Source of the DNA: Aeromicrobium chenweiae
GTDB lineage: Bacteria; Actinomycetota; Actinomycetes; Propionibacteriales; Nocardioidaceae
Length of the DNA stretch: 64,000 nt
Direction: 5' to 3'
Assembly: GCF_003065605.1 (NCBI RefSeq)
Contig: NZ_CP026952.1
Span: forward strand, 1,302,001-1,366,000
The position numbers were made by a program, and so were the translations under genes. Below, in pieces: positions 1 through 64,000 of this stretch. The notes below the pieces were generated by a model. It did not search any database and was not told where the DNA came from. It worked only from the letters and a program-made list of their open reading frames with translations. Positions within the stretch are counted from its first letter, which is position 1; each line of letters starts with the position of its first letter.

Positions 1-1
1 G

Positions 2-103
2 ATCGACCCACGGTGGTCGGCGCTGAGCCAGCTGGCGGAGCAACCGGTCCCGTCAGCCGACCAGTCAGAGTCGGGCAACACGTCCGACGACAGCAAGGAG
101 TAG
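2..103 (+). CDS. YceD/DUF177-family protein, 3' end only
   Basis: Only the last 33 codons lie in the window. The visible tail contains [12 protein letters not shown] followed by an acidic Ser/Asp-rich end, which resembles the C-terminus of YceD (DUF177) proteins. These are typically encoded directly before rpmF and are linked to 23S rRNA/ribosome assembly. The stop codon sits 3 bases before the rpmF start, consistent with the usual yceD-rpmF pair. The family call rests mainly on this position. Confidence 0.7.
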
Positions 104-106
104 ATC

Positions 107-292
107 GTGGCAGTCCCGAAGAGGAAGATGTCGCGCAGCAACACGCGTCACCGTCGTTCGCAGTGGAAGACCACCGCAACGGCGATCGTCGACTGCGCCA
201 ACCCCGCGTGCGACTCCAAGGTGCAGCCGCACCACGCGTGCACCAAGTGCGGACAGTACGGAGCTCGCGGCGAGCGTCGCCAGGTCCTCTGA
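107..292 (+). CDS. rpmF: 50S ribosomal protein L32
   Basis: A 61-residue basic protein of the large ribosomal subunit. It begins [17 protein letters not shown], the L32 hallmark. It keeps two cysteine pairs (CANPAC and CTKC), so this is the zinc-binding C+ paralogue rather than a zinc-free form. GTG start three bases after the preceding stop. It is followed directly by rnc, giving the common yceD-rpmF-rnc order. Length is normal for the family. Confidence 0.97.
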
Positions 293-1002
293 TCTCTGCC
301 GCAGCTGACGCTGGGGCGCTCCGGGAGGTCCTGGGAGTCCAGGACCTCGACCCGGAGCTGCTCCAGCACGCGCTGACACACCGCTCGTTCGCGTACGAGA
401 ACGGCGGTGTGCCCAACAACGAGCGCCTCGAGTTCCTGGGGGACTCGGTGCTCGGTCTTGTCGTCACCGACACGCTCTTCACCGAGCATCCCGACCTGCC
501 CGAGGGGCAGCTCGCGAAGCTTCGTGCAGCGGTCGTCAGCGCCAAGGCCCTCGCGGAGGTCGCGCGCACCCTCGGCATCGGCGAGCACGTTCGTCTCGGC
601 CGTGGCGAGGAGACGACCGGTGGTCGTGACAAGGCCTCGATCCTGTCCGACACGGTCGAGGCCATCCTGGGCGCGATCTACGTCCAGTTCGGCATCGAAC
701 GGGCCGCCGAGGTGATCCACCGGGTGTTCGACCCCGTGATCGCCGCAGCCTCCGGCCTCGGCGCAGGCCTGGACTGGAAGACGTCCCTGCAGGAGATCGC
801 CGCCAACAACGATCTCGGCGTCCCGCACTACGTGCTGGTGGGCACGGGGCCGGATCACAACAAGAGCTTCACCGCCGAGGTCGTCGTCGGCGAGGCGACG
901 TTCGGCGGGGGTGCCGGCCGCTCCAAGAAGGAGGCCGAGCAGATGGTCGCCGAGATCGCCTGGCGCGCCATCAACGCCGGTCTCGACCAGCCCGGCTCCT
1001 AG
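289..1002 (+). CDS. rnc: Ribonuclease III
   Basis: Double-strand-specific endoribonuclease for rRNA and mRNA processing. The signature ERLEFLGD lies near residues 45-52, a second acidic motif [11 protein letters not shown] follows, and a dsRNA-binding domain with GRSKKEAEQ closes the protein. The reading frame is open upstream, so the start is uncertain. A CTG at 289 overlaps the rpmF stop as CTGA and gives a 237-residue protein whose N-terminus matches family length. The nearest GTG (247) would overlap rpmF by 46 bases and has no clear ribosome-binding site. The mutM start follows the stop by 4 bases. Confidence 0.95.
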
Positions 1003-1006
1003 ACCC

Positions 1007-1858
1007 GTGCCCGAGCTGCCCGAGGTCGAGGTCGTCCGTCGCGGCATCGCCGACCACGTGGTCGGCCGGACGATCACCGCCGTCACGGTCCACGACGTGC
1101 GCTCGGTGCGCCGTCACCTACCCGGCCCGGCCGACTTCCGGCACCGGGTGGAGGGACGGACGGTCGTCGGCGTGGCCCGCCGAGGCAAGTACCTGTGGAT
1201 GCAGCTCGACCATGGCGACGCCATCTTGTGCCACCTGGGCATGAGCGGGCAGTTCCTGGTCTCCGAGGCGTCCGCGCCCCCGCAGCGACACCTGCGCATC
1301 ACGCTCGCGCTGCAGGACGGCACCGAGCTCCGGTTCGCCGACCAGCGCATCTTCGGCGGGATGTCGTTCAGCGAGGACGGCGCGGAGCTCCCGCCCGAGA
1401 TCGCGCACATCGCGCGCGACCCGCTGGACCCCTTGTTCGACCCGGCCGAGTTCACCGCCCGGATCCGCAAGCGCCAGACGGGCGTGAAGCGGGCGATCCT
1501 CGACCAGACGCTCATCTCCGGGGTCGGCAACATCTATGCCGACGAGTCGCTGTGGCGGACGCCGCTGCACTACGCCCGCAACACCCGGCACCTGCGGACC
1601 CGCGAGATCGACGCGTTGCTGGGCCACATCGGCGACGTCATGCGCGAGGCGCTCGCCCAAGGCGGCACGTCGTTCGACGCGCTGTACGTGAACGTCAACG
1701 GCAACAGCGGCTACTTCGACCGCTCCCTGCAGGCGTACGGCCAGGAGGGCCGGCCGTGCCAGCGGTGCGGCACCCCCATCCGCCGCGACCCGTTCATGAA
1801 CCGCTCGTCGTTCTGGTGCCCGCACTGCCAGCCGCGTCCGCGCAACGGGCGGTTCTGA
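1007..1858 (+). CDS. mutM: Formamidopyrimidine-DNA glycosylase
   Basis: Base-excision repair enzyme removing 8-oxoguanine and FapyG, 283 residues. The GTG start gives the N-terminal PELPEVE, with catalytic proline and glutamate directly after the initiator. RRGKYLWM carries the conserved lysine, VGNIYADE marks the helix-two-turns-helix region, and the C-terminus has a zinc finger CxxC-x16-CxxC ending near NGRF. Starts 4 bases after rnc and is probably co-transcribed with it. Confidence 0.96.
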
Positions 1859-1871
1859 CTACGCTGGCCGC

Positions 1872-2342
1872 ATGAGCCTGACCCTGCAGCCCATGAACGC
1901 CGAGCTCTTCGCGTCCTGGATGAGGCACGTGATGGGCTGGTACGCCCAGGGCAAGGTCGAGGCGGGGAGCTGGCCCGAGGACGGGGCGGTGGAGCGGGCG
2001 CTCCGGGAGAACGCCGAGCAGCTCCCGCAGGGACTGGACACGCCGCACAACGACTTCTTCGTCGGGACGGTCGACGACCGCGAGGTGGGCTACCTGTGGC
2101 TCTACACCGATCCCGCGCAGACCCCGCCGGCGACTGCGATCCAGGCCATCGAGGTCCTCGAGGGCGAACGCGGGCAGGGACTCGGCCGCGAGCTGCTGGA
2201 GGCCGCGGAGGGGTGGTGCGCCGACCACAGCATCCAGACGCTGCGCCTGCACGTCTTCGGGCGGAACACCACGGCCATCAACCTGTACGAGTCGGCGGGC
2301 TTCGAGACCACCAACGTCCTGATGGCCAAGACCATCCGATGA
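1872..2342 (+). CDS. GNAT-family N-acetyltransferase
   Basis: A 156-residue single-domain protein of the Gcn5-related acetyltransferase fold. The acetyl-CoA pyrophosphate loop is visible as ERGQGLGRELLEAAE near residues 98-112, followed by the NLYESAGFE motif close to the C-terminus. The substrate cannot be told. The stop overlaps the dgt start as ATGA, so the two genes are probably translationally coupled, but this does not establish a shared pathway. Confidence 0.88.
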   Translation: MSLTLQPMNAELFASWMRHVMGWYAQGKVEAGSWPEDGAVERALRENAEQLPQGLDTPHNDFFVGTVDDREVGYLWLYTDPAQTPPATAIQAIEVLEGERGQGLGRELLEAAEGWCADHSIQTLRLHVFGRNTTAINLYESAGFETTNVLMAKTIR

Positions 2343-3571
2343 CGGACGCCCCCTACGGCGACGAGGCGTACGAGCGCTTCGTCGACGAGCCGCCCAAGCG
2401 CTCCGGCCGCACCTCGTTCGAGCGCGACCGCGGACGCATCGTGCACTCCGCGGCGCTGCGCCGGCTGTCGGCCAAGACCCAGGTCATGGGCGCGGGCTTC
2501 GACGACTTCGTCCGCAACCGGCTGACCCACTCGCTGGAGGTCGCGCAGGTCGCCCGCGAGCTGGGCAAGGCGCTGGGCTGCGACCCGGACATCGTGGACT
2601 CCGCGGCTCTGGCCCACGACCTGGGGCACCCGCCGTTCGGCCACAACGGCGAGGTCGCGCTGGACGAGGCCGCGCAGTCCTGCGGCGGGTTCGAGGGCAA
2701 CGCGCAGACGCTGCGGATCCTCAGCCGGCTGGAGTCCAAGGCGTTCGGGCCCGACGGTCGCAGCGTCGGGCTCAACCTCACCCGGGCCACCCTCTCGGCG
2801 TGCGTGAAGTACCCGTGGCGGCGGGGCGAGGTGCCGGAGGCTGCCGGCAAGTTCGGGGTCTACACCGACGACCTGCCCGTGTTCGACTGGCTGCGGGACG
2901 GCGCTCCCGCCCGGCGCCGACCGATCGAGGCGCAGGTCATGGACCTGGCCGACGACATCGCCTACTCGGTCCACGACGTCGAGGACGGCGTCGTGGGCGG
3001 CTGGTTCGGTCTGCGGGCCGGTGAGCTGGACACTGCGGCGATCCACGCCGTCGCCCGGGACTGGTACGACCACACGGCCACCGACGACCGCCTCGACGCG
3101 GCGCTCGAGCGCCTGCAGGAGATGCCGGAGTGGCCCACCACGGGGTTCGACGGCAGCCGTGCCGAGCGCGCCGTGCTCAAGAGCCTGACCAGCGCCCTGA
3201 TCGGACGCTTCGCGCACGCGGCGGAGGCCGCGACCGTCCAGAGGTGGGGCGGCGGTCCGCTGACCCGTTTCGGGGCCGACCTGGAGGTGCCGACGGGCAC
3301 CCGCGACGAGATCACGGTGCTGAAGTCCATCGCCGCGCACTACGTCATGCAGGCGCAGGACCGGGCCGGGCCGCTCAGTCGCCAGCGCGAGCTGCTCCTG
3401 GCCCTCGTCGATGCCCTGGACCGGTCCGAGGGCAGGCAGCTCGAGGCGGAGTTCGCCGAGGACTTCGCCCGCGCGGAGGACGATGCCGCCCGCCACCGGG
3501 TGCTGATCGACCAGGTCGCGAGCCTGACCGACGTGTCCGCCCGCGCCTGGGGCCTGCGCCTGCTGGGCTGA
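2339..3571 (+). CDS. dgt: Deoxyguanosinetriphosphate triphosphohydrolase-like protein
   Basis: HD-domain dNTP triphosphohydrolase, 410 residues. It hydrolyses deoxynucleoside triphosphates to nucleoside plus triphosphate and so affects the dNTP pool. Metal ligands are seen in NRLTHSLEV and in ALAHDLGHPPFGHNGE. The ATG overlaps the previous stop by 4 bases and gives the normal N-terminus with the RTSFERDRGRI motif. Located immediately before dnaG, the same order as in mycobacteria, which links dNTP homeostasis and replication genes. Confidence 0.93.
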   Translation: MTDAPYGDEAYERFVDEPPKRSGRTSFERDRGRIVHSAALRRLSAKTQVMGAGFDDFVRNRLTHSLEVAQVARELGKALGCDPDIVDSAALAHDLGHPPFGHNGEVALDEAAQSCGGFEGNAQTLRILSRLESKAFGPDGRSVGLNLTRATLSACVKYPWRRGEVPEAAGKFGVYTDDLPVFDWLRDGAPARRRPIEAQVMDLADDIAYSVHDVEDGVVGGWFGLRAGELDTAAIHAVARDWYDHTATDDRLDAALERLQEMPEWPTTGFDGSRAERAVLKSLTSALIGRFAHAAEAATVQRWGGGPLTRFGADLEVPTGTRDEITVLKSIAAHYVMQAQDRAGPLSRQRELLLALVDALDRSEGRQLEAEFAEDFARAEDDAARHRVLIDQVASLTDVSARAWGLRLLG

Positions 3572-3622
3572 CGGGGCTTGCCGCCCGTGGCGGGGTGGGT
3601 GGGGCCGACTAACATTCACCCC

Positions 3623-5509
3623 ATGGCCGGGCTGATCAAGGACGAGGACATCCAGCTCGTCCGCGAACGCACCCGCATCGACGAGGTCGTCGAGCAGTAC
3701 GTCACCCTCAAGAACGCCGGCGGCGGCTCCCGCAAGGGCCTGTGCCCGTTCCACGACGAGAAGTCCCCGTCCTTCAACGTGCGCCCGTCGGTGGGCTCGT
3801 ACCACTGCTTCGGCTGCGGGGCCGGCGGCGACGTCTTCAAGTTCGTCATGGAGATCGAGGGCCTGAGCTTCGTCGAGACCGTCGAGCGTCTCGCCGCCAA
3901 GGCCGGCATCACGCTGCGCTACGAGGAGGGCAGCGGGCACACCGGTCCGCGCCGCGACCCCAACCAGCGCAACCGCCTGCTGGAGGCCCACCGCGAGGCC
4001 GGCGCGTTCTACGCCGCCGCGCTGCAGTCGTCACCGGACGCGCAGGCCGGTCGCCAGTTCGTCCAGGACCGCGGCTTCGACCAGGCTGCCGCCGAGCTGT
4101 TCGGCATGGGGTTCGCGCCGCGCGGAGGAGAGGCGCTCGTCGCCCACCTGCGGGGCAAGGGGTTCTCCGAGGACGAGCTCGTCACCGGCGGGCTCGCCAA
4201 CCGCGGCACCCGCGGTCTCTACGACAAGTTCCGTGGCCGGCTGCTGTGGCCGATCCGGGAGATGACCGGCGAGATCATCGGCTTCGGCGCGCGCCGGATG
4301 TTCGACGACGACCGGGTCGAGGCGAAGTACCTCAACAGCCCCGAGACGCCCATCTACAAGAAGTCCCAGGTCCTCTACGGCATCGACCTGGCCCGCCGGT
4401 CGATCTCGTCCTCCAGCCAGGCGGTCATCGTCGAGGGCTACACCGACGTCATGGCGTGCCACCTCGCCGGCGTCACGACGGCCGTGGCCACGTGCGGCAC
4501 GGCGTTCGGTGAGGACCACGCACGGGTCATGCGCCGACTCATGCTCGACGACCAGGCGTTCCACGGCGAGGTCATCTTCACCTTCGACGGCGACGAGGCC
4601 GGCCAGCGCGCCGCGCTCAAGACGTTCAGCGGCGACCAGCAGTTCGTCGCGCAGACGTACGTGGCGGTGGAGCCGCGGGGCATGGACCCGTGCGACCTGC
4701 GGCTGGCCGACGGTGACGCGGCCGTCCGCGACCTGGTGGCGTCCCGCATCCCGCTGTACCGCTTCGTGCTGGACAACCTGCTCGGCAAGTACGACCTCGA
4801 CCGCGGCGACCAGCGCGTGGACGCGGTCCGCGAGGCCGTCGGGCTCGCCTCGGCGATCCGCGACAAGTCCAAGGTCGACGAGCTGCTGCGGGAGATCGCG
4901 GGCCGCGTCGGCACCGACGTCGACCAGGTGCGGGCCGAGCACCGCCGTCGCGTCGCCACGTCGTCCAAGGGCGGCCAGCCGGTCACCCACGACGCGCCCA
5001 CCGCGTCGATGCCGTCGCCGGCGGTCAACTTCGGCCAGCCGCAGTTCGCCGACGAGCGCGAGGCGTTGAAGGCGATCGTCCAGCACCCGCACCTGGCTGC
5101 GAAGCTCGCCGACGACATCGACGACAATGACTTCACGCACCCGATCTCCAAGCTGCTGTGGAAGCACATCGAGGCCATGCCGTGGCCGACCGGCCCCAAC
5201 CCGAACTGGCTGCCCCAGCTGTCGGACTCGGTCCACGACGAGGACGCCAAGCGCATCCTGTCCATCGCGGCGGTCGAGCCGATGCGCGCGCGGGAGGGCA
5301 ACACCGCGGCGGTGGTTTCGTCGATCCTCATGCGCCTGCAGCTGCTCACGCTGAGCCGCAGGATCGCCGAGATCAAGTCCAAGCTGCAGCGCACCAACCC
5401 CATCGACGAGGCCGAGACGTACAACCGCATGTTCGGTGACCTGATCGCCCTCGAGCAGCAGTTCCGCACGCTGCGCGACCGGTCGCTGAGCGGCGACGTC
5501 CCCAGCTGA
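3623..5509 (+). CDS. dnaG: DNA primase
   Basis: Synthesises RNA primers for replication; 628 residues. The N-terminal CHC2 zinc finger is complete (CPFHDEKSPSF followed by YHCFGCGAGGD). The TOPRIM core shows VIVEGYTDVMACHLAG and FTFDGDEAGQRA, and a helicase-binding C-terminal part follows after a low-complexity linker near residue 450. The ATG at 3623 is chosen because the protein then begins MAGLIKDEDIQLVRERTRID, the usual primase start; more upstream starts add an unconserved extension. Confidence 0.97.
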   Translation: MAGLIKDEDIQLVRERTRIDEVVEQYVTLKNAGGGSRKGLCPFHDEKSPSFNVRPSVGSYHCFGCGAGGDVFKFVMEIEGLSFVETVERLAAKAGITLRYEEGSGHTGPRRDPNQRNRLLEAHREAGAFYAAALQSSPDAQAGRQFVQDRGFDQAAAELFGMGFAPRGGEALVAHLRGKGFSEDELVTGGLANRGTRGLYDKFRGRLLWPIREMTGEIIGFGARRMFDDDRVEAKYLNSPETPIYKKSQVLYGIDLARRSISSSSQAVIVEGYTDVMACHLAGVTTAVATCGTAFGEDHARVMRRLMLDDQAFHGEVIFTFDGDEAGQRAALKTFSGDQQFVAQTYVAVEPRGMDPCDLRLADGDAAVRDLVASRIPLYRFVLDNLLGKYDLDRGDQRVDAVREAVGLASAIRDKSKVDELLREIAGRVGTDVDQVRAEHRRRVATSSKGGQPVTHDAPTASMPSPAVNFGQPQFADEREALKAIVQHPHLAAKLADDIDDNDFTHPISKLLWKHIEAMPWPTGPNPNWLPQLSDSVHDEDAKRILSIAAVEPMRAREGNTAAVVSSILMRLQLLTLSRRIAEIKSKLQRTNPIDEAETYNRMFGDLIALEQQFRTLRDRSLSGDVPS

Positions 5510-5584
5510 GAGCCGGCCGCGCGCGATCCACAGGCGGCCGCCTCACCACTGTCCGTCGGCACGCCGTCGCCGCAGGCTGGCGGG

Positions 5585-6178
5585 GTGGATCGATTCGTCC
5601 GTGAGCTGATGTCCCTGCCCATCCTGGACGCCGAGCAGGAGCGGGCCCTGGCCGTGGCGGCCCATCAGGGCGACGCCGACGCCCGCGTCGCGCTGATCAC
5701 CGCGGGCCTGCGCTCCGTCGCCCTGCGGGCCCGCCTGCTCGGTCTGACGGGGGAGGAGATGCGGGACGCCGTGCAGGCAGGTGCGGTCGGGCTCATCCGC
5801 GCCGTGGACCGGTTCGACCCCGATCGCGGCGTCCGCCTCGCGACGTACGCGTGGCACTGGATCGGCGCCGAGATGTCGGTCGGTCGACGTGACGACCTGC
5901 CGCTCGACGGGGTCGACCCGCCGTACGACGACTCCGCGACGCACGACGAGTCCCTGCTCGACGGACTCTCCGACGACGCCGCCGACGTGCTGCGTCTGCG
6001 GTTCGGGCTGGGGCCCGACGGCGGTCCGCCGATGTCCAGGATCGCCGTGGCACAGCGGTTGGGGGTCAGTGTGACGAGGATCAGATCGGTCGAGGGGAAG
6101 GCGATGCGACAACTCCGGGAGCGACTTGCTAAAGTTGTCGACCGTGCTCCTCTTCACCGAGAAGCCGATCCCCCATAG
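5585..6178 (+). CDS. Short sigma-70 family RNA polymerase sigma factor
   Basis: A 197-residue protein with sigma region 2 (AVDRFDPDRGVRLATYAWHWIGAEM in two pieces near residues 72-97) and a region-4 helix-turn-helix (LRLRFGLG, then IAVAQRLGVSVTRIRSVE). Region 3 appears absent, and the core helices are more like SigA/SigB than ECF factors. GTG start preceded by a G-rich ribosome-binding site. Unusually, the stop codon falls inside the acceptor end of tRNA-Asn, a 10-base overlap on the same strand. Promoter specificity is unknown. Confidence 0.75.
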   Translation: MDRFVRELMSLPILDAEQERALAVAAHQGDADARVALITAGLRSVALRARLLGLTGEEMRDAVQAGAVGLIRAVDRFDPDRGVRLATYAWHWIGAEMSVGRRDDLPLDGVDPPYDDSATHDESLLDGLSDDAADVLRLRFGLGPDGGPPMSRIAVAQRLGVSVTRIRSVEGKAMRQLRERLAKVVDRAPLHREADPP

Positions 6179-6241
6179 CTCAATTGGCAGAGCATTCGAC
6201 TGTTAATCGGAGGGTTCTTGGTTCGAGTCCAAGTGGGGGAG
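6169..6241 (+). tRNA. tRNA-Asn (GTT)
   Basis: A complete cloverleaf of 73 bases: acceptor TCCCCCA pairs with TGGGGGA, the D arm is GCTC/GAGC, the anticodon loop is CTGTTAA (anticodon GTT), and the T arm contains TTCGAGT. CCA is not encoded. It overlaps the end of the sigma factor gene, and a strong terminator hairpin follows at 6250. Confidence 0.97.
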
Positions 6242-6249
6242 CAGGACCC

Positions 6250-6279
6250 ACGAAACCCCCGCTTCGGCGGGGGTTTCGT
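6250..6279 (+). terminator. Intrinsic terminator after tRNA-Asn
   Basis: A perfect 13-bp stem (ACGAAACCCCCGC with its complement) around a TTCG tetraloop, directly downstream of the tRNA. The 3' arm ends in TTTCGT and is followed by CGTTT. The position supports termination of the sigma factor/tRNA transcript. Confidence 0.85.
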
Positions 6280-6364
6280 CGTTTCCGGCACGACGCGGAC
6301 GGCGGGGAACGACCCCGTCTGGAAGGATGCGGAGCATGGTGTCCTCCGGGCCGGGCCTCGACCC

Positions 6365-7336
6365 GTGAACGCGCCGACGCCCGTGCGCCTCGGCTCCTGG
6401 CCGACACCCCTCGAGCCCATGCCGCGACTGGGCGTCCACCTGGGGCTCGGGCCCGACGACCTGTGGATCAAACGGGACGACCTGTTCGGCCTGGGCGGCG
6501 GCGGGAACAAGGCGCGCAAGCTCGAACGGACGATGGCCCAGGCGATGCAGTGGGGCGCCGACGTGGTGATCACGAGCGGCGCCCCGCAGAGCAATCACGC
6601 GCGCCTGACCGCCGCGGCGGGAGCGCGACTCGGGCTGCCCGTCGTCCTGGTGCTCGAAGGCGTCGACCCTGACACCGAGAGCGGCAACCTCCTGCTGGAC
6701 CGGATGCTGGGCGCCCACCTCGTCTGGGCCGGGGAGGTCGACGGTGAGGGTCTCGAGGCAGCCGTTCAGGCCGAGGCCGACGCAGCCGCGTCCACGGGCC
6801 GCAAGGCCGGGATCATCCCGTTCGGCGGGTCCAACGCCGTCGGGGCCGGAGCCTACGAGGAAGCCGGTCGCGAGCTCCTGCACCAGATGCCGACGCTCGA
6901 CCGGGTGGTCGTCGCCGTCGGCTCCGGCGGCACGATGGCCGGACTCGTCAGCGCACTGGGCCCGGACCGGGTGACGGGCGTGGACACCGGCGCCGTCCCG
7001 GACGCCGTCGAGCGCGTCCTGGGCCTGTGGCAGGCCCTCGACCCGTCCGCAGGTGGCACAGCGACCGACCTCGTCGTGCGGGACGACCTCGTCGGCCGCG
7101 GGTACGGCGTGCTGTCGGACGACATCCGGGAGGCGATGCAGCTGTTCGCCCGCACGGAGGGCGTCATCCTCGACCCCGTGTACACCGGCCGCGCGGGTGC
7201 CGGCCTGATCAGCGGGGTCCGCGAGGGGACGATCACGGCGGGGGAGCGGACGGTCTTCCTGCACTCCGGCGGACTTCCGGGACTCTTCGGGCACGCCGAC
7301 GTCTCGCCGTGGCGGGACGTCCCTCCGCGCGACTGA
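6365..7336 (+). CDS. PLP-dependent D-cysteine desulfhydrase / ACC deaminase family enzyme
   Basis: A 323-residue fold-type II pyridoxal-phosphate enzyme. The PLP lysine is in GGGGNKARKLE near residue 51, SGAPQSNHARL follows, and the phosphate-binding loop VGSGGTMAG is near residue 185. The C-terminus HSGGLPGLFG is typical of D-cysteine desulfhydrase and 1-aminocyclopropane-1-carboxylate deaminase relatives. These two activities cannot be separated by eye; D-cysteine desulfhydrase is the commoner annotation. GTG at 6365 is the first start that preserves the family N-terminus (PTPVRLGSWPTPLEPM). Confidence 0.85.
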   Translation: MNAPTPVRLGSWPTPLEPMPRLGVHLGLGPDDLWIKRDDLFGLGGGGNKARKLERTMAQAMQWGADVVITSGAPQSNHARLTAAAGARLGLPVVLVLEGVDPDTESGNLLLDRMLGAHLVWAGEVDGEGLEAAVQAEADAAASTGRKAGIIPFGGSNAVGAGAYEEAGRELLHQMPTLDRVVVAVGSGGTMAGLVSALGPDRVTGVDTGAVPDAVERVLGLWQALDPSAGGTATDLVVRDDLVGRGYGVLSDDIREAMQLFARTEGVILDPVYTGRAGAGLISGVREGTITAGERTVFLHSGGLPGLFGHADVSPWRDVPPRD

Positions 7337-7348
7337 TCGCCCCGGGCG

Positions 7349-8197
7349 TCAGAGGCGCAGTGCGGTCTGGACCAGGTCGGCGACGGCGCGCGAGCGGCTG
7401 TGCGACGGCCAGGCGATGACGGTGGTCACGGTCGGGGCGTCGACGACCGGCACGGCGACCAGGTCGTCGTGCAGCTGGGCCCGGCACGAGTCGGGCGCCA
7501 TCATCAGGGTCCGCCCCAGCGAGACGAGCTGGAGCAGCTGGGAGTGGCTGTGGACCTCGGGCCCGGGCCCGTCGGGATAGGAGCCGTCGGTACCCGGCCA
7601 CCGCGGCAGCGGCAGGTCGGGGACGTCGGTGAGATCGTCGACGCGCAGCCCCTGACGGGTGGTGAGGGCGTGACCGGCGGGAAGGACCGCGACCTGTCCC
7701 TCGGTGACGAGCGCCTCGTGGTCGAGGCCGGAGACGTCGTCGAAGGGCCGGTGGAGGAGCGCCACGTCGGCGCGGCCGGTGCGGAGCAGGCGCTCCTGCT
7801 CGCCCGGACCGCAGAGGACCACGTCGACGGTGATCGATCCGGGGTCCGCGGCGTACCGGTGCAGGAGCTTGGCCAGCAGCTCGCTGGAGGCTCCCGCCTT
7901 GGTCGCGAGGACGACGGAGGGTGCTCCCGGTCCGTCGGCGGCCGCGCGCCGGGCGCGGTGCTCGGCGGCCTCCACCGCGTCCAGGGCTGCGCGTCCTTCG
8001 TGCAGGAGGACCTCGCCCGCGGGGGTCAGCGTCACCGATCGACTGGTGCGTTCCAGGAGGGTGGCACCCAGTCGGCGCTCCAGCTGGCTGATCGCCCGGG
8101 ACAGCGGCGGCTGGGCGATGCCGAGCCGCTCGGCGGCGCGTCCGAAGTGCAGCTCCTCGGCGACGGCGACGAAGTACCGCAGCTCCCGGGTCTCCAT
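7349..8197 (-). CDS. LysR-family transcriptional regulator
   Basis: A 282-residue regulator with an N-terminal winged helix (METRELRYFVAVAEELHFGRAAERLGIAQ) and a C-terminal effector domain. Divergent from the short-chain dehydrogenase gene at 8293, the standard LysR arrangement in which the regulator controls its neighbour. A perfect ATACCC/GGGTAT palindrome lies between them at 8221-8235 and is a good candidate binding site. The inducer is unknown. Confidence 0.92.
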   Translation of the reverse strand: METRELRYFVAVAEELHFGRAAERLGIAQPPLSRAISQLERRLGATLLERTSRSVTLTPAGEVLLHEGRAALDAVEAAEHRARRAAADGPGAPSVVLATKAGASSELLAKLLHRYAADPGSITVDVVLCGPGEQERLLRTGRADVALLHRPFDDVSGLDHEALVTEGQVAVLPAGHALTTRQGLRVDDLTDVPDLPLPRWPGTDGSYPDGPGPEVHSHSQLLQLVSLGRTLMMAPDSCRAQLHDDLVAVPVVDAPTVTTVIAWPSHSRSRAVADLVQTALRL

Positions 8198-8220
8198 GCG
8201 CCGAGCGTATCAACGCAGCC

Positions 8221-8235
8221 ATACCCGTGGGGTAT
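8221..8235. promoter_or_regulatory. Candidate LysR operator
   Basis: ATACCC-GTG-GGGTAT is a perfect 6-bp inverted repeat with a 3-base spacer, giving the T-N11-A geometry expected for LysR-type sites. It lies 24 bases upstream of the regulator start and 58 bases upstream of the dehydrogenase start. Binding is inferred, not shown. Confidence 0.6.
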
Positions 8236-8292
8236 CGCTGCAGACCCACATGGTGTTGGGGGTCGTCCGCGCGGTTCCGCATGCTCGAGGAC

Positions 8293-9024
8293 ATGAGTGA
8301 GAACAAGACAGCACTGGTGACAGGCGCGAACAAGGGCATCGGCTACGAGATCGCGGCGGGCCTCGGCGCGCTCGGATGGAGCGTGGGCGTGGGGGCGCGC
8401 GACCGGACCCGGCGCGAGGAGGCGGTGGCCCGCCTGCGTGAGGCCGGGGTGGACGCCTTCGCCGTGCCGCTGGACGTCACCGACGACGACAGCGTCGCGG
8501 CCGCCGTGGACCTGGTCCGCGAACGGGCCGGCCGCCTCGACGCCCTGGTCAACAACGCCGGGATCACCGGCGGTGGACCGCAGCAACCGACCACCGTCGA
8601 CCTCGACATCATCCGGACGGTCGTCGAGACGAACGTGCTCGGGGTCATCCGGGTCACGAACGCGATGCTGCCGCTGCTGCGCCTCTCGCCGAGCCCGCGG
8701 ATCGTCCACATGTCCAGCAGCGTCGGATCCCTGACGCGCCAGTCCGGATCTGGTGGCGAGCTGACCACCGGGCCCGTTGCCGCGGCCTACTCGACCTCCA
8801 AGACCTTCCTCAACGCGGTGATGATCCAGTACGTCCGAGAGCTGGACGGGACCGACATCCTCATGAACGCCGCCTGTCCAGGCTTCGTCGCGACCGACCT
8901 CAACGGCTTCCGCGGCGTGCGGACGCCCGGGCAGGGCGCGGCCACCGCGATCCGACTGGCGACGCTTCCCGACGGCGGCCCGACCGGTGGCTTCTTCGAG
9001 GACGCGGGCCTCGTCCCTTGGTGA
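8293..9024 (+). CDS. Short-chain dehydrogenase/reductase (SDR)
   Basis: A 243-residue classical SDR. It shows the nucleotide-binding TGANKGIG near residues 11-18, the NNAG motif near 84, serine in HMSSSVGS, and the YSTSK active-site Tyr/Lys pair. NADP(H) preference is plausible but unproven. The ATG at 8293 has GAGG upstream; an in-frame ATG at 8281 is possible. Divergently paired with the LysR gene, which probably regulates it. Substrate unknown. Confidence 0.88.
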   Translation: MSENKTALVTGANKGIGYEIAAGLGALGWSVGVGARDRTRREEAVARLREAGVDAFAVPLDVTDDDSVAAAVDLVRERAGRLDALVNNAGITGGGPQQPTTVDLDIIRTVVETNVLGVIRVTNAMLPLLRLSPSPRIVHMSSSVGSLTRQSGSGGELTTGPVAAAYSTSKTFLNAVMIQYVRELDGTDILMNAACPGFVATDLNGFRGVRTPGQGAATAIRLATLPDGGPTGGFFEDAGLVPW

Positions 9025-9032
9025 GTCGGGCG

Positions 9033-9091
9033 GCGGTGCTTCTGCCACCGTATGGGCCCGATTTCGGCCTCATACGGTGGCGCACCCACCG
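9033..9091. repeat. Dispersed palindromic repeat, copy A
   Basis: A 59-base element starting 8 bases after the SDR stop. It contains GCCACCGTATG and its inverted complement CATACGGTGGC, 11-bp arms around a 15-base loop. A second copy, 47 of 59 bases identical, lies at 53820-53878, also 8 bases after a stop codon. It could act as a terminator or be a REP-like element. Confidence 0.7.
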
Positions 9092-9200
9092 CCGCTCGCC
9101 CACGGGGAGGACGAACGGGCATGCGCATGTGCCGGTTGCGGGGTTCACTGGGTGAGGTGGGCCGGCCGGCACCACACGAGCGCCATGACGGGAGCAAACG

Positions 9201-10220
9201 ATGCGCCAGGTGGTCATGTACGGGCCCGGGGACGTGCGGGTCGAGGAGCGCGACGACCCGCAGATCGTCGAGCCGACCGACGCCGTCATTCGTGTCTCGG
9301 CGACCTGCATCTGCGGCAGCGACCTGTGGCCGTACCGCGCGGCCGAGCCGGTGGACCACCAGGTGATGGGCCACGAGTACGTCGGCGTGGTCGAGCAGAT
9401 CGGCTCGCAGGTCCGTACCGTCTCGGTCGGCGACTTCGTCGTCGGTTCCTTCTGGGCGTCGGACAACACGTGCGAGATCTGCCGGGCCGGCTACCAGTCC
9501 CACTGCGTCCACCGCGTGCCCATGGGGATGATCGGCACGCAGTCCGAGCTCGCCCGCATCCCGCTGGCGGACGGCACCCTGGTCGCCACCCCGGGGATGC
9601 CGGACGCCGACCTGGTCCCCTCGCTCCTCGCCGCCTCGGACGTTCTGGGCACGGGGTGGTTCGCGGCGGTCGCTGCGGAAGCCGGGCCCGGGAAGACCGT
9701 CGCCGTGGTCGGCGACGGTGCCGTGGGGCTGCTTGCCGTTCTCGCAGCGTCCCGGCTCGGGGCCGAGCGGATCATCGCGGTCAGCCGCCACGCGGACCGT
9801 CAGGCCCTGGCCCGCGAGTTCGGCGCCACGGAGATCGTGGAGGAGCGGGGTGATGCGGGCGTGGACCGGGTGAAGGAGCTGACGGACGGTCTCGGCGCGC
9901 ACTCGGTGATCGAGGCGGTCGGCACGCAGGAAGCCATGATGCAGGCCATCGCTTCGACGCGTCCGGGTGGGCACGTCGGCTTCGTCGGTGTCTCGCACGA
10001 CGTCGCGATCCCCGGGGACGCACTCTTCATGTCGGGGGTCCATCTCCATGGTGGTCCCGCCCCGGTGCGCCAGTACCTGCCGGAGCTGGTCCAGCTCATC
10101 TGGGACCGCACGATCGACCCAGGCAAGGTCTTCGACCTGACGTTACCCCTCGACCAGGCCGCCGACGGGTACCAGGCGATGGACGAGCGGACGGCGATCA
10201 AGGTGCTCCTGAAGCCGTGA
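9201..10220 (+). CDS. Zinc-dependent medium-chain alcohol dehydrogenase
   Basis: A 339-residue MDR-superfamily enzyme. Catalytic zinc ligands are in CICGSDLW and GHEYVG, and a Rossmann motif VVGDGAVGLLAV starts near residue 172. The structural-zinc lobe is reduced: NTCEICRAGYQSHC supplies three cysteines, where four are usual. It resembles the threonine/sorbitol dehydrogenase branch and proteins annotated as IMP dehydrogenase-like alcohol dehydrogenases. The substrate is unknown. The downstream gene may start within its stop (GTGA at 10217), so the two are probably co-transcribed. Confidence 0.87.
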   Translation: MRQVVMYGPGDVRVEERDDPQIVEPTDAVIRVSATCICGSDLWPYRAAEPVDHQVMGHEYVGVVEQIGSQVRTVSVGDFVVGSFWASDNTCEICRAGYQSHCVHRVPMGMIGTQSELARIPLADGTLVATPGMPDADLVPSLLAASDVLGTGWFAAVAAEAGPGKTVAVVGDGAVGLLAVLAASRLGAERIIAVSRHADRQALAREFGATEIVEERGDAGVDRVKELTDGLGAHSVIEAVGTQEAMMQAIASTRPGGHVGFVGVSHDVAIPGDALFMSGVHLHGGPAPVRQYLPELVQLIWDRTIDPGKVFDLTLPLDQAADGYQAMDERTAIKVLLKP

Positions 10221-10249
10221 GCCGCCGCCGACGGACGAGGGAGACGGGC

Positions 10250-10915
10250 ATGGCCGAGCTGCCCACACGGCTGTCGAGGGGCGTGCTCGACGCCGGGGGC
10301 CGCGGCCTCAGTGCCGCCTTCGGTCTCGTGGCCCGCGTGCGGCCTGCCGCCAAGCCGCTGCACCCGCGAGGGCGCCTGTACGACGCGGTCATCCAGCGGC
10401 AGGGCCTGTGCGAGCCGGTCGGGGTGCCGTTCATCGACGAGCCCGGCACGACGTCCGCCCTGGTCAGGGTGTCCCGCGCCCTCGGTCTGCCGCCGGCGCT
10501 GCCGGACATCCATGGCATGGCCATCCGCCTGCCGGTCGACGGTGGGCGCCACGCAGACATCCTCCTGGCGGCGACGGGCCTCGGTCGCATCAGCCGGTAC
10601 GTGCTCCTGCCCGGAGCCAGCGCGGACCACCGGTCGTACTCGACGCTCATCCCGTACGAGACGTCCGGCGGCCCGCTCAACCTGGCCGCCATCCCCGTGC
10701 AGGGCGAGTACCGGGCGTTCGACCTGGCGTGTGCCCACACGCAGGAGAAGTGGACGATCTTCGCCCGCATGCGTCTCGAGGAGTCGCCGGCGCAGGAGCA
10801 GGTCACGTTCGACCCGGTGCTCAACACGCTGCCCGGCCTGGGCTACTACGACTGGGCGGTGCGCCTGCGCGAGCGCGCCTACCGGGCCGCACGCCGCTCC
10901 CGGGCCGACGACTGA
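10250..10915 (+). CDS. Small catalase-related protein of unknown function
   Basis: A 221-residue protein with two stretches reminiscent of the catalase core. LHPRG sits where catalases have the HAKG histidine, and VRVSRALG followed by DIHGMAIRLP resembles the VRFS...DIRGFAVK segment. The usual heme-ligand region toward the C-terminus is missing, and the protein is less than half of normal catalase length. Proteins of this type in actinomycetes are sometimes labelled phosphodiesterase without support. ATG at 10250 has AGGGAG upstream; a GTG at 10217 overlapping the previous stop is an alternative. Confidence 0.55.
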   Translation: MAELPTRLSRGVLDAGGRGLSAAFGLVARVRPAAKPLHPRGRLYDAVIQRQGLCEPVGVPFIDEPGTTSALVRVSRALGLPPALPDIHGMAIRLPVDGGRHADILLAATGLGRISRYVLLPGASADHRSYSTLIPYETSGGPLNLAAIPVQGEYRAFDLACAHTQEKWTIFARMRLEESPAQEQVTFDPVLNTLPGLGYYDWAVRLRERAYRAARRSRADD

Positions 10916-10916
10916 C

Positions 10917-11657
10917 TCACCCGCCCCATGCCAGGTTGAAGACCTCGAACGCGGCTGCGTGGGTGGTGCCGAGGCGCGAGCCGGTGGGACGCGACACGCC
11001 CGCCAGGAACTCGGCCGGGTCGAAGTCCTCCCACCCCAGCCCGTCGATGTACGCCTTGTGGGCCGCGAGGGATTCCACGCCACGGTCGAAGGTGTCGGTC
11101 GTGTCGACGGCATGGGTCGCGTCGGGGGACCCGGCGGCCCACACCTGCTTGACCCCGCCCCACGGCACCAGGCCCTCGACGAGCTGCTCGGGGAAGATCC
11201 ACCGGTTGCCGGCGTCGCTGGCCGCGTTGAGGGCCGCGCGGCCGACCGCCATGTGGTCGGGCTGGTTGGGTGCCGAGCCGCCCCAGGTCTCGCGGAAGTT
11301 GTTGGTCACGATGATCTCGGGACGGTGCTTGCGCACGACCGCGCTGATCGCGCGGCGCAGCGACACGCCGTACTCCAGCACCCCGTCGGGCAGGCCGAGG
11401 AACTCGACCGTGTCGGCCCCGACGATGCTGGCGGACGCGATCTGCTCGTCCATCCGCACGCCGCGGCACACATCGGGCGCGAGGGCGTCGATGCCCGCCT
11501 CGCCGCTCGTGACCATGCAGTAGACGACGGTCTTGCCCTGTCCGGTCCACCTGGCCACGGCTGCTGCAGCGCCGAACTCGACGTCGTCCGGGTGCGCCAC
11601 GACGACCAGGGCGCGGTCCCAGCTCTCGTCGACGGGTTCCAGGGGTGAGGGCTCCAT
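10917..11657 (-). CDS. PIG-L family deacetylase (LmbE-like)
   Basis: A 246-residue zinc-dependent N-acetylglucosaminyl deacetylase fold protein. AHPDD near residues 21-25 supplies the metal ligands and catalytic aspartate, and NQPDHMAVGRAAL near residue 126 supplies the third ligand. The family includes MshB (mycothiol) and mycothiol-conjugate amidase, but this sequence is not clearly either. The next feature on its upstream side is tRNA-Met, transcribed the other way. Confidence 0.85.
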   Translation of the reverse strand: MEPSPLEPVDESWDRALVVVAHPDDVEFGAAAAVARWTGQGKTVVYCMVTSGEAGIDALAPDVCRGVRMDEQIASASIVGADTVEFLGLPDGVLEYGVSLRRAISAVVRKHRPEIIVTNNFRETWGGSAPNQPDHMAVGRAALNAASDAGNRWIFPEQLVEGLVPWGGVKQVWAAGSPDATHAVDTTDTFDRGVESLAAHKAYIDGLGWEDFDPAEFLAGVSRPTGSRLGTTHAAAFEVFNLAWGG

Positions 11658-11684
11658 GTCGGTAGGCTAAGCCCGCATTCCCTC

Positions 11685-11758
11685 GGGGAGGTAGCTCAGC
11701 TGGTTAGAGCAGGGGACTCATAATCCCTGGGTCGCGGGTTCGAGCCCCGCCCTCCCTA
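11685..11758 (+). tRNA. tRNA-Met (CAT), probably elongator
   Basis: A 74-base cloverleaf: acceptor GGGGAGG with CCTCCCT, D arm GCTC/GAGC, anticodon stem GGGGA/TCCCT with loop CTCATAA (anticodon CAT at 11719-11721), T arm GCGGG/CCCGC. The first pair is G-U rather than the mismatch typical of initiator tRNA. A lysidine-type tRNA-Ile cannot be fully excluded. No CCA encoded. Confidence 0.93.
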
Positions 11759-11776
11759 CTGACAGAAAGGCCGGCC

Positions 11777-12205
11777 ATGCGCGATGCGGCGATCTTCGAC
11801 ATGGACGGCACACTGTGCGACACCACGAGCATCCAGCACCTCGTCGAGGGTGACGACCGGGACTTCGCGGCGTTCCACGCGGCGTCCGCGGACTGCCCCG
11901 CGCACGCCGACGTCGTGCAGGCCGCCCGCACCCAGCACGAGCAGGGACGCGCCGTGCTCGTCGTGACGTCCCGCGAGTTCATCTGGCGCGATCTCACGCT
12001 GGACTGGCTGGTGGCGCACGACGTCCCGTACGACGCGCTGTACATGCGGATCGTCGGCGACTACCGCAAGGACGTCGTCATCAAGCGCGAGATCCTCGAG
12101 CGGATCACCGCCGACGGCTACACCGTGCTCGAGGCGTGGGACGACAAGCCGTCCGTGATCGACCTCTGGCGCGAGCACGACATCGCCGTGCACGTCGTCG
12201 GGTGA
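11777..12205 (+). CDS. HAD-superfamily phosphatase, polynucleotide kinase 3'-phosphatase-like
   Basis: A 142-residue HAD protein. FDMDGTLCD near residues 7-15 holds the nucleophile and acid/base aspartates, VVTSRE is motif II, and the C-terminal AWDDKPSVIDLWREHDI matches motif III/IV of the compact PseT/PNKP-phosphatase type. It lacks a kinase domain. It begins 18 bases after tRNA-Met on the same strand. RNA-end processing is possible but is only suggested by the subfamily. Confidence 0.75.
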   Translation: MRDAAIFDMDGTLCDTTSIQHLVEGDDRDFAAFHAASADCPAHADVVQAARTQHEQGRAVLVVTSREFIWRDLTLDWLVAHDVPYDALYMRIVGDYRKDVVIKREILERITADGYTVLEAWDDKPSVIDLWREHDIAVHVVG

Positions 12206-12208
12206 GGG

Positions 12209-12514
12209 CTACAGGCCGAAGGTCGCCCGCTGGTCCTCGGGGACGAGCTCGAGGAACGCGGGGTTGTCGCGGATGACCTTGGGGACGAACGGGCAGTAGG
12301 GCAGCACCGTGCCACCGCGCGAGGCGATCTCGTCGAGCGCGCCGGTGACGAGCTTCCCGCCGATGCCCTGGCCCTCGAACTGCGAGAACACGCGGGTGTG
12401 GGGGAGCGCGTACTCGTCCCCGTCCTTGCGATAATCGACGAAGCCGGCGAGCTCGCCGTCGACCATGATCTCGAAGCGGGAATCGGTGGGGTTGTCCTGC
12501 ACTGTGGTCGTCAT
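12209..12514 (-). CDS. Short GNAT acetyltransferase, YjdJ/NATD1 type
   Basis: A 101-residue protein of the small acetyltransferase family. It contains the reduced acetyl-CoA loop FEGQGIGGKLVTGALD and the diagnostic PYCPFVPKVIRDNPAF near the C-terminus. Good ribosome-binding site (GAGGAG) upstream of the ATG. Convergent with the HAD phosphatase gene, only 3 bases between stops. Physiological substrate unknown. Confidence 0.85.
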   Translation of the reverse strand: MTTTVQDNPTDSRFEIMVDGELAGFVDYRKDGDEYALPHTRVFSQFEGQGIGGKLVTGALDEIASRGGTVLPYCPFVPKVIRDNPAFLELVPEDQRATFGL

Positions 12515-12619
12515 CCGACATTCTCCTCGGGTGGGATGTTGTCTGTGGACGTGAAAGTACGACACAATGGTCGCAGGTGCACCCAAGACGCTGGGGAAGG
12601 CGACACTAGGGAGGCACCG

Positions 12620-13135
12620 ATGAACATGTCTTCGCCGACGATCCTCACGCGGGGAGTGCTTTTTGTGCACTCGTCCGCGTCTGCGCTGTGCCCGCACGTC
12701 GAGTGGGCGGCGGCCGGAGTGCTGGGCGGTACGCCTGACATCTCCTGGGTTCCGCAGCCGGTCGAGCCGGGCACGTACCGGGCCGAGCTCTCGTGGCAGG
12801 CACCGGTCGGCACCGCGGCTGCGCTGGCGTCCGCCCTGCGCGGCTGGGAGCAGCTGCGGTTCGAGGTCACCGAGGAGCCGACGGCGTCCAGCGAGGGCGC
12901 ACGCTACTCGTACACCCCGAAGCTGGGGATCTTCCACGCGATGACGGGCCTGCACGGCGACATCCTCATCCCCGAGGACCGCATCAAGGCGTTCCGCGTC
13001 AAGGCGTCGCTCGGCGAGGTCGACATCGAGACCGCGCTGGACGGCCTGCTGGGTGTCGCGTGGGACGCCGAGCTCGAGCCGTTCCGGCACGCCGGCGACG
13101 GCGCCCCGGTGCGCTGGCTGCACCAGGTCATCTGA
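12620..13135 (+). CDS. DUF3145 family protein
   Basis: A 171-residue protein of a family found almost only in actinobacteria; function unknown. Recognisable segments are TRGVLFVHSSASALCPHVEWA, split here as TRGVLFVHSS and CPHVEWAAAGVLG, then YSYTPKLGIFHAMTGLHGD and ending HQVI. Start chosen at the ATG with AGGGAGG 7 bases upstream. Divergent from the small acetyltransferase gene, with about 105 bases of promoter region between. Confidence 0.9.
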   Translation: MNMSSPTILTRGVLFVHSSASALCPHVEWAAAGVLGGTPDISWVPQPVEPGTYRAELSWQAPVGTAAALASALRGWEQLRFEVTEEPTASSEGARYSYTPKLGIFHAMTGLHGDILIPEDRIKAFRVKASLGEVDIETALDGLLGVAWDAELEPFRHAGDGAPVRWLHQVI

Positions 13136-13150
13136 GGCCGGGGTACGGCG

Positions 13151-13666
13151 TCAGCCGATCTCGACCTCGACCAGGGGCGTGGACAGTCCGGTGACGGTGT
13201 TCTTGACCCGGAACTCGCGCCCACCGGTGCGGGACGTGTAGAGCTCGGTCCGGAACTCGCCGCCGTCCCGGGTGGTGGTCTGGATCGGGAAGTCGTCCCA
13301 CTCCTTGTCGCCGCCGACGTCGCGGACCTGGACCTGGAGGTTCTGGCCCGCGTCGCTGTCGGGGAACGCGCCGGACAGGTAGAAGCGCTCACCCGGCGAG
13401 ACGCGCGTGCCGGAGGCCTCGATCGTGGGCTTCGGCGCCTCCTCGGGCGACGTCGGCTTCGGGGAGGGCTTCGGCTTGGGGGCCTTGGTGGGCTCCGGGG
13501 TGGCCGACGCGGTGATCGGCGGCAGCTTGACCGTGCCGATGCCGCTGGCGCTCACCAGTGCGGCGCCTCCGATGCCCAGGACGCCACCGATGAACAGACC
13601 GGTCAGCGCGAATCGGGTGGCGAACCATGCGGGGTTCCCGCGGCGCTCGCGCTCATCAGGGGTCAC
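13151..13666 (-). CDS. Membrane-anchored protein with Pro/Lys-rich linker
   Basis: A 171-residue hypothetical protein with a single N-terminal membrane segment (ALTGLFIGGVLGIGGAALVS, near residues 20-40). A linker rich in Pro, Lys and Thr follows (KAPKPKPSPKPTSPEEAPK), then an extracytoplasmic beta-rich domain of about 85 residues. Topology suggests the C-terminal domain lies outside the membrane. The GTG start overlaps the acyl carrier protein stop by 4 bases, so the two are coupled. No function can be assigned. Confidence 0.7.
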   Translation of the reverse strand: MTPDERERRGNPAWFATRFALTGLFIGGVLGIGGAALVSASGIGTVKLPPITASATPEPTKAPKPKPSPKPTSPEEAPKPTIEASGTRVSPGERFYLSGAFPDSDAGQNLQVQVRDVGGDKEWDDFPIQTTTRDGGEFRTELYTSRTGGREFRVKNTVTGLSTPLVEVEIG

Positions 13667-13983
13667 GTCTCATACCTCGTTGCTCGGCGGTGGAGTGTTC
13701 GCCACGACGACGGCACGGTCGGTGCGTCGAGGGGCGGTTGAGAGCCATCATGCCGGACGACGGCGTCGATGGCGTCCTGCACGGTGACCATGGAGTCGAT
13801 CGTGTCGTCGGAGAGGTAGAGCCCGAAGCGACGGCCCAGCTCCTCGCCCACCTCGACGATGGTCAGCGAGTCGGTGCCCAGGTCCTTCAGGACCGCGTCG
13901 GGCGTCACGGAGTCGGGCGGACAGCCCAGCACACGGACCAAGATGTCGGTCAGCTGCTCGAGAACTGCGGACGACGACGACAC
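13663..13983 (-). CDS. Acyl carrier protein
   Basis: A 106-residue phosphopantetheine carrier. The attachment serine lies in LGTDSLTIVEVGEELG near residue 38. Helices I-III fit an ACP, but a 25-residue basic tail follows the fold, which is unusual. No fatty acid or polyketide synthase is adjacent, so this is a solitary carrier rather than the main AcpM. It is translationally coupled to the downstream membrane-anchored protein. Confidence 0.85.
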   Translation of the reverse strand: MSSSSAVLEQLTDILVRVLGCPPDSVTPDAVLKDLGTDSLTIVEVGEELGRRFGLYLSDDTIDSMVTVQDAIDAVVRHDGSQPPLDAPTVPSSWRTLHRRATRYET

Positions 13984-14068
13984 CCGGCCAGTCTATCGGC
14001 GTCGTGCGACGCGTCACGCCCTGGTCGTTCGCCGTACCGGCCGTACGTCACGCGCCTAGACTGGCGTG

Positions 14069-15016
14069 ATGGAGAGCGTCGAGGACGTCCAGCACGTCCT
14101 GGTGCACGGCTATCGTCGGGCGTACCGCATCTGCGGCTCCGGCCCGGTGCTCCTGCTGCTGCACGGCCTCGGCTGCGACTCGTCGACCTGGGCGCCCGTC
14201 ATGCCTGCGCTGGCCGAGCGGTACACCGTGATCGCGCCGGACCTGCTGGGCCACGGCGAGTCCGACAAGCCCGACGCCGACTACTCGCTGGGCGCCTACG
14301 CGAACGGCATGCGGGACCTGCTCACGGTGCTGGGCATCGACAAGGTCACGGTCGTCGGTCACAGCTTCGGGGGAGGGGTCGCGATGCAGTTCGCGTACCA
14401 GTTCCCCGAACGCACCGAGCGGGTCGTCCTGGTGTCCACGGGCGGCCTCGGCAAGGAGGTCACCCCGCTCATCCGTCTGCTGACCGTCCCGGGCAGCGGC
14501 CTGGCCATCGGTGCCGCGACCCTCGGGCCGCTCCGCCCCCTGGTGAGCACTGCGATGCGTACGCTCGCCCGGCTGCCAATGCGGGCGACCCGTGACCTCG
14601 ACGAGGTGGCCGGGATCTACGAGGCGCTCGCCGACCCGGCTCAGCGCCGGGCGGTGCAGCGCGTCACCAGCCACGTCCTCAACTGGCGCGGCCAGTTCGT
14701 CACGATGACCGATCGCAGCTATCTGGCGCGGTTGATGCCCGTGCTGGTCGTCTGGGGGCGCGACGACATGGTCATCCCGTCGGCGCACGCAGATCTCGCG
14801 CCCACGGACGTGTCCGACGTGCACGTCCTCGAGGACTCCGGGCACTTCCCGCACAAGGACCATCCCGAGCAGTTCGCCCGCCTGGTGACGGAGTTCATCG
14901 ACCACCACGAGCCGGCGCACTACCACCGCGGACGGTGGAGGGCCGTGCTGCGTCGTGGCAACCAGTACGAGCTCGAGAGCGTCACCCCCGAGGGCGTCGC
15001 CCCCGCAACCGGCTGA
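14069..15016 (+). CDS. Alpha/beta hydrolase
   Basis: A 315-residue alpha/beta-hydrolase-fold enzyme. The oxyanion region is LLLLHGLGCDSSTW, the nucleophile elbow is GHSFGGG near residue 100, the acid is in WGRDDMVIP and the histidine in DSGHFPHKDHPEQF. The last 35 residues extend beyond the fold. GTG at 14066 is an alternative start one codon upstream. Substrate unknown. Convergent with the PAP2 gene downstream. Confidence 0.88.
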   Translation: MESVEDVQHVLVHGYRRAYRICGSGPVLLLLHGLGCDSSTWAPVMPALAERYTVIAPDLLGHGESDKPDADYSLGAYANGMRDLLTVLGIDKVTVVGHSFGGGVAMQFAYQFPERTERVVLVSTGGLGKEVTPLIRLLTVPGSGLAIGAATLGPLRPLVSTAMRTLARLPMRATRDLDEVAGIYEALADPAQRRAVQRVTSHVLNWRGQFVTMTDRSYLARLMPVLVVWGRDDMVIPSAHADLAPTDVSDVHVLEDSGHFPHKDHPEQFARLVTEFIDHHEPAHYHRGRWRAVLRRGNQYELESVTPEGVAPATG

Positions 15017-15034
15017 CCTCGGTCGTACGACCCG

Positions 15035-16144
15035 TCAGGGCTTCGTGGTGACGGCTGCAGGTGCGTCGTCGGGTGCGACCGTCGTCGGGGCCGGGTCGCC
15101 GTCTTCGTGCGCGGTGGCCGACCTCTTGCGTCTCTGCCGGCGGGTGTTGCCGGTGACCAGTGCGCCGATCCAGACCGCCACGCCGCCGATGACCAGACCG
15201 CCGATGTCGTCCGCGATGTAGTGCCAGCCGAGGTAGAGCGTCGCCAGCACGGTGAAGCCCAGGTAGATCCAGGCCGTGTACCGGACGGCCCGGGCGATGC
15301 CGGCGAAGTGCAGGAACAGGGCCAGCGTGAAGACGACCGACACGTGGAGCGAGGCGAAGCCCGCGATGCCGTAGATCTTGTCGCCCTGCGGGTCCTCCTT
15401 GAACCCGAACGCACCGCGCAGCAGGGACATCTGCAGCTGCGTGGCCCCGTTGTCGGGGAGGTCCGCGAAGCGTTGCGGCTCGTAGAACGCCGGGCCGAGC
15501 GTCGGCAGGCTGTAGTAGCTGACCACGCCGAGCACCCAGTTGAGGCTGACCGCCGTGGCGTACCAGGCGCCGACCGTGAAGTCGCGGTGCAGCACCAGCA
15601 CCGCACCGACCGTGATCGGGACGACGGGGAGGTACAGCACGTACAGCACCGCCAGCACCTGGGCGGCGATCGTCGTGCCCAGGAGGTCGTGCAGGACCGT
15701 GGCCGGGTTGTTCCCGAAGAACATCCAGTGGTCGAGCTCGAGCAGCTGCCGGTCGTGGAGCGAGTTGCCCGTCAGGAGCGGCAGGTAGCTCTTCAGGTTC
15801 CGGTAGCTGACGTAGCAGATGTAGAACGAGATCATGCCGGTCGCGACGTGCAGCACCCGGTGCAGGCTCCACTCGTCACGCACGATCGTCTTGACGCCGG
15901 AGAACGCGTTCCTGAACCCGTAGCGGTAGATCGACTGCGGCAGGATCGCGACCGCGAAGATCAGCAGGCCGATCATCGGCAGGCGGATGTAGGCCGGTCC
16001 GAGGAAGCCCTCGGGGTCCTTCAGGCCCACATCCAGGTGCTGCGAGTAGTAGATGGTCACGAGGCCCACCACGAGTGAGAGGCAGAACGCGAACGCGTAC
16101 GGCCAGCGGAGGAACGCAGCAGGCCAACGGAGCATGGACGTCAT
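15035..16144 (-). CDS. PAP2-superfamily membrane phosphatase/transferase, AUR1-like
   Basis: A 369-residue polytopic membrane protein with about six transmembrane segments. The active-site block lies near residues 265-305: SLHVSVVF provides the first histidine, and GWHYIADDIGG provides the second with its aspartate. This spacing resembles inositol phosphorylceramide synthase-like PAP2 proteins. The C-terminal 45 residues are hydrophilic and probably cytoplasmic. A role in phospholipid or cell-envelope lipid phosphate transfer is likely, the exact substrate unknown. Confidence 0.83.
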   Translation of the reverse strand: MTSMLRWPAAFLRWPYAFAFCLSLVVGLVTIYYSQHLDVGLKDPEGFLGPAYIRLPMIGLLIFAVAILPQSIYRYGFRNAFSGVKTIVRDEWSLHRVLHVATGMISFYICYVSYRNLKSYLPLLTGNSLHDRQLLELDHWMFFGNNPATVLHDLLGTTIAAQVLAVLYVLYLPVVPITVGAVLVLHRDFTVGAWYATAVSLNWVLGVVSYYSLPTLGPAFYEPQRFADLPDNGATQLQMSLLRGAFGFKEDPQGDKIYGIAGFASLHVSVVFTLALFLHFAGIARAVRYTAWIYLGFTVLATLYLGWHYIADDIGGLVIGGVAVWIGALVTGNTRRQRRKRSATAHEDGDPAPTTVAPDDAPAAVTTKP

Positions 16145-16183
16145 CTTAAACGTCCATGCTGAGAGCCCGCTGCGAACCCCGTC

Positions 16184-18940
16184 TCAGGCGTCGCCGCCGA
16201 CCTGCTCGACCCCTGCGACCGCGGTCGGATCGTCGATGCGGAACTTGGCGAAAGCCTCACGGACCGTCTCGGAACGGACCGATCCCTGCTGGGCCAGGCT
16301 CTGCAGGACGCCGACCACGATCGACTCCGTGTCGACCTGGAACGTGCGCCGTGCGGCCGCCCGGGTGTCGGCGAAGCCGAACCCGTCCGTGCCGAGCGAC
16401 TGCCACGGTCCGGGGACCCAGCGGGCGATCTGGTCGGGCACGGCGCGCATGTAGTCGCTGACCGCGACGGTCACCGCGGACGTGTCCATGAGCCGCGACG
16501 TGATGTACGGGACACGGCTGTACTCGCCCGGGTGGTTGAGGTTCCACTTCTCGGCCGACACCGCGTCGCGGGCCAGCTCGTTCCAGGAGGTCACCGACCA
16601 GACGTCGGCGGCGACGCCGTAGTCCTCCGCGAGGATCTCCTGCGCCTTGAGCGCCCACGGCACGGCGACGCCGGAGGCCATGATGCGCGCCGTGACGTTG
16701 CCCTCGGAGGCCTTCTTGTAGATGTACGCGCCCTTGAGGAGCCCCTCGACGTCGACGTCAGCGGGCTCGGCGGGCTGGTTGAACGCCTCGTTGTAGACGG
16801 TGAGGTAGTAGATGATGTCCTCGCCGTGCGGGTGCGCGTCCGTCGTGCCGTACATCCGCTCGAGGCCGGCCTTGACGATGTGGCTGATCTCGAAGCTGAA
16901 CGCCGGGTCGTAGTGGACGACCGCAGGGTTCGTCTGCGCGATGAGCGGGGAGTGCCCGTCGGCGTGCTGCAGGCCCTCGCCGGTGAGCGTCGTCCGGCCG
17001 GCGGTGGCGCCGATCAGGAAGCCGCGCGCCAGCTGGTCGGCCATCGCCCAGATCGAGTCGGCGGTCCGCTGGAAGCCGAACATCGAGTAGAAGAGGTAGA
17101 CCGGGATCATCGGCTCGCCGTGCGTGGAGTACGAGCTGCCGGCCGCGATCGCCGACGCCATGGCGCCGGCCTCGCTGATGCCTTCGTGCAGCAGCTGGCC
17201 CTGGGCCGACTCCTTGTACGCCAGCAGCAACTTGCGGTCGACCGACTCGTACGTCTGGCCGGCCGGGTTGTAGATCTTGGCCGACGGGAACATCGAGTCC
17301 ATGCCGAACGTGCGGTACTCGTCGGGTGCGATCGGGACGATGCGACGTCCGATCTCCGGATCCTTCATGAGATCGCGCAGCAGCCGGACGAATGCCATCG
17401 TCGTGGCGATCTGCTGCTTGCCCGAGCCCTTCTTGAGCTCCTCGTAGACCGCCGGGTCCGGCAGCTTGACCGTCGTCGGGTTCACGATGCGCTTGGGCAG
17501 CGAGCCGCCCAGCGACTCCCGACGCGCCTTCATGTACTGGATCTCTTCGCTGTCCTCGCCCGGGTGGTAGAACGGCGCGATGTCGCTCCCGTCGATCTGC
17601 TCGTCGGTGACCGGGATGTTGAGGCGGTCGCGGAAGCCCTTGAGGTCGTCCTTGGTGAGCTTCTTCATCTGGTGGGTCGCGTTGCGTCCGGCGAAGGACT
17701 CCAGCAGCCAGCCCTTGACGGTGTGCGCCAGGATGACGGTCGGCTGACCGGTGTGCTTCTGCGCGGCCTCGAAGGCGGCGTAGACCTTGCGGTAGTCGTG
17801 GCCACCGCGGGGGAGACGCTCGATGTCCTCGTCGGACAGGTGCTCGACCATCTTGCGCAGCCGGGGATCGGGACCGAAGAAGTTCTCGCGGTTGTACGCG
17901 CCGGTCTCGACCGAGAGCGTCTGGAACTCGCCGTCGGGGGTGCGGTTCATCTGGTTGACGAGCACGCCGTCGGTGTCGCGGGCGAGCAGGTCGTCCCACT
18001 CGCGTCCCCAGACGACCTTGATGACGTTCCAGCCGGCGCCACGGAACGTGGACTCCAGCTCCTGGATGATCTTGCCGTTGCCGCGCACCGGTCCGTCGAG
18101 CTGCTGCAGGTTGCAGTTGACGACGAACGTGAGGTTGTCGAGCTCCTCGCGGGCGGCGACGCCGATCGCGCCGAGCGACTCGACCTCACCCATCTCGCCG
18201 TCACCGAGGAACGCCCAGACGTGCTGCTGGCTGGTGTCCTTGATGCCACGGTTGTGCAGGTAGCGGTTGAACCGCGCCTGGTAGATCGCGTTGATCGCGC
18301 CGAGACCCATCGAGACCGTGGGGAACTCCCAGTAGTCCTGCATGAGTCGCGGGTGCGGGTACGACGACAGGCCGTTGCCGGCGCCGTGCGAGTGCTCCTG
18401 GCGGAACCGGTCGAGCTGCGTCTCGCTGAGCCCGCCCTCGAGGAACGAGCGGGCGTAGATACCGGGAGCCGCGTGGCCCTGGAAGTAGATCTGGTCACCG
18501 CCGCCGGGGTGGTCCTTGCCGCGGAAGAAGTGGTTGAAACCGACTTCGTACAGGCTGGCGGCGGACTGGTACGACGCGATGTGACCGCCGACGCCGAGGC
18601 CGGGACGGTTCGCACGCGACACCATGACGGCGGCGTTCCAGCGGATGAACGCGCGGATGCGGCGCTCGATCGCCTCGTTGCCCGGGAACCACGGCTCGCG
18701 CTCCGGGGGGATGGTGTTGATGTAGTCGGTGCTGCGCAGCGCGGGGACTCCCACGTTCTGCTCGCGAGCGCGCTCGAGGAGCTTCAGCATCACGTAGCGC
18801 GCGCGGCTGCGGCCGCGACTGTCGACCATCTCGTCGAGGGAGCTCAACCACTCGGCCGTCTCATCGGGGTCGATGTCGGGCAGTTGGGTCGGAAGACCCT
18901 CGTGGATGACTGTCGGACGTTCTTGACCGGATTGCGGCAT
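16184..18940 (-). CDS. aceE: Pyruvate dehydrogenase E1 component, homodimeric
   Basis: Thiamine-diphosphate enzyme that decarboxylates pyruvate and acetylates the E2 lipoyl domain; 918 residues, normal for AceE. The ThDP motif starts [14 protein letters not shown], with [16 protein letters not shown] completing it. PSYPHPRL-type and substrate-channel segments such as [14 protein letters not shown] are present. The ATG at 18940 has GGGAGAG just upstream; an earlier ATG at 18976 is possible. Divergent from the DUF3052 gene across a region with a strong palindrome at 19021. Confidence 0.97.
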
Positions 18941-19020
18941 GTTCTCTCCCAGATGTCTTGTGGACGTGTCCATCATTCCACTCCGGGTTCGCTACTGTGA
19001 TACCGGCAACGCTGCTGATC

Positions 19021-19040
19021 AACCTACTTCCGAGTAGGTT
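19021..19040. promoter_or_regulatory. Perfect palindrome between aceE and the DUF3052 gene
   Basis: AACCTACT-TCCG-AGTAGGTT, 8-bp perfect arms with a 4-base spacer, 26 bases upstream of the DUF3052 start and 80 bases upstream of aceE. It may be an operator for a regulator of the aceE/DUF3052 divergon. Alternatively it may be a hairpin in the DUF3052 leader. No regulator is encoded nearby. Confidence 0.55.
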
Positions 19041-19066
19041 TTCATCGAATTTGAGGAGACATACCG

Positions 19067-19453
19067 GTGGACGCGGGCAAGCTGGGGTTCGAACCTGACA
19101 CCGTCATCCAGGAACTTGGTTGGGATGAGGACGTCGACGAGGAGCTCCGGGTCGAGATCGAGCGTCACACCGGCAACAACCTGGTGGACGGCGAGCACGG
19201 CGAGGATGTCGAAGGTGTGGTCCTTTGGTGGCGTGATGGCGACGGTGATCTGACCGATGCGCTCGTCGACTCACTGCAGGACCTGATCGAGGGTGGCTCG
19301 GTGTGGCTGCTGACGCCGAAGGTGGGCCGGGACAACTACGTCCCGGGCGCTGACGTCGTCGAGGCGGCGGAGATCGCTGGGCTGTCGGTGACGACGACGT
19401 CGTCGGCGACCGCGGACTGGGCCGCCACCCGACTCACCGCGCATAAGCGCTGA
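19067..19453 (+). CDS. DUF3052 family protein
   Basis: A 128-residue acidic protein of a conserved actinobacterial family of unknown function. It begins with a GTG preceded by GAGGAG. Recognisable parts are LGFEPDTVIQELGWDEDVDE and the nucleotide-like TPKVGRDNYVPGADVVEAAEIAGLSVT at the C-terminus. The aceE/DUF3052/ahpE neighbourhood is conserved in mycobacteria too, which hints at a shared physiological context without defining it. Confidence 0.92.
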   Translation: MDAGKLGFEPDTVIQELGWDEDVDEELRVEIERHTGNNLVDGEHGEDVEGVVLWWRDGDGDLTDALVDSLQDLIEGGSVWLLTPKVGRDNYVPGADVVEAAEIAGLSVTTTSSATADWAATRLTAHKR

Positions 19454-19722
19454 GACCGAGGGCGCTCTGCGCCCGAGCGTCGAAGCGCGCCAGCGAAGCG
19501 TGAGCGTCACACGCCGAAGGCGTCAGCGCGAGGCGCTGAGACCGAGGGCGCTCTGCGCCCGAGCGTCGAAGCGCGCCAGCGAAGCGTGAGCGTCACACGC
19601 CGAAGGCGTCAGCGCGAGGCGTGGTGAGAAAGAAGGCTCGCCCGACCCGGAAGCGCGCCAGCGAAGCGTGAGCGTGACACGCCGAAGGCGTCAGCGCGAG
19701 GCGTGGTGAGAAAGAAGGCTCG
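19447..19722. repeat. Tandem composite repeat array (86- and 82-bp periods)
   Basis: Fills most of the 357 bases between the DUF3052 stop and ahpE. Copy 1 (19447-19532) and copy 2 (from 19533) are an essentially identical 86-base unit. Then 19568-19642 and 19650-19722 repeat a shifted unit with an 82-base period that gains GTGGTGAGAAAGAAGGCTCG. Each unit contains small hairpins, for example GGGCGC-TCT-GCGCCC and ACGCC-GAA-GGCGT. No start codon with a convincing gene is seen inside. The first copy overlaps the end of DUF3052 by 7 bases. Confidence 0.85.
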
Positions 19723-19810
19723 AGCGACCCCAGGGGCGAACCCGACCCCGGGAGACCCGACCCCCGACACTCACCGAGCCCGCCCACCCCACCTCTCGTA
19801 CGCTGGCGCC

Positions 19811-20272
19811 ATGACTCTCACGATCGGCGAACCCGCCCCCGACTTCACCCTCAAGAGCCAGCACGGTGAGGACGTCACTTTGTCGTCGTTCCGCGGCGAC
19901 AAGAACGTCGTCCTGGTGTTCTTCCCGTTCGCGTTCAGCGGCATCTGCACGGGTGAGCTGTGCGAGATCCGTGACAACCTCAGCGCGTTCGAGACCGACA
20001 ATGCCGAGGTGCTCGCGGTCTCGTGCGACCACTTCTTCTCCAACCGGGCGTTCGCGGACCGTGACGGCTACGAGTTCCCGATCCTGAGCGACTTCTGGCC
20101 GCACGGCGACGTCTCGCGTGCGTACGGCACGTTCAACGACGGCGCGGGTGCGCCGAACCGGGGAACGTTCGTCATCGACCGCGAGGGAGTCCTGCGCTGG
20201 CAGGTCGTCAACGGCATCGGCGACGCCCGCGACCTGGGTGCATATCGCAAGGCCCTCGCCGACCTGTCTTGA
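19811..20272 (+). CDS. ahpE: Peroxiredoxin, AhpE type
   Basis: A 153-residue thiol peroxidase that reduces peroxides. The peroxidatic cysteine is in PFAFSGICTGELCEI (residue 45 by count from this start), with conserved Pro, Thr and a downstream Arg. The length and the DHFFSNRAF segment match AhpE. There is a second cysteine at CTGELC. The start ATG follows the repeat array by 88 bases, so the gene may have its own promoter or be read through from DUF3052. Confidence 0.93.
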   Translation: MTLTIGEPAPDFTLKSQHGEDVTLSSFRGDKNVVLVFFPFAFSGICTGELCEIRDNLSAFETDNAEVLAVSCDHFFSNRAFADRDGYEFPILSDFWPHGDVSRAYGTFNDGAGAPNRGTFVIDREGVLRWQVVNGIGDARDLGAYRKALADLS

Positions 20273-20349
20273 GGCGAACGTCCCACTAACCTGAAATCTT
20301 GCAAATCGGCTGCGGCCGGCTGCGCGGATGCACCATGATGAGCGTGCTG

Positions 20350-20381
20350 CGGCTGCCAGGGACCCGAGACCTTGGCAGCCG
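20350..20381 (+). terminator. Hairpin downstream of ahpE
   Basis: CGGCTGCCA and TGGCAGCCG form a 9-bp stem around a 14-base loop, 78 bases after the ahpE stop. A second GC hairpin follows immediately (GCCGC/GGCGGC). No long T tract follows. Likely end of the ahpE transcript. Confidence 0.5.
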
Positions 20382-20455
20382 CCGCTTTGCGTGGCGGCGG
20401 CCCCCACGGATGGCGGCCCGCACCCGCGTCTGCGGTAGTGTTCCGCAGGTCCTGA

Positions 20456-20529
20456 GGGCGAATAGCTCAGTTGGTTAGAGCATCCGGTTTACACCCGGAA
20501 GGTCGGGGGTTCGAGTCCCTCTTCGCCCA
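20456..20529 (+). tRNA. tRNA-Val (TAC)
   Basis: A 74-base cloverleaf: acceptor GGGCGAA with TTCGCCC, D arm GCTC/GAGC, anticodon stem TCCGG/CCGGA with loop TTTACAC (anticodon TAC), T arm with TTCGAGT, discriminator A. CCA is not encoded. Its 3' half is repeated at 22197, which marks it as an integration site. Confidence 0.96.
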
Positions 20530-20539
20530 CCGTACGAAT
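20492..20539 (+). repeat. Direct repeat, left copy (attL-like) in tRNA-Val
   Basis: Begins CACCCGGAAGGTCGG in the anticodon arm and runs through the T arm, acceptor and CCGTACGAAT. It matches 22197-22244 at 47 of 48 bases; the only difference is G at 20507 versus A at 22212. Confidence 0.8.
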
Positions 20540-20772
20540 TCGCCGAAATGTCGGTGATTCCCTCGGCAAGCGTACCGGTCGCCAGCCCGTTTTCGGCGTC
20601 GCGACCAAACGATTCGACCGCCTGCACGGACACGGCAACGCGGCTGTCATTGACCGTCGGCTCGACCAAAGCGCGGCGACTCCGAGCGCCAGTGGGCTCA
20701 GGATTGGCCGGGAGTCGCATCACGTATTGGTGAAGGACTCCGCTGGTCGGACTTCGGTGACAGGATGACCGC

Positions 20773-20991
20773 GTGACGAAACTCTACGACTTGTTTGGGC
20801 TGGAGAACGGCCCGAAGTTCCGCAGCCGAGGGTGGATCAAGTTCCAATTGATCGTATTTGCTTTGTTCGGATCACTTGAGGTAGCGCTGCTCATCGAGGC
20901 GCTCATCGATGGAAGCACGAAGGGCGTCATGTTTTACGGTGCGTCCACGCTGATGTTCGGGGCCCTCTTCGCCGTGTCAGTTCACCAGTGA
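20773..20991 (+). CDS. Small membrane protein in the relic island
   Basis: A 72-residue hypothetical protein with a GTG start. Two hydrophobic stretches, FQLIVFALFGSLEVALLIEAL and VMFYGASTLMFGALFAVSV, suggest two membrane helices. Codon use is less GC-biased at third positions than neighbouring genes, as for the rest of the island. No family recognised. It may be real cargo or a decaying gene. Confidence 0.5.
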   Translation: MTKLYDLFGLENGPKFRSRGWIKFQLIVFALFGSLEVALLIEALIDGSTKGVMFYGASTLMFGALFAVSVHQ

Positions 20992-21080
20992 CATAAGTAC
21001 GGTCACAGTAAACGCGCTCAGTAGGCAGTGCTGGCACGATGCCCTTCCCGCCCCCTGGTCTGCCGACGGCCACAGAGGCG

Positions 21081-21356
21081 TCAGCAATCGACTGTAAATT
21101 TGTCACCCAGTTCTGCCTGCACGGCTGACGCCAAGGCGGCGAGTTCGAGCGCCCAGGTGCGCCTTTCTCGACGTCGCTTGAGCGGGTTCTTCGGGATGGG
21201 CGCGAGGCACCAGTCGTTATAGGCCACCAGTCGAGAGATGACGGACGGGCTCAGAGTCGGCCAATCTGAGGGCTGGGTCGGACCATCCTCATTCCATAGC
21301 GGGAGCCAGCCGCCCAGGTCAGAGAGAATGCGCAGCTCCGTTGTCATGCACCCCAT
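21081..21356 (-). CDS. Hypothetical protein in the relic island
   Basis: A 91-residue reading frame with balanced composition: several Trp, an aliphatic-rich C-terminal helix (WALELAALASAVQAELG) and a basic run KNPLKRRRERR. It has no recognised motif. A second in-frame ATG at 21347 is an alternative start. Its amino-acid make-up looks protein-like, unlike most overlapping frames in this stretch. Confidence 0.4.
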   Translation of the reverse strand: MGCMTTELRILSDLGGWLPLWNEDGPTQPSDWPTLSPSVISRLVAYNDWCLAPIPKNPLKRRRERRTWALELAALASAVQAELGDKFTVDC

Positions 21357-21623
21357 GGTGTCACCGGGCAGACCGCCTGCGTGCTTCGATCACTCACCCG
21401 TGCAGGCCGATTCTTTGCCGACGCACAGCGCTGATCAGGGGTGCGCTCGGGTGTGTTGGCTGATCGCGCCAGTCCTGTCGGGCATCGCTCTGGTCCCAGC
21501 GTTCGTCTCATCCGCCAGCAGTCAACCCCGCTGCCTGCGCGCGTGTGGCATCTCGCCGCGATCCGGTTGCGCTTGCGGTAGCCGGGCAATGCCGAGCGGA
21601 CTACTGAGATACTTCCAAGCGCT

Positions 21624-21911
21624 TCACTCGTCCGGCCGAACTGCTTCATCTGCGTTCTTCAGCCTTCGTCGCTCAATTTGCTTTCGTGTCGGGTTGTTCC
21701 TTAACCATATGGCTACGTCGACCGCGACGAGTGCAGTCCCAGCAAGGCAAATTGCCCCCATCTTGCTAATTTCCAACGCCCACGCGACCAGCCTGGCGAG
21801 TCCGGACAAGGCAAAGTAAACGCCGATCCGCCCAGCGGTTAGAACGTTGGCGTAGGTGCCAACTGAGTGTCTGCATGCGGGTCCCGTCGTCGCGCTTTTC
21901 GTTTGCATCAT
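21624..21911 (-). CDS. Possible membrane protein in the relic island
   Basis: A 95-residue frame with two hydrophobic segments (IGVYFALSGLARLVAWALEI and MGAICLAGTALVAVDVAIWL). A charged cytoplasmic-type tail RKQIERRRLKNADEA follows. An upstream extension to 22049 is open but compositionally odd, so the ATG at 21911 was chosen. Not recognised as a known family. Confidence 0.4.
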   Translation of the reverse strand: MMQTKSATTGPACRHSVGTYANVLTAGRIGVYFALSGLARLVAWALEISKMGAICLAGTALVAVDVAIWLRNNPTRKQIERRRLKNADEAVRPDE

Positions 21912-22017
21912 GGCATTCTCGTGGCGATGGCGCAGATCCTCGCAGCGGTCGAAACCGCAGAGTGCACCGATCACACTGCGTCCCCGCAGCAGGCCAGGCC
22001 CAGCGAGGTCAAGATCG

Positions 22018-22170
22018 TCAGGCGAGCAGAGCGGGCTGCCCGTGCTCACGCCTGAAGCGGTTCAGCTCCGCATAGGAGATGGTGCCGTTGTCGTTGGTCT
22101 GCAGCACGCCGGTGAGAAGCGCGATAGTCGCTTCAAATGCGCCGAGGAAGGTTGCTTCAGGGCGAATCAC
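22018..22170 (-). pseudogene. Possible gene fragment at the island edge
   Basis: A 50-codon frame too short to be certain. It ends TNDNGTISYAELNRFRREHG and then QPALLA before a TGA. The sequence reads like the C-terminal end of a real protein rather than random translation. Its upstream part runs into the tRNA-Val-like sequence, so an original N-terminus would have been lost at integration or by decay. The family is unknown. Confidence 0.3.
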
Positions 22171-22234
22171 TCAGTTGGGCTAGAGCCTCCGTTGTGCACC
22201 CGGAAGGTCGGAGGTTCGAGTCCCTCTTCGCCCA
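22160..22234 (+). pseudogene. tRNA-Val pseudogene / right attachment site
   Basis: Full-length similarity to the intact tRNA-Val, including matching GGGCGAA/TTCGCCC acceptor arms. The anticodon arm is broken: the stem CTCCG/CCCGG has two C-C mismatches and the TAC anticodon is lost. The T stem has one mismatch. The conserved part is the 3' half, as expected for an att site. It is unlikely to fold as a working tRNA. Confidence 0.75.
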
Positions 22235-22244
22235 CCGTACGAAT
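22197..22244 (+). repeat. Direct repeat, right copy (attR-like)
   Basis: Second copy of the 48-base repeat found at 20492-20539, with one mismatch. It ends at CGTACGAAT, after which the sequences diverge (TCGCC versus GTGCC). It defines the right edge of the relic island. Confidence 0.8.
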
Positions 22245-22282
22245 GTGCCCTCTTCGCCACCGGTCTTTCATAGGATCGGCGA

Positions 22283-22540
22283 GTGCTGTCGTACCTCGTT
22301 CGTCAGAGCGCATTCTTCTACCCGGTGTCGGTCGCGACCTTGTTCGTCGCAGCGGCGTACTTCGCGGTGACCGGACGCTGGGCGATGATCGCCGGCGTGA
22401 TCATCCTTGCGGTCGGCAACTGGTTCCAGCACCTGTTCGTCAAGGGATGGATCAGGACCGGCGAGGACAACGACGCCCGCGAGTGGCTCCGTCAGCACCC
22501 GGACTACGTGCCTGAGGACGAAGACTCGGTCCCGGACTGA
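22283..22540 (+). CDS. Small membrane protein
   Basis: An 85-residue protein with two predicted membrane helices (FFYPVSVATLFVAAAYFAV and WAMIAGVIILAVGNWFQHLF) and an acidic tail. GC-rich codon use matches the core chromosome, so it lies outside the island, 38 bases beyond the right repeat. Start is a GTG. Function unknown. Confidence 0.65.
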   Translation: MLSYLVRQSAFFYPVSVATLFVAAAYFAVTGRWAMIAGVIILAVGNWFQHLFVKGWIRTGEDNDAREWLRQHPDYVPEDEDSVPD

Positions 22541-22595
22541 CCGCCGGACGCGCATCGGCACAAAGCAGCTGACACTGCTGGGACGGACGCCGTCC

Positions 22596-24161
22596 TCACA
22601 GGGCGAACAGGCGTCGTTCCGGTTCTGTCGGTCCGTCCTCGGCGTGGGTCACGGCGGCTGCGAACAGGTCGTGGTCGGACTCGGTCCAGCGCTCCCGGCG
22701 CTGACGCTGGAACTCGCTCCACGACGGCACGGTGAACTGCTCCACCCGGACGTTCTGGTCGGACCCGTCGCGGTAGAGGCCCCACGAGTACCCGCCGGTC
22801 CGGCGACGGGCCCTGCCCACCGCGGCCATCGCCTGCTCGAACTGCTCCATCTCGCCGGGGCGGACGTGGAAGGTGTTGACGATGGTGACGGGACCGTCGT
22901 CGGGCTCGGGGTCGAAGACGAGCGTCGGGGTCGGCCAGGCCGTCGAGACCCCCCGCGGCAGGGTGCCGGTCGCGGCGAGCAGGGGCAGGCTCCGGACGCT
23001 CGCGGCGACGACGGCGAGCATTGCCGCCGAGATCAGGAGCGCCTGCGTGAGGCCCAGGTGCGAGGCGAGGAGCCCCCACAGGAACGATCCGACGGCCTGG
23101 CTGCCCATGAAGACCAGGATGTAGACCGACATGCCTCGGGCGCGCACCCAGGGAGCGAGGGAGAGCTGGATCGACGCGTTGAGGGTCGTCAGGGTCCAGA
23201 TCCAGGCCGCTCCGGCGACCAGGAGCAGCGGCAGGACAGCCCACGCGGGCAGCAGCGCCACTGCGACGAGCCCAACCGCGTAGGCGATCGTCGACGCGAC
23301 GAGGATGCCGTTGGGCGAGAGCCTCTTGCGCGCCTGCGGGGACAGCGTCACCCCACCGATGGCACCCGCGCCGAGGAGGCCGAGCACCACCCCGTACCCC
23401 GCGGCCCCGTAGTGCAGGTGCTCGGACGAGGCCACCGGCAGCAGCGCCCACAGGGCCGAGGCGGGCAGGGCGAACAGTGCCGACCGCAGCATGATCCGGC
23501 GCACGATCAGCGCCGACCGGACGTAGTGCAGTCCGTTGACCATCGACCGACCGAACCGTTCGCGGTCGATCCCTCGGTCGTCGGCCGGACGCCGCCACCT
23601 CAGCAGCGCGCCGGTCATGACGAGGAATCCCAGCGTGTTGATGGCGAAGACCGCTGCGGGACCGGCGGTGGCGACGATCACGCCGGCGATCGCGGGTCCG
23701 ACGGCACGGGCCGCGTTGATGGTGACGCTTCCCAGGGCCGAGGCCGCGGGGATCTGCTCCTTCGGGACGAGCTCGGGCTGGATCGCCTGCCATGCGGGTG
23801 CCGTGAGCGCCGACCCGCAACCCAGGAGGAAGGTCATGGCCAGCAGCAGGGCCGGGTTCAGGAGATCCGTGAACGCGAGGACGGAGGTCGCACCGGCCGC
23901 GAGCACCGTGTACGTGCTGGCCGCGATCAACAGCCGCCGGCGGTCCAGCACGTCGGCGAGCCCCCCGGCGGGGAGGGCGAGGAGCAGGCTGGGAAGCAGG
24001 CTCGCGGTCTGGACCAGCGCGACCACGGCGGTACCGCTGCGATGCTCCACGAGGAACCACTGCGCGCCGACGGTCTGCATCCACAGCCCGATGTTCGAGA
24101 TCAGCTGTGCGATGAACAGCATCCGGTAGACCCGGTTGTGCAAGGGCGCCCAGGCGTTCAT
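22596..24161 (-). CDS. MFS_3-type exporter with C-terminal ABM-like domain
   Basis: A 521-residue major facilitator with about 10-12 membrane segments in the first 400 residues, of the enterobactin-exporter/transmembrane secretion effector type. The loop GGLADVLDRRRLLI is the MFS motif A region. The last 100 residues form a soluble domain (VTIVNTFHVRPGEMEQFEQAM) resembling antibiotic-biosynthesis monooxygenase/EthD dimers, which is normal for MFS_3. ATG at 24161 was chosen over an upstream frame extension. Substrate unknown. It follows the hydrolase gene on the same strand by 90 bases. Confidence 0.85.
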   Translation of the reverse strand: MNAWAPLHNRVYRMLFIAQLISNIGLWMQTVGAQWFLVEHRSGTAVVALVQTASLLPSLLLALPAGGLADVLDRRRLLIAASTYTVLAAGATSVLAFTDLLNPALLLAMTFLLGCGSALTAPAWQAIQPELVPKEQIPAASALGSVTINAARAVGPAIAGVIVATAGPAAVFAINTLGFLVMTGALLRWRRPADDRGIDRERFGRSMVNGLHYVRSALIVRRIMLRSALFALPASALWALLPVASSEHLHYGAAGYGVVLGLLGAGAIGGVTLSPQARKRLSPNGILVASTIAYAVGLVAVALLPAWAVLPLLLVAGAAWIWTLTTLNASIQLSLAPWVRARGMSVYILVFMGSQAVGSFLWGLLASHLGLTQALLISAAMLAVVAASVRSLPLLAATGTLPRGVSTAWPTPTLVFDPEPDDGPVTIVNTFHVRPGEMEQFEQAMAAVGRARRRTGGYSWGLYRDGSDQNVRVEQFTVPSWSEFQRQRRERWTESDHDLFAAAVTHAEDGPTEPERRLFAL

Positions 24162-24251
24162 GTCACGTTCTTCCCTCGGTGGGTCGGCGTGGGCGGGCGA
24201 CGCGTGCGGAGGCGCCGCCCACCCAGGGTTCCGCGTCATGCCATGTGCGAG

Positions 24252-25073
24252 CTACTCGGCGATGAAGGCGAGGATGTCGCCGTCGAGCGACTTCTGGTAG
24301 TCGCCGTAGATGCCGTGCGGGGCACCCGGGTAGACGACCAGGCGGCCGTCCTTGACCAGGTCGATCGACTTCTGCGCGGCGGCGGCTATCGGGACGATCT
24401 GGTCGTCGTCGCCCTGCGCGATCATGATCGGCACGTTCAACGCCTTGAGGTCCTCGGTGAAGTCGGTCTCGGAGAACGCCTTGACGCAGTCGAAGGCGGC
24501 CGCGAGGTTCACGAGCATTCCTTGGCGCCAAAAGTCGTCCTTCGCGCCCTGCGAGACCTTCGCGCCGTCGCGGTTGGCGCCGAAGAACGGGTCCGACAGC
24601 TCCTTGTAGAACTGCGAGCGGTCGTTCAGGACGCCGTCGCGGATCGCGTTGAACGCCTCGATCGGGGTCCCCTCGGGGTTGGCGTCCGACTTCACCATGA
24701 TCGGCGGTACGGCGCCGGCGGTGATGATCTTGGCGACCCGGTCGCCGCCGTACTGGGCGGCGTAGCGGACGACCTCGCCGCCGCCGGTCGAGTGACCGAT
24801 GAGCACGAGGTCCCGCAGGTCGAGCGCCTCCACGAGCTGCGCGAGATCGCTGGCGTACGTGTCCATGTCGTTGCCCTCGTACGTCTTGGAGGACCGTCCG
24901 TGCCCGCGGCGGTCGTGGGCGATGGCCCGGTAGCCGGCATCGGCGAGGAGCTTGAGCTCGACCTGCCAGGCGTCGGACGACAACGGCCAGCCGTGGCTCA
25001 GCAGGACGGGCTGACCCGCGCCCTGCTCGGTGTAGTAGATCTCGGTCCCGTCGGTGGTGGTGATGTACGGCAT
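24252..25073 (-). CDS. Alpha/beta hydrolase, non-heme chloroperoxidase type
   Basis: A 273-residue hydrolase matching cofactor-free haloperoxidases/perhydrolases. LLSHGWPLSSDAW forms the oxyanion region, GHSTGGGEVVRY contains the nucleophile serine near residue 96, QGDDDQIVP the acid, and GAPHGIY the histidine. Such enzymes are usually esterases in vivo. It lies upstream of the MFS exporter on the same strand, so both may form one transcript. Confidence 0.9.
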   Translation of the reverse strand: MPYITTTDGTEIYYTEQGAGQPVLLSHGWPLSSDAWQVELKLLADAGYRAIAHDRRGHGRSSKTYEGNDMDTYASDLAQLVEALDLRDLVLIGHSTGGGEVVRYAAQYGGDRVAKIITAGAVPPIMVKSDANPEGTPIEAFNAIRDGVLNDRSQFYKELSDPFFGANRDGAKVSQGAKDDFWRQGMLVNLAAAFDCVKAFSETDFTEDLKALNVPIMIAQGDDDQIVPIAAAAQKSIDLVKDGRLVVYPGAPHGIYGDYQKSLDGDILAFIAE

Positions 25074-25207
25074 GGTGACTCCTCAGGTGGTGTGTCGGGG
25101 TGTGACACCCACACTTGTCGCCTGCCGGCCGTGTGTCGACGCTGCTGGCGGTCAATCCGAGGGGTCGGTGGCCGGTGGGTCGCGTTACCGGCTAGCCGGG
25201 TGGTCCG

Positions 25208-27073
25208 TCAGGTCCGCGGGCTGTAGGGGATGCGGATCGTCAGGGTCGTGCCGACCTCTGGCGGGCTCGAGATGGTCAGGGTCCCGCCCACGACGTCGAT
25301 GCGGTCCTGCAGGCCGAGGAGCCCGGACCCCCCACCTGGACGCGCGCCCCCGATGCCGTCGTCGCGCACGTCCAGCTCCAGGACGTCCTCGTGCGTCACG
25401 GCCGAGATCGTCACCTCCGTGGCGTGGGCGTACTTCGCAGCGTTCGTGAGCGCCTCGGTGACCGCGTAGTACGCGGCGACCTCGACCGGGTCGGGCAGGC
25501 GGGCGGGGATGCTGATGGTCAGCGAGACCGGGACGGGGGACCGGCGGGCGAGTGTCTTCAGCGCGGCCGCCAGACCACCGCGCGAGAGGATCGCCGGATG
25601 GATGCCGCGGGACAGCTCCTGCAGGTCGGCGTGGATCTGCGAGAGGGCGTCGACGCTGCGGTCGAGCCGCGTCCGCAGCTCGGTGAGGTCCGCCGGCACG
25701 GCCGCCTGGGTCGCGCGCAGGTCCAGCCCGAGGGAGACGATGCGCTGCTGCGCCCCGTCGTGCAGGTCCCGCTCGATCGTCCGGCGTGCCTGGTCGGCAG
25801 CGGCGACGACGCGGGCGCGCGACTCCGTGAGCTGGGCCCGCGTCACGCTGTTGTGGACGGCGGTCGCGACGAGCTCGGCGAAGTCGGTCAACCGGGCCTG
25901 CAGGTCGGGAGCCGGGGACGCGTGCGTGACACCCACGACGACGGTGCCCCAGACCCGTTCCTCGATCGTGATCGGCACCCCCATGCCCAGGAGGAAACCG
26001 CGGTTCCTCAGCCGCCGGGGGACCGGTCCGGTGGCGGTCCGGTAGTCGACGACGGCTGGGGCCCCGGTGTCGCGGACGAGGGTGCAGACGTTGTGGCCCC
26101 CGAAGGCGATGCGTTCGCCCGGCACGAGGAGTCGGCCGTCGTGGGCGATGTCGTCACGGACGGCCAGGACCGTGTACTGCTGGTCGTCGCTGTCGAACGC
26201 GACGACCGCGACGTGCTCGGCGCCGATGCCGTCGGCGATCTCGGTGGCGACGGCGTCGTACAGGTCGCCCAGGTCCACCCGGAGCGCCACCAGCGTGGCG
26301 ATGCGACGCAGGGCGGCCTGCTGCCGGGCCAGGGTGACGCTCTGCTGGTGGAGGGTCTCGCGATCGCGGGCAGCGGCCAGCAACGCCTCCAGCGCCGGGA
26401 CCACGCGACGGATGCGTCGTGAGTCCGTCGAGCTGAGCTCCCGCGGGACCAGCAGGGAGCCAACGGGCGTCTCGCCGTCGCGCAGCACGATGAGTCGCTG
26501 GCCCGGGCTGGCGGTGGCCTCCGCCGGGCCCAGCACCGCGTGCGGCGCGGGCAGCTCGAGCACCCTGGAGAGCCTGGCGCTCGCGGAGGCGAGCATCTGT
26601 GACGAGCTCGCCTCGCGGAGCATCGTCCGGGCCAGGACCGCCAGCAGGTCTGCCTCCCGCCGACGTTGCTCCGACTCCGCCGCGCGAAGGCGCGACTGGC
26701 CGACCAGCACGTTGGTCAGCAGGGCCAGCAGCGTGAAGACCATGACCGCGGGGACGAGACTGTCGCTGTTCTCCAGGACGTGGACGTACGCATAGGCGAT
26801 GGCACTGGCGACAGAGGTCGCGACGGCGAGGCCGAAGTCCCAGCCCGCCGAGATCACGAGGACGCCAAGGAGGAACAGCGCGCCGAACTGGCTGTCGGGT
26901 GCGACGCGGGTGAGCAGGTGGACGATGAGGATCTCGAGAGCGATCAGCGCGATCGCCGTGGCCACGCCCCAGGTCAACGGTGGCGTGGTGGGTCGCAGGA
27001 TCGCGGCGACCAAACGGTCGCGCCGCCCTGGGCGGTCGTTCTCGGCCACCTCGTCGGGGTTCAGCGCCGCCAT
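25208..27073 (-). CDS. Sensor histidine kinase with DUF4118-like and GAF domains (NarL/DegS type)
   Basis: A 621-residue kinase. Four membrane helices lie in residues 30-120 and resemble the KdpD/DUF4118 sensor region. Two GAF-like stretches follow, the second near residues 270-410. The dimerisation box is ERDLHDGAQQR, with the phospho-acceptor His, and the ATPase shows NAAKYAHA, DDGIGG and GSGLLGL. ATG at 27073 is chosen because the upstream frame is compositionally shadow-like. A receiver-only gene is divergent 84 bases away; no response regulator is in its own operon. Confidence 0.88.
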   Translation of the reverse strand: MAALNPDEVAENDRPGRRDRLVAAILRPTTPPLTWGVATAIALIALEILIVHLLTRVAPDSQFGALFLLGVLVISAGWDFGLAVATSVASAIAYAYVHVLENSDSLVPAVMVFTLLALLTNVLVGQSRLRAAESEQRRREADLLAVLARTMLREASSSQMLASASARLSRVLELPAPHAVLGPAEATASPGQRLIVLRDGETPVGSLLVPRELSSTDSRRIRRVVPALEALLAAARDRETLHQQSVTLARQQAALRRIATLVALRVDLGDLYDAVATEIADGIGAEHVAVVAFDSDDQQYTVLAVRDDIAHDGRLLVPGERIAFGGHNVCTLVRDTGAPAVVDYRTATGPVPRRLRNRGFLLGMGVPITIEERVWGTVVVGVTHASPAPDLQARLTDFAELVATAVHNSVTRAQLTESRARVVAAADQARRTIERDLHDGAQQRIVSLGLDLRATQAAVPADLTELRTRLDRSVDALSQIHADLQELSRGIHPAILSRGGLAAALKTLARRSPVPVSLTISIPARLPDPVEVAAYYAVTEALTNAAKYAHATEVTISAVTHEDVLELDVRDDGIGGARPGGGSGLLGLQDRIDVVGGTLTISSPPEVGTTLTIRIPYSPRT

Positions 27074-27157
27074 GGTGTGCCCCGTTCGTCGCCGGATCGC
27101 ACGGAAGGTGCCGCTAGCGGGAATGTCTCGGCGCTCGCCATCTGCGAACCTGAAGCA

Positions 27158-27544
27158 ATGACCTTGACCGAGCACCGGTGCCTCATCGTGGACGACAGCC
27201 CCACGTTCTGCGCGGCACTGCGCGACATGCTGGAGGCCGCCGGCATGACGGTGGTGGCGACGGCGTCGACGCTCGACACGGCCGTCGAGGCGGCCGCCGC
27301 GCACGAGCCGGACGTGATCCTGGTCGACATCGATCTCGGCGGTGAGAGCGGCTTCGACGTCGTCGAGGCCCTGCACGACCTGCATCCGGCGCGACCGCCC
27401 GCCGTCCTCCTGATCTCCACGCACGACCGCGACGACTTCGCCGAGATGGTCGAGGCGAGCTCGGCCATGGGCTTCCTCCAGAAGTTCGAGATCTCCGCGG
27501 AGCTCATCGCGCAGACCGTCGCCCGCGGTCGCCAGTGCGCGTGA
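27158..27544 (+). CDS. Stand-alone response-regulator receiver domain
   Basis: A 128-residue receiver with no output domain. Acid pocket CLIVDDSPTF, phospho-acceptor Asp in VILVDIDLGG, conserved Ser/Thr in LLISTHD and Lys in FLQKFE. Divergent from the histidine kinase and convergent with the LuxR-type regulator, ending 12 bases from it. Probably a phosphate sink or an intermediate in signalling; DNA binding is not expected. Confidence 0.88.
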   Translation: MTLTEHRCLIVDDSPTFCAALRDMLEAAGMTVVATASTLDTAVEAAAAHEPDVILVDIDLGGESGFDVVEALHDLHPARPPAVLLISTHDRDDFAEMVEASSAMGFLQKFEISAELIAQTVARGRQCA

Positions 27545-27556
27545 GTCATCGGGTGC

Positions 27557-28228
27557 TCAGCTCGTGGCGTCGAGGTACGTGATCACGGCCCGGACACGGC
27601 GATGGTCGTCGGGGGTCTCGGCCAGGTCCAGCTTGGACAGGATGTTCCGCACGTGCTTCTCGACGGTGCCCTCGGTGATCCACAGCCGGCGGCCGATGCC
27701 GGCGTTCGACAGTCCCTCGGTCATCAGGATCAGCACCTCCCGCTCGCGCGCGCTCAGCGCCTCCAGGGGATCGGTGCGGCGTCGCGCCGACACCAGCTCC
27801 TGGATGAGGGCCGGGTCGATGATCGACGCGCCCTCGGCGACCCGCGAGACCGTGTCGACGAACTCCGCGACATCGGTGACCCGGCTCTTGAGCAGGTAGC
27901 CGATCCCGCGGCCCCCGTCGAGCAGCTCCAACGCGTGCTCGACCTCGACGTGGGCCGAGAGCAGCAGCATCGCGACGTCCGGGAGCTCGCGCCGGATCTG
28001 CAGCGCCGCGTCGAGGCCCTCGGCCGAGTGGGTGGGCGGCATCCGGATGTCGATGATCGCCAGTCGCGGCGGTTCCTTCCGGACCATCGTCATGAGGCTG
28101 TCGGCGTCCCCGGCCTGGCCGATGACGTCGAACCCCGAGCGGGTCAGCAGGCTCGCGAGCCCCTCACGGAGCAGCACGTCGTCGTCGGCCACCACCACCT
28201 GGAGGGGCGCCTCGTCGGTGCCCGTCAC
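27557..28228 (-). CDS. Response regulator, NarL/LuxR type
   Basis: A 223-residue regulator. The receiver domain has ADDD, phospho-acceptor Asp in AIIDIRMPP, and Lys in YLLKSRV. The C-terminal LuxR helix-turn-helix reads LSAREREVLILMTEGLSNAGIGRRL, in two motifs LSAREREVL and NAGIGRRLWITEGTVEKHV. The GTG start overlaps the stop of the pyruvate oxidase-like gene by 4 bases, so it is translated from that message. The probable kinase partner lies 330 bases further on. Confidence 0.9.
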   Translation of the reverse strand: MTGTDEAPLQVVVADDDVLLREGLASLLTRSGFDVIGQAGDADSLMTMVRKEPPRLAIIDIRMPPTHSAEGLDAALQIRRELPDVAMLLLSAHVEVEHALELLDGGRGIGYLLKSRVTDVAEFVDTVSRVAEGASIIDPALIQELVSARRRTDPLEALSAREREVLILMTEGLSNAGIGRRLWITEGTVEKHVRNILSKLDLAETPDDHRRVRAVITYLDATS

Positions 28229-29979
28229 GGCCGCGGCACGTTGCGCAGGTTGGACCGGGCCATCTGCAACGCCTCGCCGACCCCGCCGTTGAGCACGACC
28301 TTGCTCAGGGCCATCGCGAAGCCCCGGACCTGCTCGCCGGTGACCGTCGGCGGGATGGAGAGCGCCATCGGGTCGGTGACGAGCTGCACGAGCGCGGGAC
28401 CGTCGACGGCGAACGCCTCCTCCAGGGCCTGCTTGATCGTGCTGGGGTCCTCGACCCGCCGGGCGTGGATCCCCGCGGCCGCGGCGATCGCGGTGTAGTC
28501 GACCGGTGGGACGTCGACGCCGAAGTCGGGAAGCCCGTCGACCAGCATCTCGGCCTTGACCATCCCGAGCGTGGAGTTGTCGAACAGGACGATCTTCACC
28601 GGCAGTCGGTACATCGCCACGGTCAGCAGCTCCGACAGCAGCATCGAGAGGCCGCCGTCGCCGGAGATCGACACCACCTGGCGGCCCGGATGGGCGACCT
28701 GGGCACCGATCGCGTGGGGCAGCGCATTCGCCATCGACCCGTGGAGCATCGAGGCGATGAAGCGGCGCTTGCCGGTGGGGTTGATGTATCGGGCCGTCCA
28801 CACGTTGCACATGCCGGTGTCGGTCGTGAAGATCGCGTCGTCGTCGGCGACCTCGTCGAGGATCGACGCCGCGTACTCCGGGTGGATCGGCACGAGCGTG
28901 TCGGCCGAGCGCGTGTAGGCGCCGACGACCCGGTGCATCATCTTGTCGTGCTTGGCGAGCCACCTGTCGAGGAAGCGGCGGTCGTCCTTGCGCTTCACGA
29001 GCGGCGAGAGCGCCCGGAGCGTCGCCCCCACGTCGCCGTGGACGGGCACGTCGACGTGCGTGCGACGTCCGATGACGCTGGCGTCCACGTCGACCTGAGC
29101 CGTGGTGACGTCGTCGGGGAGGAACTGCGAGTAGGGGAAGTCGGTGCCGAGCATCACGAGCAGGTCCGCGTCGTGCATCCCGGCGTGGGCGGCGCCGTAG
29201 CCCAGCAGGCCGGTCATGCCCACGTCGTACGGGTTGTCGTACTGGATGAACTCCTTGCCGCGCAGGCTGTGGCCGATGGGCGCCCCGATCTGCTCGGCGA
29301 GGGCGATGACCTCGTCGTGGGCGCCGCGCACCCCGAAGCCGGCGAAGATCGCGACGCGCTCCGCCCGGTTGATCGCCTCGGCCAGGCGCTCGACGGACGC
29401 CTGGTCGGGCACGACCGTCGCCGGGTCGGGCAGCAGCAGCGGGACGTGCCCGCCCGCCGCGGGCAGCTCCGCGATGTCGCCGGGCAGGGTGATGACGGAG
29501 ACGCCGTGGCCGCTGGTCGCCGAGCGGATCGCGCCGCGGAACATCCGGGGCGCCTGCTCCGCGGTGAGGACCAGCTCGTTGAACGCCGAGCACTCACCGA
29601 ACACGCGGTCGGGGTGGGTCTCCTGGAAGTATCCCGAGCCGATCTCGTTGCTGGGGATGTGCGAGGCGATCGCCACGACCGGGGCCCCGGAGCGGTGCGC
29701 GTCGTAGAGCCCGTTGATCAGGTGCAGGTTGCCCGGTCCGCACGATCCCGCACAGACGGCGAGCTCCCCGGTCAGCTGGGCGTCGGCCGAGGCGGCGAAC
29801 GCTGCCGCCTCCTCGTGGCGGACGTGGATCCAGTCGATCCCGCCCTTGGCCGATCCGCCCGTGCGACGGACCGCGTCGACGACCGGGTTCAGGCTGTCCC
29901 CGACGATCCCGTAGATCCGCCGGACCCCGGCCTCGACCAGGTAGTCCACCAGCTGTGTGGCGACGGTGCTGGAGCTCAT
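28225..29979 (-). CDS. Thiamine-diphosphate enzyme, pyruvate oxidase (PoxB-like)
   Basis: A 584-residue ThDP-dependent enzyme. The N-terminal domain begins VATQLVDYLVEAGVRRIYGIVGDSLN, with catalytic Glu in VRHEEAAAF. The ThDP motif is GDGGLSMLLSELLT followed by DNSTLGM. Layout and length match pyruvate dehydrogenase (quinone) PoxB, which converts pyruvate to acetate and CO2, rather than acetolactate synthase. The coupled NarL-type regulator suggests the operon is signal-controlled. FAD binding cannot be confirmed by eye. Confidence 0.85.
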   Translation of the reverse strand: MSSSTVATQLVDYLVEAGVRRIYGIVGDSLNPVVDAVRRTGGSAKGGIDWIHVRHEEAAAFAASADAQLTGELAVCAGSCGPGNLHLINGLYDAHRSGAPVVAIASHIPSNEIGSGYFQETHPDRVFGECSAFNELVLTAEQAPRMFRGAIRSATSGHGVSVITLPGDIAELPAAGGHVPLLLPDPATVVPDQASVERLAEAINRAERVAIFAGFGVRGAHDEVIALAEQIGAPIGHSLRGKEFIQYDNPYDVGMTGLLGYGAAHAGMHDADLLVMLGTDFPYSQFLPDDVTTAQVDVDASVIGRRTHVDVPVHGDVGATLRALSPLVKRKDDRRFLDRWLAKHDKMMHRVVGAYTRSADTLVPIHPEYAASILDEVADDDAIFTTDTGMCNVWTARYINPTGKRRFIASMLHGSMANALPHAIGAQVAHPGRQVVSISGDGGLSMLLSELLTVAMYRLPVKIVLFDNSTLGMVKAEMLVDGLPDFGVDVPPVDYTAIAAAAGIHARRVEDPSTIKQALEEAFAVDGPALVQLVTDPMALSIPPTVTGEQVRGFAMALSKVVLNGGVGEALQMARSNLRNVPRP

Positions 29980-30117
29980 CGCTGTGATTCCTTCGTCATG
30001 TCGTCTCCTCCGTGCCGGACCCGAACGTCCGCGCTATCAGTATGGGTCGCTCTGCAAGAGGTCGGCATCTGCACCGCGTGACGGGCAGGTGAGAGAATGG
30101 GAAAGCCACCACAGGCA

Positions 30118-30161
30118 CCCGGACGAGGTGCGCCGTACCCGGCCAGCGACAAGACGGCGCG
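30118..30161 (+). ncRNA. Guanidine-III (ykkC-III) riboswitch
   Basis: Matches the ykkC-III consensus: CCGGACGAGGTGCGCCGT, then ACCCGG, then AAGACGGCGC. The helix CCGG (30119-30122) pairs with CCGG (30139-30142). A 7-bp pseudoknot pairs GCGCCGT (30130-30136) with ACGGCGC (30154-30160). The pseudoknot end abuts GTGGAGG, the ribosome-binding region of sugE, so ligand binding could control translation. The family is known to bind guanidinium and to precede SMR exporters and related genes. Confidence 0.92.
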
Positions 30162-30175
30162 TGGAGGTTTTCGTC

Positions 30176-30490
30176 ATGGCATGGGCCGTTCTGATCGTCT
30201 CGGGTCTCCTCGAGGGTGTGTGGGCCACCGCCCTCGGCCGTTCCGACGGGCTGAGTCGTCTCACCCCCACCGTGGTGTTCGGTGTGGGGCTGGTGCTCAG
30301 CATGGTCGGCCTCGCGGTCGCGATGCGTGACCTGCCGACCGGCACGGCGTACGCGGTGTGGGTCGGGATCGGCGCCACGGTCACCGTCTGCGCCGCGATG
30401 GCGACGGGGCAGGAGACCGTGAGCCTGGTGAAGATCCTGCTGCTCGCCGGCATCGTCACCTGCGTCGTGGGGCTGAAGCTCGCACACTGA
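30176..30490 (+). CDS. sugE: SMR-family guanidinium exporter
   Basis: A 104-residue four-helix small multidrug resistance protein. The membrane glutamate is in VSGLLEGVWATALG near residue 13, and the GTAYAVWVGIGA segment is typical. The SugE/Gdx subgroup exports guanidinium ion, and the guanidine-III riboswitch immediately upstream strongly supports that subgroup over a drug exporter. SMR proteins act as dual-topology dimers. Confidence 0.93.
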   Translation: MAWAVLIVSGLLEGVWATALGRSDGLSRLTPTVVFGVGLVLSMVGLAVAMRDLPTGTAYAVWVGIGATVTVCAAMATGQETVSLVKILLLAGIVTCVVGLKLAH

Positions 30491-30507
30491 GGACGGCTCG
30501 GTCACGG

Positions 30508-30912
30508 TCAGCCCCTTCCGGGCTCACCGCACGCGGCGGCGACGAGCTCGCGGACCTGGCCGAGTCCCGAGACCGTCCGCGCGCCGTCCTCCTCGAGCCG
30601 CGCCACGACGGCCACCCCGTACGCCTCGTGGAGCTCGTCGAACGCCTTGCGCGTGTCACCCTCGACGAGGGCCACGACCCCGAGCCGCGTGCTCTCGGTG
30701 AGCTTGACGACGAAGTCGTCCGTCACCAGCCCGCCGATCCGCTCGACGGTGTCCTTGTCGTCGTCGGAGGAGAAGTCGTGGTCGCAGACGAGGTGCTCGT
30801 CCTGGTACGTCCGGTTGCCCTCGTCCTTGTCCTCGTCCGCCGAGCACGCGGTGAGCAGGACGAGCAGGACCGCACCGGCTGCCAGCCGTCCACGACGCGT
30901 CCACCGGGCCAT
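30508..30912 (-). CDS. Putative lipoprotein
   Basis: A 134-residue secreted protein. The signal peptide is RRGRLAAGAVLLVLLTAC with the lipobox LLTAC, so Cys23 should be lipid-modified. An acidic linker (SADEDKDEGN) and a soluble domain of about 100 residues with two further cysteines follow. No family recognised. Convergent with sugE, 17 bases between stops. Confidence 0.7.
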   Translation of the reverse strand: MARWTRRGRLAAGAVLLVLLTACSADEDKDEGNRTYQDEHLVCDHDFSSDDDKDTVERIGGLVTDDFVVKLTESTRLGVVALVEGDTRKAFDELHEAYGVAVVARLEEDGARTVSGLGQVRELVAAACGEPGRG

Positions 30913-30982
30913 GCCTCACTCTGGCCCACGCTCACGGCGGCGGACAAGGGATCGCGCCGCACACGTCTGACACGATGTCGTC

Positions 30983-31759
30983 ATGGTCGACGAGCCGGGC
31001 GTGGTCGCGCGCCTGCGGGCCGCCGGGAGCGTCTTCGCCGAGGACGAGGCCGCGCTGCTCAGGGACTCCGCCGCGACCTCGCTCGAGCTGGAGTCGATGC
31101 TTCGTCGCCGGGTGGCGGGGGAGCCGATCGAGGTCATCGTGGGCTGGGCCGATTTCTACGGTCACCGGGTGGTCGTGGAACCCGGCGTCTTCGTGCCGCG
31201 GACCCGCACCGGGGTGCTCGTCGACCAGGGGGTCCGCCTGCTCGAGCCCGGTGGCGTCGCGGTCGACCTGTGCTGCGGCTCCGGTGCCGTGGGGCTCGCG
31301 CTGCACCACCGGGTGGACGGGCTGCAGCTGCACGCCTCGGACATCGACCCCGCGGCCGTGCGGTGCGCTCGTCGGAACCTCGAGCCGCTCGGCGGGACGG
31401 TCCATGAGGGCGACCTGTTCGCCGCACTCCCGGGGACGCTCCGCGGAGGCGTCGACCTCGTCGCGGTCAATGCGCCGTACGTGCCCACCGCCGCCATCCC
31501 GACGATGCCACCCGAGGCGCGCGAGCACGAGCCGAGGGTGGCGCTGGACGGGGGAGCGGACGGCGTGGCCCTGCACCGGCGCGTCGCCGCGGACGCCGCC
31601 GGGTGGCTGTCGCCCGGCGGCCACCTCGTGATCGAGACGAGCGGGAGACAGGCCGAGCTGACCGCCCGGGCGATGCGCGACGCGGGTCTCGTCCCGCGGA
31701 TCGTCACCGACCCGGCCGTCGACGGGACCGCGGTCATCGGCCACGCCGCCGCGTCCTGA
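30983..31759 (+). CDS. PrmC/HemK-like methyltransferase with NAPY motif
   Basis: A 258-residue class I SAM-dependent methyltransferase. The SAM motif is VDLCCGSGAVGLAL near residue 92, and the catalytic motif reads VNAPYVPT rather than NPPY. Annotated homologues are called putative protein N5-glutamine methyltransferase. The true PrmC for release factors is expected elsewhere, near prfA, so this is probably a paralogue. The Pro-to-Ala change in the target-binding motif may alter specificity. Confidence 0.82.
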   Translation: MVDEPGVVARLRAAGSVFAEDEAALLRDSAATSLELESMLRRRVAGEPIEVIVGWADFYGHRVVVEPGVFVPRTRTGVLVDQGVRLLEPGGVAVDLCCGSGAVGLALHHRVDGLQLHASDIDPAAVRCARRNLEPLGGTVHEGDLFAALPGTLRGGVDLVAVNAPYVPTAAIPTMPPEAREHEPRVALDGGADGVALHRRVAADAAGWLSPGGHLVIETSGRQAELTARAMRDAGLVPRIVTDPAVDGTAVIGHAAAS

Positions 31760-31776
31760 CGCCCCGCCCCCGGTGC

Positions 31777-31804
31777 CGGTTTCCCAGGAGAACCTGGGAA
31801 ACCG
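31777..31804. terminator. Strong palindrome after the methyltransferase gene
   Basis: CGGTTTCCCAGG-AGAA-CCTGGGAAACCG, perfect 12-bp arms with a 4-base loop, 17 bases after the stop. It ends the methyltransferase message well as a terminator, but the 3' arm ends in ACCG with no T run. A 16-base part recurs inverted at 31879-31894. Confidence 0.6.
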
Positions 31805-31878
31805 TCGCGTGTCCCCGGTCGCGCCAGGGGTGACGTGACGGTTTTCGGGGTGATCTCCGGGCGGTCGAAGTTCCGGGG

Positions 31879-31894
31879 GTTCTCCTGGGAAACT
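31879..31894. repeat. Inverted partial copy of the 31777 palindrome
   Basis: GGTTCTCCTGGGAAAC is the exact reverse complement of 31779-31794. It lies 44 bases upstream of recQ. Together with the palindrome it creates alternative pairings across the 179-base gap, or paired protein-binding sites. Confidence 0.6.
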
Positions 31895-31938
31895 GCGCCG
31901 CCGGGGGCCGTGTCGTAGCCGCCTGACACGATGGCCGA

Positions 31939-34038
31939 ATGACCACTGAAGCCGACGCCACGACCGCTCTGCGACGCCTGACCGGGCGTGACGACGCGGT
32001 CTTCCACGACGGGCAGCTCGAGGCGATCGAGGCCCTCGTCGACGGTCACCGGCGCGCGCTGGTCGTGCAGCGCACGGGCTGGGGCAAGTCCGCGGTCTAC
32101 TTCATCTCCACGCTGCTGCTGCGCCAGCGGGGGGCCGGCCCGACGCTCCTGGTGTCGCCGCTGCTCGCCCTGATGCGCGACCAGGTCGCCGCGGCCGCCC
32201 GGGCCGGCGTGCGGGCGGTGGCGATCAACTCCGCCAACCCGCACGAGTGGGAGGAGACGCGCGCCAAGCTGGCGGCCGACGAGGTCGACATCCTGCTGGT
32301 CTCGCCCGAACGGCTCAACAACCCGCGCTTCCGCGACGAGCAGCTGCCCGCCCTCGTCGACCGCATGGGCATGCTGGTCGTCGACGAGGCCCACTGCATC
32401 TCCGACTGGGGTCACGACTTCCGGCCCGACTACCGGCGGCTGGCCGAGCTGATCGCCAAGCTGCCGGACGACCTGCCGGTGCTCGCGACGACCGCGACGG
32501 CCAACGCCCGGGTGGTGACCGACGTCGCCGAGCAGCTGGGGGCGGAGGGGGAGGTGCTGACGATCCGCGGGTCGCTGGCGCGCACGTCGCTGCGCCTGGG
32601 CGTCCTCGAGCTGCCCGGCGCCCGCGACCGGCTGGGCTGGCTACTCAGCCACCTGGCGGAGCTGCCCGGCAGCGGCATCATCTACGCACTGACCGTCTCG
32701 AACGCCGAGGACACGGCACGGCTACTGCGCGAGGGCGGGCACGCGGTCCGCGCCTACACCGGTCGCACCGACCCCGAGCAGCGCGAGGAGCTCGAGCGCC
32801 AGCTCAAGGACAACGAGATCAAGGCGCTCGTCGCCACCAGCGCGCTCGGCATGGGCTTCGACAAGCCCGACCTCGGCTTCGTCATCCACCTCGGGGCGCC
32901 GTCCTCGCCGGTGGCCTACTACCAGCAGGTCGGCCGCGCCGGCCGTGCCACCGACAACGCCGACGTCCTGCTGCTGCCCGGCCGCGAGGACCGGGACATC
33001 TGGACCTACTTCGCCACGTCCTCGATGCCGAGCGAGGAGCGGGCCGCGGCCGTGATCGACGCGCTGGGCGACGAGACCCTGTCCACGCCGGCGCTGGAGG
33101 CCCGGGTCAACCTGCGCCGCTCGCCGTTGGAGCTGCTGCTGAAGGTGCTGGACGTCGACGGGGCGGTCCGCCGCGTGCAGGGCGGGTGGGTCGCGACCGG
33201 CGTCCCGTGGACGTACGACCGCGAGCGCTACGAGCGCATCGCCCAGGCCCGCGCGGCCGAGCAGCAGTCGATGCTGACCTACGAGCACGACACGACCTGC
33301 CGCATGGAGATGCTGCAGCGCGACCTCGACGACCCGACGGCCTCGCCGTGCGGGCGCTGCGACAACTGCACGACGCCCTGGTACCCGACCGGCATCGACG
33401 CCGAGGCCACCCAGGCCGCGTCCAGCACGCTCGACAAGGTCGGCGTCGAGATCGAGCCGCGGGCCCAGTGGCCGTCAGGCGCTGAGCGCCTCGGCGTCGA
33501 GGCCAAGGGCAAGATCCCGCCGGACGACCGCGCCGAGCCCGGACGCGCCGTCGCCCGACTGACCGATCTCGGCTGGGGCAACGTGCTGCGCGAGCTGTTC
33601 GCTGCCGGTGCGCCGGACGGTCCGGTCACCGACGAGCTGCTCGGCGCCTGCGTACGGGTGCTGAAGGACTGGGGCTGGGACGAGCGTCCCGCCGCCGTCG
33701 TGAGCATCCCGTCGCGGTCGCGGCCCCAGCTGGTCGACTCGCTCGCCCGCGGCATCGCCCGCATCGGCCGGCTCACCGACCTCGGCTCGCTCGACCAGGT
33801 GGGTCCCGAGCCGCGCGGGGGACCGGGCGGCAACAGCGCGTACCGCCTCGCCGACGTGTGGGGGACGTTCGCGGTCGGGCCGGCGCTCGCGGAGGGCCTG
33901 CACGACCTCGGCGGCAAGCCGGTGCTGCTGATCGACGACCGGGTCGACAGCCGCTGGACGCTGACCGTCGCGGCGCGTGAGCTGCGACGGGCGGGGGCCG
34001 GGGCGGTGCTGCCGCTCGCTCTCGCGGTGGTCGCCTGA
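31939..34038 (+). CDS. recQ: RecQ-family ATP-dependent DNA helicase with C-terminal PRTase-like domain
   Basis: A 699-residue superfamily 2 helicase. Motif I is QRTGWGKSAVYF, motif II is VDEAHCISDWGHDFRPDY, and motif VI includes QQVGRAGR. A zinc-binding region CGRCDNC follows near residue 470. The final 150 residues resemble a phosphoribosyltransferase-like fold (PVLLIDDRVDSRWTLTVAAREL), seen in several actinobacterial RecQ proteins, instead of a standard HRDC domain. It acts in recombination and repair. Confidence 0.9.
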   Translation: MTTEADATTALRRLTGRDDAVFHDGQLEAIEALVDGHRRALVVQRTGWGKSAVYFISTLLLRQRGAGPTLLVSPLLALMRDQVAAAARAGVRAVAINSANPHEWEETRAKLAADEVDILLVSPERLNNPRFRDEQLPALVDRMGMLVVDEAHCISDWGHDFRPDYRRLAELIAKLPDDLPVLATTATANARVVTDVAEQLGAEGEVLTIRGSLARTSLRLGVLELPGARDRLGWLLSHLAELPGSGIIYALTVSNAEDTARLLREGGHAVRAYTGRTDPEQREELERQLKDNEIKALVATSALGMGFDKPDLGFVIHLGAPSSPVAYYQQVGRAGRATDNADVLLLPGREDRDIWTYFATSSMPSEERAAAVIDALGDETLSTPALEARVNLRRSPLELLLKVLDVDGAVRRVQGGWVATGVPWTYDRERYERIAQARAAEQQSMLTYEHDTTCRMEMLQRDLDDPTASPCGRCDNCTTPWYPTGIDAEATQAASSTLDKVGVEIEPRAQWPSGAERLGVEAKGKIPPDDRAEPGRAVARLTDLGWGNVLRELFAAGAPDGPVTDELLGACVRVLKDWGWDERPAAVVSIPSRSRPQLVDSLARGIARIGRLTDLGSLDQVGPEPRGGPGGNSAYRLADVWGTFAVGPALAEGLHDLGGKPVLLIDDRVDSRWTLTVAARELRRAGAGAVLPLALAVVA

Positions 34039-34059
34039 CATCGGCGGTACGTTGGCAGC

Positions 34060-35070
34060 ATGGACCATCGATACCTTGGCAACAGCGGACTCAAGATCTC
34101 GGAGATCGCGTACGGCAACTGGCTGACCCACGGATCGCAGGTCGAGGAGGATGCCGCGGCCGCCTGTGTGCGACAGGCGCTCGAGGAGGGCATCACGACC
34201 TTCGACACCGCCGACGTCTACGCCAACACGAAGGCCGAGTCGGTGCTCGGCCGCGCGCTGGCGGGTCAGCGCCGTGAGTCCCTGGAGATCCTGACCAAGG
34301 TCTACTGGTCCACCGGCCCCGGCGGCCCCAACGACTCGGGCCTGTCGCGCAAGCACATCATGGAGTCGATCAACGGCTCGCTCACGCGTCTGCAGACCGA
34401 CTACGTCGACCTCTACCAGGCGCACCGCTACGACGTCGAGACGCCGATCGAGGAGACGATGCAGGCGTTCGCCGACGTCGTCCGGGCCGGCAAGGCGCTC
34501 TACATCGGCGTCTCGGAGTGGACCGCCGACCAGATCCGCGAGGGACAGGAGCTGGCCCACCATCTCGGGTTCTCGCTCATCTCGAGCCAGCCGCAGTACT
34601 CGATGCTGTGGCGGGTCATCGAGGACGAGGTGGTGCCCACGAGCGAGGAGCTCGGGCTGAGCCAGATCGTCTGGTCGCCGATCGCGCAGGGCGTGCTGAC
34701 CGGCAAGTACAAGCCGGGTCAGGCCGTGCCCGAGGGCTCGCGTGCCACCGACACCCGCGGCGGCTCGGACAACATCAGCCGCTGGATGCGCGACGACGTG
34801 CTCGAGGCCGTGCAGCGGCTCCAGCCCATCGCGGACGCCGCCGATCTCAGCATGGCGCAGCTCGCCGTGGCCTGGGTGCTGCGCCGGCCCAACATCGCCG
34901 CGGCGATCATCGGCGCGTCCCGCCCCGAGCAGGTCACCGACAACGCCAAGGCGTCCGGTGTGGTGCTCGGCGACGACGTGATGGCCGCGATCGACGACGC
35001 GCTCGGGGACGTGGTCGTCCGCGACCCGTCGTACACCGCGCGACAGACGCCGGACACGCGCCCGACCTGA
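34060..35070 (+). CDS. Aldo/keto reductase, Kv-beta-like
   Basis: A 336-residue NADPH-dependent AKR (AKR6/AKR14-like). FDTADVYANTKAE carries the catalytic Asp and Tyr, the lysine is in EILTKVYW, and QAHRYDVETPIEE replaces the usual HxxD region. C-terminal cofactor-binding IIGASRPEQVTDNAKA is typical of the Kv-beta branch. Starts 21 bases after recQ. Substrate unknown. Confidence 0.88.
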   Translation: MDHRYLGNSGLKISEIAYGNWLTHGSQVEEDAAAACVRQALEEGITTFDTADVYANTKAESVLGRALAGQRRESLEILTKVYWSTGPGGPNDSGLSRKHIMESINGSLTRLQTDYVDLYQAHRYDVETPIEETMQAFADVVRAGKALYIGVSEWTADQIREGQELAHHLGFSLISSQPQYSMLWRVIEDEVVPTSEELGLSQIVWSPIAQGVLTGKYKPGQAVPEGSRATDTRGGSDNISRWMRDDVLEAVQRLQPIADAADLSMAQLAVAWVLRRPNIAAAIIGASRPEQVTDNAKASGVVLGDDVMAAIDDALGDVVVRDPSYTARQTPDTRPT

Positions 35071-35109
35071 TCTGCTCGGCGGCGGCGGGCTGCTCGATAG
35101 AGTGCGGCC

Positions 35110-35931
35110 ATGCCCACCCTGCGCGACGTCGTCGCTGTCCTGGACGATCTCTACGACCCCGCGTGGGCCGACGACTGGGACGCGGTCGGCACCGTCGCGG
35201 GTGACCCCGCCGCCAAGGTCACCCGGGTGCTGCTCGCGGTCGACCCGGTCTCCGCCGTGGTCGACGAGGCCGTGGCGTGGGGGGCGGACCTCCTCGTGAC
35301 GCACCACCCGCTGTGGCTCAAGGGTGTGACGTCCGTCGCCGCGACGTCCCCCAAGGGCCGGGTCGTCCACACCCTCATCACGAACGGCGTCGCGCTCCAC
35401 ACGTGCCACACGAATGCCGACAGTCCCCGGCTCGGCGTGTCGGAGTCGATGGCGTTCGCGCTGGGGCTGACCGACGTCCGCCCCCTGGAGCCGGACACCG
35501 ACGACGCACAGCCCGACCGGGGCAGCGGACGCATCGGCGTGCTCGAGACCCCCATGACGTTGACCGCGTTCTCCGAGCACGTGGCACGCAGTCTGCCCTC
35601 GCACCACAGCGCCGTGCGGGTCGCGGGGGATCCCGGCCGCACGGTGCGGACGGTCGCCCTGTGTGGCGGATCGGGGGACTTCCTGCTCGGGACCGCCCAG
35701 GCGCAGGGTGCCGACGTCTACGTGACGTCCGACCTGCGGCACCACCCCGTCAGCGAGCACCTCGAGCAGCCCGACCCGTGCGCGGTGGTGGACGTGCCGC
35801 ACTGGTCGGCGGAGTGGACCTGGCTGCCGGTCGCCGCCGCAGCGCTCCTGGAACGCCTGTCCGGAGTGGAGGTCAGGGTCTCCATGACAGTGACCGATCC
35901 ATGGACCGCCTTCGTGCCGGGTACGGTGTGA
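35110..35931 (+). CDS. Nif3-like dinuclear metal centre protein
   Basis: A 273-residue Nif3/YbgI family protein. Metal ligands are seen in LLVTHHPLWLKG, HTNADSP and the C-terminal VVDVPHWSAEW; in many homologues this last segment is GHYATE. The protein is sometimes annotated as GTP cyclohydrolase I type 2, without firm evidence. First of three overlapping genes (Nif3, zinc ribbon, RNase H fusion), an order conserved with mycobacteria. Confidence 0.9.
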   Translation: MPTLRDVVAVLDDLYDPAWADDWDAVGTVAGDPAAKVTRVLLAVDPVSAVVDEAVAWGADLLVTHHPLWLKGVTSVAATSPKGRVVHTLITNGVALHTCHTNADSPRLGVSESMAFALGLTDVRPLEPDTDDAQPDRGSGRIGVLETPMTLTAFSEHVARSLPSHHSAVRVAGDPGRTVRTVALCGGSGDFLLGTAQAQGADVYVTSDLRHHPVSEHLEQPDPCAVVDVPHWSAEWTWLPVAAAALLERLSGVEVRVSMTVTDPWTAFVPGTV

Positions 35932-36674
35932 GGGTGAAAGCCGACCCCACCGCCCAGGCCGCGCTGCTCGAGCTGCAGTCCACGGACGCGATCCTCAGCC
36001 AGCTCCAGCACCGCAGGAACACCCTCCCCGAGCTCGCCCGCATCACCGAGCTCGAGGCCCAGATCAAGGACGTCGACGGCACGCGCATCGAGCTCGACAC
36101 GCAGGTCTCGGACCTGAGCCGCGCGCAGAAGAAGGCCGACGCCGAGGTCGAGCAGGTCAGGACCCGACGCACCCGTGACGAGGAGCGCCTCAACTCCGGA
36201 GCCGTCAAGAACCCGAAGGACCTCGAGAGCCTGCAGCGCGAGCTGGTCGCGCTCGAGCGCCGCATCTCGACCCTGGAGGACGAGGAGCTCGAGGTCATGG
36301 AGAAGCTCGAGGACGCCCAGACCGGGCTCGCCTCGGTCCAGGGAGATCTCGACAGCCTGAAGGCCGAGCTGGCCGAGCAGGTCTCCGCGCGCGACGCCGC
36401 GATCGAGGTCATCGACCAGCAGGCGTCCGACGCCCAGGCCGAGCGCGGCTCGATCGCCGACGGCATCCCGGCCGACCTCATCACCCTCTACGACAAGCTG
36501 CGTGGCCAGTACGGCACGGGCGCCGCCGCCCTGCGCGCGCGTCGCTGCGAGGGCTGCCGGCTCGAGCTCAACGGCGCCGACCTGCGCGAGCTCGCGGCTG
36601 CGCCCGAGGACGACGTGCTGCGCTGCCCCGAGTGCAGCCGCATCCTGGTGCGTACGCCCGAATCCGGCCTGTGA
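35928..36674 (+). CDS. Coiled-coil zinc-ribbon protein (C4-type)
   Basis: A 248-residue protein. Residues 10-175 form long charged heptad-like helices (antiparallel coiled coil). The C-terminus is a zinc ribbon with CEGCRLEL and CPECSRIL. The family is conserved in actinobacteria and chlamydiae and has been linked to RNA or protein-quality functions. The GTG overlaps the Nif3 stop by 4 bases, and the gene itself overlaps the next by 4. A second GTG at 35934 is possible. Confidence 0.88.
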   Translation: MRVKADPTAQAALLELQSTDAILSQLQHRRNTLPELARITELEAQIKDVDGTRIELDTQVSDLSRAQKKADAEVEQVRTRRTRDEERLNSGAVKNPKDLESLQRELVALERRISTLEDEELEVMEKLEDAQTGLASVQGDLDSLKAELAEQVSARDAAIEVIDQQASDAQAERGSIADGIPADLITLYDKLRGQYGTGAAALRARRCEGCRLELNGADLRELAAAPEDDVLRCPECSRILVRTPESGL

Positions 36675-37768
36675 CCGATCGGGTCATCCTCGAGGCCGAC
36701 GGCGGCTCGCGCGGCAACCCCGGCCCGGCGTCGTACGGGGCGCTGATCCGTGACGCCGACACCGGTGTCGTGGTTGCGCAGCGCGGCGAGACGATCGGCC
36801 GGGCGACGAACAACGTCGCGGAGTACTCCGGCCTGATCGCCGGGCTCGAGCTCTACCGTGAGCACACGCCCGACGTGCGGCTCGAGGTCAGGATGGACTC
36901 CAAGCTCGTCATCGAGCAGATGGCGGGCCGCTGGAAGATCAAGCACGCGGACATGATCCCGCTGGCCGAGAAGGCCCGGCGGCTCCTGCCGCCGGACGTG
37001 ACGTGGACGTGGGTGCCGCGCGAGCGGAACAAGGACGCCGACGCCCTGGCCAATGCCGCGCTCGACGACGAGCGCGACGGCGGCTCCGGCCTGGTCGGCG
37101 GCACGGCCCAGTCCACGCCCAGGTCGACCCCCGCCACCGGGTGGTCGGCGGCCGGCGGCAGTCCGACGACCCTCGTGCTCGTCCGCCACGGCGTCACGTC
37201 CGCCACCGAGCGCAAGGCGTTCTCCGGCAGCACGGGGGAGGACCACGGACTCACCGAGACCGGTCGGCAGCAGGCCGACCGGGCAGCAGCCTGGATCGCC
37301 GAACGGGGTCCGGTCGACGCGATCGTCACGTCGCCGTTGCGCCGCACCCGGGAGACCGCAGCCGTGATCGGCCGTGACCTCGGCCTGGACGTGACCGTCG
37401 ACGCGGGCCTCACGGAGACGTCGTTCGGCGACTGGGACGGCTACACGTTCGCCGAGATCCAGGAACGCTGGCCCGAGGAGATGACGGCCTGGCTGGCCTC
37501 GACCGACGTGGCGCCCCCCGGCGGCGAGTCGTTCGGCCAGGTCGATCGACGCATCTCGGCGACCCGCGACGCCCTGCTCACGGCACACCCGGGCAGGACG
37601 GTCGTCGCGGTCACCCACGTGACCCCGATCAAGCTGCTGGTGCGCCACGCCCTCGGGGCACCGCTCAGCTCGATCTACAAGATGGAGCTGTCACCCGCAT
37701 CGGTCACCACGGTCGCGTGGTGGCCCGACGGCAACGCGTCGCTGCGCGGCTTCAACATCGTCCCGTAG
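36671..37768 (+). CDS. Bifunctional RNase H / acid phosphatase
   Basis: A 365-residue fusion as in mycobacterial Rv2228c. The N-terminal type I RNase H has EADGGSRGNPGPASYGA, NNVAEYSGLI and MDSKLVI, with catalytic acidic residues in each. After a Gly/Ser/Thr-rich linker near residues 140-165, a histidine phosphatase (phosphoglycerate-mutase fold) starts LVLVRHGVTSATE and ends with THVTPIK. It removes RNA from hybrids; the phosphatase part acts on an alpha-ribazole-phosphate or related substrate in characterised homologues. Confidence 0.94.
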   Translation: MTDRVILEADGGSRGNPGPASYGALIRDADTGVVVAQRGETIGRATNNVAEYSGLIAGLELYREHTPDVRLEVRMDSKLVIEQMAGRWKIKHADMIPLAEKARRLLPPDVTWTWVPRERNKDADALANAALDDERDGGSGLVGGTAQSTPRSTPATGWSAAGGSPTTLVLVRHGVTSATERKAFSGSTGEDHGLTETGRQQADRAAAWIAERGPVDAIVTSPLRRTRETAAVIGRDLGLDVTVDAGLTETSFGDWDGYTFAEIQERWPEEMTAWLASTDVAPPGGESFGQVDRRISATRDALLTAHPGRTVVAVTHVTPIKLLVRHALGAPLSSIYKMELSPASVTTVAWWPDGNASLRGFNIVP

Positions 37769-37780
37769 GCGGGCGCGCCG

Positions 37781-38554
37781 TCAGCTCGTGGCGACCTCGG
37801 CGACGACGACGTCGAGGCGCCCACCGTGCCGCTCGACGGTCCAGCCGAGGTCCTGCAGGACGCCCTGGAGCTCGTCGATGCTCCGCGGGTCGGCGCCGGA
37901 CTGCATGAGCCCGCGCACGATGTGGCCCTTGGTCGCCTTGTTGAAATGGCTGATCACCTTGCGCCGGCCCTGGTGCTCGTGCAGCACCCGCATGGTCGCG
38001 GTGCGGTCGGCGAGGTCCGCAGGGGGCTTGCCGAGCGCGGTGTACGTGCCCGACCGCAGATCGACCAGCAGGCCGTCGCCGACCTCGTCCTGCATGACGC
38101 GGGGGAGCGTGGTGCGCCAGCGCGCGGCGACCGTGCCCAGGCGCGGCAGGGTCACGGTGCCCGACAGCCGGTACGCGGGGATGAGGTCGTCGGGCCGCAC
38201 CAGGCCGAACAACGCGCTCGCGATCGCGATGGACGCGTCGGCCCGCTTGCGCGCGTCCTCCTCGAGCGAGGGCAGGTCGAGTGCCGAGAACAGGACGCCG
38301 GTGTAGATGGCGTCGGCCCGGGCCGTCGGCTGCTCGGTGAGCGCAGCGTTCACGGTGATCGCCGAGGCCTGGGTGGGTCCGAGGCCCAGCACCTCCGCGG
38401 CACGCTGCGGGTTGCCGTTGCACAGCTTCACCAGGCTGCGCAGGAGCACCTCGCGGACCGGCGTCAGCGCGGGGAAGGAGAGCGTCTCGAGGTCGAGCGG
38501 AGCCCCGGACTCCGGCCGGGTCTTGCCTTCGGACGGCGGGAGCAGGATCAGCAC
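37781..38554 (-). CDS. yaaA: Peroxide stress protein YaaA
   Basis: A 257-residue DUF328 protein. The N-terminus MLILLPPSEGKT is diagnostic, and KATKGHIVRGL near the C-terminus fits the DNA-binding cleft of characterised E. coli YaaA, which limits iron-driven oxidative damage. GTG start. Convergent with the RNase H/phosphatase gene, 12 bases between stops. Confidence 0.92.
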   Translation of the reverse strand: MLILLPPSEGKTRPESGAPLDLETLSFPALTPVREVLLRSLVKLCNGNPQRAAEVLGLGPTQASAITVNAALTEQPTARADAIYTGVLFSALDLPSLEEDARKRADASIAIASALFGLVRPDDLIPAYRLSGTVTLPRLGTVAARWRTTLPRVMQDEVGDGLLVDLRSGTYTALGKPPADLADRTATMRVLHEHQGRRKVISHFNKATKGHIVRGLMQSGADPRSIDELQGVLQDLGWTVERHGGRLDVVVAEVATS

Positions 38555-38579
38555 GTACCGACCCTAGCCGGGGCCGCCG

Positions 38580-39641
38580 TCACCAGATGAGGGACGTCCA
38601 CCCCCACAGGACGACGGTGCAGAGCAGCACCAGCGGTGGTGTCGTGAGGACTCCAAGCAGGTGGAACTCCCGGGCCGAGGACACGGCCCTGCCCCCGGCC
38701 TGGCGCCACAGCAGGTTGGCGACCGAGCCGATGTAGGTCAGATTCGCGCCGACGTTGACGCCGATCAGCAGCGCGAGCACCGCGACCGGCCCGGCGACCT
38801 CCGCGGCCGGCAGCAGGAGCAGGGTGGCCGGCAGGTTGTTCACGACGTTGGCGGCGATCATCGCCAGCACCGCGATGAGCAGCAACGAGCCGAGGTCGGT
38901 GCCGGACGGCATCGCGTCGTCGAACCAGCTGCCCACGCTGGTGGAGCCGAGCCAGGACACGACGAACGCCCAGAGCAGGATCAGCGCGGCGAACGGCAGG
39001 TTGGCCGCCGCGAGCAGGTCGCGCCACGTCGTGCGGCGGCGCACCAGGGCGTACGTCCCGACGAGGATCGCGCCGGCCGTCGCGGGGATCCACGGGGCCG
39101 TGCCGCCGGCGAGGGCCAGCAGCACCACGACGACCACCGCGAGCGGGAACAGCGGGAGCTCGTCGTCGTCGCTGACGGCCGGTGACGGGACCCGCAGCTC
39201 CGCGGCGAACCAGACCCTCAGGATGACGTACTCGGCCGCCACGGCCACGAGCCAGACCGGGAGCATGGCCCAGGCGAAACCCAGGAACGACAGCCCGGTG
39301 GACCCGAAGACCAGCAGGTTCGTCAGGTTGGAGACGGGCAGGAGCGTCGAGCCGGAGTTGGCGAGACGGACCGATGCGTACGCGGACGAGCGTCTCGCGG
39401 ACGCGGCGAGCAGCACCGGCGTGAGCAGCACGACCGTCGCGTCGAGGCTCAACGTCGCCGTGACGACCGCTGCCACGCCCACGGCCCAGGCCAGCAGCCG
39501 CTGGCTGGAGCCGCGCGACCAGCGGGCGATGTGACCGCCGAGGACCTCGAACAGGCCTTCGTCGGCACACGCCCGGGCCAGCACCATCATCGCGACGAGG
39601 AACGCGACGATCGCCGTCAGGGAGCCGAGGTCGTGCGTCAC
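38580..39641 (-). CDS. ArsB/CitM-type ion transporter
   Basis: A 353-residue polytopic membrane protein with about 10 helices. It contains SLDATVVLLTPVLL and NVVNNLPATLLLLP, the paired N/P-containing helices of the ion transporter superfamily (ArsB, SLC13, CitM). It lacks the first one or two helices of typical 420-residue ArsB proteins, so the first membrane segment starts almost at the GTG. The ion is not predictable and no arsR is nearby. Confidence 0.82.
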   Translation of the reverse strand: MTHDLGSLTAIVAFLVAMMVLARACADEGLFEVLGGHIARWSRGSSQRLLAWAVGVAAVVTATLSLDATVVLLTPVLLAASARRSSAYASVRLANSGSTLLPVSNLTNLLVFGSTGLSFLGFAWAMLPVWLVAVAAEYVILRVWFAAELRVPSPAVSDDDELPLFPLAVVVVVLLALAGGTAPWIPATAGAILVGTYALVRRRTTWRDLLAAANLPFAALILLWAFVVSWLGSTSVGSWFDDAMPSGTDLGSLLLIAVLAMIAANVVNNLPATLLLLPAAEVAGPVAVLALLIGVNVGANLTYIGSVANLLWRQAGGRAVSSAREFHLLGVLTTPPLVLLCTVVLWGWTSLIW

Positions 39642-39661
39642 GCCCAGAACCTACCGGACCG

Positions 39662-40234
39662 TCACAGGGCGCCCTCGAGGATCAGGAGCACGCCGAAGAT
39701 GACGAACGCCGCGGTGGCGCCGATCTTGATGACCCGGTCCGGCAGGTGCTTGCCGAGCACCGCGCCGAGGACGATTGCGAGGGCGTCGGCCGCGACCATG
39801 CCGACCGTGCTGCCGATCCACGTGCCGAGCCAGCCCTCCTGCGTCGCGAGGGTGATCGTGGCGAGCATCGTCTTGTCGCCGAGCTCGGCGAGGAAGAACG
39901 CGACGCCGACCGCGAGGATCGCCGCGCCCTTGCTGAGCCGCGCCTTCTCGGCCTCACCCTCGGTCAGCTCGTCTCCGCGCCACGTCCAGGCGGCGAACAG
40001 CAGGAAGGCGACGCCGGCGACGATCGAGATGATGTGCTGGCTGTCGGCGAAGCTGTCGCCGATCCACGCGCCGATCCCGACCGAGGCCAGGTGGACGATC
40101 GCGGTGGCCACGGTGATGCCGATGATGACGTCGCGGACCCGGTACCGGGTGGCGAACGTCATCGCCATCAGCTGGCTCTTGTCACCGAGCTCCGCCACGA
40201 AGATCACGGCGGTGCTCAGCAGGAAGGCATACAT
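39662..40234 (-). CDS. Gdt1/TMEM165 (UPF0016) family manganese exporter
   Basis: A 190-residue, six-helix membrane protein with the duplicated signature: FVAELGDKSQLMA near residue 12 and FFLAELGDKTMLA near residue 118. Members move manganese or calcium. The yybP-ykoY manganese riboswitch upstream strongly supports Mn2+ efflux here. ATG at 40234 is used; the upstream frame is the riboswitch leader and not coding. Confidence 0.92.
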   Translation of the reverse strand: MYAFLLSTAVIFVAELGDKSQLMAMTFATRYRVRDVIIGITVATAIVHLASVGIGAWIGDSFADSQHIISIVAGVAFLLFAAWTWRGDELTEGEAEKARLSKGAAILAVGVAFFLAELGDKTMLATITLATQEGWLGTWIGSTVGMVAADALAIVLGAVLGKHLPDRVIKIGATAAFVIFGVLLILEGAL

Positions 40235-40241
40235 GAAAGCG

Positions 40242-40270
40242 AAAAACCCCTCGTCTGCCTGGACGAAGAG
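40242..40270 (-). terminator. Intrinsic terminator inside the Gdt1 leader
   Basis: On the minus strand CTCTTCGTC pairs with GACGAGGGG (9 pairs, two of them G-U) around CAGGCA and is followed by TTTTT. It lies between the riboswitch aptamer and the start codon, 7 bases before the ATG. It is therefore positioned to stop transcription unless an alternative pairing forms. Confidence 0.75.
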
Positions 40271-40316
40271 CCTGGGTACGAGTCTTCGACCAGGAACGTC
40301 ATATGACACATCTGGT

Positions 40317-40417
40317 CGAAAGTCTCGTCCGCCACCGAGGTGGCCTGCTGCACCGGACACCCAGATGTTCGTGGGCGTCAGTATGTCGACACAGCCGTTG
40401 GGGACTACTCCCTTTCG
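40317..40417 (-). ncRNA. yybP-ykoY manganese riboswitch aptamer
   Basis: Read on the minus strand: CGAAAGGGAGTAGTCC at the 5' side (40417 inward) carries the conserved GGAGUAG loop. GTCGACATACTGACG follows, then a GCCACC-TCG-GGTGGC hairpin, then ACGAGACTTTCG. Helix P1 is CGAAAG (40412-40417) with CTTTCG (40317-40322). A downstream hairpin, TTCGACCAG (40312-40320) with CTGGTCGAA (40285-40293), shares bases with the P1 3' strand, so the two exclude each other. An intrinsic terminator follows at 40242-40270. The gene served is a Gdt1-type transporter. Confidence 0.85.
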
Positions 40418-40424
40418 TGCCCCA

Positions 40425-40430
40425 ACCCTA
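40425..40430 (-). promoter_or_regulatory. Probable -10 of the Gdt1/riboswitch transcript
   Basis: TAGGGT on the minus strand, about 7 bases before the first paired base of the aptamer, as expected for transcription starting at or near 40418. No clear -35 was recognised. Confidence 0.45.
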
Positions 40431-40437
40431 TCGGACG

Positions 40438-40455
40438 GTCGGAGGCAGCTCCGAC
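40438..40455. promoter_or_regulatory. Palindrome between divergent rnpB and Gdt1 promoters
   Basis: GTCGGAG-GCAG-CTCCGAC, perfect 7-bp arms, lies between the two proposed -10 boxes (40425-40430 and 40462-40467). It overlaps where the -35 regions should be. It could be bound by a regulator that affects both transcripts. Confidence 0.4.
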
Positions 40456-40461
40456 GCGCGG

Positions 40462-40467
40462 TAGGAT
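40462..40467 (+). promoter_or_regulatory. Probable -10 of rnpB
   Basis: TAGGAT ends 7 bases before the predicted 5' end of RNase P RNA at about 40475, correct spacing for a housekeeping sigma promoter. The -35 is not obvious. Confidence 0.5.
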
Positions 40468-40474
40468 CGTGGAC

Positions 40475-40902
40475 GCGAATGAGTCGGCCGGGCGGCCGCG
40501 GCACGGTGTCGCAAGACACGCGTGTCGAGGAAAGTCCGGACTCCGTAGAGCGACGGTGGTGGCTAACGGCCACCCACGGCGACGTGCGGGACAGTGCCAC
40601 AGAGATCAGACCGCCAGCGGCCTGCACCCTTGGGTGCAGGTGCGGGTAAGGGTGAAACGGTGAGGTAAGAGCTCACCAGCGCTCCGGGTGACCGGGGCGG
40701 CTAGGTAAACCCCACCGGGAGCAAGACCAAGAGGGCCCGCTTCGCGTGCGAAGCAGGTCTGCGCTGACGGGCTGCTCGTCCGATGTCAGCGGGTAGGTTG
40801 CACGAGGCGTCCAGCAATGGGCGTCCCAGATGGATGGCCGCCCGGGTCGACGAAGCAATTCGCCGGCCCGACAGGATCCGGCTTACAGGCCGGCTCATTC
40901 GC
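40475..40902 (+). ncRNA. rnpB: RNase P RNA, bacterial class A
   Basis: Catalytic RNA of RNase P, about 428 bases. Conserved blocks: GAGGAAAGTCCGGACTCC at 40527 onward, the GGGTAAGGGTGAAACGGTGAGGTAAGAGC region in two pieces, CGGGTAGGTTGCACGAGGCG near 40792, and ACAGGATCCGGCTTACAGGC at 40871. Helix P1 pairs GAATGAG (40477-40483) with CTCATTC (40894-40900), fixing both ends to within a few bases. Processes tRNA 5' ends. Confidence 0.97.
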
Positions 40903-40949
40903 CCCCGGCCCCACGTTTCGCCGGCCCGGCGCATGGGTACGGTCCGGAC

Positions 40950-41783
40950 ATGACTGTCCCCACCATTGCCCTCAACAACGGCGTCGAGATCCCGCAGCTC
41001 GGTTTCGGCGTCTTCCAGATCGACCCGTCCGAGACCAAGGACGCGACGCTCACCGCCCTCGACGTCGGCTACCGCCACATCGACACCGCGGAGATGTACG
41101 GCAACGAGAAGGAAGTCGGCGAGGCGATCCGCGAGTCCGGCATCCCGCGCGACGAGATCTTCGTGACGAGCAAGCTCAACAACGGCTTCCACGCGCACGA
41201 CGACGCCATCAAGGCGTTCGAGGGCACCCTCGAGGCCCTCGGCATCGACAAGATCGACCTGTTCCTCATCCACTGGCCGCTGCCGGGCATCGACGTCGAC
41301 TTCGTCGAGACCTGGAAGGCGCTGGAGGAGGTCTACCGTGACGGGCGCGCCCGCGCGATCGGCGTCTCGAACTTCCAGCCGACGCACCTGCGCCGCGTCA
41401 TCCAGGAGGGCGAGATCGTGCCCGCGGTCAACCAGATCGAGGTGCACCCGTACCTCACGCAGGACGACGTCCGCGCCGTCAACGCCGAGCACGGCGTCGC
41501 CACCGAGGCCTGGTCGCCGATCGCCAAGGGGACGGTGCTCGACAACCCGGTCGTGACGGGGCTGGCGAACGACAAGGGCAAGACCCCGGCCCAGGTGGTC
41601 CTGCGCTGGCACGTCCAGCGCGGTGACATCATCTTCCCGAAGTCGGTGACCCGCAGCCGCGTCGAGGAGAACTTCAACATCTTCGACTTCGAGCTGACCG
41701 ACGGCGAGATGGGCACGATCACCGCGCTCAACAAGGACGAGCGCACCGGCCCCAACCCGGACGAGTTCAACTACGTCCCCTGA
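40950..41783 (+). CDS. Aldo/keto reductase, 2,5-diketo-D-gluconate reductase type
   Basis: A 277-residue AKR5-type reductase. The catalytic tetrad is visible: DTAEMYGNE (Asp and Tyr), TSKLNNGFH (Lys) and LIHWPLP (His). SNFQPTHL, NQIEVHPYL and IFPKSVTRSRVEEN contact NADPH. Members reduce diketogluconate and many other carbonyls, so the natural substrate is open. Starts 47 bases after rnpB. Confidence 0.92.
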   Translation: MTVPTIALNNGVEIPQLGFGVFQIDPSETKDATLTALDVGYRHIDTAEMYGNEKEVGEAIRESGIPRDEIFVTSKLNNGFHAHDDAIKAFEGTLEALGIDKIDLFLIHWPLPGIDVDFVETWKALEEVYRDGRARAIGVSNFQPTHLRRVIQEGEIVPAVNQIEVHPYLTQDDVRAVNAEHGVATEAWSPIAKGTVLDNPVVTGLANDKGKTPAQVVLRWHVQRGDIIFPKSVTRSRVEENFNIFDFELTDGEMGTITALNKDERTGPNPDEFNYVP

Positions 41784-41819
41784 CGTCCGCAGGTCACCTG
41801 CGAACGGGCGGCGTCGAGA

Positions 41820-42668
41820 TCAGGGCAGAGTCAGGATCTCGGCGCCGTTCGACGTCACCAGGAGGGTGTGCTCGAACTGCGCGGTCCGGGACTTGTCCTG
41901 CGTGCTGGCGGTCCAGCCGTCGTCCCACAGGTCCCACTCGATCGACCCGAGCGTCAGCATCGGCTCGATCGTGAACGTCATCCCGGGCTGGATGACCGTG
42001 TCGTACGTCGGGTCGTCGTAGTGCGGGATGACGAGACCGTCATGGAAGGCGGGACCCACGCCGTGCCCGGTGAAGTCACGGACGACGCCGTAGCCGAACC
42101 GCTTGGCGTACGTCTCGATGACGCGTCCGATCACGTTGATCTCGCGACCGGGCTTGACCGCCCGGATGGCCCGCATCGTGGCCTCCTGCGTGCGCTCGAC
42201 CAGCAGTCGTGACTCCTGGTCGACGTCGCCGACGAGGTACGTCTTGTTGGTGTCGCCGTGCACCCCGCCGATGTACGCGGTGATGTCGATGTTGACGATG
42301 TCGCCGTCCTCGAGGGGGCGGTCGTCCGGGATGCCGTGGCAGATGACCTCGTTGACGCTGCTGCACAGCGACTTCGGGTAGTCGCGGTAGCCGAGGGTCG
42401 ACGGGTAGGCGCCGTGTCCCACGATGAACTCGTGCCCGACGCGGTCCAGCTCGTCGGTCGTCACCCCGGGGGCGATGGCGGCCTCGACCGCGTCCAGTGC
42501 CTGCGCGGCGATCCGTCCGGCGACGCGCATCGCCTCGATGGTCGCGGCGTCACGGACCAGCGGGCCCTTGTACGGCAGCGGCGCGATCTGTCCGACGTAC
42601 TCGGGACGCTCGATCGCGTCGGGGACGGGGCGGCGGGCGGACAGTCGGCCGGCGGTCAGGACACTCAC
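41820..42668 (-). CDS. map: Methionine aminopeptidase, type I
   Basis: Removes N-terminal Met from nascent proteins; 282 residues. Metal ligands: two Asp in [19 protein letters not shown], His in [10 protein letters not shown], and Glu in FTIEPML and QFEHTLLV. The N-terminal extension of about 40 residues with [15 protein letters not shown] is the SH3-binding-like linker seen in actinobacterial type Ic (MapB-like) enzymes. GTG start. Convergent with the aldo/keto reductase gene. Confidence 0.95.
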
Positions 42669-42719
42669 CCGGTGAGTTTAGTGGGCGCGCCCGAGCCCGG
42701 GGTGCGGCAGGATGGGGGC

Positions 42720-42920
42720 ATGAGTGACGCCAAGTACTACTACTGCACCAAGCACGGAACGGTCGAGGGCGAGGACGGCTGCCGCGCGGCAGACCGCCTC
42801 GGACCGTACGACACGCGGGAGGAAGCTGCTCGCGCGCTGGAGATCGCCGCGGAGCGCACCAAGAGCTGGGACGACGACCCCGCCTGGAACGATGACGACG
42901 ACGAGTCGCCGAAGGAGTGA
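42720..42920 (+). CDS. Small conserved acidic protein
   Basis: A 66-residue protein: YYYCTKHGTVEGEDGCRAADRLGPYDTREEAARALEIAAERTKSWDDD, shown here as YYYCTKHGTVEGEDG and GPYDTREEAARALEIA. The first part has a Cys/His pair that might bind a metal. The acidic tail overlaps the next start as GTGA. Similar small proteins occur next to map or panB in related actinobacteria; function unknown. Confidence 0.75.
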   Translation: MSDAKYYYCTKHGTVEGEDGCRAADRLGPYDTREEAARALEIAAERTKSWDDDPAWNDDDDESPKE

Positions 42921-43198
42921 GACGCCGCCGTAGGGGCGGCCTGAAGCTCGAGCGGTCCGGCCCCTGGATCGGCGTCGCCGGGCTGTTCGTGGTGCTGTGG
43001 TGCTCGGTCTCGACCGCGCTCTTCGCCCCGTGGTGGGGCGTCGTGCTCGCGTTCGCCCTGCTGGTGCCGCAGGTGTGGCTCGTCGCCCGCTGGGCGCGCA
43101 CGCGTCCGGCGTGGTGCGTCGGGGTGCCCGTCGCCGGTGTCGTGCTCTGGGCGGCCTACGCCTGGCTGGGTGCGACCGCCTGGGGCTGGCAGGCCTGA
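42917..43198 (+). CDS. Small membrane protein
   Basis: A 93-residue protein with a basic N-terminus (MRRRRRGGLK) and three hydrophobic helices. It is rich in Trp, for example WAAYAWLGATAWGWQA at the end. The GTG start overlaps the previous stop by 4 bases, so it is coupled to the small acidic protein. Function unknown. Convergent with panB across an 85-base hairpin. Confidence 0.7.
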   Translation: MRRRRRGGLKLERSGPWIGVAGLFVVLWCSVSTALFAPWWGVVLAFALLVPQVWLVARWARTRPAWCVGVPVAGVVLWAAYAWLGATAWGWQA

Positions 43199-43203
43199 CT
43201 GCA

Positions 43204-43288
43204 CCCACCCCGCCCAGATCTGCGGAATAGTGCACGGAATTCGCCGTGCGAAACCGTGCACCACCCCGCAAATCTGGGAAGGGGTGGG
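43204..43288. repeat. Long near-perfect hairpin between convergent genes
   Basis: An 85-base inverted structure built from four paired blocks. CCCACCCC (43204-43211) pairs with GGGGTGGG (43281-43288), CCCAGAT with ATCTGGG, TGCGG with CCGCA, and GTGCACGG (43230-43237) with CCGTGCAC (43254-43261). That is 28 pairs in all. It starts 5 bases after one stop and ends 2 bases before the panB stop. Longer than a normal terminator, it may be a REP or MITE-like element used as a bidirectional terminator. Confidence 0.7.
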
Positions 43289-43290
43289 GA

Positions 43291-44160
43291 CTACTCGGCG
43301 AAGCTGTGCTCGTCGTCGGGGAACGCGCCGCCCTTGACGTCCGAGACGTACGCCTGGGTGGCCTCGAGCATGACGGCGTGCAGGTCCGCGTACTTCTTGA
43401 CGAACCGCGGCGTCCTGCCGGAGTTGAGGCCCAGCATGTCCTGCCACACGAGCACCTGCGCGTCGCAGTCCACGCCGGCGCCGATGCCGACCGTGGGGAT
43501 GCGCAACGCCTTGGTGACCTCCGCGGCGACGGGGGAGGGCACCATCTCCATGACGATCGCGAACGCCCCGGCGGCTTCGAGCGCCTTGGCCTCCTCGACC
43601 ATGCGCGCGGCACCGTCGCCGCGACCCTGGATCCGGTAGCCGCCGAGGTTGTGCTCGGCCTGCGGGGTGAAGCCGATGTGGGCGCACACGGGGATGCCGG
43701 CGTCGGTCAGCAGCTTGACCTGCGGCACCATCGCGAGGCCGCCCTCGAGCTTGACCGCGTGCGCGTTCGCCTCCTTCATGAAGCGGACCGCCGTGTGGAA
43801 GGCCTGCTCGGGCGAGCCCTGGTACGAGCCGAACGGCAGGTCGGCCAGCACGAGCGCGTGCGGGGCGGAGCGGGCGACGGCGCGCACCAGCGGGATCAGC
43901 TCGTCGACCGTCACCGGCAGCGAGGTCTCGTTGCCGTAGACGTTGTTGGACGCCGAGTCGCCGACCAGCAGCACCTCGACACCGGCCTCGTCGAACGTCG
44001 CCGCGGTGTACTGGTCGTACGCCGTCAGCATCGTCCACTTCTCGCCGCGCTGCTTCATCTGCTGCAGCGTGTGGGTGCGGATGCGCTTGCGGGGGGTCGG
44101 GGCAGCCGCGGCGGGTCCGGTGCCGTACGGCGCGGTCTCTTCAGGGGTGGAGTCGGCCAT
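43291..44160 (-). CDS. panB: 3-methyl-2-oxobutanoate hydroxymethyltransferase
   Basis: First committed step of pantothenate synthesis: methylene-tetrahydrofolate plus 2-oxoisovalerate gives ketopantoate. 289 residues. Motifs: [12 protein letters not shown], the metal aspartates in LLVGDSASN and [16 protein letters not shown], and IGFTPQ. A 25-residue N-terminal extension precedes the TIM barrel. Start ATG has AGGAGA upstream. Neighbour of nadE in the same direction, both cofactor genes. Confidence 0.96.
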
Positions 44161-44293
44161 GGGAATTCTCCTGTTCGTCTCGCGGCTCCTGGCGGAGTCC
44201 ACGGATGACCTCCAGCGTGCCAGATCCGCGCGCCGGTGGCCGCCGACTGTGAACCAAGTCATAACCGCGCCGTCGCCGGTCCCTCTCGGGGCG

Positions 44294-46045
44294 TCAGAGG
44301 TTCTCGCGCCACCGGTGCGTGATCGGGACGCGGCGGTCGCGACCGAAGTTGCGGCGCGACACCTTGGGTCCCGGCGGGTACTGGCGGCGCTTGTACTCCG
44401 CGCGGTCGACCAGGCCGATGACGCGCTCGACGAGCGCGGGGTCGAAGCCCTCTGCGACGACGTCGGCGGAGCCGAGGTCGCGCTCGACGTACGCGTCGAG
44501 GACCGCGTCGAGCTGGTCGTACGGCGGCAGCGAGTCCGAGTCCAGCTGGCCGGGACGCAGCTCGGCCGACGGCGCCTTGGTGATCGTCCCCTCGGGGATG
44601 GGCGGCGTCTCGCCACGCTCAGCGGCGTACGCGTTGCGCCACCGCGCCAGCTGCCACACCAGCGTCTTCGGGACGTCCTTGATCGGGGCGTAGCCACCGA
44701 CCGCGTCGCCGTAGATCGTGGAGTAGCCCGTCGCGAGCTCGGACTTGTTGCCGCACGCCAGGACGAGGTGGCCGTGCTGGTTGGACAGTCCCATCCAGAT
44801 CACCGCGCGGATACGGGCCTGCAGGTTCTCCTCGGCCAGGCCGTCCAGGTGCAGGGCGTCCTGGTACGCGTCGAAGATCGGCGCGATCGGGACGGTCTGC
44901 AGGGTGAGCCCGGTGCGCCTCGCCTGCTCCTCGGCGTCCGTGCGCGAGTGCTCGGTCGACCACGCGCTGGGGTTGGACACGCCGAAGACCTTGTCGGGTC
45001 CCAGGGCGTCGACGGCGATCGCGGCGACCAGGGTGGAGTCGATGCCGCCGGACATGCCGAACAGGACCGACGAGAAACCGTTCTTCCGCACGTAGTCACG
45101 CAGGCCCGTCACCAGGGCGGTGTAGATCTCCTGCTCGCGCGGCATCCGCTCGGCGTGCTCGGTCGGCAGCGGCTCGTACGCCGCGAAGGGCTCGGCGCTG
45201 ATGATGGTCCGCTTGATCGTGAGCCCGCCGAAGCGCTCGTCGGCGCCCGGCATGGTCGGGGTCGCCGCGGGCAGGTCGAGGTCGACGACGAGCAGCTCGG
45301 CGTCGAACTGTCCCGACCGTGCCAGGACCGCCCCGTCCTGGTCGACCACGATCGAGTCGCCGTCGAAGACCAGCTCGTCCTGACCGCCCACCAGGTTCAC
45401 GTACGCCAGGACGCACTCGCCCTCGCGGGCCCGCCGCGAGCAGAGCTCGAGACGCACGTCGTCCTTGTCGGCCTCGTAGGGAGAGCCGTTCGGGACGACG
45501 AGGAGGGCGGCCTCGGCGGCCTTCGCGGCGGCGGAGGGACCGTCGCGCCACAGGTCCTCGCAGATCGCCAGCGCGACGTCGATGCCGCCGATCTGGACGA
45601 TGTTGATCTCGTGACCGGGGACGAAGTTGCGGATCTCGTCGCCGACGCCGTAGTTCCACAGGTGGTGCTTGGCCTGGCGCGTGACGATGCGGCCGCCGTG
45701 CATCACCGCGACCGAGTTCAGCGGTGCGTTCTTGGGGATGCCGAGACCCTCCGGCGCGCCCTCGGCCTGGTCGAGGAAGCCGACGACCGCCACGAGGTCG
45801 CCACATCCCTCGTCCTGCAGGCGGACGGCCAGCTCCTCGGCCGTCGCCCGCGACGCCTTGATGAGCGAGGCCCGCATCGCGAGATCCTCGATGGGATAGC
45901 CGGTCAGCATCATCTCGGGGAAGACGACGAGGTGGGCGCCCTGGGCGACGGCCTGCTTGCAGTGCTCGACGACGAGGTCGGCGTTGCCGGCGAGGTCACC
46001 CACCGTGGCGTTGGCTTGGGCGAGGGCGAGACGCAGCTGGGGCAT
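44294..46045 (-). CDS. nadE: Glutamine-dependent NAD+ synthetase
   Basis: A 583-residue two-domain enzyme making NAD from deamido-NAD, ATP and glutamine. The N-terminal nitrilase domain has Glu in [12 protein letters not shown], Lys in IPKNAPLNS and the nucleophile Cys in ALAICEDLW. The C-terminal ATP-PPase domain has [11 protein letters not shown]. Length is shorter than the 680-residue mycobacterial form but typical of the compact type. It ends 133 bases upstream of panB. Confidence 0.95.
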
Positions 46046-46065
46046 GTCAGAACCCTAGTCCCGGA

Positions 46066-46413
46066 TCAGGCGATGCCGTTGTCCCGCACCAGCTTGACCA
46101 GCGCCTTCGGAGCCTTGATGCCGGACAGGGCGCCCATGCGGGCACGCCCCTTGACTCCCCAGCCGGGCGTCACGTTGTACTTGCGGCCGTCCAGGACGAG
46201 CGAGACGGACTGCCCACCGGTCACCAGCATCTGCTTGGCCGTCGTGGACGACAGGGGAGCGGTGTCGATCACGTCGCCCTTGGTGCCGAGCAGCGTGATC
46301 GTGCCGTCCTGTCCCACCACGATCGAGCCGTGCTGGGCGAGCGGCTTGAGGCCCTTGCCGATCTGGCACTCGTCGAAGGTGATGTCGCCGGCCGCGTTCT
46401 CGTGGGTGGTCAT
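46066..46413 (-). CDS. Hypothetical protein
   Basis: A 115-residue beta-rich protein starting MTTHENAAGDITFDECQIG. It contains repeated short strands (VVGQDGTITLLGTKGDVIDT) and a basic C-terminal half. No signal peptide or membrane segment. It shares the strand of nadE, 20 bases upstream, so may be co-transcribed. The divergent neighbour is glnA. Family not recognised. Confidence 0.6.
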   Translation of the reverse strand: MTTHENAAGDITFDECQIGKGLKPLAQHGSIVVGQDGTITLLGTKGDVIDTAPLSSTTAKQMLVTGGQSVSLVLDGRKYNVTPGWGVKGRARMGALSGIKAPKALVKLVRDNGIA

Positions 46414-46463
46414 GCCGAGGACCCTATGGTCACCGCGGTTCACGCCCGAATCGTCGGCCGTCC

Positions 46464-46479
46464 GTAACATCGCCGTAAC
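46464..46479 (+). promoter_or_regulatory. GlnR-like box upstream of glnA
   Basis: Two GTAAC half-sites separated by exactly 6 bases, 23 bases before the glnA start. This matches the a-site and most of the b-site of the actinobacterial GlnR consensus (gTnAc-n6-GaAAc). It suggests nitrogen-responsive control of glnA. The GlnR gene is not in the window. Confidence 0.5.
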
Positions 46480-46502
46480 AATCGGCGTGGGACACTGGCG
46501 CC

Positions 46503-47840
46503 ATGGGAAAACAGGAAGACTTCGTCCTGCGTGCGCTCGAGGAGCGCGACGTCCGATTCGTGCGTCTGTGGTTCACCGACGTCCTGGGATCCCTGAAGTC
46601 GGTCGCGATCGCGCCGGCCGAGCTCGAGGGCGCGTTCGCCGAGGGCATCGGCTTCGACGGCTCGGCGATCGAGGGCTTCGCGCGCGTGCATGAGGCCGAC
46701 ATGCTCGCGATGCCGGACCCGTCGACGTTCCAGATCCTGCCGTGGCGCGGCGAGACGCCCGCGACGGCCCGCATGTTCTGCGACATCCTGATGCCCGACG
46801 GCACGCCGTCGTACGCCGATCCGCGCCACGTGCTGAAGCGTGCGCTGCAGAAGGCGGCCGAGGCCGGGTTCACGTTCTACACGCACCCCGAGATCGAGTT
46901 CTTCCTGTTCAAGGGCAAGCCCGACGTGGGTGATCGTCCGGTGCCCGTCGACGACAGCGGCTACTTCGACCACACCGCCCAGGGCGGCGGCCAGGACTTC
47001 CGCCGTGAGGTCATCACGATGCTCGAGAACATGGGCATCTCGGTCGAGTTCAGCCACCACGAGGGCGGCCCGGGCCAGCAGGAGATCGACCTGCGCTACG
47101 CCGACGCGCTGTCGACGGCCGACAACATCATGACGTTCCGCACGGTCGTGCGGGAGGTCGCGCTCAGCCAGGGCAAGTGGGCCTCGTTCATGCCGAAGCC
47201 GTTCACCGAGCACCCCGGCTCGGGCATGCACACGCACGTGTCGCTGTTCGAGGGCGACGAGAACGCGTTCTACGAGGCAGGTGCGGAGTACCAGCTGTCG
47301 CAGACCGGTCGCGCGTTCATCGCGGGCGTGCTGCACCACACCCCCGAGATCACGGCCGTCACGAACCAGTGGGTCAACTCCTACAAGCGTCTCGCCGGCG
47401 GGGGAGAGGCCCCCAACTACGTGTGCTGGGGCCACAACAACCGTTCGGCGCTCATCCGCGTGCCGATGTACAAGCCGCACAAGGGCAACTCCGCACGGGT
47501 CGAGAACCGGGCGATCGACTCGGCCTGCAACCCGTACCTGGCCTTCGCGCTGATCCTGGCGGCCGGGCTCAAGGGCATCGAGGAGAAGTACGAGCTGCCG
47601 CCCGAGGCCGAGGACGACGTCTGGTCGCTGTCGGAGAACGAGCGCCGCGCGATGGGCATCGCGCCGCTCCCGCGCAACCTCGACGAGGCGATCCGCACGA
47701 TGGAGACCAGCGAGCTGGTCGCCGAGACGCTCGGCGAGCACGTCTTCGACTTCTTCCTGCGCAACAAGCGTGCGGAGTGGCAGGACTACCGCTCGCAGGT
47801 CACCCAGTTCGAGATCGACCGCCTCATGCCGATGGTCTGA
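46503..47840 (+). CDS. glnA: Type I glutamine synthetase (GlnA2-like)
   Basis: ATP-dependent synthesis of glutamine from glutamate and ammonia; 445 residues. The N-terminal GIGFDGSAIEGFA and metal ligands in HPEIEFFLF, GPGQQEIDL and GSGMHTHVS are intact. Length and C-terminus (FFLRNKRAEWQDYRSQVTQFE) match GlnA2 rather than the 470-residue GlnA1. The loop KYELPPEAEDD keeps a Tyr where GlnA1 carries the adenylylation site. Located upstream of glnE on the same strand, with two genes on the opposite strand between. Confidence 0.95.
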   Translation: MGKQEDFVLRALEERDVRFVRLWFTDVLGSLKSVAIAPAELEGAFAEGIGFDGSAIEGFARVHEADMLAMPDPSTFQILPWRGETPATARMFCDILMPDGTPSYADPRHVLKRALQKAAEAGFTFYTHPEIEFFLFKGKPDVGDRPVPVDDSGYFDHTAQGGGQDFRREVITMLENMGISVEFSHHEGGPGQQEIDLRYADALSTADNIMTFRTVVREVALSQGKWASFMPKPFTEHPGSGMHTHVSLFEGDENAFYEAGAEYQLSQTGRAFIAGVLHHTPEITAVTNQWVNSYKRLAGGGEAPNYVCWGHNNRSALIRVPMYKPHKGNSARVENRAIDSACNPYLAFALILAAGLKGIEEKYELPPEAEDDVWSLSENERRAMGIAPLPRNLDEAIRTMETSELVAETLGEHVFDFFLRNKRAEWQDYRSQVTQFEIDRLMPMV

Positions 47841-47857
47841 GCGGAACTCCCGCTCAG
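47837..47857. terminator. Bidirectional hairpin between glnA and the sigma factor gene
   Basis: CTGAGCGG-AACTC-CCGCTCAG, perfect 8-bp stem. It contains both stop codons: glnA at 47838-47840 and the opposite-strand gene at 47854-47856. An economical shared terminator; there are no T tracts, so efficiency is uncertain. Confidence 0.6.
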
Positions 47858-49158
47858 GTCCGCTCGGCCTTCCGCAGCAGCACGGCCCGCTCCCGCTCGT
47901 TGCGGGTGAGCGCTGCCGCGGTGAGGAGCTCCTCGCGTGCCTCGTCGCGCCGACCGAGGCGGGCCAGCAGCTCCCCGCGCACGCCCGGCAGGAGCGCGGA
48001 GCCGCTCAACGCCCCGGTCGCGGCGAGCTCGTCCACGGCCGCGAGCCCCGCCGCGGGTCCGCCGGCCATCGCGACCGCGACCGCGCGGTTGAGGTCGGCG
48101 ACGGGTGACGGGGCGACGTCGGCCAGGGCCTCGTAGAGCCTGACGATCCGGTCCCAGTCCGTCTCGTCGGTGGAGGGGGCGACGGCGTGGCACTCGGCGA
48201 TCGCCGCCTGCAGGGCGTACGCACCCCGCCCGCGTCCGATCGCGTCCGCGCGGGCCAGCGCGGCACGTCCTCGCTGGATCTGGCCGTGGTCCCAGCGCGA
48301 CCGGTCCTGGTCGGCCAGCAGGATCGGCTCACCGTCCGCGTCGATTCGTGCGGCGAACCGGGACGCCTGCAGCTCGAGCAGAGCCAGGAGGGCGTGGGCG
48401 TCGGGCTCGTCCGGGACGAGGGCGCTGACGGTGCGGGCGAGCCGGAGCGCCTCCCCGGCGAGGTCCGTGCGCATCCAGCTGGTGCCGGACGTCGCGGCGT
48501 ACCCCTCGTTGAAGATCAGGTAGACCACCTGGAGGACCGACGCGAGGCGACCGCCCAGCTCCTCCCGCGGCGGCACCTCGAACGGCACCGAGGCCGCGGC
48601 GATCGTCCGCTTGGCGCGCACGACCCGTTGCTGGACGGTGCTGACCGGCACCATGAACGCCCGTGCGATCTCGTCGGTGGTCAGGCCACCGACGACACGG
48701 AGGGTGAGCGCTATCTGGGACTCGCGGGGCAGGATCGGGTGGCACGCGACGAAGACCAGGCGCAGCACGTCGTCGTCCACCGTCCCGGGGTCCCACGGCG
48801 GCTCGTGCTCGGTCGCGGCGAGACGTTGCTCCTCGGCCAGGGCGCGGGCGATGGCGGCGTGACGGTCGTCGAGACGGGCGAGTCGTCGCCGGCGGTCGAT
48901 GGCCTTGCGCTTGGCGACGGTGGTCAGCCATGCCCCGGGGTTGGGCGGGACGCCGTCGCGCGGCCACTGCGCGAGCGCGTCGACGAGTGCCTCCTGCGCC
49001 AGGTCCTCCGCGAGCCCGAAGTCCCCGACCACGCGCGTCAGGGTGGCGACGATGCGGGCGGACTCGATGCGCCAGACCGCCTCGACCCGGCGGCGGGCGG
49101 CGGCTGCCGAGTCGGTCAGCCCTGGACCGGCCTGTCGGTGCCGAGCTGCTCGCGCCAC
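47854..49158 (-). CDS. ECF42-type RNA polymerase sigma factor with C-terminal TPR-like extension
   Basis: About 434 residues. ECF sigma-2 (VVGDFGLAEDLAQEALVDAL) and sigma-4 (LRVVGGLTTDEIARAFMVPVSTVQQRVVRAK) are followed by a 200-residue helical extension of the DUF6596/TPR kind. This and the DGPF/YCII gene just upstream define ECF42. GTG at 49158 has AGAAGGAG 6 bases before it but overlaps the YCII gene by 43 bases. A CTG at 49119 overlapping that stop as CTGA would give 421 residues. No anti-sigma factor is encoded. Confidence 0.87.
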   Translation of the reverse strand: MARAARHRQAGPGLTDSAAAARRRVEAVWRIESARIVATLTRVVGDFGLAEDLAQEALVDALAQWPRDGVPPNPGAWLTTVAKRKAIDRRRRLARLDDRHAAIARALAEEQRLAATEHEPPWDPGTVDDDVLRLVFVACHPILPRESQIALTLRVVGGLTTDEIARAFMVPVSTVQQRVVRAKRTIAAASVPFEVPPREELGGRLASVLQVVYLIFNEGYAATSGTSWMRTDLAGEALRLARTVSALVPDEPDAHALLALLELQASRFAARIDADGEPILLADQDRSRWDHGQIQRGRAALARADAIGRGRGAYALQAAIAECHAVAPSTDETDWDRIVRLYEALADVAPSPVADLNRAVAVAMAGGPAAGLAAVDELAATGALSGSALLPGVRGELLARLGRRDEAREELLTAAALTRNERERAVLLRKAERT

Positions 49159-49544
49159 TCGTACTCCTTCTGGATGTACTCGTTGTCCTGGTCGAACTCC
49201 TCGGTCTCGGTCACCCGGCGCACCTCCAGCCGCATGCCCGGCCCGAGCGGGCAGCGTTTGGCCCACTCAGCGGCCTCCTCCTTCGTGGAGGTCTGGATGA
49301 TCCAGAACCCGTTGAACAGCTCCTTGGCCTCGGTGTAAGGGCCGTCCGTCACGACCGGGGGCGTGGAGTCGAAGTCGACGACGAAGCCTTCCTCGGGCGG
49401 GGCGAGCCCGTCACCGGCCAGCAGGACGCCGGCCTTGATCAACGACTCGTTGAAGGCGCCCATGGCGTTGACGACCTCGGTGAAGTCGACGTCCTCGGGC
49501 ATCTCGAACCCGGCCGGCGTGCGCATGATCAGCATGTACCTCAT
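49116..49544 (-). CDS. DGPF/YCII-family protein, ECF42 partner
   Basis: A 142-residue ferredoxin-like fold protein. VVTDGPYTEAKELFNGFWII contains the DGP motif, and the N-terminus MRYMLIMRTP is typical. Homologues are genetically linked to ECF42 sigma factors and are often the regulated targets; their chemical function is unresolved. It is the first gene of the two-gene unit. Confidence 0.88.
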   Translation of the reverse strand: MRYMLIMRTPAGFEMPEDVDFTEVVNAMGAFNESLIKAGVLLAGDGLAPPEEGFVVDFDSTPPVVTDGPYTEAKELFNGFWIIQTSTKEEAAEWAKRCPLGPGMRLEVRRVTETEEFDQDNEYIQKEYEWREQLGTDRPVQG

Positions 49545-49706
49545 GGCGGTGGCTCCTTGCTGTGTGGGCCGCGTCTCGACCCTCTCATCATTGCTTCGAA
49601 CGGGCCACGGCCAGATCGACACGTCTGCCAGAGCTTTTTCTCCCGGCAGTGTCCACCGCCGTGGGCGCGACACCCGACAGGGCGCGTGGGCGGGTACCCT
49701 GCAGGC

Positions 49707-52628
49707 GTGGCAACAGACGCGCGTGACCTGGCCGTGGCACTGGCCCGCAAGGGGTTCCGCGACGGCGGAGGTGCGGTCGCGTGCCTGGAGTCCCTCGGCG
49801 ACGTGCCGGACGCCCTGGTCGACCAGATCGCCTCCGTGGCGAGCCCCGACACCGCGCTGTCGTCGCTCGCCTCGATCGCGTCGCACATGGGCGCGGCCGA
49901 GCTGCTCGACCTCCTCGCGAGCGACGACGAGCTGCGACTGCGACTGCTCGTCGTGCTGGGAACCAGCGAGGCGCTCGGCGATTTCCTGACCCGCCATCCC
50001 GAGCACGTCCACGACCTGTCCGCCACGGACCTCGCCCGCCATCCCATCCCGCTGGACCTCCGGCGTCAGCAGATGGAGGAGGCGACCACCGCCGACGACC
50101 TGCGCGTGGCCTACCACCGCAAGCTGCTGCACATCGCCGCCCGTGACCTCACGGCCCTGACCACGTTCGAGGAGTCCTCGGCCGAGCTGTCCGACCTCGC
50201 GGTGGCAACCCTCGGCGCGGCGCTGCGCATCGCCCGCGAGGCCGAGCCCGATGCCGCACTCAGCCGCCTGACGATCATGGCGATGGGCAAGACCGGCGGT
50301 CACGAGCTCAACTACCTCAGCGACGTGGACGTCATCTTCGTCCACGAGCCGGTGGACGGCGCGGACGACGACGCGGCCCTCAACGCCGCCACGCGCCTGG
50401 CCGTCGCGGTCATGAAGCTGTGCCGCGAGCACACCGGCGAGGGCACGATCTGGGAGGTCGACGCCGAGCTGCGGCCCGAGGGCAAGAACGGACCCCTCGT
50501 GCGGACGCTCGCGAGCCACGTGGCGTACTACGAGAAGTGGGCCAGCACCTGGGAGTTCCAGGCACTGCTGAAGGCTCGGTTCGCCGCCGGCGACGAGGAG
50601 CTCGGCCAGGCGTACATCGACGCCCTGTCGCCCATGATCTGGTTCGCCAGCACCCGTCCCCACTTCGTCTCGGACGTCCGGGCGATGCGTCGCAGGGTCA
50701 TCGACAACATCCCGGCCGCCCAGCGCAGCCGGCAGCTCAAGCTGGGAGCCGGGGGCCTGCGGGACGTCGAGTTCGCCGTGCAGCTGCTGCAGCTCGTCCA
50801 CGGCCGTGCCGACGAGACCCTGCGCAGCCCCACCACGCTCAAGGCGCTCGGTGCTCTCATCGACGGCGGGTACGTGGGCCGACGGGACGGCGCAGCCATG
50901 GAGGAGGCGTACGAGTTCCTCCGCACCCTCGAGCACCGCATCCAGCTCTACAAGCTGCGCCGCAGCCACATCGTCCCCGAGGACCCGGAGGACCTGCGCC
51001 GGCTCGGCCGCAGCATGGGCTTTCGGCAGAACCCGGGCGAGGCGCTGACGAAGGAGTGGCAGGCGCACCGCCGCATCGTGCGGCGCCTGCACGAGAAGCT
51101 CTTCTACCAGCCGCTGCTCGAGGCCGTCGCGTCCTTGCCGACCGACCACCTGCGCCTCACCCCGCTGGCCGCCGAGCAGCGACTGACGGCGCTTGGCTTC
51201 GTCGACCCGAAGGGCGCGCTGGCGCACATCCAGGCACTGACGTCCGGCCTGTCGCGCCGTGCCGCGATCCAGAAGTCGCTGCTGCCGGCGATGCTGGCCT
51301 GGTTCGCCGAGTCACCCGATCCCGACGGGGGACTCCTCGCGTTCCGGAAGATCTCCGAGGGCCTCGGCGAGACGCACTGGTACCTGCGCAAGCTGCGGGA
51401 CGAGGGCGAGGGGGCCGAGCAGCTCGCCCACGTCCTGTCGTCGAGCCGCTACGTCACCGACCTGATCCTGCGCGCCCCCGACTCCGTCGCCCTGCTGGGT
51501 GACGACGCGGAGCTGCGTCCGCTCGAGCGCGAGCGCCTGCGGACCGAGGTCGACCTGGCGGCCGGGCGCCACCGCGATCCGCAGAACGCGATCCGCGCGG
51601 TGCGCCGCGTCCGTCGCCGGGAGCTGTCCCGGGTCGGCATCGCCGACGTGCTCGGACGTCTGGACATCACCGAGGTCGGCGAGGCGCTGACCGACATCTC
51701 CACCGCCACCCTCGCCGGCGCGCTGACGGCGTCCACCGCGGCGGTCGAGGCCGAGCGTGGCGAGATGCCGACGCGGATGTCGATCGTCCTGATGGGACGA
51801 CTCGGCGGTGGCGAGGCGGGCTACGGCTCGGACGCCGACGTCATGTTCGTCCACGACCCGTGCGAGGGCGCCGACGAGACCGAGGCCGCTTCGGCGGCGA
51901 CCGCGGTCGTGCAGGGACTGCGCCGGATGCTGGCTGCTCCCGGTGACGACCCGGCGCTCGAGGTCGACGCGGAGCTGCGGCCCGAGGGCAAGAACGGCCC
52001 GCTCGTGCGGACGTTCGCGTCCTACCGGGCGTACTACGAGAAGTGGTCGTCCGTCTGGGAGGCCCAGGCGCTGCTGCGGGCCAACGCGACGGTCGGCGAC
52101 GCCGATCTCAACGCCCGCTTCACCCAGCTGATCGACCCGCTCCGCTTCCCCGAGGGCGGCGCCACGGCCGACGAGGTCCGCGAGATCCGCCGGATCAAGG
52201 CGCGCGTGGACTCCGAGCGGCTGCCCCGCGGCGCGAACCCCAAGACGCACCTCAAGCTCGGCCGCGGTGGGCTGGCCGACGTCGAGTGGACGGTCCAGCT
52301 GCTGCAGATGCAGCACGCCCACGCGGTGCCGGAGCTGCGGACGACCCGGACGCTGCAGGCGCTGCACGCCGCGGTGAAGGCCGACCTGGTCAGCCACGAC
52401 GACGCGATGGCGCTCGAGTCGGCCTGGCGGCTGGTCAGCCGCATCCGCAACGCCGTCGTCCTCATGCGCGGCAAGGGCGCGGAGTCGATGGTCGAGCACG
52501 CCGGCGACCGGGCCGGGGTCGCGCACCTGCTCGGCTACGGCATGGACGAGGGGGAGCGGCTCAACGACGACTACCTCCGCACGACGCGTCATGCTCGCAA
52601 GGTCGTGGAGCGCATCTTCTACGAGTGA
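49707..52628 (+). CDS. glnE: Glutamine synthetase adenylyltransferase/deadenylyltransferase
   Basis: A 973-residue bifunctional nucleotidyltransferase that adenylylates and deadenylylates glutamine synthetase. Two catalytic domains: GHELNYLSDVDVIFVHEP near residue 195 (GxD-x-D) and GGEAGYGSDADVMFVHDP near residue 700, each followed by EVDAELRPEGKNGPLVR. Both active sites look intact. GTG start. The likely target is GlnA1, probably encoded elsewhere, while the glnA here is GlnA2-like. Confidence 0.95.
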   Translation: MATDARDLAVALARKGFRDGGGAVACLESLGDVPDALVDQIASVASPDTALSSLASIASHMGAAELLDLLASDDELRLRLLVVLGTSEALGDFLTRHPEHVHDLSATDLARHPIPLDLRRQQMEEATTADDLRVAYHRKLLHIAARDLTALTTFEESSAELSDLAVATLGAALRIAREAEPDAALSRLTIMAMGKTGGHELNYLSDVDVIFVHEPVDGADDDAALNAATRLAVAVMKLCREHTGEGTIWEVDAELRPEGKNGPLVRTLASHVAYYEKWASTWEFQALLKARFAAGDEELGQAYIDALSPMIWFASTRPHFVSDVRAMRRRVIDNIPAAQRSRQLKLGAGGLRDVEFAVQLLQLVHGRADETLRSPTTLKALGALIDGGYVGRRDGAAMEEAYEFLRTLEHRIQLYKLRRSHIVPEDPEDLRRLGRSMGFRQNPGEALTKEWQAHRRIVRRLHEKLFYQPLLEAVASLPTDHLRLTPLAAEQRLTALGFVDPKGALAHIQALTSGLSRRAAIQKSLLPAMLAWFAESPDPDGGLLAFRKISEGLGETHWYLRKLRDEGEGAEQLAHVLSSSRYVTDLILRAPDSVALLGDDAELRPLERERLRTEVDLAAGRHRDPQNAIRAVRRVRRRELSRVGIADVLGRLDITEVGEALTDISTATLAGALTASTAAVEAERGEMPTRMSIVLMGRLGGGEAGYGSDADVMFVHDPCEGADETEAASAATAVVQGLRRMLAAPGDDPALEVDAELRPEGKNGPLVRTFASYRAYYEKWSSVWEAQALLRANATVGDADLNARFTQLIDPLRFPEGGATADEVREIRRIKARVDSERLPRGANPKTHLKLGRGGLADVEWTVQLLQMQHAHAVPELRTTRTLQALHAAVKADLVSHDDAMALESAWRLVSRIRNAVVLMRGKGAESMVEHAGDRAGVAHLLGYGMDEGERLNDDYLRTTRHARKVVERIFYE

Positions 52629-52677
52629 GGGCCGCCGGCGAGTATCGTCGAAGGCCTTCGACACGGGGAGCACCACG

Positions 52678-53811
52678 ATGCGTACGAGCGTTCGGGCGGC
52701 GATCGCCCTGGTCACCACCGGGCTGGCGGCGTCACTGCTGGCCGCACCGGCCACCGCCGCCGGAGAGGTCATCGTGCCCGGCACGCCGACCGTCACCGGC
52801 CGGGCGCAGTACGAGGGGACACTGACGGCCGTCCCCGGCACCTGGGCGCCGTCCGGCGTGGTGCTGTCGTACCAGTGGCTGCGCGACGGCACCCCGGTCG
52901 GCACCAGCTCCCCGGCGAACGTCACCCGCCGGCTGTCCAGCACGAACGACATCGGCCGGACGTACGCGGTCCGCGTGACGGCCGCCCTGACCGGCGCCGA
53001 TCCGGCCTCGGCCACGAGCGCCGCGACCCGGCCGGTCGCCAAGGGCACGATCACCAACACCGTCCGACCGACCGTCACCGGCAGCTCCAAGTACGGCCGC
53101 AGGCTCACCGGCTCCCCGGGGTCCTGGTCGCGCTCGGCGTCGTACGGGTACCGGTGGCTGCGCAACGACCGGCCCATCAGTGGCGCCACGGGGCGTCACT
53201 ACACGGTCGGCCCGTCGGACGTGGGTGCCAAGATCAGGTTCCGCGTCACCGCCAGGCGTGCCGGCTACTCGACCGTGACGGCGCGGTCCACGGCCAGGAC
53301 CGGCAAGCACGTCCGGTCCGTCCGCAAGGTCGTGACCTACCGGGTCGCGACCCGCGGATCGATCAAGGCCAGCCTGTCCACGTTCAAGCGGCAGGCCCAG
53401 GAGACGTACGACGACCCGCGCGGCTGGCGGGCGATGGGCGTCCGGTTCAAGCGCGTGTCGAAGGGCGGGGACTTCACCCTGGTGCTGAGCCAGGCCTCGA
53501 AGGTCCCGAGCTTCTCCTCGGCGTGCAGCACGACGTACAGCTGCCGCGTCGGACGCAACGTGATCATCAACCAGACCCGGTGGCTCAAGGCGAGCCCGGC
53601 GTGGAAGGCCAGGAAGGGCTCGGTGCGCAGCTATCGCCACCTGGTCGTCAACCACGAGACCGGGCACTGGTTCGGTCGCGGGCACGCGACGTGCGGCGGC
53701 AGGGGGCAGGCGGCTCCGGTGATGCAGCAGCAGTCCAAGGGCCTGGCGGGGTGCCGGATCAACCCCTGGCCCAAGAAGTCCGAGCTGCACGCCCCACGCT
53801 ACGGCTGGTGA
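52678..53811 (+). CDS. Secreted DUF3152 putative metalloprotease with Ig-like repeats
   Basis: A 377-residue protein. Signal peptide with ALVTTGLAASLLAAPATAA, cleavage near residue 28. Two beta-sandwich repeats follow, each starting PTVTG and containing YQWLRDGTPV or YRWLRNDRPI, in the pattern of bacterial Ig-like/SLH-adjacent domains. The C-terminal DUF3152 domain holds VNHETGHWFGRGHATC, an HExGH-type zinc site. It resembles archaemetzincin-like peptidases; the substrate is unknown. Confidence 0.85.
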   Translation: MRTSVRAAIALVTTGLAASLLAAPATAAGEVIVPGTPTVTGRAQYEGTLTAVPGTWAPSGVVLSYQWLRDGTPVGTSSPANVTRRLSSTNDIGRTYAVRVTAALTGADPASATSAATRPVAKGTITNTVRPTVTGSSKYGRRLTGSPGSWSRSASYGYRWLRNDRPISGATGRHYTVGPSDVGAKIRFRVTARRAGYSTVTARSTARTGKHVRSVRKVVTYRVATRGSIKASLSTFKRQAQETYDDPRGWRAMGVRFKRVSKGGDFTLVLSQASKVPSFSSACSTTYSCRVGRNVIINQTRWLKASPAWKARKGSVRSYRHLVVNHETGHWFGRGHATCGGRGQAAPVMQQQSKGLAGCRINPWPKKSELHAPRYGW

Positions 53812-53819
53812 CCCGCGGC

Positions 53820-53878
53820 GCGGTGCTTCCGCCACCGTATGAGCCGCAGAACGGCCTGAGACGGTGGCAGAACCACCG
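53820..53878. repeat. Dispersed palindromic repeat, copy B
   Basis: Matches 9033-9091 at 47 of 59 bases and begins 8 bases after the DUF3152 stop, as copy A does for its gene. The outer stem is GCCACCGT/ACGGTGGC, and the inner bases differ from copy A. It lies between convergent genes and ends 19 bases before the whiB stop. Confidence 0.7.
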
Positions 53879-53897
53879 ACCCGGTGGTGGTCGCGGC

Positions 53898-54182
53898 TCA
53901 GCCGGCCTTCTGGGCCTGCAGGATGCTGTCACGCTCGTTGATGGTCAGCCCGCCCCACACGCCGTACGGCTCGCGCACGGTCAGCGCGTGCTCGAGGCAC
54001 TGCCGGGCGACGGGGCACACGGCGCACACGGCCTTGGCCGCCGCGTCACGGGCACGGCGCCGCGGGCCACGCTCGGCGTCGGGAGAGAAGAACACCTCGG
54101 GGTCGACGCCGTTGCAGGCGCCTTCGTACTGCCACTCGTAGGTCTCCTGGATCGGCATGGGCAGACGGGAGATCGAGGCCAT
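53898..54182 (-). CDS. WhiB-family iron-sulfur regulator, WhiB3/WhiD-like
   Basis: A 94-residue [4Fe-4S] transcription factor. Cysteines: GACNGVDP, then CAVCPVARQC, the full set of four, followed by the GVWGG turn. The EWQYEGACNGVDPEVFFSPDAERG start resembles WhiB3 and WhiD more than WhiB1, WhiB2 or WhiB7, as there is no AT-hook. Such proteins bind sigma factor region 4 and sense redox state or nitric oxide. A 39-codon ORF lies immediately upstream. Confidence 0.9.
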   Translation of the reverse strand: MASISRLPMPIQETYEWQYEGACNGVDPEVFFSPDAERGPRRRARDAAAKAVCAVCPVARQCLEHALTVREPYGVWGGLTINERDSILQAQKAG

Positions 54183-54185
54183 GGC

Positions 54186-54305
54186 TCAGACCTCGCTCGG
54201 ATGCGTCACGCGCAGCGGGTGACGGTGCGGCGTCGGGCGCGCCGTCGACGGCGTGCCGTGGTCCTGCGTGATGCCGGGCCGACGAGAGATGGTGAGCTGC
54301 GTCAT
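54186..54305 (-). CDS. 39-residue upstream ORF in the whiB leader
   Basis: ATG with AGGAAGG about 8 bases upstream. It encodes a basic, Pro/Thr/His-rich peptide (MTQLTISRRPGITQDHG, then PTPHRHPLRVTHPSEV). Its TGA ends 3 bases before the whiB ATG, so ribosomes finishing it could reinitiate on whiB. It may be a true small protein, a regulatory leader, or chance. Confidence 0.45.
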   Translation of the reverse strand: MTQLTISRRPGITQDHGTPSTARPTPHRHPLRVTHPSEV

Positions 54306-54450
54306 CGGGGATGCCTTCCTGCGGTTCGTGCACCGGTCGGGGGACGACCGGCGGCCTGGGTGTCCAGGCCGTGCATGATGTGTTCGGAGCAGGAGGCAGG
54401 CGCGATGGGTCAGGAACAGGCATTTTCTTGAAGTCGTTCAGAAAGCACTG

Positions 54451-54484
54451 AGCGAGGCTCCCCCGTGGATGGGGGAGCCTCGCT
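54451..54484. terminator. Strong hairpin before the small protein gene
   Basis: AGCGAGGCTCCCCC with its exact 14-bp complement and a GTGGAT loop, 22 bases beyond the stop of the small minus-strand gene at 54507. No clear gene reaches it from the other side. It is the expected end of the desaturase-side minus-strand transcript. Confidence 0.75.
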
Positions 54485-54506
54485 GCTCGGCTTGCTCGGG
54501 TGTCGC

Positions 54507-54713
54507 TTACTGGGAGGGGTCCTCGGCATCCTGCCCGGCCCGCTTGCTCGCCTCGGCGATCTCGAAGATCTCCGTGCCGAACGCCCCGACCTCGGTCGTG
54601 ATCTTGCGGGCGGTCTCGAACAGGATCGCGACGACGTGCCCGGCGCTCCCGATGGCAGCCTCCGTCGACTGCTGCAGGACGTCCTTGGCGATCTCACGCC
54701 GGCTCAACGCCAT
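54507..54713 (-). CDS. Small conserved hypothetical protein
   Basis: A 68-residue protein beginning MALSRREIAKDVLQQSTEAAIGS with an amphipathic helical middle (HVVAILFETARKITTEVGAFG). The ATG has GGGAGGGG upstream. It is followed by a strong terminator and may be the last gene of the desaturase operon (gap 20 bases). No function known. Confidence 0.65.
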   Translation of the reverse strand: MALSRREIAKDVLQQSTEAAIGSAGHVVAILFETARKITTEVGAFGTEIFEIAEASKRAGQDAEDPSQ

Positions 54714-54733
54714 CGTGGTCCCCTCCCGATCGA

Positions 54734-56050
54734 CTAGGACACCAAGTGTGACGCACCAGCGGTCTCGAGGCGACGCGCGGCCTCTTCACGCTTGGCACGG
54801 CGCAGGGCCTTGCTCTCGGGGCTGTTGCCGATCTTGTACGGGTCGCTGGGCTTCTTGCCGAGCTTGGCGAGCTGGCGGACGACGCTGCCGAGCTGCTTGG
54901 ACAGGCGGCCGGTGTTGTAGTGCAGGCCGTACTTCTCCACCAGGCGGTTGACGTCCTCGGCGACCTCGGGGTAGCGGCGGGCCGGGATGTCGGGGAACAG
55001 GTGGTGCTCGATCTGGTAGCTCAGGTTGCCGGTCATGACGTGGAAGAGCTTGCTGCCCTTGATGTTGGCCGAGCCGAGCAGCTGGCGCAGGTACCACTGG
55101 CCGCGGTTCTCGTTCTGCGCGTCCTCCTCCTTGAACGTCTCCACCTCGGCGGGGAAGTGACCGCAGAAGATGATGAGGAACGTCCACACGTTGCGGATGA
55201 CGTTGGCCGCGACGTTGGCGCCCAGGATCGCGACGGGGGCCCACCAGCCGACGAACGGCACGAGGACCAGGCCGAGAGCCGGCCAGGCGATGTAGTCGCG
55301 GAAGACCTGCTTGCGGATCTTCTTGAACGCGCGCTTCTTGCGGCCCTCGAAGTCCTCCTTGGAGATCTTGCCGTGGAGGTACTGGTCGAGCTCGACACCG
55401 TGGTACATGATGCCCCACTCGAACACCATCATCAGCGCTGTCGCGAGCGGCAGGTTGAAGCGGTGGCTGGGGTACCACGGCTGGTCCTCGTCGATGCGGA
55501 ACATGTTGTAGCCGATGTCCCGGTCCATGCCGTGGATGTTGGTGTACGTGTGGTGGATGTAGTTGTGGCCGTGCTTCCAGTCCTGGGCCGGCGCGATGTT
55601 GTCCCACTCGTAGCGGGCGCCGTCGATCATCGGATCGTTCATCCAGTCGTACTGGCCGTGCATGACGTTGTGGCCGATCTCCATGTTGTCGATGATCTTG
55701 GCCACGGCGAGAGAGCCGACACCGGCGACGAACGCCGGCGGGAAGAACGGCATGAAGATGCCGATGCGTCCGAGCACCTCGGCGCCCTTGTGGATGCGGA
55801 TGACGCGGCGGATGTAGTCCGCGTCCTTCTGCCCGAGGTCGTCGAGCACGCGCTGGCGGACGGCGTCGAGCTCACGGCCGAACTCGTCGAGCTGCTCGTA
55901 CGTCATGTACTCCAGGCCGATCGTGGCCGGCCGGTCGGACGTCGGGCTGATGAGCGACAGGGGAGCGGCGTTGTGCTTGCTCGCGCTCCGGGGCTCGATG
56001 GGCTGGCTCTTGATGAACTTGCGGGCGATGGCGGTGGTGAAGGCGGCCAT
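54734..56050 (-). CDS. Membrane fatty acid (acyl-CoA) desaturase
   Basis: A 438-residue membrane di-iron desaturase. The three histidine boxes are complete: HNVMH near residue 127, HNYIHH near 165 and QIEHH near 365. Hydrophobic hairpins lie between the boxes. It resembles mycobacterial DesA3, a stearoyl-CoA delta-9 desaturase. Its electron donor is the ferredoxin-reductase gene 15 bases upstream, so both act as one system at the membrane. Confidence 0.93.
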   Translation of the reverse strand: MAAFTTAIARKFIKSQPIEPRSASKHNAAPLSLISPTSDRPATIGLEYMTYEQLDEFGRELDAVRQRVLDDLGQKDADYIRRVIRIHKGAEVLGRIGIFMPFFPPAFVAGVGSLAVAKIIDNMEIGHNVMHGQYDWMNDPMIDGARYEWDNIAPAQDWKHGHNYIHHTYTNIHGMDRDIGYNMFRIDEDQPWYPSHRFNLPLATALMMVFEWGIMYHGVELDQYLHGKISKEDFEGRKKRAFKKIRKQVFRDYIAWPALGLVLVPFVGWWAPVAILGANVAANVIRNVWTFLIIFCGHFPAEVETFKEEDAQNENRGQWYLRQLLGSANIKGSKLFHVMTGNLSYQIEHHLFPDIPARRYPEVAEDVNRLVEKYGLHYNTGRLSKQLGSVVRQLAKLGKKPSDPYKIGNSPESKALRRAKREEAARRLETAGASHLVS

Positions 56051-56065
56051 GGTGATCTCCTTGGC

Positions 56066-57154
56066 TCAGAGGGCGACGTTGACGTCGCCGATGGGGACCT
56101 GGACACAGATCTTGATGGTCTCGTCCGTGTTGGCATTGATCTCGCCACTGACGACGTGGCGGACAGCGCCGCTGTTCTTCTTGACGGCGCACGTGTTGCA
56201 GACGCCCATCCGGCAGCCGAACTCGGGCGTGAGCCCGGCTTCCTCGGCCTGCACGAGGATCGTGGCCCCGCTGTTGGGGGCCTCGATCCCGGCGTCGTCG
56301 AACGTCAGTGCGCCGGTGGCGTCCGCGGCGTCGAGGTCGACGCTCGGGACCTTGAAGTACTCCACCTGGAGCTGATCGGCGGCGCCGAGCTCCTGGTACG
56401 TGTCGCGGACCGAGGCGATGAGGCCGGCCGGGCCGCAGGCGTACGTGAGGGTGCTCGCGGGGTCGACCCCGAGGTGCTTGAGGTGGTCGACGTGGAACCG
56501 GCCGGCGAGCTCGGCGCCGGCCTCGGGCTCACGGGTGTACACGCGGACGACGCGGAAGTCGGTCGTCGCGGCGATCTCGTCGAGCTCCTCGGTGAACATC
56601 TCGTCCTCGTGCGAGCGCGCGTAGTGCAGGAACGTGACGTCGCCGGCGTGCCGGGCGTCGCGCAGCGTGCGGAGCATCGACATGACCGGGGTCGCGCCTG
56701 ATCCGCCGCTGACGAGCAGCAACGAGGACGGGACCTCGCGGGGGAGGACGAACTCGCCCTCGGCCTGCGACAGGTAGACGATCGTGCCGGGCTGGAGCTC
56801 GCGGTGCAGGAACTGGGAGACGTAGCCGTCGGGGTGGGCCTTCACCGAGACGCTGAAGGTGCCCTTCTTGGCGCTCTGGGAGCTGGAGACGGAGAAGACG
56901 CGGACGCGGCGCTTGCCGTCGACCTCGACGCCGAACTGCACGTGCTGGCCGGGGCGGAAGCCCTCCCATGCGCCGTTGGGGCGCATGACGACCGTGCTGG
57001 CGACACCCGTCTCGCGGCGCACCTCGACGACCCGGGCGCGGACGTTGCCCGCGGCGAGCATCGGGTGGATCTGCTCGAGATAGTGATCGACCGTGAAGGG
57101 GGAGGTCATGGACGCGACCGGACGCGAGGTGAGTGCCTTGCGGATGATGCCCAT
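56066..57154 (-). CDS. Ferredoxin reductase with C-terminal 2Fe-2S domain (desaturase partner)
   Basis: A 362-residue flavoprotein. The FAD-binding domain (RVRVFSVSSS), NAD(P)-binding GGSGATPVMSMLRTLRD near residue 155 and the C-terminal plant-type ferredoxin CRMGVCNTC with a later Cys are present. It is the same architecture as the DesA3 partner Rv3230c and passes electrons from NADPH to the desaturase. First gene of the operon, under a palindromic operator at 57172. Confidence 0.92.
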   Translation of the reverse strand: MGIIRKALTSRPVASMTSPFTVDHYLEQIHPMLAAGNVRARVVEVRRETGVASTVVMRPNGAWEGFRPGQHVQFGVEVDGKRRVRVFSVSSSQSAKKGTFSVSVKAHPDGYVSQFLHRELQPGTIVYLSQAEGEFVLPREVPSSLLLVSGGSGATPVMSMLRTLRDARHAGDVTFLHYARSHEDEMFTEELDEIAATTDFRVVRVYTREPEAGAELAGRFHVDHLKHLGVDPASTLTYACGPAGLIASVRDTYQELGAADQLQVEYFKVPSVDLDAADATGALTFDDAGIEAPNSGATILVQAEEAGLTPEFGCRMGVCNTCAVKKNSGAVRHVVSGEINANTDETIKICVQVPIGDVNVAL

Positions 57155-57171
57155 CCTGGACCCCTCAGCGA

Positions 57172-57195
57172 TTGAGTGAACGTGCGTACACTCAA
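57172..57195. promoter_or_regulatory. TetR-type operator between regulator and desaturase operon
   Basis: TTGAGTG at 57172-57178 and CACTCAA at 57189-57195 are the perfect outer arms of a 24-bp palindrome; inner bases AACGT/GCGTA match at 3 of 5 positions. It lies 18 bases upstream of the reductase start and about 100 bases upstream of the TetR gene. Its position and symmetry fit repression of the desaturase operon by the divergently encoded regulator. Confidence 0.7.
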
Positions 57196-57295
57196 AGTCT
57201 GCACGAGGTCCGCGCTCGGCGCAACCGACGCGCCGAGTGACCTGTCGCACGATCGCCACACCTGTACACCGAAATCGTCGCGATACGCTGTCATC

Positions 57296-57928
57296 ATGAC
57301 CGAGCCGGCGCAGACTGCATCGCGCCAGGAGCAGAAGGAGCGCACCCGGCAGGCGATCCTCGCCTCCGCGCTCGAGCTCGCGCAGACGCAGGGCTTCGCC
57401 CAGATCAGCCTGCGGCAGGTGGCCCGGCACGCGGGCATCGTGCCCACCGCGTTCTACCGGCACTTCGAGTCGATGGACGAGCTGGGGCTCGCCCTGGTCG
57501 AGCAGTCGTTCTCCACCCTGCGCAGCATGATCCGCGAGGCGCAGCGCGATCCGGAGGTGTTCGAGAACATCATCGACGCCGCAGCGGTCGTGCTGGTCGA
57601 GACGGTCAAGCACCGCAAGGCGCACTTCGCGTTCGTGGCCCGCGAGCGGGTCGGCGGCTCCGAGGCGGTGCGTCGCGCGATCAAGCACGAGCTCGACCTG
57701 TTCGTCAGCGAGCTCGCGGTCGTGCTGGCGCGGCTGCCCAACATCGAGAACTGGTCGTCCGAGGATGTCCAGATGGTGTCGCGGCTGTTCGTCCGCAACA
57801 TGGTCTCGAACGCCGAGGAGGTCGTCGAGATGCCGGACGACCGGCCCGACCTCGAGGAGAAGATCAAGGAAGGCGCCCGGCGTCAGATGCGCCTGATCGT
57901 CATCGGCTTCCGCGACTGGCAGAGCTGA
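57296..57928 (+). CDS. TetR-family regulator of fatty acid desaturation
   Basis: A 210-residue regulator. The N-terminal helix-turn-helix ISLRQVARHAGIVPTAFYRHF is complete, and the C-terminal ligand domain is acidic-helical. Divergent from the reductase/desaturase operon with a 24-bp palindrome between. Likely ligand is an acyl-CoA, as for FasR/DesT-type regulators, but this is inferred from neighbourhood only. Confidence 0.9.
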   Translation: MTEPAQTASRQEQKERTRQAILASALELAQTQGFAQISLRQVARHAGIVPTAFYRHFESMDELGLALVEQSFSTLRSMIREAQRDPEVFENIIDAAAVVLVETVKHRKAHFAFVARERVGGSEAVRRAIKHELDLFVSELAVVLARLPNIENWSSEDVQMVSRLFVRNMVSNAEEVVEMPDDRPDLEEKIKEGARRQMRLIVIGFRDWQS

Positions 57929-57948
57929 CCGCTCCCGGTCGGGAGCGG
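57929..57948. terminator. Bidirectional terminator
   Basis: CCGCTCCC-GGTC-GGGAGCGG, perfect 8-bp stem right after the TetR stop. It can be extended by GCTG/CAGC across a one-base mismatch. Lies between the convergent TetR and SRPBCC genes. Confidence 0.75.
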
Positions 57949-57963
57949 CCAGCGGGGTTCAGC

Positions 57964-58377
57964 TCAGTTCGCCTGGGCGACCTGCTGGGCGCCGAACGAG
58001 TCCTGCGCGGCCGTGGCCAGGTTGTCCAGCGCCTGGGCGAACACGTCGTCGCCGATCGAGTCCTCGAGCTGCGCCAGGAGCGTGGGCTCCGCGGTGAACT
58101 CGGCCGACCAGGTGACGTACGCGCACGCGTGTCCGGCGTCCTCGACGAGGATGGTCGCCCGGTGGTTCTTGATCGGGAACGGCGGGTCGGGCATGTGGTA
58201 CGAGAGGGTCATGCCCTCGTCGTCCTTCTCCACGACGGTGACGACCAGCTCAGCCGGGGCCTCGGGCCCGTCGGCGTAGATGCGGAGCTTCGGGTGCCAC
58301 TGCGAGAAGTCGCCGGCCAGGGACCAGACGACATCGGCTGGTGCGGCGACGAACGTACGACGGGAGATGCGGGGCAT
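57964..58377 (-). CDS. SRPBCC/polyketide cyclase-like protein
   Basis: A 137-residue START-fold protein beginning MPRISRRTFVAAPADVVWSLAGDFSQWHP, the standard SRPBCC opening (strand, WSLAGDFSQWHP). It presents a hydrophobic pocket for a small ligand. Function cannot be predicted. Start ATG has GAGGACC upstream; the frame is open further but that part has no SRPBCC similarity. Confidence 0.83.
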   Translation of the reverse strand: MPRISRRTFVAAPADVVWSLAGDFSQWHPKLRIYADGPEAPAELVVTVVEKDDEGMTLSYHMPDPPFPIKNHRATILVEDAGHACAYVTWSAEFTAEPTLLAQLEDSIGDDVFAQALDNLATAAQDSFGAQQVAQAN

Positions 58378-58500
58378 GAAGGTCCTCAGAACAGTGCTCG
58401 ATGCTGTGTCCCCACATTGAACATCGGCGGAGGGTGTCCCGTCGCGTTCTGGACGTGAGGCATTTCTCACGCCAACGGTACGCCCGGCGGTCGTGGAGCC

Positions 58501-59145
58501 TCAAACGCCCATGAACGAGAGCATCTCCAGGCGAGGCTCCCAGCCGAGAGCCGTGTAGAGATCCCGTCCCTGCGCGGACGCCGCGAGGACGCCGCGGGTG
58601 GCCCCGCGGCCCATCGCCTGACGGGTCAACGTCGCCATGACGTGCCGGCCGAGGCCCCGCCGCTGGAACGCGGGTGTGGTCTCGACGCTGTCGAAGGTCG
58701 CCCACCCGTTCAGCACGCCCACGGAGCCGTGGGCGGCGACGGTGTCGGCGGACTCCAGGGAGTAGGTCATCGCGTGGTCGTCGATGTCCCACCGGAAGGT
58801 GAGGTCGTCCGCGAGCGGGGGAACGCCCTCGTCGACCAGCTCGGTCGACATCAGGGTCTCGTCGTCGCGGTCGATGCGGACGCCGGGCAGGAGGTGGGCG
58901 GTCAGGTAGGTCCCGACGTCCTCGGCGACGACGGTCAGCATCGCGCGCGGGTCGCCGGCGACGTGGCCCATCAGCTCGGTGAACGCCTCGATGCCGGGGT
59001 CGACGCAGACCAGCTCGGTCTCGCGGGTCCTCGACCCGACGTGCACGATCGGCCAGCCGTCCAGCTGTCCGGCGTGGATGCCGCGGATGTGGATCCACGT
59101 GGCGAGCCACGCGTCGATGAGCTCCGTCGTGCTGTCCGTGCGCAT
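58501..59145 (-). CDS. GNAT-family acetyltransferase
   Basis: A 214-residue protein. Acetyl-CoA loop QRRGLGRHVMATLTRQAMGRG near residues 158-178, followed by AASAQGRDLYTALGWE. An N-terminal 100-residue region does not match the fold and may recruit substrate. The divergent neighbour is the STAS gene. Substrate unknown. Confidence 0.85.
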   Translation of the reverse strand: MRTDSTTELIDAWLATWIHIRGIHAGQLDGWPIVHVGSRTRETELVCVDPGIEAFTELMGHVAGDPRAMLTVVAEDVGTYLTAHLLPGVRIDRDDETLMSTELVDEGVPPLADDLTFRWDIDDHAMTYSLESADTVAAHGSVGVLNGWATFDSVETTPAFQRRGLGRHVMATLTRQAMGRGATRGVLAASAQGRDLYTALGWEPRLEMLSFMGV

Positions 59146-59253
59146 GTGGGGATCCTCGCACGCCGCGATTCGCTAGGATCAGGACCGGTTGTGCAGCAGC
59201 CGTGTGAGGGACATGCGCATGAGGACGACGGACGAGCACGCTGGGGAGCACGT

Positions 59254-59616
59254 ATGACACAGGACCTGACGGTCACCATCCGCGACGAGGACCCGTACGT
59301 CGTGCTGGACGTCGTGGGCGAGATCGACATCAGCACCGCCTCCGTCCTGCGCGACGCGATGATCGAGGCCACCGACCACGGCGCCGACAAGCTCGTGTTC
59401 GACCTGAGGCAGGTCTCGTTCGTCGACTCGGTCGGTCTGGGTGTGTTCGTGCTCGCGCGCAAGAAGATGCAGCTGCGGCAGGGGAGCGTCGACATCATCG
59501 CGTCCACCCGCCGGGTGCTCGCGATCTTCAAGCTGGCCGGTCTCGAGCAGGCCTTCCGCATCCGGCCCACGCTGGAGGCGCTGTCCGCGGAGGACGATCC
59601 GGCCGAGCCGGCCTAG
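59254..59616 (+). CDS. STAS-domain anti-sigma factor antagonist
   Basis: A 120-residue SpoIIAA-like protein. The phosphorylatable Ser is in VSFVDSVGLGVFV near residue 58. Such proteins bind RsbW/SpoIIAB-type anti-sigma kinases when dephosphorylated and release an alternative sigma factor. No anti-sigma kinase or SigF/SigB-type sigma is adjacent. Start ATG preceded by GGGGAG. Confidence 0.9.
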   Translation: MTQDLTVTIRDEDPYVVLDVVGEIDISTASVLRDAMIEATDHGADKLVFDLRQVSFVDSVGLGVFVLARKKMQLRQGSVDIIASTRRVLAIFKLAGLEQAFRIRPTLEALSAEDDPAEPA

Positions 59617-59633
59617 GTCCCGGGAAAGCAAGT

Positions 59634-59662
59634 GTCCCCGCGCCGTTGGTGCGGCCGGGGAC
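59634..59662. terminator. Hairpin after the STAS gene
   Basis: GTCCCCG and CGGGGAC form a 7-bp stem, 17 bases after the stop, with an inner GCCG/CGGC pair set. Probable terminator of the STAS gene. Confidence 0.6.
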
Positions 59663-59715
59663 GTCGAGCCCGTGCCGCTAGATAGCGCGGTCGGTGCTGC
59701 GACCAGACTAGCCGA

Positions 59716-59735
59716 CCGGCCCTGAGACGGGCCGG
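59716..59735. terminator. Second hairpin between convergent genes
   Basis: CCGGCCC-TGAGAC-GGGCCGG, perfect 7-bp stem, 12 bases beyond the stop of the minus-strand small acidic gene. Probably terminates that gene. Confidence 0.55.
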
Positions 59736-59747
59736 CCGGTCAGGTCG

Positions 59748-59873
59748 TCACTCGATCGACGTCGCGTCCGGGTCGTGGTCGGCGTCGTCCTCGCTCGGGG
59801 ACGAGTCGGGCGCCTCGGTGTGCGCCGGGTCGTCGGGTCCCTCGGCGGGCTCCTCGGGATGGGGTGTGGTCAT
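59748..59873 (-). CDS. Small acidic protein
   Basis: A 41-residue protein, strongly acidic and Pro-rich (MTTPHPEEPAEGPDDPAH then EDDADHDPDATSIE). It has a strong AGGAGA ribosome-binding site 4 bases before the ATG, plus its own terminator, which argues for a real gene. It resembles short intrinsically disordered stress proteins. Divergent from the universal stress protein gene. Confidence 0.55.
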   Translation of the reverse strand: MTTPHPEEPAEGPDDPAHTEAPDSSPSEDDADHDPDATSIE

Positions 59874-59987
59874 GAGATCTCCTCTCGGTCCCACCCGTCG
59901 TACCCCGCGTCCGCCGCGCCAAGCCCGGAACCGCCGTCCAGGCCGACGGTCGCCGCCGGGGCCGCGCCGCACCGGCTATCGTGAAGC

Positions 59988-60527
59988 ATGACCGTATCGA
60001 AGACGATCCCCCTCCGCGGCGGTGTCCTGGTGGCCCACGACGGATCCGTCCCTGCGGACGCAGCACTGCGCACCGCGGTGCGCGTGGCGGCCGGACTGGG
60101 CAAGCCGGTCACCGTGGCCCGTGCCTGGAGCATCAGCACGGCGCCCCGCCCCGCGTCCGCAGCCCCCGGCTACATGCCGCCGTTCGAGGACTTCGAGGCA
60201 GCGACCTTGGCGGCGCTCGAGAAGGACATCGCCCCCATCCGGGCGGAGAGCCCCGACGTCACCATCGACGCCGTCGTGGTGCACGGCAGTCCCGCCGAGA
60301 AGATCGTCGAGGCGTCGGGCTCAGCGGATCTCGTCGTGGTCGGCAGCCGTGGACGGGGCGGGTTCCCGGGCCTGCTCCTCGGATCCGTCAGTGATCAGGT
60401 CGTGCGCTACGCGAAGTGCCCCGTCCTCGTCGACAAGGCTGTCGGCGGCGGCGACGCGGAGGCCGAGCCCGAGTCCGACGCCGAGCAGATGGAGCGAGCG
60501 CTGCTCAGCGAGCTCAAGCTCGAGTGA
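59988..60527 (+). CDS. Universal stress protein (UspA family)
   Basis: A 179-residue protein with one Usp domain. LVAHDGSVPADAAL is the N-terminal strand-loop, and VVVGSRGRGGFPGLLLGSVSDQVVRYAKCPVLV is the ATP-binding G-2x-G-9x-G(S) motif region. The acidic C-terminal 30 residues are extra. Its stop overlaps that of the convergent CoA transferase gene by 14 bases. Confidence 0.9.
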   Translation: MTVSKTIPLRGGVLVAHDGSVPADAALRTAVRVAAGLGKPVTVARAWSISTAPRPASAAPGYMPPFEDFEAATLAALEKDIAPIRAESPDVTIDAVVVHGSPAEKIVEASGSADLVVVGSRGRGGFPGLLLGSVSDQVVRYAKCPVLVDKAVGGGDAEAEPESDAEQMERALLSELKLE

Positions 60528-62049
60528 CGGGTCCCATGGTGCCGGTGTCGAGATAGCGCTGGTGCCAGGCGAGCGACTCGTCCAGCAGGTGCGGCGTGTG
60601 CCTGGCCTCGGGACGCTTCGCGCGGGCCCGGTCCAGGTAGTCCTGCAGGCCGGGACGGAACGCCGGGTCGGCGCAGCGCCCGATGATCTTGGCCGCGCGG
60701 TCGGTGGGGGACGAGCCGCGCAGGTCGGCGATGCCATGCTCGGTCACGATGACCTGCACGTCGTGCTCGGTGTGGTCGACGTGGCTGACCATCGGCACGA
60801 TCGCCGAGATGGCCCCGCCCTTGGCGGTCGACGGCGTGAGGAAGAAGTTCAGGAACGCGTTGCGGGCGAAGTCGCCGCTGCCGCCGATGCCGTTCATGAT
60901 CGCGCTGCCCATCACGTGGGTCGAGTTCACGTTGCCGTAGATGTCGGCCTCGAGCATGCCGTTCATCGCGATGACCCCGAGGCGGCGGACGAGCTCGGGA
61001 TGGTTCGAGATCTCCTCGCTGCGCAGGAGGATCCGTCCCTTGTACGCGTCGATGTCGTCCATGAACCGCCGGACCCCCGTGTCGGAGAGCCCGAACGACG
61101 TGGCCGACGCGGCACGGAGCGTCCCGCTGTCCAGCAGGTCGAGCATGCCGTCCTGGATGACCTCGGTGAACGCGACCAGGTCGGTGAACTCGCTGTGGTC
61201 CAGACCGGCCAGCACGGCGTTGGCGACGTTGCCGACACCCGACTGGATCGGGAGCAGCTCCGGGGGCATCCGTCCCGCCGCGACCTCGTGGCGCAGGAAG
61301 TCCACGACGTGGCCCGCGATGGCCTCCGAGGTGTCGTCGCCGGCGGTGAACACGGCGTTGCGGTCGGGCCGGTCGGTCTCCACGACCGCGACCACCTTGG
61401 CGGGGTCGACCCGCAGGTACGGCTCACCGATGCGCTGCATCGGCTCGGTGAGGGGGATCGGCTGCCGCGAGGGCGGCAGCGCCGTGCCGTAGTAGATGTC
61501 GTGGAAGCCCTCGAGCTCACGGGGCTGCCAGTGGTTGACCTCGAGGATGACCCGGTCCGCCTGGTCGAGCCACGTCTTGTTGTTGCCGACCGAGCCGCTG
61601 GGCACGAGGAGCCCGCCCGGGAGGACCGCCGTGACCTCGATGACGGCGACGTCGAGGTTGCCGTAGAACCCGAACCACATGTGCTGCGCCGAGTGGCTCA
61701 GGTGGGCGTCGATGTAGTCGACCTCGCCGGCGTTGATGAGGCGCCGCATGACCGGGTCGGAGTTGTAGGGGAGCCGGCTGGAGACGCCGTGCGCCTCGGC
61801 GAGGATGCCGTCGGCGTCCGGCGCGGTCGATGCCCCGGTCCACAACCCGATGCGGAACTCCTCGCCGCGGTCGTGCGCGGCGACCATCTGGTCGTGCAGT
61901 GCCGCGGGCGTCGCCTTGGGATATCCGGCACCGGTGAAGCCGCTGAACCCGACGTTGTCCCCGTTGCGGATCTGCGCTGCGGCCGCCTCCGGGGTGGTCA
62001 CGCGGGTGCTCAGGACGGGGCAGGTGATCCTCGCGGGCATGGGGACCAT
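60514..62049 (-). CDS. Acetyl-CoA hydrolase/transferase (succinate:acetate CoA-transferase type)
   Basis: A 511-residue class I CoA transferase. Catalytic Glu is in AFTEVIQDGMLD. GFSGFTGAGYPKATP and the glycine-rich QSGVGNVANAVL are conserved, and the length matches succinyl-CoA:acetate CoA-transferase. It would interconvert acetyl-CoA and acetate using succinate, and could recover acetate made by the PoxB-like enzyme in this window. An ATG at 62040 is an alternative start. Confidence 0.9.
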   Translation of the reverse strand: MVPMPARITCPVLSTRVTTPEAAAAQIRNGDNVGFSGFTGAGYPKATPAALHDQMVAAHDRGEEFRIGLWTGASTAPDADGILAEAHGVSSRLPYNSDPVMRRLINAGEVDYIDAHLSHSAQHMWFGFYGNLDVAVIEVTAVLPGGLLVPSGSVGNNKTWLDQADRVILEVNHWQPRELEGFHDIYYGTALPPSRQPIPLTEPMQRIGEPYLRVDPAKVVAVVETDRPDRNAVFTAGDDTSEAIAGHVVDFLRHEVAAGRMPPELLPIQSGVGNVANAVLAGLDHSEFTDLVAFTEVIQDGMLDLLDSGTLRAASATSFGLSDTGVRRFMDDIDAYKGRILLRSEEISNHPELVRRLGVIAMNGMLEADIYGNVNSTHVMGSAIMNGIGGSGDFARNAFLNFFLTPSTAKGGAISAIVPMVSHVDHTEHDVQVIVTEHGIADLRGSSPTDRAAKIIGRCADPAFRPGLQDYLDRARAKRPEARHTPHLLDESLAWHQRYLDTGTMGPVTRA

Positions 62050-62239
62050 TGTGCGCTGCGCCCCGTCTGCGACCCGACCTCGGTCGCGCCGCGGGCCTTC
62101 TCGGGCCCAAAGTCCCTGGTAGCGCAGGCTCTGCCGGGATACGTTGGATATTCACCCGCCGCTCCGGCGCCGGGCGGCAGGCGACCCACCTACGAAGACG
62201 GCATGCCCGACTTACGCAGACGGGACGTCAGCCTCTTCT

Positions 62240-62267
62240 GCACCCCGGTCTCGCAAGGGACCGGGGT
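62240..62267 (+). terminator. Strong hairpin in the tspO leader
   Basis: CACCCCGGTC with its exact complement, 10 bp, around TCGCAAGG. It lies 50 bases upstream of tspO in a 268-base region without a gene. It could end a short upstream transcript or act as an attenuator for tspO. Confidence 0.55.
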
Positions 62268-62317
62268 GCTTGGCGTCTCAGCTCGTCCGCCCGAGGGCGG
62301 CTGTCTAGTGTGGAGCG

Positions 62318-62788
62318 ATGGAACCTCGAACCATCGCCACCAGCGTGGGCCTGCCCGTCGCCGCTGCCGCGCTCGGGTCCGTCGCGACCGCGACGGGCAT
62401 CAAGAGCGCCTGGTACCGCACCCTGCGCAAGCCCGCCATCCAGCCGCCGCCGGCGGTGTTCCCGGTCGTGTGGACCGCGCTGTACGCGCAGATCGCGCTG
62501 GCCTCCGCCGACGCGCAGTCCCACATGACGCCGTCGGAGGCACGGACGTATCGCCGCAAGCTGGCGGCCAACATGGCCCTCAACGCAGGCTGGTGCTGGT
62601 CCTTCTTCCGCGGTCACCGGCTCGTGCCGTCGATCGTGGTGGCCGGCGCGCTCGCCACCAGCACGGCCGACCTCGCCCGGACCGCCGGGGGAGCGTCGAG
62701 GCGGGCCGGATGGCTGCTCGTGCCGTACACCGCCTGGAACAGCTTCGCGACGGTGCTGACCACCGCGATCTGGCGCAGGAACCGCTGA
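62318..62788 (+). CDS. tspO: TspO/MBR family membrane protein
   Basis: A 156-residue five-helix protein of the translocator-protein family. WYRTLRKPAIQPPPAVFPVVWTALY is diagnostic, seen as WYRTLRKPAIQ and FPVVWTALY, and LNAGWCWSFF and PYTAWNSFATV complete the set. Members bind porphyrins and take part in oxidative stress or tetrapyrrole handling. Confidence 0.93.
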   Translation: MEPRTIATSVGLPVAAAALGSVATATGIKSAWYRTLRKPAIQPPPAVFPVVWTALYAQIALASADAQSHMTPSEARTYRRKLAANMALNAGWCWSFFRGHRLVPSIVVAGALATSTADLARTAGGASRRAGWLLVPYTAWNSFATVLTTAIWRRNR

Positions 62789-62797
62789 GCCGTCCCG

Positions 62798-63520
62798 TCA
62801 GCCGACGGCCGTGCCGAACACCCGTCCGATGGCGTACGTCAGGGCCAGCCCGGCCGCGCCGCCGAGGACGATGCGGGCCACGGCCACCCGTGTCCTGCTG
62901 CGACCCAGGTAGGAGCTGACCGTGCCGGCCAGGGCAAGCGCCAGGAGGACGACGACGACGGTCACCACCACGCGCGCGGAGCCCGGCGCGAGCAGGATCG
63001 CGAAGAGCGGCAGCAGCGCACCCAGTGTGAAGGCGACCATCGAGGCCGCGGCCGCCTGGTACGGGTTGGTCAGTGCCTGCGGGTCGATGCCCAGCTCCGC
63101 GTCGGCGTGGGCGGCCAGCGCGTCGTGCTCGGTGAGCTCCTCGGCGACCTGCCGTGCGGTCTGCTGTGACAGGCCCTTGCTGGCGTACAGCGCGGTCAGC
63201 TCGTCCAGCTCCTGCTCCGGGAGGTCCCGCAGCTCCTGGGTCTCCTGAGCGAGCTGGGAGCGCTCGCTGTCGCGTTGGCTGCTCACCGAGATGTACTCGC
63301 CAAGCCCCATGGAGACCGCGCCGGAGACGACACCGGCCAGCCCGGCCGTGAAGATCGCCCCCTTGTCGGAGGTGGCGCCCGCGACGCCGACGACGAGTCC
63401 AGCGGTGGACACGATGCCGTCGTTCGCGCCGAGGACCCCCGCCCGCAGCCAGTTCAGCCGCGAGGCCATCGCGGAGGAGTGGCGCTCTCCCGGGTGTCCG
63501 GGGTCGAGTGCGTCAGGCAT
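62798..63520 (-). CDS. VIT1/CCC1-family iron or manganese transporter
   Basis: A 240-residue membrane protein. The first helix region RAGVLGANDGIVSTAGLVVGVAGA is the family signature, and GLGEYISVSSQRDSER forms the metal-gating segment. A cytoplasmic helical insert with EELTEHDALAAHADAELG follows, then three C-terminal helices. Moves Fe2+ or Mn2+. ATG at 63520 has AGGAGAG at proper spacing, better than the GTG at 63526. Confidence 0.9.
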   Translation of the reverse strand: MPDALDPGHPGERHSSAMASRLNWLRAGVLGANDGIVSTAGLVVGVAGATSDKGAIFTAGLAGVVSGAVSMGLGEYISVSSQRDSERSQLAQETQELRDLPEQELDELTALYASKGLSQQTARQVAEELTEHDALAAHADAELGIDPQALTNPYQAAAASMVAFTLGALLPLFAILLAPGSARVVVTVVVVLLALALAGTVSSYLGRSRTRVAVARIVLGGAAGLALTYAIGRVFGTAVG

Positions 63521-63637
63521 CGGCACTCTCCTGGGGCCGCGGTGGACCCTCAGCCTGTCGCCGCTTCGGTGACCGGCGTAGAGGCGACCGCCCCTTGCGG
63601 ACGGACCAACGTCCCGTGCGGCGGGGCTGCCCGGCGG

Positions 63638-64000
63638 TCAGCTGCCGCCGGCGGGAAGCTCCTCGAGCAGGACGTCGGGGTTCTCGCGGGCCGCGTTGTT
63701 GGCCCGCCACTTGTCGATGAACAGGGCCAGGTACGTGCCGTCCGTGCGCTGCAGGACCTCGCAGCCACGCGCGCCGCGCAGCTGCAGTGCGCCGTCCTCG
63801 TCGGTGCGGCGTGCCACCTGGTAGTCCAGGCGGGTGAGCCGGATCGGCGAGTTGAACTCGTGGGTCATCCGCTCTTCCACCACCTCGAACTGCAGCGGAC
63901 CGACCGCGGCGAGCACCGGGCTCTGGTCGCCGCGGAGGTCGGACCGCAGGACCTGCACGACGCCCTCCTGGTCGAGCTGCTCGATGCCGCGGCGGAACTG
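63638..64000 (-). CDS. prfC: Peptide chain release factor 3, C-terminal part
   Basis: Only the last 120 codons are in the window. The C-terminal domain VGPLQFEVVEERMTHEF matches RF3, with GCEVLQRTDGTYLALF and DKWRANNAARENPDV before the end. It lacks the GTPase motifs here because they lie beyond the window edge. RF3 is a GTPase that recycles RF1 and RF2 after termination. Confidence 0.93.
   Translation of the reverse strand, partial: QFRRGIEQLDQEGVVQVLRSDLRGDQSPVLAAVGPLQFEVVEERMTHEFNSPIRLTRLDYQVARRTDEDGALQLRGARGCEVLQRTDGTYLALFIDKWRANNAARENPDVLLEELPAGGS

Follow-up and report, generated by a model that had tools for sequence, protein, structure and literature searches.

The window, by which we mean the whole analysed stretch of 64,000 nucleotides from the soil actinobacterium Aeromicrobium chenweiae (NZ_CP026952.1, positions 1,302,001 to 1,366,000), carries on its minus strand a gene for a Gdt1 (UPF0016) cation/proton antiporter, a likely manganese transporter. 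The minus-strand segment 40417-40232 opens with an aptamer of the manganese type; hairpin H (10 bp) comes next, then hairpin S (9 bp) with five U residues (U5) behind it, and finally the Gdt1 start. The individual features are given below; AT denotes the antiterminator or antisequestor pairing, SD the Shine-Dalgarno sequence and R1 a covariance model built from 26 aptamers of the genus, and the strand numbers are those of the relay proposed further on.

40425-40430, minus strand: -10 promoter hexamer TAGGGT, from sequence; the transcript start is expected at or just 5′ of P1
40317-40417, minus strand: manganese (yybP-ykoY) type aptamer with helices P1, P3 and P4 and without a P2 hairpin; 103.3 bits with R1, a score that holds by construction as the model was made from the window's genus
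40412-40417, minus strand: P1.1 5′ strand CGAAAG (strand 1), from sequence; pairs in 26 of 26 sequences and hardly varies
40384, minus strand: adenosine at the position equivalent to the Mn2+-sensing A, inside GACAUACU; invariant in 26 sequences
40317-40322, minus strand: P1.1 3′ strand CTTTCG, overlapping the H 5′ arm (strand 2); from sequence and the 26-row alignment
40312-40321, minus strand: H 5′ arm TTTCGACCAG (3′ part of strand 2); from sequence, fold and recurrence in leaders
40284-40293, minus strand: H 3′ arm CTGGTCGAAG (strand 3), H being the putative anti-antisequestor; from sequence, fold and recurrence
40283-40294, minus strand: AT 5′ strand CCTGGTCGAAGA (strand 3); from constrained folds, permutations and covariation
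40262-40270, minus strand: S 5′ arm CTCTTCGTC, the anti-SD (strand 4); from fold and terminator scan
40258-40269, minus strand: AT 3′ strand TCTTCGTCCAGG, that is, the S 5′ arm plus loop (strand 4); 11 bp with one U·U, covariation
40247-40255, minus strand: S 3′ arm GACGAGGGG (strand 5) with the SD GAGGGG at 40252-40247; from sequence and fold
40242-40246, minus strand: U-run TTTTT 3′ of S, terminator-like; from sequence and terminator scan
39662-40234, minus strand: Gdt1 (UPF0016) cation/proton antiporter, 190 amino acids; PF01169, E = 5e-40; ATG at 40234-40232

A TANNNT motif lies no more than 16 nt upstream of P1 in all 41 genus leaders, as opposed to 8 of 246 overlapping control windows further upstream, and the transcript should therefore start at P1; a scan of the window's leader region with the sigma-70 consensus returned no full promoter. 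The 193-nt leader folds at -83.8 kcal/mol (shuffles: -67.5, sd 4.8), a stability reached by 1 of 200 shuffles. Folded alone, the H piece is likewise more stable than its shuffles (z = -3.5), while neither the aptamer piece nor the S piece is unusual (z = -1.3 for each). One terminator-like site was found in 501 bases, where 0.3 (sd 0.5) are expected.

Several neighbours of the leader were also recorded. The open reading frame 3′ of Gdt1 (38580-39641, minus strand) resembles by eye an ion permease of the ArsB/NhaD type and may share a transcript with Gdt1. On the other strand lies an RNase P RNA gene (40480-40901, plus strand; RF00010, 276.9 bits), whose start is 50 bp away from the -10 element of the riboswitch; a TAGGAT is present at 40462-40467, and RNase P RNA lies on the strand opposite Gdt1 near the leader at 10 of 10 genus loci scanned. 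Further away lies a Guanidine-III riboswitch (30100-30163, plus strand; RF01763, 65.8 bits), and the small membrane protein downstream of it resembles, again by eye, an SMR/Gdx guanidinium exporter.

A manganese-class aptamer and its targets

Judged by its sequence, the leader is a divergent manganese (yybP-ykoY) riboswitch in front of the Gdt1 gene, which agrees with the class and target that the first-pass annotation had assigned. Across the 26 aligned sequences 92.2% of 747 cells are paired, and the covariation score of 0.243 exceeds that of shuffled alignments (0.114; reached in 0 of 500). The covarying helices are P3, P3.2 and P4; P1 and P1.2 hardly vary and are thus uninformative in this respect. 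R1 recovers both E. coli alx (32.2 bits, 8e-8) and E. coli mntP (19.5 bits, 0.0016) in a search of 111 kb.

The positions of the L1/L3 core (GGGAGUAG, CGAGAC and UCGACA) are unchanged across the 26 leaders. Adenosine 40384 corresponds to A48 of the Xanthomonas switch and A41 of the Lactococcus switch, and the window loop ACAUACU is identical to the X. oryzae loop as quoted in PMC6754395 (ACA48U49ACU52). No P2 hairpin was seen between L1 and P3 in the 26-row alignment, nor was the four-way junction of the crystal structures found; at this place the R1 alignment gives alx a 1-nt insert and mntP a 14-nt insert. To go by these alignments, P2 does not seem to be universal among Mn2+ riboswitches.

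The Rfam model of the class, RF00080, fails to match the window even with the threshold at E = 10, and finds nothing in the whole genome at E ≤ 0.001. It also gives no match to the E. coli alx switch at E = 10, and E. coli mntP reaches 41.6 bits where the cut-off is 45. Sub-cut-off matches were obtained at 5 of 10 sister loci scanned (E < 0.03), the best being L030 with 31.6 bits (E = 3.7e-5) and L011 with 29.6 bits (E = 1.4e-4). At the Rfam 15 gathering cut-off, which is a curators' threshold rather than a property of the riboswitch class and does not discriminate here as the positive controls also fail, RF00080 is found at 0 of 58 R1-hit loci and at neither the E. coli alx nor the mntP locus. 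Absence of an aptamer score had been put forward in advance as an outcome that would count against the riboswitch; this absence is literally true for RF00080 but is no refutation, because E. coli alx and mntP fail the same test. We also considered a special blind spot of RF00080 for Actinomycetes (0 of 394 over the cut-off and 6 of 394 at E ≤ 0.001 in the class sample), a claim that we dropped because scoring in that sample was limited to six candidates per genome and because RF00080 misses the E. coli controls as well. What can be said is that these switches, like the two E. coli ones that served as controls, escape the present Rfam model at its cut-off.

R1 matches occur in 46 of 49 genus genomes, in 138 of 293 genomes of the order sample and in 158 of 394 of the class sample; the order and class samples include genus members, and only a part of the candidates in each genome was scored, which makes these tallies lower bounds. 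The riboswitch is present at all 30 genus Gdt1 loci first fetched, and a search with an exact sequence pattern matched 52 stretches in total, among them some in records named as Nocardioides, Janibacter, Phycicoccus and Knoellia. By tblastn, with the window Gdt1 and five proteins from R1-hit loci as queries, all 139 R1-hit loci that were fetched have a target gene: Gdt1 in 107, TerC in 29, MntP in 2 and a Na/Ca exchanger in 1. Ten of the proteins were also checked by Pfam, nine from these loci and that of the window.

We infer that Mn2+ is the ligand of the window aptamer. The opposing reading, in which the aptamer responds to a different ligand or the gene is repressed by Mn2+, can point to the missing RF00080 match in the window. 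It has to contend with the invariance of the Mn-sensing adenosine and the L1/L3 motifs, with the homology to E. coli alx and mntP, and with the TerC, MntP and Gdt1 targets, and we regard it as highly improbable. The association with such genes is already in print: according to a review, 333 strains that have a UPF0016 member were screened, and in 328 of them its gene is under this riboswitch (PMC7380456), and Mn2+ transport is described as common to the characterised UPF0016/Gdt1 members (PMC8236900). Published yybP-ykoY hits in Corynebacterium glutamicum include one at terC (PMC3890552), and a 2013 survey lists yybP-ykoY among the motifs found in >75% of the taxonomic groups that it covers (PMC3766115). 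It is this UPF0016 link, together with the C. glutamicum hits and the wide occurrence of yybP-ykoY, that leads us to assign the sensor to a known class.

Hairpins H and S and the AT pairing

The downstream elements were compared in 147 distinct Gdt1 leaders (41 from the genus, 39 from the family, 11 from the order and 56 from the class), taken from loci that were picked mostly among the better-scoring R1 hits, which means that the group counts are not those of a random sample. Six leaders were too short for the SD folds, leaving 141, and three more had too little sequence between the arms for the AT energies, leaving 138.

Hairpin H was described beforehand as a 9-bp helix sharing the 3′ strand of P1 (CGAAAG/CTTTCG), and this description is exact: P1 pairs 40417-40412 with 40322-40317, H pairs TTCGACCAG (40320-40312) with CTGGTCGAA (40293-40285) on the minus strand, and TTTCG is common to the P1 3′ strand and the 5′ arm of the hairpin. 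An extra U-G pair extends H to 10 bp. A helix of at least 8 bp directly 3′ of the aptamer, with the P1 3′ strand as its 5′ arm, is found in 137 of 147 Gdt1 leaders, a count made with no chance control, and H covaries in the 26-row genus alignment (0.163 against 0.111; 0 of 500). The leader fold also contains an outer extension of H, in which the aptamer's GACGAG pairs with a downstream CTCGT; the model works without it. In 6 of the 147 leaders 12 nt or fewer separate H from the start codon, too short a distance for S. Five short Gdt1 leaders of class-level relatives (L207, L211, L213, L216 and L236) have a GAAAGG-like ribosome site at the H 3′ arm and no room for S.

The terminator with a T run proposed just before the Gdt1 start is present as hairpin S with TTTTT at 40246-40242, but its reading as a terminator only is incomplete, as the S 3′ arm contains the SD. 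The window thus displays the features of a dual platform, a terminator-like stem (40270-40247) with the ribosome-binding site in its 3′ side and U5. In the genus the SD is almost never unpaired (mean 0.011 over 41 leaders, against 0.233 when the upstream sequence is shuffled); the respective values are 0.168 and 0.370 in the family (39), 0.211 and 0.367 in the order (11), and 0.295 and 0.390 in the class (50). Counting as hidden any SD that is unpaired at <0.3, this amounts to 40/41, 31/39, 9/11 and 30/50 leaders, respectively. The SD is therefore far less surely hidden outside the genus, where S is less uniform. T-runs of at least 4, counted in the spacer between SD and start, follow S in 19/41 genus leaders and in only 3/97 others (family 2/39, order 0/11, class 1/47). 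The covariation of S in the 26-row genus alignment shows no excess.

Because the SD lies in the S 3′ arm and S is common in relatives that have no U-run, S looks foremost like a sequestor of the ribosome site, which here may also terminate; hiding the SD would be the older role, and the terminator look mainly a feature of this genus. One can go further and suppose that the switch acts on translation only, with H, AT and S as we propose, S never terminating and the U-run an incidental spacer. The mostly paired SD and the rarity of T-runs outside the genus fit this supposition, as does the statement that translation attenuation is commonest outside Firmicutes (PMC2258182). Against it stand the T-runs in nearly half of the genus leaders and the window itself, which has U5 and an SD-to-ATG spacing of 12 nt (genus median: 8), poor for a ribosome site but fit for a terminator. 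We consider purely translational control possible though the less likely case; in the window, the 12-nt spacing and U5 suggest that termination may weigh more.

When the leader was folded under two constraints, P1 formed and the SD unpaired, a further hairpin, AT, came to light, in which the H 3′ arm pairs with the S 5′ arm and loop. Its mean energy over 138 leaders is -21.3 kcal/mol, as compared to -17.9 (sd 0.26) with permuted partners, where none of 2000 permutations does as well; shuffling the H arm gives group means between -11.8 and -15.1 kcal/mol. AT is better than its own shuffled mean by at least 3 kcal/mol in 122 of the 138 leaders (genus 41/41, family 34/39, order 7/11, class 40/47). 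When partners were permuted within groups, with identical arm pairs merged to 39, 38, 11 and 46, the own pairing was reached in 0/5000 permutations for the genus and for the class, in 84/5000 for the family and in 73/5000 for the order, so the signal is weaker in the family and order sets. Of the 279 AT cells in the 26 aligned genus rows 96.8% are paired, both partners differ in four of the pairs (18 cells), and the covariation of 0.239 exceeds that of shuffled alignments (0.142; 0 of 500), with all six slid registers lower. The pairings thus exist and recur in relatives, and H and AT covary within the genus. A shorter relay, formed by the last five H bases and five more, was tried and rejected: it gave -7.3 kcal/mol in the genus against -5.6 with the S arms of other groups, and -6.5 against -7.1 in the family, a mixed outcome without signal, and the longer AT was adopted instead.

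AT could still be a by-product if H and S were independent hairpins, serving stability or a protein, that happen to share repeat-like sequence. The H 5′ arm does resemble the S 5′ arm plus loop (CTTTCGACCAG and CTCTTCGTCCAGG), and it follows that the H 3′ arm can pair with either. The bases that precede GG in the H 3′ arm often vary together with their partners in the H 5′ arm and in the S loop: the triple is GG/CC/GG in 15 of 41 genus leaders and AG/CT/AG in 13, and the 13 others, which have neither of these two common triples, also fit independence. Conversely, the S loop bases left unpaired within S mostly go along with the H 3′ arm (the 15 and the 13 of 41), AT outdoes permuted partners, and imposing P1 shifts 111 of 138 leaders to AT and none in the reverse direction. 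A gene tree of 37 of the 41 genus rows, from which four with different bases were excluded, shows 3 changes of the base in the H 3′ arm, which were followed by the loop base in 2.9/3 and by the H 5′ base in 2.4/3 on average; three independent changes are too few for significance, and a second AT pair showed no co-directional change. Taken as a whole, we think it improbable that H and S are independent, and retain AT as a functional candidate.

The first-pass annotation had proposed a different antiterminator, in which the aptamer's GGACGA would pair, in Mn-free RNA, with TCGTCC of the terminator 5′ arm, making this a pure transcription terminator switch. The 6-nt complement is real (40330-40325 with 40266-40261) and occurs in 26/26 aligned genus leaders, and the duplex with the S 5′ arm is strong in the genus (mean -10.5 kcal/mol, compared to -7.3 for the shorter relay). 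However, it never varies in these 26 leaders and hence offers no covariation for or against the pairing, and its invariance can be explained by the aptamer core on one side and the SD/anti-SD constraint on the other. Outside the genus it is mostly absent, as the partner TCG[TC]CC is found in 41/41 genus leaders but in 13/39 of the family, 0/11 of the order and 6/47 of the class. Such an antiterminator would moreover turn an exporter OFF with Mn, against the ON logic of the class. We therefore give this pairing very little credence and regard AT as the better supported antiterminator.

A putative five-strand relay

The first-pass annotation's general idea, layered alternative folds in front of one start codon with P1 competing with a hairpin, was sound, and all of these folds lie where it had placed them. 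We consider it probable that the leader is a Mn2+-activated (ON) riboswitch whose expression platform is a relay of five strands: strand 1, P1 5′ (CGAAAG); strand 2, P1 3′ and H 5′ (CTTTCGACCAG); strand 3, H 3′ and AT 5′ (CCTGGTCGAAGA); strand 4, AT 3′ and S 5′ (TCTTCGTCCAGG); and strand 5, S 3′ with the SD (GACGAGGGG). In the proposed model, strands 2 and 3 would form H and strands 4 and 5 would form S without Mn, so that the ribosome site would be hidden, the terminator-like hairpin and U5 would be in place, and the switch would be OFF. With Mn the aptamer would keep strands 1 and 2 paired as P1, which would deprive H of five of its ten pairs; the freed strand 3 would capture strand 4 once this is transcribed, forming AT, and strand 5 would stay open (ON). 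As all of AT can form ahead of the S 3′ arm, the choice would fall during RNA synthesis. The yybP-ykoY class is described as switching ON with Mn (PMC11087558; PMC9603457), and the L. lactis switch is reported to decide at P1.1 while the RNA is being transcribed (PMC11087558).

To examine this relay, bound Mn2+ was represented by a P1 helix that we imposed by hand, and all results given here are those of sequence and energy calculation. In window nascent RNA ending at 40258-40249, AT forms with a probability of 0.97-1.00 when P1 is imposed, whereas unconstrained RNA has H at 0.85 and AT at 0.00. Across the 138 leaders, imposing P1 makes 111 gain more than 3 AT pairs and makes none lose more than 3; 27 do not gain 3. 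Opening the SD costs less when P1 is formed than when H is; the difference amounts to -7.4 kcal/mol for the window, with means of -2.7 kcal/mol in the genus, -1.0 in the family, -0.9 in the order and -1.6 in the class. This coupling energy, calculated for 140 leaders (L119 was lost), points the opposite way by >1 kcal/mol in 19 of them (4/41, 7/39, 2/11 and 6/49, respectively), contrary to the model.

At equilibrium the two outcomes are not cleanly separated. With P1 imposed, the full-length window leader is balanced between AT (0.54) and S (0.45), and RNA ending at 40244, when the U-run is being made, has S at 0.96. P1 does not exclude S at equilibrium, and read-through would consequently require kinetic trapping, with AT resisting displacement. 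The cost of imposing P1 climbs from 4.4 kcal/mol at completion of H to 14.8 kcal/mol at full length, from which it follows that Mn must act early. The ON sign, the kinetic trapping and the shares of transcriptional and translational control are what we infer.

The TerC-linked copy and comparison with known systems

A second copy of the aptamer is present in the same genome in front of a TerC gene (L091, G000:C1:1700702-1700799; R1 66.7 bits). In this leader the P1 3′ strand CCTCCG is directly followed by CCGGAGG and then the start codon, and a P1 3′ CCTCCG facing an SD CCGGAG(G) before the start is seen in 17 of the 19 TerC copies counted in the genus. There are 20 such loci; L095, L142, L146 and L159 were left unoriented in the analysis, which brings the number down to 19. 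The TerC copy would accordingly be a three-strand translational ON switch. It belongs to the same aptamer class as the window's copy, but has three strands only where the Gdt1 leader has five. Read as strand pairs, the three-strand wiring appears in TerC and a few short Gdt1 leaders and the five-strand wiring in the window; by a parity argument, adding two strands (H 3′ and AT 3′) on going from three to five would keep the ON sign. On the whole we lean slightly towards the broader view that actinomycete Gdt1 leaders have a conserved five-strand (P1/H/AT/S) ON relay, the wiring of which evolves by strand pairs with the sign kept, and that the output hairpin of the genus has often gained a U-run and may serve as both sequestor and terminator. 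If true, it would be new that one aptamer class drives three- and five-strand platforms of the same expected sign in one genome, which lets one ask what the extra folding layers buy (a sharper response, lower leak or kinetic memory) and by what route an RNA switch can evolve while its sign stays the same.

One of the closest known systems is the transcriptional switch of the L. lactis type (RF00080), which shares the aptamer core, the Mn-sensing adenosine, the P1.1 switch helix and the Mn = ON response (PMC11087558, PMC6754395). There the 3′ segment of P1.1 goes directly into the terminator hairpin, whereas in the window the H 3′ arm and the AT 3′ arm lie in between; the window's terminator-like arm also carries the SD, and its aptamer is without the P2 hairpin. 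The comparison with the E. coli mntP and alx Mn2+ riboswitches, both of which R1 recovers, covers the aptamer; for mntP, translation initiation is reported to be turned on with Mn (PMC9603457). No five-strand platform of a yybP-ykoY switch was found among the literature matches listed.

With regard to the platform, the window resembles the dual transcription/translation platforms described in PMC2258182, which likewise have a terminator-like hairpin with the ribosome-binding site in its 3′ side and a U-run. According to that source, ON switches bury pieces of the terminator directly and OFF switches have one extra element; the window has two extra, which would return it to ON. Finally, the pe20 Mbox of M. 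tuberculosis (PMC12810186), also from an actinobacterium, is similar in having a mutually exclusive SD/anti-SD/anti-anti-SD chain, and is described with another aptamer and ligand, a shorter chain and Rho-dependent termination. The sensor in the window hence belongs to a known class, and the long platform behind it looks like a new wiring that is common to many relatives.
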